DNA from: a virus
Virus record (IMG/VR): IMGVR_UViG_3300031999_004351
Span: 1-20,758 of that record
DNA: 20,758 nt
Direction: 5' to 3' (one strand)
The stretch's first letter is position 1. Every line of letters starts with the position of its first letter. This document shows positions 1 through 20,758 of this stretch, in pieces. Position numbers and translations under genes: made by a program. The notes beneath the pieces are model-generated. The model was not told the origin of the DNA, ran no database searches, and worked only from the letters and a program-made list of their open reading frames with translations.

Positions 1-234
1 CCCATCGAGTACGTCCAGCTCTCCAGCTTGAAGCCCGGCGCGCGTGAGTACGTCCTCCGGCATGAGCGCAGCCACGTCACCGTGGTGGATCGGCGTGGCC
101 GGGAAGTTCCCTTGGTAGCAAGCGACGGCGTGGTCATCCCACTCGACAGCCAACCGCACGTCACCTCCAGCCATTTTGTACCCGAGCGACGAGCCGCCAC
201 AGCCGGCGAATAAGCTGACTACCGTGAAGCTCAC
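1..234 (-). CDS. DNA cytosine-5 methyltransferase, N-terminal part (runs off window)
   Basis: This is the first 78 codons of a C5 cytosine methyltransferase. The 3' part lies beyond position 1. It starts with GTG at 234, and that codon overlaps the TGA stop of the upstream ParB-like gene (GTGA), so the two are probably translationally coupled. The N-terminus reads VSLFAGCGGSSLGYKMAGG at about residues 6-24. This is the glycine-rich SAM-binding motif I of the family (usual form LFaGiGG...G). It is followed by the motif II-like acidic stretch AVEWDDHAVACYQGNFP at about residues 29-45. The frame stays open to base 1 and ends LDVLDG, just before the place where the catalytic PCQ loop (motif IV) is expected. 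The family transfers a methyl group from SAM to C5 of cytosine in a short target sequence. In phages it is used against host restriction. The target cannot be read from this fragment. Confidence 0.88.
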   Translation of the reverse strand, partial: MSFTVVSLFAGCGGSSLGYKMAGGDVRLAVEWDDHAVACYQGNFPATPIHHGDVAALMPEDVLTRAGLQAGELDVLDG

Positions 235-806
235 TTCTTCGGCCACTGGTGATGGCAGGCCGGGCACTCCAACATCGGCACGTCCGCCGCGATGTCCTCG
301 TCGTACTCCGGCGGCTCAGCAGGCGGCGGCGGATGCAGCATGGCTTGCGCCGTGATCAAGTGCTCGACTTCCGCGGACGAAAAGCCCGTCCCGAGCAGAG
401 CAGTCGGGTCCATGCGTGCTGCGTCGAGCATGGCGATCAAGACATCGTTGTCCCAGCCACCGATCTCCACGAGCCGGTTATCAGCCAGCAAGTACGCCTC
501 GGCCTCGGCTTCACTGCCGAAGGCGACGCCGCGGATCACCGGCACCATCCACTCGCCGTCAGCCCCCACCGTCACGCGACCGGGCGGTGGCTTGCCTTCG
601 GCCTTCCGCTTCTGAAGCGTCTCCAGCCGGCCGTGGCCAGCGACGAGCTGCCCCGTGCGCTCGTCCACAAGGAGCGGCTGGACGAAGCCGAAGCGATCAA
701 CGCTGGCCCCCAAAGCATCGTGGTCATGCAACTTGGGATTGCGCGGCCAACGCGCTACCGACCCCAGCGGGACATATTCAATCCTGATTTCCCCGTTCAT
801 CGGCAT
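231..806 (-). CDS. ParB-like N-terminal domain protein with C-terminal zinc-ribbon tail
   Basis: This 191-residue protein has a ParB/Srx-type domain. VPLGSVARWPRNPKLHD at about residues 12-28 is the usual entry strand, and LVAGHGRLETL at about residues 53-63 is the conserved G-H-x-R box that in ParB relatives binds CTP or another nucleotide. NRLVEIGGWDNDVL and LLGTGFSSAEVEHLI follow. The C-terminus CPACHHQWPKK resembles one knuckle of a zinc ribbon. The start ATG at 806 lies one base beyond the TGA of the SbcC-like gene, with GGTAGGG just upstream. The gene runs directly into the cytosine methyltransferase by a GTGA overlap. ParB-like domains next to DNA methyltransferases are common in phages, where they do not partition chromosomes. 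A role in methylation or DNA processing is inferred from the neighbour. The GFSS(A/E)E(V/I) helix recurs in the partial ParB-like gene at the other end of the window. Confidence 0.82.
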   Translation of the reverse strand: MPMNGEIRIEYVPLGSVARWPRNPKLHDHDALGASVDRFGFVQPLLVDERTGQLVAGHGRLETLQKRKAEGKPPPGRVTVGADGEWMVPVIRGVAFGSEAEAEAYLLADNRLVEIGGWDNDVLIAMLDAARMDPTALLGTGFSSAEVEHLITAQAMLHPPPPAEPPEYDEDIAADVPMLECPACHHQWPKK

Positions 807-2432
807 TCACCCTACCACAAAGCAGCCGGCCTCAACGCGCACGCGCATCGCCGGCTGGAGAGCCCACGCGAGCTGATCGCTGTGGGAGATCACGACCACG
901 CAGCGGTCAGCCGCAAGGTCACGCAGCGCCTCGGCCGCTGCCACCTGCCCGTCGACATCGAGCGCGTCGGCTACCTCGTCGAAGAACATCGTGCCAGCGT
1001 GGACACCGTGCGCCGCGCCAGCCACGTCGGCCAGCGCGAGCATGAGCGCGAGGTCGATGCGCCGCCGCTCGCCTGCGCTCGCACCCTTGTACCCGCGCCC
1101 GCCACCAGCACCGATCACGTCCAGGCTGAGAGAGTCGGCCAAGCCGCCGGTCTTCTTCTCGGTATACGGGTTCAGCTTGAGCCGCAGCCCTGGTGCCGCC
1201 ACGCGCGACAGCCAGGCGTTCGCCGCGGCCTCCAGCCCTGACAGTGCGCCGGCCAAGACGTGCGCGCGCACGCCCTTCAGGCCGAGCACCCGCTCGCATG
1301 CCAGCAGCACCATGACCTCGCCGGATGCCTGCTCAGCCTTCGCCACCGCGTCCACCACGTCGGCCGCCAGCTTCTCAACCTCGGCCGCAGCGCGCGCGAG
1401 CTGGTCGGCAGCCTGCGACACCTGCCGCATCGTGGCCGCCGCGATGGCTGCGGCTTCTTCCTGCACGCGCATCTTCGCGCGGAGCGCGTCATGCTCCTCA
1501 TCCAGCTCGGACAGCGCCGCCTCGATGTGGGTCATCTCCTCGCGCGCGGCAGCCTTGACCGACTGCGCTTGCTCGACCCACTCACTGACCTCGGCGCGCA
1601 GCTTCGCGCGCTTGGCCTCGGGCACCTTCTGCCCGCATGATGGGCACTCGGCACCTTCACCCAGCTTGGCCAGCCGCGCCTGCGCATTGCGCGCGTTGGC
1701 CTCCTGCTCGCCGCCGGCCCGGTCAAGCTGCCGGCGCTTGTCGATCAGAGCACTCGACTCGCGCTGCGCAGCATCGAGCATCCGGCGCAGGCCCGCCGTC
1801 TTCTCTGCGTCCACCTTCACCGTCGGGCGCACAGCGTTGAACACCTCGCGTGCATCAGCCGCACGCTTCTCGGCTTCCTGGTGCCGCGCCTGAAGTACCT
1901 CGGCCTGCCGACGTGCGGCCTCCTGCTTGGTCGTCGCGCCACGCAGGTCAGCGCGACAAGCATCGAGCGCGCCGTCAAAGCGGTCGAGCCCGAGCACTGT
2001 CTCCAGCAGGCGTTTGCGTTCGGCATCCGTGGCCAGCGTGAAGTGCGCCGCGTCCGCCGAGCTGAACACGCACGCTCGCCGCCACACGTCGAACGATCCA
2101 ACCGTCCGCTCCAGTGCCGCTTGTGCCTTGGTCGCGTTCTCGTACTCCGGCCCGCCCTCCCACGACAGGACCGTCTTGGCGTTCTTCCGCGCACGCTCGA
2201 CCAGCAGACCAGGGGCCAAGGTCAGGCGCACAAGGCACAGCTCGTCGCCGTGCGTTGGGTCGGCACCGCGCAGCGTCTTGCCCCACAGCGCCCAAGCCAC
2301 GCCCTCGACGGTCGACGACTTGCCAGCACCGTTCGCTCCGGTGATCAGCACCACGCCGCGCTCGGGCAAGTTGAGCCGCGCCGTTGCTTGGAAGCTGGTG
2401 AAGCCGGCGAGCTGGATGGACTGGACGTTCAT
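807..2432 (-). CDS. SbcC/Rad50-like (phage gp46-type) recombination ATPase
   Basis: This 541-residue protein is the ATPase partner of the SbcD-like nuclease two genes upstream. It shows the full SMC-type set: Walker A GANGAGKSS at residues 32-40, two charged coiled-coil stretches on either side of a CPSC zinc hook at 263-266, the ABC signature GASAGERRR from 450, Walker B MFFDE ending at 486, and the H-loop SHSD at 516-519. The length matches T4 gp46 (about 560) rather than bacterial SbcC (about 1000), so the coiled coil is short. In the gp46/47 family the complex resects double-strand ends for recombination-dependent replication and helps degrade host DNA. The ATG at 2432 overlaps the stop of the adenine methyltransferase (ATGA). 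Confidence in the family is high. The exact nuclease polarity cannot be read from sequence. Confidence 0.92.
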   Translation of the reverse strand: MNVQSIQLAGFTSFQATARLNLPERGVVLITGANGAGKSSTVEGVAWALWGKTLRGADPTHGDELCLVRLTLAPGLLVERARKNAKTVLSWEGGPEYENATKAQAALERTVGSFDVWRRACVFSSADAAHFTLATDAERKRLLETVLGLDRFDGALDACRADLRGATTKQEAARRQAEVLQARHQEAEKRAADAREVFNAVRPTVKVDAEKTAGLRRMLDAAQRESSALIDKRRQLDRAGGEQEANARNAQARLAKLGEGAECPSCGQKVPEAKRAKLRAEVSEWVEQAQSVKAAAREEMTHIEAALSELDEEHDALRAKMRVQEEAAAIAAATMRQVSQAADQLARAAAEVEKLAADVVDAVAKAEQASGEVMVLLACERVLGLKGVRAHVLAGALSGLEAAANAWLSRVAAPGLRLKLNPYTEKKTGGLADSLSLDVIGAGGGRGYKGASAGERRRIDLALMLALADVAGAAHGVHAGTMFFDEVADALDVDGQVAAAEALRDLAADRCVVVISHSDQLAWALQPAMRVRVEAGCFVVG

Positions 2433-3043
2433 GGCGTCGGCCCAAGCTCGCGCACCGTGCCTGCGTACTTGCGCTCCTCTGGCGTGGTCGACGCGAGCAC
2501 CTGAATCCTCCCGACCTTTCTGCGTTCAGGAGGAAAGTAGAACCAGGCGTACTCGGTAGCGTCGGTCCCACCGCCCGTGAAGCTCGGCCGGTTGGGCAGC
2601 ACGAAGATGTCCGGCGTGTCCTCACGGAAGGCCAACGAGCGCGCCTGACTCGCGATGAAGTTGATCCGCAAGAGCAGGAACGTGTGAGCGGCGATGGCGC
2701 GGCACTGCTTATAGAACTCGAACGCCAGCGAGTACGGCGGGTTGGTGATGGCCACGTTGAAGTCGTGCAGGCCGGTCGGCCCAAGGAAGTCCTCGGGACA
2801 GAACAGGTGCGTGACCAGCGGCGCGAGCGCCTGCGTACACTCGGCCCGCTTCTCGACGGCGGTCCACTCCACGTCACCGCGCATGGTGTGCGCGATGATC
2901 GAGCCGTTGCCTGCCGCCGGTTCGATCCACCGCCCGCCCGGCAGCTCGCCGCCGACCGCCTCCAGCAGCCGACGCACGCACCAGGGCGGGGTCATGTACG
3001 CGTCGTCGGGCAGACGCACATCACTGCGGTTGGTCGCGCTCAC
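2429..3043 (-). CDS. N6-adenine-type DNA methyltransferase
   Basis: This 204-residue SAM-dependent methyltransferase has motif I EPAAGNGS at residues 41-48 and the catalytic motif IV NPPY at 101-104, which marks amino-group (N6-adenine, less often N4-cytosine) DNA methyltransferases. The order I then IV with no large recognition domain between them fits the compact phage Dam-like or DUF-type enzymes. PPW at the N-terminus and RINFIASQAR after motif IV also fit this group. The start is GTG at 3043, overlapping the TGA of the SbcD-like gene. The stop overlaps the SbcC-like start. Its position between the two subunits of one nuclease complex is unusual and may mean that modified DNA is spared from that nuclease, but that is inference. 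The target sequence is unknown. The window holds a second, cytosine-type methyltransferase at its left edge. Confidence 0.88.
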   Translation of the reverse strand: MSATNRSDVRLPDDAYMTPPWCVRRLLEAVGGELPGGRWIEPAAGNGSIIAHTMRGDVEWTAVEKRAECTQALAPLVTHLFCPEDFLGPTGLHDFNVAITNPPYSLAFEFYKQCRAIAAHTFLLLRINFIASQARSLAFREDTPDIFVLPNRPSFTGGGTDATEYAWFYFPPERRKVGRIQVLASTTPEERKYAGTVRELGPTP

Positions 3044-4119
3044 ATGGCCTCCTTGAGATACCCGCGCACGCGCTCCAGCACAGCGTCTCGATGCCCGTCC
3101 ACCATCGGCAACTCCATGGCGTTGACGAACCGAGTCACCGCCTCATCGAGCGTGGACGCCGTGCCGGCTGCACTCGCCGCCGAGCGTGCCGCGGCTTCTG
3201 ACTCACCCTTGTCGGCCTGGACCTCGCCGTCAGTCACACCGCCGCTCTCCTTCGCCTCGGTGAGCCAGGCCATCGCCGACGGCATGTCATCGGGCGCGGC
3301 GCGCACGCGCGCGAACACGGTGCAGCCCGGCGCAACCTTGGCCACCTCGTCACGCGCCACGAAGCGTGGGCCAGGGATCTCCTGCCACGACAAGCCGCGC
3401 TCGCTGTCGTAGATGGCCAGCGTGCCGTAGCCCTCGGGACCGGGGTTGTCGAACCCGGTCGGCGCGAGCGTGCCCACCTGCATGACGTGCTGCCCCTCGC
3501 TGATCTTCCACTCCTTGCGAGCGTGCCAGTTGCCGGCCACCACCACGTCGTAGTCGGTCGCCGCCCTGGCCAGCTCCATGAGCGGGATGGCATCGAGCGC
3601 GCCGAACAGCCAAGGCGGCGTCTTCTCGTCGATGACCCCCAAGTGGATACCGAGCACTCGGTGCTTGGAAGGGAACGGCACCGGCGGCACCGCGGCGCGT
3701 AACCACTCGCGCGCGTCACCAGGGCGGAACGGCACGAGCGACAGCAGCACGTCACCCACCCGGTAGGGCATCGGGTTCTCCACCACGGTGATGCCCTCGA
3801 CGGCAAGCGGCCCGAGCGCGTGGTCGCCAAGCGAAGTGCTGGCCTGGTCATGGTTGCCGACGAGCAGAAACACGGGTCCGTTGAAATTCAGGAGCGCATC
3901 GCGCACCGCGGCGATCACCTGTGGCTCCGGTCGCATCGTGTCGAACAGGTCGCCGAGCACGACGAACGCCTCACAGCCCGCCTTGCGCGCGGCATCTGTC
4001 GCAGCCAGCAACGCGTCAAGGATCAGGCGGCAGCGTCGGTTGATCCCCGACTGTGCAGACCCACCCCAACGCGCGTGGTTGGCGCAGTGGACATCGGCCA
4101 CGAAGGCAATCTTGCTCAC
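3040..4119 (-). CDS. SbcD/Mre11-like (phage gp47-type) nuclease
   Basis: This 359-residue calcineurin-like phosphoesterase carries the Mre11/SbcD metal-binding motifs in order: D9-x-H11 (VADVHC), GDLFD at 56-60, GNHD at 88-91, a GIHLG histidine near residue 150, and AGNWHARK near residue 195, where the family usually has GH-x-H. HVMQVGTLAPTGFDNPG follows, which is the conserved product and metal-site segment. The length is close to T4 gp47 (339). The last 100 residues, rich in Ala, Glu and Ser, are probably the helical part that binds the coiled-coil base of the SbcC partner. The start is GTG at 4119, overlapping the thyX stop by four bases. It forms an operon with the ATPase gene, interrupted only by a methyltransferase. 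Mn-dependent end-processing nuclease activity is the family role. Confidence 0.91.
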   Translation of the reverse strand: MSKIAFVADVHCANHARWGGSAQSGINRRCRLILDALLAATDAARKAGCEAFVVLGDLFDTMRPEPQVIAAVRDALLNFNGPVFLLVGNHDQASTSLGDHALGPLAVEGITVVENPMPYRVGDVLLSLVPFRPGDAREWLRAAVPPVPFPSKHRVLGIHLGVIDEKTPPWLFGALDAIPLMELARAATDYDVVVAGNWHARKEWKISEGQHVMQVGTLAPTGFDNPGPEGYGTLAIYDSERGLSWQEIPGPRFVARDEVAKVAPGCTVFARVRAAPDDMPSAMAWLTEAKESGGVTDGEVQADKGESEAAARSAASAAGTASTLDEAVTRFVNAMELPMVDGHRDAVLERVRGYLKEAM

Positions 4120-5063
4120 TTGAGCAGCTTCGCGATCTTGGCGACGAACTCCTCGCCCTCACGCTTGGTCGGCCAGGTGTCTTCGTGCTTCCACGCAGCC
4201 GGGTTCCCGACGATCGACTTCAGCATCCTCGACAGGACCTCCATCTCGACCGCCGAGAACGTCACCGCGTTCAGCCGGAAGTCCTCGAAGGCTTCCCACG
4301 CGAGCGGGCAACGCGCCTTGACGAAGGTCGCCATCGCCTCGGCGAACACCCGGATCTCGTACTGTGCGTGCCGGTCCATCCGCAGCGAGAGGAAGTGCAG
4401 CAGGTTGTGGAGATCGATCTTCCAGTACCAGCGCGTGTAGGCCGAGAGCGGCAGGTTGATGCGCGCCAGCTCCTTGGACATGCCGTTGTCGAGGCGCGCC
4501 TTGTACATGGCGAACGCGCCGGCTGCCTCGCGTTGAAAGACCCGCTGATGCATGTCCCCCTCGTCCATCACGCCCGACCGGCCCTGCTTGTTGTCGCCCG
4601 ACTGGTACTGAATCTGCTCCTGCTGCGGCACGTAGAACAGCTCGGGCAGCGCCGAGTACCGGGCGCTCACCTCGTTCACGCTAGCCGTCCTGTGTCTGAT
4701 CCACTGGCGCGCGACGAAGATGGGCATCTGGCAGTGGAACTTAAACTCGACCATTTCGAACGGAGTGGTGTGCCGGTTGCGGTAGAGGTACCGGATGAGC
4801 GCCCGGTCCTTCGCTTCATCCGGCTCCTGCCGGTCACGCTGGTAGCTCACGCGCGCAGCTTGCAGGATCGCCTGGTCGTCGCCCATGCAGTCGACCAGCT
4901 CGACGAAGCCGTGGTCGAGGCACTTGATGGTCCCATCCGGTTGGGTGTCCATCGGCACGGTTGGCCGGTCGTGGTTGGCCTCCTTGTAGAGATTTTCGAT
5001 GCAAGCGGGGCAGCCGTCCACTGGCTCCAAGGTCGCGCGTCGCTCGTGGCTATGCTCGCTCAT
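4116..5063 (-). CDS. thyX: Flavin-dependent thymidylate synthase
   Basis: This 315-residue ThyX makes dTMP from dUMP with methylene-tetrahydrofolate and FADH2. The diagnostic ThyX box RHRTASVNEVSARYS lies at residues 123-137 (RHR-x7-S). VDCMGDDQAILQAARVSY at about 57-74 and HNLLHFLSLRMDRHAQYEIR near 240-260 are the other conserved family segments. The ATG at 5063 overlaps the TGA of the upstream small membrane-protein gene (ATGA), which fixes the start. The frame is open much further upstream, but that part is the opposite register of other genes. The N-terminus carries about 50 extra residues with CPAC at 18-21, not usual in ThyX, possibly a metal-binding add-on. In a phage this gene supplies dTMP for genome replication and pairs logically with the uracil glycosylase domain of the polymerase. 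Confidence 0.95.
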   Translation of the reverse strand: MSEHSHERRATLEPVDGCPACIENLYKEANHDRPTVPMDTQPDGTIKCLDHGFVELVDCMGDDQAILQAARVSYQRDRQEPDEAKDRALIRYLYRNRHTTPFEMVEFKFHCQMPIFVARQWIRHRTASVNEVSARYSALPELFYVPQQEQIQYQSGDNKQGRSGVMDEGDMHQRVFQREAAGAFAMYKARLDNGMSKELARINLPLSAYTRWYWKIDLHNLLHFLSLRMDRHAQYEIRVFAEAMATFVKARCPLAWEAFEDFRLNAVTFSAVEMEVLSRMLKSIVGNPAAWKHEDTWPTKREGEEFVAKIAKLLK

Positions 5064-5392
5064 GCCCGTCTCCCTGTGACGATGCGTAGGCGCACGCCGT
5101 TCGCCGTGCGGACCTCGCGCGCGGGTGCGATGCGCGTGGCCTTGCGGTTGTAGATTTCTCGGTTGCGCGGTGGCAGCTTGAACGCGCACGGCTGCTCCTT
5201 CCCGTGCTCGGCCAGCTCGTGCATGGCGCGCCCGGCCGGGCCAAGGAAGGATGCGATGCAGGTCGGGTGCTCGCAGTAGTACCGCTCGTGCGGCACCAGC
5301 CAACGCGGCAGCGGGCGCACGATGTAGTAGCCCGCCGTGCAGACCACCAGCGTCACGGCTACCAGCCCGACCTTGACCAGCACCAGCGTCAT
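5060..5392 (-). CDS. Small membrane-anchored C2H2 zinc-finger-like protein
   Basis: This 110-residue protein is of unknown function. Residues 2-24 form one hydrophobic segment (start [17 protein letters not shown]), a single transmembrane helix or signal anchor. A classic zinc-finger spacing follows: C40-x4-C45-x12-H58-x4-H63, with aromatic and Leu residues between (ASFLG). The last 40 residues are very basic ([14 protein letters not shown]) and may bind nucleic acid or phospholipid. The start ATG at 5392 overlaps the recA stop, and the stop overlaps the thyX start, both by four bases, so it is a true operon member. I do not recognise a family. The Cys/His spacing could be chance in so short a protein, but the residues between them also fit the fold. 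Confidence 0.75.
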
Positions 5393-7275
5393 GCAGCAGC
5401 CGTAGGCTTCTTGCGCACGCGCTCGCGCACAGCCGCCTCCAACTTGGCGCGCAGCTCCGGGTTGCCGGCCAGCACGGCACCAACCGCCTCACGCCCCTGC
5501 GCCAGCTTCTCCCCGGCGAACGAGTACCACGACCCGGCCTTGTCGACCACCTCCAGCGCCTCGGCCACGACCAGCAGGTCCAGGTCCCGGTCGATGCCCT
5601 TGCCAAAGGTTATGTCGAACTCGGCCTCACGAAACGGCGGGGCCAGCTTGTTCTTGACCACCTTGGCCCGCGTGTGGACGCCGGTCGTAACCTTGTCCTC
5701 ACCGACCTTGCCGATGCGGCGCACGTCGATGCGGACGCTGGCGTAGAACTTGAGCGCGTTGCCGCCGCTTGTCGTCTCCGGGCTGCCGTAGAGCACGCCG
5801 ATCTTCATGCGGATCTGGTTGATGAAGATGACCAGCGCGTTGGACTTGAACGTCACGCCGGTCAGCTTGCGCATGGCCTGCGACATCAGCCGAGCCTGAA
5901 GCCCCATGTGCGCGTCGCCCATGTCGCCGTCGATCTCGGCCTTGGGCACAAGCGCCGCCACCGAGTCGACCACGACCACGCCCGCCCCGGCTTCGATCAG
6001 CCGCTCCACCATGTCGAGCCCCTGCTCGCCGTTGTCGGGTTGCGACAACAGAAGGTCGTCGGTGACCACGCCGAGCGCCTTGGCGTAGCCCACGTCGAGC
6101 GCATGCTCAGCATCGACGAAGCCGCAGACCAACCCGCGCTTCTGCGCCTCGGCCATCGCATGCAGGGCCAGCGTGGTCTTGCCGCTGTTGTGGACCACGA
6201 ACCCGTCAGCCACATAGTTATTGAAGGGTGACTCCATCCGCAGGTCAAAGGTGCGCCGGCTGCCGACCGGCACGACCGAAGCCACTACGTCGGGCACCGC
6301 CGCGAACCGCAGGTTGTTGTGTCGCTCCAGCGCGTGCAGTCGGCCGTGCTCCTCCGGCGTGATGACCATGAGATTACTAAGCATGTCGTTGGTGTGGTCC
6401 TCGTCCTTGTGATGGACGTGCTGCTCGCGCTCCAAGAACCGCAACCCTTCCAGCTCACAGGCGTTGAGCCGCCGAACGTACTCGTCCAGTGACAGCCGGT
6501 TCATCTCGGCCTCGACCACCGCCCGCGAGCGCGCAAGCCGGTAGTACGTGTACTCATACCCGCGCCCCTTCGAGCGCCCGGCGTTCGGCCGGACGACCTT
6601 CACACCCGCGACCGGATGCGCCGCGACGTACAGATAGACACGCTCACGTTCCGGCTCGGTGAGCTGGTCAACTTCGGCCTTCCGGTAAGGCGTGTTGTTG
6701 TGAACCATCACGCGCTGCCCCGGCTCCAACGTCGCCAACTCCACGTAGGCTTCACCCGTGAAGAACTTATGCTCAGCGGTAGCGACCACGCGCTGCCCGC
6801 CCAGCGTGACCAGCTCGAAGCATGGCTTCTCCCCCGTTGCCACCACGTCCACGATGGGGTTCTGAAACACGCGACCGTCCTCGTTGATCGAGGCTGCGAA
6901 GAATCGCGCTCCCACCGTCGCCGGACGCAGGTACTTGCCACGCCCGTCACCACTCGCGTGCCGCCCGTGGAACCGCTCCCACAGACGCTCGATGGTCCCA
7001 CCCTTGTGGTTGGCACGGTGCCCGTCCGGCATCCGCACCTCGTAGGACACGAACGTCCCAGCGTCCAGGCAGGACTCAGGACCGTACACCTCCACGATGC
7101 GCCCGAGCGGGAAGCCGCCGACACCGAGCGCATGGTCGAGCGCCATTGACCCCGTGCTCACCACGTCCACCGGCTGTATCTCGGTATCGCCTAGCCGCTG
7201 CAACGTCGCAGCGAGATCCTTGCCGAGCCCCTTGCGTACTACGTCAAGCACGCGCGCTACGTCATCACGAGCCAT
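5389..7275 (-). CDS. recA: RecA recombinase precursor interrupted by an intein
   Basis: This 628-residue precursor would give a 333-residue RecA after removal of the intein at residues 69-363. The start is ATG at 7275, giving [16 protein letters not shown] Shine-Dalgarno lies at 7285-7281, five bases upstream. The longer open frame to 7347 has no such site. N-extein: [20 protein letters not shown], then [10 protein letters not shown]-extein: [15 protein letters not shown], the Walker B region [26 protein letters not shown], and [14 protein letters not shown]. This is bacterial-type RecA, not T4 UvsX. The family forms ATP-dependent filaments on single-stranded DNA and drives strand exchange. 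The intein splits the P-loop GPES/SGKTT, so the unspliced protein should be unable to bind ATP. It lies downstream of the single-strand binding protein gene in the same transcription unit. The stop overlaps the next gene (ATGA). Confidence 0.95.
6187..7071 (-). mobile_element. RecA intein with HNH homing endonuclease
   Basis: This is a 295-residue in-frame intein. It begins at Cys ([17 protein letters not shown], block A) directly after GPES and ends FVVHN before the +1 Ser of SGKTT. Block B is ATAEH, giving the T-x-x-H signature. Block F/G is [22 protein letters not shown], split here only by the spacing NN-Y. All splicing residues look intact: Cys1, the block B Thr and His, the penultimate His, the terminal Asn, and Ser +1. 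The middle holds an HNH (His-Me finger) endonuclease with [17 protein letters not shown] near intein residues 218-234 and a closing EEHGRLH. The gene segment looks lower in GC than the exteins. A site inside the P-loop is highly conserved in every RecA, which suits homing between phages or between host and phage. Confidence 0.95.
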
Positions 7276-7380
7276 CGTGTCCTCCGGTGCGACCGCGAAA
7301 GAAAAGCGCCCCGTATTCCCGCCAGCCGGGACCACACTGGTTACCACTCGTCACCGCAATGGAGGCGGCAACGCGCCAGG
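7276..7380 (-). promoter_or_regulatory. recA leader between SSB stop and recA start
   Basis: This 105-base stretch lies between the TAG of the single-strand binding protein gene and the recA ATG. The clear element is the GGAGG ribosome binding site at 7285-7281. Read on the minus strand, CCCGGCTGGCGGG upstream can form a short hairpin (CCCG/CGGG), but no run of T follows, so a terminator is not supported. I see no convincing -35/-10 pair. The recA frame stays open through this leader, but composition and the ribosome binding site argue that it is untranslated. Confidence 0.5.
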
Positions 7381-8154
7381 CTACTCGGTGAACTCCGCGT
7401 CGATGGAGTCCTGCGCACGCGCCGTCTTGGCCCCGCTCGCAGGCGCGGCACCACCAGCCGCGTCGCCACCCGTCGCGGGCGTGAGCCCGAACAGCGCGGC
7501 GATCTCCTCGGGGGACAGGACGCGCGCGAACTGCGCCGTGTCGGCCTGCTCCTCGATCCAGCGCGTCGTGGTCGCGGCATCGACGTTCAGCGGCGTGGGC
7601 TTCTTGGCCGCGAGAATCTTGTACCGCGTGTCCTCCTTGCCGGTGCCCTCGCGCTCGATGGCGATGTCGAAGCCGTTGACCGGATCGGTGAAGTCACCGC
7701 CCAGCCCGAACTCCGACGACGACTGCTTGCGGATCTTCAGCAAGTCCTCGAAGATCCCCTTGCCGATGCCGAGCACGCGCGGCCCGCGGTCGGGGTTCTT
7801 GCGGTCGATCACGTTGACGAAGATGCGCAGGCCGGGCCACAGCTCCGACGCGCGCGCCTTGTCCGCGGACGAACCCGAGCGGTTCAGCGTCTCGGCCTTC
7901 TCGCACGCCGGGCACGGACGCTTGGCGAGCTGGCGCGGGCACGCGAACACCGTCGCCCGCTGCTGCCCCGGCATGCGGATGAAGTGCTGGCTCGTCTTCA
8001 CGAACGGCGAACCCGCCGACGGATCCTTCGGCGGCAGAACGCGGATGATGTTGCGCCCCACCTCCAGCTTCATGTAGTCCGCGGTGTTCAGCTCCTGGGC
8101 TTCCTTGTCCGCGTTTTCCATCGACCAACCACCGTGCTTCACCAGATTGCTCAT
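7381..8154 (-). CDS. gp32-like single-stranded DNA-binding protein
   Basis: This 257-residue protein matches the pattern of T4 gp32-type SSBs rather than bacterial Ssb. The core opens KLEVGRNIIRVLPPKDP at 29-45. A zinc site follows with H57, C72, C81 and C84, close to the gp32 spacing (H-x12-C-x9-C-x2-C). Further on are IFVNVIDRKNPDRGPRVLGIGKGIFEDLL and DFTDPVNGFDIAIEREGTG in the gp32 core order. The C-terminal 40 residues are Ala/Gly-rich and end acidic (DSIDAEFTE), the usual tail for recruiting replication partners. The start ATG at 8154 has AAGGAGA about seven bases upstream. It sits between a UvsY-like candidate and recA, a logical presynaptic filament cluster. It would coat single-stranded DNA during replication and recombination. 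Confidence 0.88.
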   Translation of the reverse strand: MSNLVKHGGWSMENADKEAQELNTADYMKLEVGRNIIRVLPPKDPSAGSPFVKTSQHFIRMPGQQRATVFACPRQLAKRPCPACEKAETLNRSGSSADKARASELWPGLRIFVNVIDRKNPDRGPRVLGIGKGIFEDLLKIRKQSSSEFGLGGDFTDPVNGFDIAIEREGTGKEDTRYKILAAKKPTPLNVDAATTTRWIEEQADTAQFARVLSPEEIAALFGLTPATGGDAAGGAAPASGAKTARAQDSIDAEFTE

Positions 8155-8208
8155 GTCATTTCTCCTTCACTCGATGCAGGGTTCAGGTTGCAGGTTCGGG
8201 TTGTACTA
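8155..8208 (-). promoter_or_regulatory. Leader of the SSB gene with AACC-type repeats and strong RBS
   Basis: Read on the minus strand, this 54-base gap carries four near-tandem AACC units (CAACCCGAACCTGCAACCTG, then AACCCTGC) and then AAGGAGA before the ATG. It is poor in secondary structure. T4 gp32 represses its own mRNA by binding an unstructured, repetitive leader. A similar role here is only a suggestion from the combination of repeats and the gene downstream. Confidence 0.35.
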
Positions 8209-8670
8209 CTACTTCCGCCGAAGAAACTCGGCGTCATTGTGCTGCTTGCGGATGCTCGGGTCGCCATCCATCTCGGCGCGCATGGTCGCACCCAGGCTGA
8301 TCAGCATGTCCTTCTTCGCACGCACCGCCTCGGCCACGCCAGAGATACGGACCTTCTCGACCTCGGCTTCGATGGACGTGAGCTTGGCGATCTCTATGTC
8401 GGGGTGCCGCTCGACCGCCGCATCGATCATCGACTCCGTGACCTTGCCCTCGGCAGCCAGCATTTCCCGGCACTCGATGCGCAGCTTGGCCTCGGTCCTG
8501 TCCAGCACCATCTTGGCCTTCAGGTGCTCGCGCAGCGCGTCGGCGTAGCGTGCGTTCCAGTAGGCCAGCGCGGCTGGCAGCTCGACGTACTCCTCGTTGA
8601 TCGCGAGCGGCTCCACGCTCACGCTCTTGCGTAGGAACTCGTCCACCTCCATGTCGAACAGCTTGGCCAT
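8209..8670 (-). CDS. Small helical protein, possible UvsY-like recombination mediator
   Basis: This 153-residue, almost wholly helical, charged protein contains no cysteine-pair or membrane features. The ATG at 8670 is chosen because GGGAGG lies at 8680-8675. The GTG one codon earlier is too close to it. ALAYWNARYADALREHLKAK at about 36-55 and SGVAEAVRAKKDMLISLGAT at about 110-129 are its most patterned stretches. Size, the helical layout and the place directly upstream of a gp32-like SSB and recA resemble T4 UvsY, which loads the recombinase onto SSB-coated single-stranded DNA. I cannot show homology from sequence by eye. It may simply be a conserved phage hypothetical protein. The leader to the polymerase stop (8671-8704) contains only the ribosome binding site. 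Confidence 0.6.
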   Translation of the reverse strand: MAKLFDMEVDEFLRKSVSVEPLAINEEYVELPAALAYWNARYADALREHLKAKMVLDRTEAKLRIECREMLAAEGKVTESMIDAAVERHPDIEIAKLTSIEAEVEKVRISGVAEAVRAKKDMLISLGATMRAEMDGDPSIRKQHNDAEFLRRK

Positions 8671-8704
8671 CACGCCTCCCTACCCCTGTCTTGCCCGGTT
8701 CGGT

Positions 8705-11700
8705 TTACGTTTTCACTTCTTCGAGCGCGCCCCAGGACTGCCCGACCTTGGCATCCGCCACAAGCGGCACCCCGTTGGGGATCTTCCACCGGGTCATCAT
8801 GCCAGGCACCTCTGACAGTACGGTCGCCACGAAGTCGTTGCGGACCTCCATGACGATGGAGTCGTAGACGGTGAGCCCGACGCGCACCGGCAGCTTGTGC
8901 CGCTTCACCCAGCGCACCACGTCAGTCAGGCTGGCCAGGGTCAGCTCAGCCGCCCCTCCTTGCACTGGACTATTCATCGCGGCCCGCTCGGCGTGCCCAC
9001 GCCGGCCGTCATCCTGATCAGCCACGCCGTGCAGGTAGCGACGCCGCCCGAGCTGGTCGAACAGCGGCACCCACACGAAGCCGTGCTTGCGCGCGTGCGT
9101 GATCTGCCCCTTGAGCCAGGCGTTCAGCGTGGAGAACTCCCCGAGGATGGCATCGATCAGCGCCTGCGCGATGGCCACCTGCTCGTCGGTGGGGTTCTGC
9201 GTCTTGAAGATGTCGCACGCCAGCGAGCGCGCGTGCTTGCCGTAGGCCACGGCGAAGTTCACCGTCTGCCCGCACACAACAGGCACGCCTCCATCACGGA
9301 CCAGGACATAGGTGCTCGGCACCGACAGACACGCCACCTCACCGTCGTAGTCCTCGACCTCACACTTCAGGTGGCCGCGCCCGTTAGAGCCTGTCGAACC
9401 GCTCTTGTCGCGAACAGTCAGCCGATGCGTCGTACCCTTACCCGCCATCGGAACAAGCCGCGTCTTGCGCCCTGTGACTGCGGCAACTGCCTGGAGTACA
9501 TCCGCGTTCTGCTGCTCGATGGAAAAGTACGTGTAAGACCGATCAAGTGCGCTTGCATCCCAATGCTGCGCCTCCTCCAAAATCACTTCGCGTCGGGTCA
9601 CGTTGAGCTGTACCCACCAATGCGGAAACTTCTTTTCGTCGAGCAAGTCGAGCACGTCTTCCGACAGACCAGGCGATAGCGTAAAGCAGTGGGTGCCGTT
9701 ACTCCACACACGCTCGGTGTACTCGCAACCCTTGAGCAGAACGCGCATGCGCTGAATCTTCCGTAACTTGGTGAAGCCAAGGCGCACGCGCCGCGTCGGT
9801 GAAATCGTGCCGTCTGCTTGCACCGCAACGGCCAACCTGTAGAGGTAATTCTCCTCCACGCCGCCGTCGAAATCAGCACCCTGCCCAACCCCTGCGTTCT
9901 CCCAGGAACCGTAATCGGGCAGCTTCTCCGGTATGCACACGAACGGCGTGCCGTCATCCTTGAACGCCAGCATCCGGTGGTCCGGCGTCACGCGAAGATC
10001 CATACCCTCATTCTTCAGGTGTACCAACTTGCCTGACGGATGCTTCTTCGTGAACACCTCCAACGGTTTGACCCACTCTAACGAAACGTCGCCGCGCTTA
10101 CGCGGAGTCGCCTGCGCGACTTCTTCCCCATCCGACAAGTCGACGATCCGCTTCCAACCTACCCTGGTCAGCACCTCCGTGTCAGGATGGAAGCACTTGG
10201 CCGCGCTGCGCTCCTTGCCCTTCTTGGGCACGTCCTCGGGCTTCATCCGCCACACGGTCGGTGCGACGAGCTGCGCGGTGCGGTAGTGGAAATCCACGCC
10301 CGACCTGAAGATGTCGATCATCTTCTTGTCGCCCGACTGCGACGCCATCACGCGCAGCTCGATCTGCGACTGGTCGAACTCGACCAGCGTCCAGCCCGCC
10401 TCGGCCGCGAAGCAGTTGCGCGCCATCACGCCCTCCTCGTCCTCGGCGCGCGGGATGTTCATGAGGTTCGGCTTCTCGCATGACGGCCGACCCGTCTCCG
10501 TGCCGTGCGGCTTGATGGACGGGTGGAAGCGATCATCAGACCGAATCCACTGCACGAGCCCGGCCTTACCCAGCTTGAACGGCTTGCCGACCGCGGCCTC
10601 ACCGCCGTCGGCGTAGGTGCCGCGCAGCTTCTCGTACTTGCGCCACACCAGCATGTCCTCGATGACCGGATGCAATCCGCGCATCGACTCCAGCGCATCT
10701 GCGTCGGTCGAGTCCTTGCCGGTCTTCGTGGCGTGCTGCGACGGCAGACCGAGCCGCTTGAACAGCAGCTCGGCCACCTGATCGCGTGAGCCGGGGTGGA
10801 TGTTGTACGGCTGGAACCGCGCGAGTACGGCGCGCTGCTTGGTGTCGCACCAGCGCGCCAGCGTTTCCGCAGCCGACCGGCTGGCCCCGATGCCCCACTG
10901 CTCCATGCAGGCGAACGTCGGGATGATGTCCTTCACGATGGTCTGCCACACGCGCGTGAGGTTCGGCTCGCCGGCCAGCCGCGCCTCCAGCAGCTCGGCC
11001 AGCAGCGCCTCGCTCATCGTGTCGCGTGCGTTGTACCGCAGCAACGGGACGCGCGGCACGGTCGCGAACGCCCACGAGCGGGTCGGCCACTCGTCGCGGA
11101 TGCCGCGCGCCACAGGCGGGTCGAGCGGTGGCGGCCCGCCGAACAGCGTGCCCTGCCCCGACAGCAGCTCCTTGGCTTGCGCCCTGGCCTGCTCAGCACC
11201 CGACTGGATCAGCTCGTCGGCTTCCTCCTTGTGCCCGCCCATCCCGACCAGCTCGGTGACGACCTCCAGCCGCGTGTCCGAACCGGAGTCGAGCAGCGCG
11301 CGCACGAGCCCGGTGTCGAACTCGATCCGCACGCTCAGCGGGTCCACCCCGAGCGCACACGCCATCGCGCTCACGTCGAACTTGACGTGCTGCCCGGCGA
11401 GCGGGAGCGTCGTCACCCAGGCGCGCAGCTCCTCGCGCATGGCGGGATCTTCGACGGCTGCGCCGTCGAACACGTAGACGTGCTCAGGCGCTTCGACCGA
11501 GGCGAACGCCACGCACAGTAGCGTGAACTCTGGCTCCCACAGAAGCCCGGCCGTCTCCACGTCGAACAGGACGTAGCGCGCGGCATCCAGCGAAGCGAGC
11601 GCGCGGCGCGCCTCGTCGACCGTCGACAGCACCGTGGCGAAGGCGTGCTGGTGCCGCGGCCGAGGGATAGGCGACGTGAGCGCCCAGTGAAGGTCAGCCT

Positions 11701-12280
11701 CGAACGCCGCCTTGATGAAACGATTGCGCGACGTGGCTGCCGGGTTCGACAGCAGGTAGACCGGCGTCGGCGTGTCGCCCATCAGCCAGCCGTAGCCGCG
11801 CCGCACGGACATCATCGGTGGCGCGCGCCCGAGCAGCGAGTAGGCCGCGATGCTGCCGAGCGCCACCACGCGCTCGGGCTGCACTTCGAGAAGCGTCTGC
11901 GCCATGAAGCCGCGGCAGGCGTCGGTGTACTTGAGCAGCTTCACCCGGTCCTTGTCGCTAGCCATCACGCCGTGGCAGCGCAGCCCATTGTCGAACGCCA
12001 CTGGCCCGGCCCACAGCTTGCTCACGAGCCGGCGCAGGTAGCCGCCGGCCGTGCCGATCATCGGCCGGCCCGCCAGATCCTCGTCACGGCCCGGCATCTC
12101 GCCCACGAGCAGCAGCCCACCAGGGTCGCCCTCGGGCGGCACGCAGACCGTGCGGATACCCTTCTGCCCCGACAACGGGCAGCGCCGACACGAGTGGTCA
12201 AGGCCAAGCGGCTTGACGCGCTCGACCGCCGCAAGCGGCGTGTCGGGGTAAAGGGCTAGGTGCTCAATGGCCAAAGGCAC
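8705..12280 (-). CDS. Uracil-DNA glycosylase / family A DNA polymerase fusion, interrupted by an intein
   Basis: This is a 1191-residue precursor; the spliced protein would be 881. Residues 1-200 are a family 4/5-like uracil-DNA glycosylase with GEMPGRDEDLAG at 60-71, four Cys (31, 34, 102, 122) placed as for a 4Fe-4S cluster, and SNPAATSRN at 178-186. A 3'-5' exonuclease follows: Exo I FDVET near 239-243, Exo II GQHVKFD, and Exo III YNARDT. Polymerase motif A is FDQSQIELR near 635-643. The O-helix is RSAAK/TVNFAVAYG, split by the intein at residues 696-1005. Motif C is YDS at 1139-1141, where most family members have HDE. The start is GTG at 12280, six bases after the previous stop, with only a weak GGGA upstream. 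It is the replicative polymerase of this phage. The glycosylase domain probably checks for uracil, which fits with thyX nearby. Confidence 0.93.
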   Translation of the reverse strand: MPLAIEHLALYPDTPLAAVERVKPLGLDHSCRRCPLSGQKGIRTVCVPPEGDPGGLLLVGEMPGRDEDLAGRPMIGTAGGYLRRLVSKLWAGPVAFDNGLRCHGVMASDKDRVKLLKYTDACRGFMAQTLLEVQPERVVALGSIAAYSLLGRAPPMMSVRRGYGWLMGDTPTPVYLLSNPAATSRNRFIKAAFEADLHWALTSPIPRPRHQHAFATVLSTVDEARRALASLDAARYVLFDVETAGLLWEPEFTLLCVAFASVEAPEHVYVFDGAAVEDPAMREELRAWVTTLPLAGQHVKFDVSAMACALGVDPLSVRIEFDTGLVRALLDSGSDTRLEVVTELVGMGGHKEEADELIQSGAEQARAQAKELLSGQGTLFGGPPPLDPPVARGIRDEWPTRSWAFATVPRVPLLRYNARDTMSEALLAELLEARLAGEPNLTRVWQTIVKDIIPTFACMEQWGIGASRSAAETLARWCDTKQRAVLARFQPYNIHPGSRDQVAELLFKRLGLPSQHATKTGKDSTDADALESMRGLHPVIEDMLVWRKYEKLRGTYADGGEAAVGKPFKLGKAGLVQWIRSDDRFHPSIKPHGTETGRPSCEKPNLMNIPRAEDEEGVMARNCFAAEAGWTLVEFDQSQIELRVMASQSGDKKMIDIFRSGVDFHYRTAQLVAPTVWRMKPEDVPKKGKERSAAKCFHPDTEVLTRVGWKRIVDLSDGEEVAQATPRKRGDVSLEWVKPLEVFTKKHPSGKLVHLKNEGMDLRVTPDHRMLAFKDDGTPFVCIPEKLPDYGSWENAGVGQGADFDGGVEENYLYRLAVAVQADGTISPTRRVRLGFTKLRKIQRMRVLLKGCEYTERVWSNGTHCFTLSPGLSEDVLDLLDEKKFPHWWVQLNVTRREVILEEAQHWDASALDRSYTYFSIEQQNADVLQAVAAVTGRKTRLVPMAGKGTTHRLTVRDKSGSTGSNGRGHLKCEVEDYDGEVACLSVPSTYVLVRDGGVPVVCGQTVNFAVAYGKHARSLACDIFKTQNPTDEQVAIAQALIDAILGEFSTLNAWLKGQITHARKHGFVWVPLFDQLGRRRYLHGVADQDDGRRGHAERAAMNSPVQGGAAELTLASLTDVVRWVKRHKLPVRVGLTVYDSIVMEVRNDFVATVLSEVPGMMTRWKIPNGVPLVADAKVGQSWGALEEVKT
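9266..10195 (-). mobile_element. DNA polymerase intein with LAGLIDADG-like endonuclease and C-terminal Gln
   Basis: This is a 310-residue in-frame intein between RSAAK and TVNF of the polymerase O-helix. Block A is CFHPDTEVLTRVGWKRIVDL. Block B is RVTPDHRML with its T-x-x-H. The middle has two degenerate dodecapeptide-like segments, YRLAVAVQADGTI near intein residues 119-131 and VILEEAQHWDAS near 204-215, each followed by the usual basic and strand segments, so a two-motif LAGLIDADG domain is likely. Block F/G reads VACLSVPSTYVLVRDGG then VPVVCGQ, followed by Thr +1. The final residue is Gln (CAG at 9268-9266), not Asn, and the penultimate residue is Gly, not His. Splicing with C-terminal Gln is known for a few inteins but is often slow. 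The acidic residue of the first motif is kept and the second has D-A, so activity of the nuclease is uncertain. Confidence 0.93.
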
Positions 12281-12286
12281 GTCCCA

Positions 12287-12982
12287 TCAGGCCGGCCACA
12301 CCTTCTCGGGGTGCGCCTCGACGGTGCGCCGGATGCGGTCCTCCAGGTTGACCACCACACGCAGCGCCGGCACTTGGTCCTTCAGCTTCGTGGCCTCGAC
12401 AATCAGCACCTCGATCTCGTGGCACCCCTTGAGCAGCGCCAGCGCGTGCAGCGCGCCGACGACCGTCTTGGCCTTCGACAGCTCGTCAGGCAGGTCGCCA
12501 GCTTCACCGGCCGGTGCAGGCGCGCGGCTTGTCGGCGGGACCAGCGGCGGGTTCGGCGCAGTGCCGCCGGCCCAGGTCGGCAGCGGGTCGGGCGCGGGAC
12601 CGAACGGATCATCATCCTCCGGCAGCTTGGCGCTCGGCCCAGCCGGCATCGAAGCGTCAGCAAACTCGGCCTCGACCTGCTCGACCGGCGCAGGCGTGGT
12701 CACGATCTCCGGCAGCGGCGCGCCGGCCATGACCGCGGGGTGTGGCTCCTCATGGTGGACGTTGCCGTTCCGGTGCGGCATCGGCGTGTAGCGTTCAGCC
12801 TGCTCGCCGTGCGGAACAGCGACAGCCACCAGTGAGCCGAGCGAGAGCGCGTCCAACACGCGATGCGCATCCTCCAACGAGAGCCCGATGATGGTCAGCT
12901 CCTCATCCTGAAAGTGAACCATGTGGATGCGGCCGAGCACTTCGGCATCGGCCTCGAACGAGTGCAGCTTTGTGATCGCCAT
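12287..12982 (-). CDS. Hypothetical protein with two folded ends and a proline-rich linker
   Basis: I do not recognise a family for this 231-residue protein. Residues 1-65 look like a small alpha/beta domain (RIHMVHFQDEELTIIGLSLE, then VLDALSLGSLVAVAVP). Residues 66-165 are a low-complexity Pro/Ala/Glu/Gly stretch containing the acidic patch LPEDDDPFGP. Residues 165-231 are helical and charged (KAKTVVGALHALALLKG, NLEDRIRRTVEAHPE). The ATG at 12982 has GGAGGG a few bases upstream, and the stop is six bases before the polymerase start. It lies between primase and polymerase genes in one operon, so a replisome tether or accessory factor is plausible. The acidic DDDPFGP patch recalls partner-binding tails such as those used with SSBs. 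This is inference only. Confidence 0.7.
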   Translation of the reverse strand: MAITKLHSFEADAEVLGRIHMVHFQDEELTIIGLSLEDAHRVLDALSLGSLVAVAVPHGEQAERYTPMPHRNGNVHHEEPHPAVMAGAPLPEIVTTPAPVEQVEAEFADASMPAGPSAKLPEDDDPFGPAPDPLPTWAGGTAPNPPLVPPTSRAPAPAGEAGDLPDELSKAKTVVGALHALALLKGCHEIEVLIVEATKLKDQVPALRVVVNLEDRIRRTVEAHPEKVWPA

Positions 12983-12994
12983 GTACCCTCCGTC

Positions 12995-13876
12995 TTACCC
13001 GATAGGTGTGACGTTTGCGTTCTCCAGGCTCGCGAGCGCCTGCTCCTCCAACCACGCGCGCGGCACCTCGTCGGGATCAACCCTTGGCCCGAGGCGCACC
13101 GAGCCGGCGCGCTGTCCTTCCAGGCGCAGGCGCATCGCAAGCGCCCAGCCTTCCGCCCAAGCGTCGCCGTCGAGGATCACGCAGACCGGGCGCGGCGCGG
13201 CAAGCAGCTCCTGCACCTGCCACTCGCTCGCCTTGCCCAGCAGTGCGACCGCGCGCGGCCACAGCGCGATGGCATCCATTACGCCCTCAACCACGATGAC
13301 CGGCTCGTCCGTCTCCAGCAGCAGCGCGCCGTGGTGGTACAGCACCTCGCCGCGGTTCATGCCGGGCGGGTAGAGGTAGGGCTGCTCGGCGCGCTTCTCC
13401 CACGCACGACCAACCCAGCCGACCCAGCCACCCTGCATGTCCAGCACCGGTACGATCACGCGCCCGTAGTGCCGGCCGAACGCACACGCCCCGATGCTGG
13501 CCGCCGACCACATGTCCGGCCCGACGTTGCGCCCGAGCAGGTAGTCACGCGCTGGCGCGAGCGAGAGCGCCTCTCGTCCCTCCGGGTCGGCCAGTGACAC
13601 GAAGCCCTCGGGCGGTCCCAGGTTCGGTGGCGGCCCATCCTTCTCCGGCACCGGCGCAGTGTCCAGCCCGTCGAGCATATCGTCGGGCAACCGGCCCTTC
13701 GCATCGCACTTCCAGCAGCGGTAGAACGGGGGCTTGATGCCGAGCGACCGCCGCTTGTCCGGTTTGCCTGTGGCGATCTCGCAGACCGGGCAGTGGACAC
13801 GAAACCACCCACTCGGCGCGGCGCGCCCTGCGCTGCGCAGCGCCTCAAGCACCAGCCGGTGAACGTCGCCGCTCAA
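12995..13876 (-). CDS. DnaG-type DNA primase (zinc-binding plus Toprim)
   Basis: This roughly 293-residue primase is about half the length of bacterial DnaG. The zinc ribbon is C29-P-V-C32 with C54-W-K-C57. A short linker leads to a Toprim domain: PVIVVEGVMDAIAL (catalytic Glu) and PVCVILDGDAWAEG (D-x-D). It lacks a recognisable C-terminal helicase-binding domain. The start is taken as TTG at 13876, which overlaps the stop of the upstream gene by four bases (TTGA) and has GGGGG five bases upstream. In-frame GTG codons at 13888 and 13897 are alternatives that would add 4 or 7 residues. The TAA stop is at 12995. It would lay RNA primers for lagging-strand synthesis behind the DnaB-like helicase encoded two genes upstream. 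Confidence 0.9.
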   Translation of the reverse strand: MSGDVHRLVLEALRSAGRAAPSGWFRVHCPVCEIATGKPDKRRSLGIKPPFYRCWKCDAKGRLPDDMLDGLDTAPVPEKDGPPPNLGPPEGFVSLADPEGREALSLAPARDYLLGRNVGPDMWSAASIGACAFGRHYGRVIVPVLDMQGGWVGWVGRAWEKRAEQPYLYPPGMNRGEVLYHHGALLLETDEPVIVVEGVMDAIALWPRAVALLGKASEWQVQELLAAPRPVCVILDGDAWAEGWALAMRLRLEGQRAGSVRLGPRVDPDEVPRAWLEEQALASLENANVTPIG

Positions 13877-14499
13877 GCCAGCCCCCACAGCACGCACATC
13901 GAACCATCGGCTTCCACTTCCCGCCGGACGAACAGCGAAGCAGCCTTGGCGATCTCACGCAGGATGTGCCGGTCGGTGTAGCCGGTCAGCTCGACGAGCT
14001 GCGCGAGCGTCGAGCTGCCGGCCTGTCGGAGTGCAGACACGAGGATCGATGCTGTGCCTTCACCATCCATCGCGCGGCAGCGCAAGCACGCGAGCGCCTC
14101 CTTCTTGCGACGCCCGCACTCGCAACGCTCGCCACGCACATGCACCCGTTCTTGGACGCCGCGCCTAGCGTTCCACTCGCGGTCACGGATGGCTTCGCAA
14201 GGCCGACAGTACAGATGTACGCCGTCACGCCGCCCAGCATGCCGGTAGAACGCGGCGCGCGGCTGCCATAGCCCGCACCGACCCATGCAGAAGAACTGCC
14301 CACCATCCGGCGACGGCGGCCTGTGGCGCGCGAATGCGCGGCAGTAACCGGAGCGGTGCGCCCATTCCTTTTTCGCCTTTGTCGAGCACGCCTTGCAGAG
14401 CTGCGCATAACCGCGCCGCTGAGAAGGTGCCGCCCAGAATGACCCGACAGGTTGCCAGCCACAACCGGAGCAGCGCAGCCACGGACCCAGCTCGGCCAT
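13873..14499 (-). CDS. Triple zinc-finger protein with C-terminal winged-helix domain
   Basis: This is a 208-residue protein of unknown function. It has three Cys4 units: C10-x2-C13 with C35-x2-C38, C71-x3-C75 with C98-x2-C101, and C126-x-C128 with C138-x2-C141. The first two are repeats of one module (C-x2/3-C, a Trp-Gln-Pro segment, a basic turn, C-x2-C, then a basic helix ending near Trp). The same zinc module often precedes HNH nuclease domains, but no HNH domain is present. Residues 150-208 look like a winged helix (STLAQLVELTGYTDRHILRE). The ATG at 14499 is preferred because the first zinc unit begins at once. A GTG at 14547 would add 16 residues and overlap the helicase stop. Neither has a clear ribosome binding site. 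Its place between helicase and primase suggests a DNA-binding replication accessory or a regulator. Confidence 0.78.
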   Translation of the reverse strand: MAELGPWLRCSGCGWQPVGSFWAAPSQRRGYAQLCKACSTKAKKEWAHRSGYCRAFARHRPPSPDGGQFFCMGRCGLWQPRAAFYRHAGRRDGVHLYCRPCEAIRDREWNARRGVQERVHVRGERCECGRRKKEALACLRCRAMDGEGTASILVSALRQAGSSTLAQLVELTGYTDRHILREIAKAASLFVRREVEADGSMCVLWGLA

Positions 14500-14540
14500 C
14501 GTCGGCGTCGGCAGCAGCGCCGGCAGGCAGGCCACCGCAA

Positions 14541-15857
14541 CTACCACGTCTGCACCGACACCGGGGCCATGCGCGCGGTTGCGAACTCGATAGGCAGCGG
14601 CCCGACCGTGAAGCGCCCGCGCCCCGTCCGATTCTTGGCCACGAAGTAGCGCATGCCGTCGTCGCCTGGGTTGAGGGTGATCACGAGGTCGGCCGAACGA
14701 ACCTTGTGCATCGAGTCGGAGACGTGTTGAAGGTCCAGCACGTCGGCGTCACCGCGCTTCGGGCGTGAAGCCTGCGAAGCAGTCCACACCCACTTGCCTG
14801 TCTCGATGGCGTAGACGCGCAGCCCTTCGTACACCACACGCATCGCCTGGTACTCGCCGTGCTCTGCGCCACCGACCTTCTTCGGCGCGGTCAGCTTGTC
14901 GGCGTAGTCGACAATCAGCACGTCCATCGGGCGGCCCATCCGCTCCTCCTCGAAGCGCACCCACTGCTTGATGTCGTCGACCGTCGTGACGTGCGGGGTC
15001 ATCTCCTTGAGGATGCCGATGCCCAGCTTCATCGTCATCAGTCGACGCTTCGCTTCCTCCATGGAGCCGTCGAGGATCGCGTTGATCGGCAGGTCGGTCA
15101 GATTGGCTTTGATGCGCGCCAACCAGTAGGGCTCGGCCAGCTCCAGCGTAACGACGCCCACGGTCATGCCCAGGCGCAGCGCAGTCCCGGCTGCATGCGC
15201 GAGAGCCATGGACTTGCCGGCACCCGAACCGCCGATGAAGAATCCGAGCTGACCCCGCGCCATCCCGCCGTCGAGCGCGTCGTCGAGATCCGCAATGCCG
15301 CACGGGCAACGCGTCGCGTGCCGGATGCGCTCGATGGACGAGAACGAACCCGCGCCGATCAGCACCCCGCCCGTCGTGTCGGCGATGCCGATCTGCGCGG
15401 CCTGCTGAAGCATGTCCGTGACCTTCGTGAAGTCACCGTGGCTGGCAAACTTGTCGGTCGCCGTGACGATGGCGCGCATCTGCGCGCGCCGCTGAAGGAT
15501 CGGTGACACCTCCGCCGTGATGCTCTCGGTCGAGGATCGCTTGCTGTCCTCGGCGGCATCGAGGAAGTCGGACACCGCGCCCATCTGCTCGAACGTGATC
15601 TTGCCGTCGTCCACCATGCGACGAAGCCGCTGCACCACCAGCAACGCGCTCGCCGGCCCGCGCCCGATGTCACGCGCGATGGCGTGCGCCGCGCTCACCG
15701 CAAGGCGCGCAGCCTCAGAAGCGAAGGCATCGGGCTCCAGTACGTGCGCCGTCGAGCCGTAGAACACCGGACTGGTACAAGCAAGCCACACGACCGCGCG
15801 CTCGAACGCGGGCGTGAATGGGTAAGGCTCGACGGTGGGTCTTTTATCAGCAGCCAC
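14541..15857 (-). CDS. DnaB-type replicative DNA helicase
   Basis: This 438-residue RecA-fold hexameric helicase has Walker A GGSGAGKS at 209-216, Walker B DVLIVDYAD at 312-320, a DNA-binding and ring-contact segment QHVSDSMHKVRSADLVITL at 367-385, and VAKNRTGRG with an arginine finger near 400. The first 180 residues are a helical N-terminal domain that resembles the DnaB primase-interacting region in size. A CPC pair at 184-186 just before the P-loop domain is unusual. The start is GTG at 15857, with a GGGGGATGGAG stretch upstream. The stop TAG is at 14541. It follows the initiator-like gene and precedes primase in the same transcription unit, as expected for a replisome operon. It would unwind DNA 5' to 3' on the lagging strand. 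Confidence 0.92.
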   Translation of the reverse strand: MAADKRPTVEPYPFTPAFERAVVWLACTSPVFYGSTAHVLEPDAFASEAARLAVSAAHAIARDIGRGPASALLVVQRLRRMVDDGKITFEQMGAVSDFLDAAEDSKRSSTESITAEVSPILQRRAQMRAIVTATDKFASHGDFTKVTDMLQQAAQIGIADTTGGVLIGAGSFSSIERIRHATRCPCGIADLDDALDGGMARGQLGFFIGGSGAGKSMALAHAAGTALRLGMTVGVVTLELAEPYWLARIKANLTDLPINAILDGSMEEAKRRLMTMKLGIGILKEMTPHVTTVDDIKQWVRFEEERMGRPMDVLIVDYADKLTAPKKVGGAEHGEYQAMRVVYEGLRVYAIETGKWVWTASQASRPKRGDADVLDLQHVSDSMHKVRSADLVITLNPGDDGMRYFVAKNRTGRGRFTVGPLPIEFATARMAPVSVQTW

Positions 15858-15866
15858 TCCATCCCC

Positions 15867-17291
15867 CTATTGCCAGATCCACACGCCGTTTGCGGCAGCG
15901 CGGTTCAGGCTCTCCTGCGTCTCGCGCGTCTGCGCCTTCGCCTCTGTCACCAACCCGTCGTACAAGCCGGGCGGAAAGATCCGGTCGGCGATGGTCTGCA
16001 TCTCCGCGACCGACTGCGCCCAGGCCATCTCAAACCGCATCGCGTAGTAGCGCGCCGACAGCTCGCGCGCGGCTGGCGCGATGACCAGGGAACCGCCCAT
16101 CCCGTTGCCGCTCTCTTGCTCGAACCAACCCGACTTCGCCAGGCGTGCTTCGAGGAACATCCAGGCTAGCGTTGGTGGCTGGACAGCACGGCCCTTCGGC
16201 GTGTAGTCGCACCACACGGCGCACGACCAGGCAGCCCAAGCCACCGGAGCGATCTGCTTTTCCCGCAGCGCCCGAGCTGCCGCGACCAGCGCGGGGAACA
16301 GCTTGGACTTCTCGACCGCCCCGCGCGCGGTCAGCACGCCAGACTTCTTGCCGAACCGCGCCTGAACCGCCCCGCGGTAGGCGGCGACCAACAGCCCGGC
16401 CAGCGTGGCATCCGACATGTCGGCCTTCAGCTTGGGCGGATCAGGCACGACCGCCGGGGGTGTGACATGGTGGCCAGGGTGCGGAACCGCCGCCAGGTAG
16501 ACCTGCGCGCCACGGTTCTCCTCCGGCCGCGCCAGCACGCCGGCAGCCGCCAGCGGGTCGGGACCGGCAGGTGGCCCGCCACCGCCTCCTCCGGTGACAG
16601 CCGCAGCTTCAGGGTGGCCTTCGGCTCGGTTCTCCCCCGGAGGGTTATTGGTCGCGCCGGCCTCGGCGCGCTTATCAACATCCGTTAGGATGTTTGATTG
16701 CTCTTGTTCTCCCGTAGGGAGATTGGGATCGGGTTTGAATTCGGGGTGGATCGGTTTTGAATTCCTGGGTCGACCAGCGCCAGGACGCGCCCCGCCACGC
16801 TTCGGCTTGTCGGTCAACCAGTTACGTGTGACCGCGGGCACGCGCACGTCACCCTGGAAATCAGGCTTCGGGCTGCCGTAGAGCCTGCGCTGGTAGCAGA
16901 GCACGGCCTGCCCGTCACGCTGCCGTATGACCTTCCAGGGCTCAGCCAGCGGCCGGAGCAGGCGCGCGGTCTGAAGCCGGGCGATGGCCCTCTTGGCCTG
17001 CGCAGACGAGCAGTGCAGCTTGCGCGCCAGCCAGCCCGCCCCGCTCCAAAGGACGCCCGTGTGCCGGGCGGCCCGCGAGCTGTCGCGGACCTCGCACTGA
17101 AGGCACCAGGCGCGCCAGGCAAGCGGTCCAAGCTCCTTGCGCAGCCAGGCAGCCGAGACGGGAACCTGTCCGCTCCAAGGGCTTTCAGCCCACAACCTGC
17201 GCGGCGGTTCGGGTGTGGTGTTCAGCTTGCGGTTCAGGCCGAGCTGCTGGACCAGAGCATCGCCGAGGTAGTGCCGGGCGAGCGCGCTCAT
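15867..17291 (-). CDS. Replication initiator or helicase-loader-like DNA-binding protein
   Basis: In this 474-residue protein, residues about 45-115 form a winged helix-turn-helix (GAGWLARKLHCSSAQAKRAI then ARLQTARLLRPL), like phage replisome organisers. Residues 164-176 contain an AT-hook-like basic run, KRGGARPGAGRPR. Residues 180-285 are a Pro/Gly/Glu-rich linker with a six-Gly tract. The C-terminal 190 residues are helical (MSDATLAGLLVAAYRGAVQ and similar), consistent with a helicase-interaction domain. ATG at 17291 is the first in frame and has no strong ribosome binding site, so a different start or a leader-dependent start is possible. It is the first gene after the only non-coding region and lies directly upstream of the DnaB-type helicase gene, the classic position for an origin-binding protein or loader. 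No sequence homology could be confirmed. Confidence 0.7.
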   Translation of the reverse strand: MSALARHYLGDALVQQLGLNRKLNTTPEPPRRLWAESPWSGQVPVSAAWLRKELGPLAWRAWCLQCEVRDSSRAARHTGVLWSGAGWLARKLHCSSAQAKRAIARLQTARLLRPLAEPWKVIRQRDGQAVLCYQRRLYGSPKPDFQGDVRVPAVTRNWLTDKPKRGGARPGAGRPRNSKPIHPEFKPDPNLPTGEQEQSNILTDVDKRAEAGATNNPPGENRAEGHPEAAAVTGGGGGGPPAGPDPLAAAGVLARPEENRGAQVYLAAVPHPGHHVTPPAVVPDPPKLKADMSDATLAGLLVAAYRGAVQARFGKKSGVLTARGAVEKSKLFPALVAAARALREKQIAPVAWAAWSCAVWCDYTPKGRAVQPPTLAWMFLEARLAKSGWFEQESGNGMGGSLVIAPAARELSARYYAMRFEMAWAQSVAEMQTIADRIFPPGLYDGLVTEAKAQTRETQESLNRAAANGVWIWQ

Positions 17292-17345
17292 GGGATGCAG
17301 GCGCGCGTGCTGTGTGTGAAGGTGTGCCGAACAGCGGACATGCGA

Positions 17346-17489
17346 AAACCCTCCGATGCTTTGCGATGGGGTCGTGTCGGACCTTGGGGGGTATGCCGGT
17401 TCTTTCTAGGCGTGCGCGACCTTGGGTACTACAAAGCGCACGACCGTGCTGAAACCAACACGCCCCCACCGCAAAACCGCGGAGGGTTT
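17346..17489. repeat. 26-base imperfect inverted repeat pair
   Basis: The left arm is 17346-17371 and the right arm is 17464-17489, read in reverse complement. Both begin AAACCCTCCG (10 of 10 bases identical) and continue with TTTGCG and TGGGG, giving 22 matches in 26 positions when aligned by hand without gaps. The spacer is 92 bases, so the arms look like two protein-binding sites in opposite orientation rather than one hairpin. Confidence 0.75.
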
Positions 17490-17498
17490 AGTACCCAA
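17422..17498. repeat. TTGGGTACT inverted repeat pair
   Basis: TTGGGTACT at 17422-17430 on the plus strand recurs at 17498-17490 on the minus strand (AGTACCCAA as written). The second copy abuts the right arm of the 26-base repeat, so on the minus strand TTGGGTACT runs straight into AAACCCTCC. A relaxed copy, CCTTGGGGGGTAT, lies near 17383. Confidence 0.65.
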
Positions 17499-17542
17499 AG
17501 TCTTAGTCAGCGACGCACCCCAATGCGACCCGACCTATGTTT

Positions 17543-17567
17543 GACGGCAGTTGCCTAGCCCGCCGTC
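17543..17567 (-). terminator. Weak stem-loop after the helicase gene
   Basis: Just past the helicase stop, GACGGC and GCCGTC (17543-17548 and 17562-17567) can pair with a 13-base loop. No T-tract follows on the minus strand (AAACATAG), so it is not a standard intrinsic terminator. It could be an mRNA-end or attenuation hairpin, or chance. Confidence 0.25.
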
Positions 17568-17574
17568 GATCAAT

Positions 17575-19554
17575 CTATTGCCCGATTGCCGACCCGTTAG
17601 CACCTAAAATCGTCACCTGCCCGGTCGCCGCCGACTCGACCACGACCTCATGCCCTTCCTTCAGGAAGGCACGCTGGCGCGCTTTCGCGTGCTTTTCCAA
17701 CCACTTATTACCCCTGTCGAGGATGTCGTAGACCTCGAACTCAGCCTTTTTCCCGCCGTCGGTTCTCATGCCGCGGCCGATGCGTTGGAGCGAGGCGATG
17801 GTCGACTTGCCCCCGGCTGCGACGATCACCGAGGCCAGCGACGGAATGTCCACGCCCTGCTGGAACACCACCGAGGCAATCAGCGCGTCCAGCTCGCCGC
17901 GCTCCAGGCGCGCCGTTGCCGCGCGCCGCTCGTCAGTGTCGTCGGCACCGAACACGAACTCCGTGCGGACGCCGGCCTTGTTGAGCGCGACCGCAAGCAG
18001 TCGCCCGTGGTCGACCTCCTTGACGAACACCAGCGCCGGCTTCGCGGCGCGCCGCGTGGCCTCGACGACCAGCCGGTTGCGCGGCACGGAGTTGACGACC
18101 AGATCGCGGTACGCATCGTTCCACGTCGGCGTGAAACCGGACGCCTGCATGCACGGCAGCATGCGGATGCGCGGGCGCGCGATCACACCACGCTCGATCA
18201 ACACGTCGGGCTTGAGCCGGAAGATCACCGGCCCGGTCGCCGCCACCGCGAGCAGGCTGCGCTTGTCACCGCGCGCAAGCGGGGTGCCGGACATGCCGAT
18301 GCGGAAGTAGGCCGACGACGCCTTCATGGCCACGCGCCAGAAGGAGTCGGCCGGCAGCACATGGCAATTCGACACACCGAGCCCTTCAGCGAAGTAGGTG
18401 TGCTCCCCCTCTACTTCGAGGTTGTAGACAAGACCGTCTGGACACACTCCTCCAAACGTTCCGTCACCACCCGATTCCAGAACCTCAACACTGTCCACCC
18501 GATTCCACGAAGTCGCCCGTCCCGCCGCGCGTCCTGCGCCTTGCGCTTCCCGTAGTGGCTCGGACCATCCACACGGCGCGTCGTCTCGACCAGCACCGGT
18601 ACTTCGCACTGTCCGCATGGAAACGGCTTCCTCATGAGACAGGCAGAGCACGTTCACACCGCCTGTCAATTCTCCTGCGGGCACCCATCCAGAGGTCGTC
18701 CAGAATCGGTGGTTCGGTGTGCAGGTGATCGCGCGGCGGCCACCGTCGAGAATGATGCGAACCAAAGCTGACGGCCGGCGGACCCACAGCCGCGACACGC
18801 GGCGCATCGACCGGATCTGTGTGACGGGATCGAAAGATGGCACGCTGTCACCGACGCAGATCTCCTCGATCCGCACGCCGCCGACTCTCGTCCCAGCGGG
18901 GAAGCACTCGTCGATGATCAGCCCGAGCGCCCCGCCGACCAGCTTCGTGGCGCGCGCGACCACGCCCGACTCCAGCGAGGCAAGCGCCCGCGCAACAGTC
19001 TGGAACGTGGCCACCGTGAACCGCTCCTCGGACCACTCGCCGTCGCCCACGCGCCCAGCCTTCCGGCCGGTGCGCTTCTCGTAGCGCGCGGCGGTCTGCT
19101 CCAGCAGGTCGACGTTCGGCACCAGGAACAGCCAGCGCGTCGGCATCAGCAGCGACAGCGCGATGGCGATCTCCGTCTTACCGCCGGCCGTCGGAATCCA
19201 CAGGATGCCGTGCCCGGCAGAAGCCGCGCGCTTCACCGCGTCGAGCTGGTAGTCGTGCAGCCACGATAGGTCAGCGGTCGGGTCTTCCTGGCAGGGTCGA
19301 GCGCGCCGGTCGAGCAGCTCGATGGTGATGCCGCACTCGGCCGCACCCTTCTTCACGATGGGCAGGAGTCCGCTCGGGAACGCGTCGGTGAGCTGGTTGT
19401 AGAGCCGGACGCGCCCGTCACCCTGCGCCCGCCGCCGGCCGTAGGCGAACTTCGCCCGCTCATCGTCGAAGGCCAGGTACTCCGAGAGCCAGGTCTTCTC
19501 AGCCGGCTCGGCCTTCGTGACGCGCGTGTGCAGGTTCGTTCGCTCAAGCCACAT
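17575..19554 (-). CDS. SF2 DNA helicase (UvsW/RadD-like) precursor interrupted by a mini-intein
   Basis: This is a 659-residue precursor; the spliced protein would be 479. Motifs in order: Q-like LHDYQLDAV near 99-107, motif I PTAGGKTE at 121-128, motif Ia LVPNVDLLEQT, motif II LIIDE/CH split after residue 216 by the intein (217-396), motif III MSGTPLARGD, motif V VVFQQGVDIPS, and motif VI LQRIGRGMR. The start is ATG at 19554, with GGAG four bases upstream and an 11-base overlap with the previous gene. The longer open frame to 19836 is antisense noise. The T4 relative UvsW unwinds branched DNA and R-loops and moves origin-dependent to recombination-dependent replication. A similar role fits the gp46/47 and RecA genes downstream. 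Insertion between the Glu and Cys of DECH should keep the precursor inactive. Confidence 0.92.
   Translation of the reverse strand: MWLERTNLHTRVTKAEPAEKTWLSEYLAFDDERAKFAYGRRRAQGDGRVRLYNQLTDAFPSGLLPIVKKGAAECGITIELLDRRARPCQEDPTADLSWLHDYQLDAVKRAASAGHGILWIPTAGGKTEIAIALSLLMPTRWLFLVPNVDLLEQTAARYEKRTGRKAGRVGDGEWSEERFTVATFQTVARALASLESGVVARATKLVGGALGLIIDECFPAGTRVGGVRIEEICVGDSVPSFDPVTQIRSMRRVSRLWVRRPSALVRIILDGGRRAITCTPNHRFWTTSGWVPAGELTGGVNVLCLSHEEAVSMRTVRSTGAGRDDAPCGWSEPLREAQGAGRAAGRATSWNRVDSVEVLESGGDGTFGGVCPDGLVYNLEVEGEHTYFAEGLGVSNCHVLPADSFWRVAMKASSAYFRIGMSGTPLARGDKRSLLAVAATGPVIFRLKPDVLIERGVIARPRIRMLPCMQASGFTPTWNDAYRDLVVNSVPRNRLVVEATRRAAKPALVFVKEVDHGRLLAVALNKAGVRTEFVFGADDTDERRAATARLERGELDALIASVVFQQGVDIPSLASVIVAAGGKSTIASLQRIGRGMRTDGGKKAEFEVYDILDRGNKWLEKHAKARQRAFLKEGHEVVVESAATGQVTILGANGSAIGQ
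18367..18906 (-). mobile_element. Helicase mini-intein (180 residues), no in-frame endonuclease
   Basis: It begins with Cys (CFPAGTRVGGVRIEEICVGD, block A) immediately after the helicase IIDE. Block B is AITCTPNHRFW, with T-x-x-H. Block F is VYNLEVEGEHTYFAEG. Block G is LGVSN before the +1 Cys of CHVLPAD. The penultimate residue is Ser, as in DnaE-type SN/C junctions. The splicing core looks complete, and no HNH or LAGLIDADG motif is present in frame. Residues about 90-155 are low in GC at the third codon position compared with neighbouring genes, because a second ORF in another frame occupies the same DNA. The site lies between Glu and Cys of the DExH box. Confidence 0.92.
18411..18635 (-). 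CDS. Nested out-of-frame DUF559/Vsr-like endonuclease ORF inside the helicase intein
   Basis: This is a 74-residue ORF from ATG (18635) to TAG (18411), in a different minus-strand frame from the intein that surrounds it. RRVDGPSHYGKRKAQDARRD, then GRLRGIGWTVLRFWNRVVTE, follows the DUF559/Vsr pattern of small PD-(D/E)XK-fold endonucleases: (E/D)-x-DG-x-x-H, D-x-x-R-(D)-x-x-L, G-W-x-V-L-R-F-W-N, then a hydrophobic helix (LEECVQTVL). An N-terminal CGQC pair at residues 7-10 may bind zinc. By hand count, 55 of 74 codons end in G or C in this frame against about 38 of 75 in the overlapping intein frame. This favours real coding in the nested frame. No Shine-Dalgarno lies directly upstream; AGGAG is about 35 bases away. 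It may be the homing endonuclease that mobilises this intein. Expression is unproven. Confidence 0.62.
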   Translation of the reverse strand: MRKPFPCGQCEVPVLVETTRRVDGPSHYGKRKAQDARRDGRLRGIGWTVLRFWNRVVTERLEECVQTVLSTTSK

Positions 19555-19969
19555 AGATCTCCGTTCCCGGCAGCGACGGCACGCATCGGCGGCCGGACAG
19601 GAACGCCCGGTACTCGTCGAACTTGTGCCGGTCATAGCCGCCCCACTTTTCCCAATACGCGCGGCGGGCGCGCCGCCACCGCTTGCGCCGCCGTTCTGCC
19701 GTCGAGCTGCGGCGGTGGAACGCGAGCCCTTCACCCTTGCTCCAGTGGCGCTCGAAGTCCTGCCACGAGCCGCAGCGCAGACACTCGGCTGGACCGAGCT
19801 GCTCCATGCCCACGCCGTTGTCAGCGAACTCGGCATCGAGCGGGCCGTCGCAGAACTGACAGCAGCCGGCTGGCCCGTAGAACCGGCTGGTGCGCCTCGG
19901 TGCGATCCTGCCCGACAGCTCTGCGACCGTGGCGCACGCCGCGGCCAGCTTGCGACCGTGCCGTGACAC
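19544..19969 (-). CDS. Small zinc-binding basic protein
   Basis: This 141-residue protein has two Cys pairs, CCQFC (C37, C40) and CLRC (C63, C66), with a 22-residue acidic loop between them, forming one likely zinc ribbon. A very basic segment, AERRRKRWRRARRAYWEKW, follows at about 91-109 and could bind nucleic acid. The start GTG at 19969 comes two bases after the stop of the helix-turn-helix gene. The open frame runs further upstream to 20059, but that part overlaps the upstream gene and lacks support. The gene overlaps the helicase start by 11 bases, and its end contains the helicase ribosome binding site. I do not recognise the family. It resembles phage zinc-finger proteins that lost or never had a nuclease domain. 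Confidence 0.68.
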   Translation of the reverse strand: MSRHGRKLAAACATVAELSGRIAPRRTSRFYGPAGCCQFCDGPLDAEFADNGVGMEQLGPAECLRCGSWQDFERHWSKGEGLAFHRRSSTAERRRKRWRRARRAYWEKWGGYDRHKFDEYRAFLSGRRCVPSLPGTEIYVA

Positions 19970-19971
19970 CG

Positions 19972-20223
19972 CTACTTCGCCGCCGATGCCACCAGCCCGA
20001 ACAGCTTGGACGCAGCCGGCCCGAGGTACACCGCGACCGACTTGGCCTCGACATACCACGACCGCCCGACCTGAAACCCGTTCAGCTCCTTGCGCTCGAT
20101 CAGGTCGTAGATCGTGGTCACGTCGCGACCGATCAGCCGCGCGACCTCCGGTGCGGGCAGGTAGCCCTTCGCCCGCATGATGTCCGACTGCTTGACCTTC
20201 ACCGGCTTGATCTTCAGGGTCAT
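19972..20223 (-). CDS. Excisionase/MerR-type helix-turn-helix DNA-binding protein
   Basis: In this 83-residue protein, residues 20-65 follow the HTH_17 (excisionase, winged helix) layout: GYLPAPEVARLIGRDVTTIY, then DLIERKELNGFQVGRSWYV. These are the recognition helix followed by the wing with R-x-W-Y-V. The C-terminal tail is short and hydrophobic. The ATG at 20223 has AGGAG about eight bases upstream, so the start is firm. Members act as recombination directionality factors or small transcriptional regulators. With no integrase in the window, the choice is open. At the head of a replication operon a regulatory role is as likely as excision. Confidence 0.85.
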   Translation of the reverse strand: MTLKIKPVKVKQSDIMRAKGYLPAPEVARLIGRDVTTIYDLIERKELNGFQVGRSWYVEAKSVAVYLGPAASKLFGLVASAAK

Positions 20224-20272
20224 GTGCTTCGCTCCTCTCAGTTGATTATGGCGTTTCGGTTTTTCATGTCAA
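20224..20272 (-). promoter_or_regulatory. Short AT-rich leader before the helix-turn-helix gene
   Basis: This 49-base gap is AT-rich compared with its surroundings (ATTGACATGAAAAACCG and ATAATCAACTG on the minus strand). TTGACA at 20270-20265 matches the -35 consensus, and CATAAT at 20250-20245 (5 of 6 bases to TATAAT) lies about 14 bases further on, a spacing shorter than the ideal 17. It could be a promoter for the genes to the left. The ribosome binding site of the next gene follows. Confidence 0.45.
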
Positions 20273-20758
20273 TCAGGAATCGCCGAGCAGGCGCAGCAGC
20301 CCGGTCGTCATGTCACCGCTGCCGAGCTTCTTGAGCTGCCGCTTGGCCGCTGCGAACTCGTCACGCGCCGTAAAGCGCAGCTCCAGCACGTACTCGCCCG
20401 GCGGTGCATCCACGTCGGCCGGCACGTCGACCGCCTGGCCGAGCAGGTCATCCGCGGTCGTGTGCCGCGCAGCAGCCAGCAGGTCGTCGATTTCTTCCGA
20501 CGAGAAGCCGGTGTAGAGCAGCTCCTCCATCTTCCAGCCGGACGCCGACAGGTCCGTGATGATCTGGCTGGCCACCGCCAGGTCGACATCACCGCGCAGC
20601 CGGTTCATCGCCAGGCGCAGCGCCTCGGCATGATCGGGCGGCATGTTTTCGAGCACGACGCCGGGCACCTCGACCATGCCCTCCTCGCTGGCCGCGCGCG
20701 TGCGGTGATGGCCGTCGATGATCTCGTAGCCGGCGGTGCGCCGGGCGACGAGCACCGG
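20273..20758 (-). CDS. ParB-like domain protein (5' end outside window)
   Basis: The open frame runs out of the window at 20758 (PVLVARRTAG), so the true start is not seen. A GTG at 20755 is only the first possible codon inside the window. EIIDGHHRTRAA matches the ParB-type G-H-x-R box. EALRLAMNRLRGDVDLAVA and ELLYTGFSSEEIDDLLAAAR parallel the segments at the C-terminal side of the ParB-like protein at 231-806, so the two are probably distant paralogues. The last 50 residues (GEYVLELRFTARDEFAAAKR) form a separate small domain absent from the other copy. Phage proteins of this kind often accompany methyltransferases or terminases. The exact function is unknown. Confidence 0.8.
   Translation of the reverse strand, partial: PVLVARRTAGYEIIDGHHRTRAASEEGMVEVPGVVLENMPPDHAEALRLAMNRLRGDVDLAVASQIITDLSASGWKMEELLYTGFSSEEIDDLLAAARHTTADDLLGQAVDVPADVDAPPGEYVLELRFTARDEFAAAKRQLKKLGSGDMTTGLLRLLGDS

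Follow-up and report, generated by a model that had tools for sequence, protein, structure and literature searches.

Intein homing endonucleases are usually described either as in-frame domains or as separate genes lying between split halves. Split inteins with free-standing Vsr-like endonuclease genes between their halves were reportedly described by Dassa et al. in 2009, and a 2025 preprint by Gosselin, Arsenault, and Gogarten may describe an intein whose splicing and endonuclease functions are encoded in overlapping frames. In the ShiLan domain and the Pacc40 insertions, phage methylases carry an HNH endonuclease out of frame, and these insertions are explicitly described as having no splicing domain (PMC11855218; Arsenault, Gosselin, Gogarten 2025). 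The same paper cites the preprint (10.1101/2025.01.02.630785; Gosselin, Arsenault, Gogarten 2025), which concerns non-canonical actinobacteriophage inteins, for overlapping reading frames in actinobacteriophages. Besides these two sources, our literature search found no description of an overlapping-frame arrangement such as the one analyzed here.

We analyzed a stretch of viral DNA of 20,758 nucleotides (IMG/VR record IMGVR_UViG_3300031999_004351, positions 1 to 20,758; hereafter, the window), in which an intein within a helicase gene overlaps a second reading frame. We consider it highly probable that the window carries a decayed copy from a phage intein family that is widespread and combines two overlapping genes. 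Under this account, the helicase frame would encode the splicing domain plus a middle passenger peptide that needs only to be free of stops, and the +1 frame would encode a separate homing endonuclease (HEN) of ~200 aa that combines a Vsr/DUF559-like nuclease with a zinc finger and a helical DNA-binding region. The nuclease would, in many relatives, have its own ribosome-binding site close to where the intein N-domain ends, and it would end inside or just past block F. The in-frame intein would splice the helicase precursor, the separately translated nuclease would cut helicase alleles that lack the intein, at their Walker B codons, and repair would then copy the entire element in. The window copy would have lost most of its nuclease to a deletion that preserved both frames. 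The account draws on sequence for the two open frames, their constraint, the Shine-Dalgarno enrichment, and an empty-site allele, and on models for the fold; splicing, expression, cleavage, and homing are what we infer for this intein family.

The proposed arrangement can be set against each of the described systems. As in canonical bifunctional inteins, the endonuclease is encoded between the N- and C-terminal splicing regions, at the usual insertion point; here, however, the in-frame passenger has no recognized domain, and the nuclease would be a separate +1-frame protein. The split inteins likewise have a separately translated Vsr-like endonuclease between the intein halves, whereas in the present family the nuclease overlaps, in a different frame, an intein that is continuous. 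With ShiLan and Pacc40 the family shares a homing-type endonuclease in an alternative frame of an insertion that is open in the frame of the host gene. Those insertions, in contrast, encode HNH nucleases and have neither a splicing domain nor a detectable ribosome-binding site; the window nuclease is DUF559/Vsr-like, and it overlaps a recognizable intein splicing domain. We put at about even the chance that these elements form a widespread, undescribed class, namely, contiguous inteins that encode a homing endonuclease at +1 across their splicing domain, with the Shine-Dalgarno sequence in intein codons (often GAG-GTN, Glu-Val) and the end of the catalytic core and the stop codon in the C-terminal splicing region.

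The mini-intein and the nested reading frame of the window

The helicase ORF that hosts the intein (17575..19836, minus strand) encodes an SF2 helicase with ResIII and Helicase_C domain matches. Its true start probably lies near 19557, as judged from the domain match and from an upstream ORF (19544..20059, minus strand) that overlaps the listed helicase ORF at its 5' end in a different frame and is probably the gene upstream of the helicase.

The intein (18367..18906, minus strand) spans 180 aa from Cys1 to Asn180 and splits the Walker B box of the helicase between DE and CH. Profile matches place its N-terminal splicing region, with blocks A and B, at 18646..18906 and its C-terminal splicing region, with blocks F and G, at 18367..18510 (both minus strand). 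The catalytic residues are present (C1, the block B TxxH with T63 and H66, N180, and the +1 Cys) and are invariant or almost so across the intein alignment. Block F reads VYNLEVE, and the residue before the terminal Asn is Ser, not His. The TIGR01443 score (19.6) exceeds its cutoff (15.6); for Pfam Intein_splicing (PF14890), the window intein scores 29.2, below the cutoff of 35.8, and its relatives L007, L010, L034, and L046 score above it. The intein model has a pLDDT of 87, with very low confidence for residues 105-122 between the splicing regions, and shows a HINT fold whose top PDB match is the splicing domain of the Mtu RecA intein (E = 3.8e-8). The initial annotation had described a mini-intein without an in-frame homing endonuclease, and the Pfam search agrees, finding no endonuclease domain in that frame; the candidate explanation that an in-frame endonuclease had been overlooked was accordingly rejected.

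The nested ORF (18411..18635, minus strand) lies in the +1 frame relative to the helicase and intein, encodes 74 aa, and is present as first described, with an ATG start and the motifs DGPSH, DARR, and GWTVLRFWN. From the ORF list, the DUF559 match, and the alignment to relatives, it appears to be an internally deleted remnant of a zinc-finger/Vsr-like homing endonuclease. Its DUF559/Vsr-like signature was recovered by a Pfam search of the 74-mer (DUF559, E = 5.5e-10; 39.5 bits versus a curated cutoff of 20.6), but the match extends only over profile positions 59-106 of 109, i.e., the C-terminal half of the domain, and a complete catalytic nuclease domain is not present. Over the shared DNA, the nested frame has 74.7% G/C-ending codons and the intein frame 50.7%, which reproduces the hand count. 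The reading once drawn from this difference, that the nested frame is the more constrained, stands in part: the values fit past constraint on the nested frame, but the final ~100 nt are constrained by the intein too. Frame comparison, together with the constraint seen in relatives, delimits a stretch (18414..18510, minus strand) that serves two proteins: it encodes the last part of the nuclease core (WTVLRFWN..LEECVQTVLSTTSK) as well as the C-domain of the intein (WNRVDSVEV..VYNLEV).

Full-length nesting in relatives

When the 74-mer was used as a tblastn query, it matched helicase genes of Corynebacterium phage phi673, Pseudomonas phage MR14, and Vibrio phages. In all of these, the helicase CDS that contains the intein is uninterrupted, the match is offset from it by +1, and the nested ORF encodes ~200 aa; further Vibrio phages with the arrangement include CP-T1, K391, and the 1.194.O group. 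Viral contigs were then searched with a profile of the nested protein, which retrieved 234 relatives; the best 80 were kept, and in all 80 the two splicing regions share an open frame, with the HEN at +1. The same holds for a planctomycete MAG contig (L093) and the isolate phages, where the intein is continuous and the HEN lies at +1. The locus set includes near-identical contigs, and 67 HENs differ by >5%. Searching by mini-intein sequence returned mostly inteins with a +1 HEN, and no stop was found between the intein halves among these loci. The N-terminal half of the HEN, which does not overlap the splicing domain, retrieved 54 loci, 52 nested at +1 and 2 free-standing; the Vibrio nuclease alone, as a query for close relatives, gave one locus. 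In the GenBank records examined for the isolate phages, only the helicase is annotated across the nested stretch, and a hidden +1 nuclease would account for the annotation of such inteins as lacking an endonuclease.

Taken together, the overlapping-frame architecture is strongly supported by sequence as real and widespread, with the window copy as a decayed example. The initial annotation had proposed an endonuclease that overlaps an intact splicing domain in another frame, an architecture unlike that of known inteins, and had named two findings that would speak against it, the lack of a profile match and a nested frame broken in relatives; for the architecture, neither was found. The nesting is thus borne out for the family, with the qualification that the window ORF is itself a remnant. 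The nearest published case is an out-of-frame HNH nuclease without an intein.

The two free-standing relatives lie at 2914-3495 of L238 and 2917-3507 of L235. In L238, the HEN is directly upstream of a helicase frame without a recognized intein, and this frame appears broken near the Walker B box. An Rfam search of L013, L235, and L238 found no known RNA family (e.g., group I intron).

Across 61 full-length HENs, C11, C14, D135, D148, G149, H152, D161, W173, R177, F178, and N180 are invariant, and C37, C41, and E146 are nearly so, with NPM and GGNG motifs in between. PHROGs and NCBIfam searches with the whole nested protein gave weak matches only and no close family. The model of the full-length HEN (pLDDT 91, pTM 0.64) has I-Bth0305I (3r3p) as its top Foldseek match (TMt 0.67, probability 1.00, E = 1.8e-3), with NGO0050 (3hrl) as a close second relevant fold match; 3hrl is also matched by sequence search (1.6e-12). 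I-Bth0305I is an EDxHD homing endonuclease described from group I introns (PMC3943268). Although it is the closest fold to the full-length nested nuclease, sequence similarity is weak (16% identity), the HEN has an N-terminal zinc finger, and much of the domain is missing in the window copy. The model and the conserved residues point to a zinc-finger/Vsr-like homing endonuclease of ~200 aa, which would presumably cleave DNA.

Constraint, expression, and decay

Since the only close relative of the window (L002) is 99.89% identical to it, the evidence on constraint comes from the other relatives. When synonymous HEN codons were resampled at 89 loci, 887 stops were expected in the intein frame and none was observed; the third frame contained 1023 stops versus 741 expected. 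Most loci are significant singly, and for the window the sequence is too short (P0 = 0.35). Substitutions were counted in twelve related pairs, some of which share members. In the N-domain, they fall mainly at the third intein position (119/80/235 at positions 1/2/3). The HEN-only middle changes mostly at the first intein position, which is the third position of the nested codons (513/214/161). In the overlap at the end, the counts are 41/11/27, with both frames limiting change, and substitution density, from the pair counts, drops from ~13.6% to ~5.5% of sites. In the middle, then, substitutions follow the nested codons: the endonuclease is constrained and the intein frame is only kept open, and at the end both are constrained.

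We found that Shine-Dalgarno tetramers precede the nested start at 48% of 65 loci, compared with 16% of control +1-frame ATGs, and that the duplex energy is stronger than in controls (p = 2e-9). At many loci, the signal is GAGGT, the Glu-Val codon pair that closes the intein N-domain, 5-8 nt ahead of the nested ATG, and about half of the nested starts are without a clear Shine-Dalgarno sequence. The enrichment argues for internal initiation over frameshifting, and the sequence data favor translation of the nested nuclease from its own start. The best surviving alternative, that programmed +1 frameshifting yields the nuclease fused to the intein N-domain, would account for the constant +1 offset, and at some loci the nested frame indeed contains no stop for tens of codons ahead of its start. 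We nevertheless regard it as improbable, given the Shine-Dalgarno enrichment at the nested start and the presence of a stop a few codons upstream at several loci, including phi673 and the window.

Relative to the full-length HEN, the window 74-mer joins residues ~1-20 to residue 148 onward, so that ~125 codons are missing with both frames preserved; at its N-terminal end, this alignment is short and weak, consisting of CGQC plus a few residues. The profile alignment places the approximate junction, from endonuclease residue ~20 to ~148, at 18573..18581 (minus strand). The missing parts include the invariant Asp135, the zinc-site residues Cys37 and Cys41, the NPM and GGNG motifs, and the DNA-binding motifs, and Glu146 is replaced by Arg. 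No Shine-Dalgarno sequence was found ahead of the window nested start. Other truncations occur in the relatives L112, L111, L004/L114, and L120, and each keeps the end that is co-encoded with the intein, so that the intein partly maintains the surviving tail. It does not maintain the VDGPSHYGKRKAQDARRDG stretch upstream of this tail, and the retention of that stretch suggests that the deletion is fairly recent.

That the 74-residue ORF is instead a functional minimal endonuclease or regulator seems to us more doubtful still than frameshifting. It does keep the ATG, the CxxC start, D148, H152, D161, and the LRFxN core, with no stop; against this stand the loss of D135, of the zinc ligands, and of all DNA-binding motifs, the Arg at position 146, the lack of a Shine-Dalgarno sequence, and the preservation of the same co-encoded end by different truncations at other loci. 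The notion of a working endonuclease in the window thus gives way to that of an internal-deletion remnant: judging from its sequence, the nuclease copy is most likely inactive, and the element has probably retained splicing and lost homing.

Two further explanations have a negligible probability. Spurious ORFs are abundant in high-GC DNA, but a coincidental DUF559 similarity arising from high GC or from intein coding conflicts with the full-length relatives at the identical offset in AT-rich phages, with the codon-position substitution pattern, and with the endonuclease-free mini-inteins L155 and L159, whose +1 frame has several stops and no recognizable endonuclease, so that the nested ORF is not a by-product of intein coding; the relatives and the stop, substitution, and Shine-Dalgarno tests rule out a chance or GC artifact. 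A split intein, with its halves as separate genes around a free-standing endonuclease, is contradicted by the lack of stops between the halves at the 89 loci, by the helicase CDS annotated as continuous in isolate phages, and by a frame that is continuous at all loci having both halves, so the splicing halves are not on separate polypeptides.

Mobility, implications, and neighboring genes

The helicase of phage phi674 is 98.3% identical to that of phi673 and has no intein, i.e., its site is empty. After DE, phi674 reads GTG CAT, and phi673 reads the intein followed by TGT CAT; the +1 codon and the bases directly downstream differ, and ~160 nt upstream are identical. This is the pattern expected if the element carried in its own +1 Cys, plus some flanking conversion, and from this one empty-site pair we infer homing of the element. 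Both phages are recorded on C. glutamicum ATCC13032, a laboratory host, which makes homing directly testable. In L080, L082, L083, L086, L087, and L093, the intein follows DEAH (or DEAHHA) rather than DE, so more than one site in the Walker B box is used. HEN distances track the extein (rho 0.51) over the intein (0.23), which is not a clean transfer signal.

If the proposed arrangement is correct, the nuclease is freed from the spliced protein, and the element stands close to a split intein whose endonuclease is free-standing; the overlapping arrangement would be a plausible intermediate toward the origin of split inteins. One DNA stretch could encode both halves of a mobile element simultaneously. 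Because the nuclease would be a separate overlapping gene in an intact intein, splicing and mobility would share few residues and could decay independently. The family also adds a large natural set of overlapping genes in which constraint is measurable in both frames.

L002 (positions 1-4507; contig IMGVR_UViG_3300031772_002551), which matches the window over 4.5 kb, is a second assembly of a nearly identical virus, with an identical truncation of the nested ORF. Elsewhere in the window, a UvsX/RecA-like recombinase gene (5389..7347, minus strand) contains a second intein, apparently of the canonical type, with an in-frame HNH endonuclease. A ThyX-type thymidylate synthase ORF (4116..5606, minus strand) has ~235 additional residues ahead of its Thy1 domain. 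A family A DNA polymerase (8705..12280, minus strand) carries an N-terminal uracil-DNA-glycosylase-like domain, and its insertion at residues ~695-1006 resembles PHROG entries known to contain inteins.
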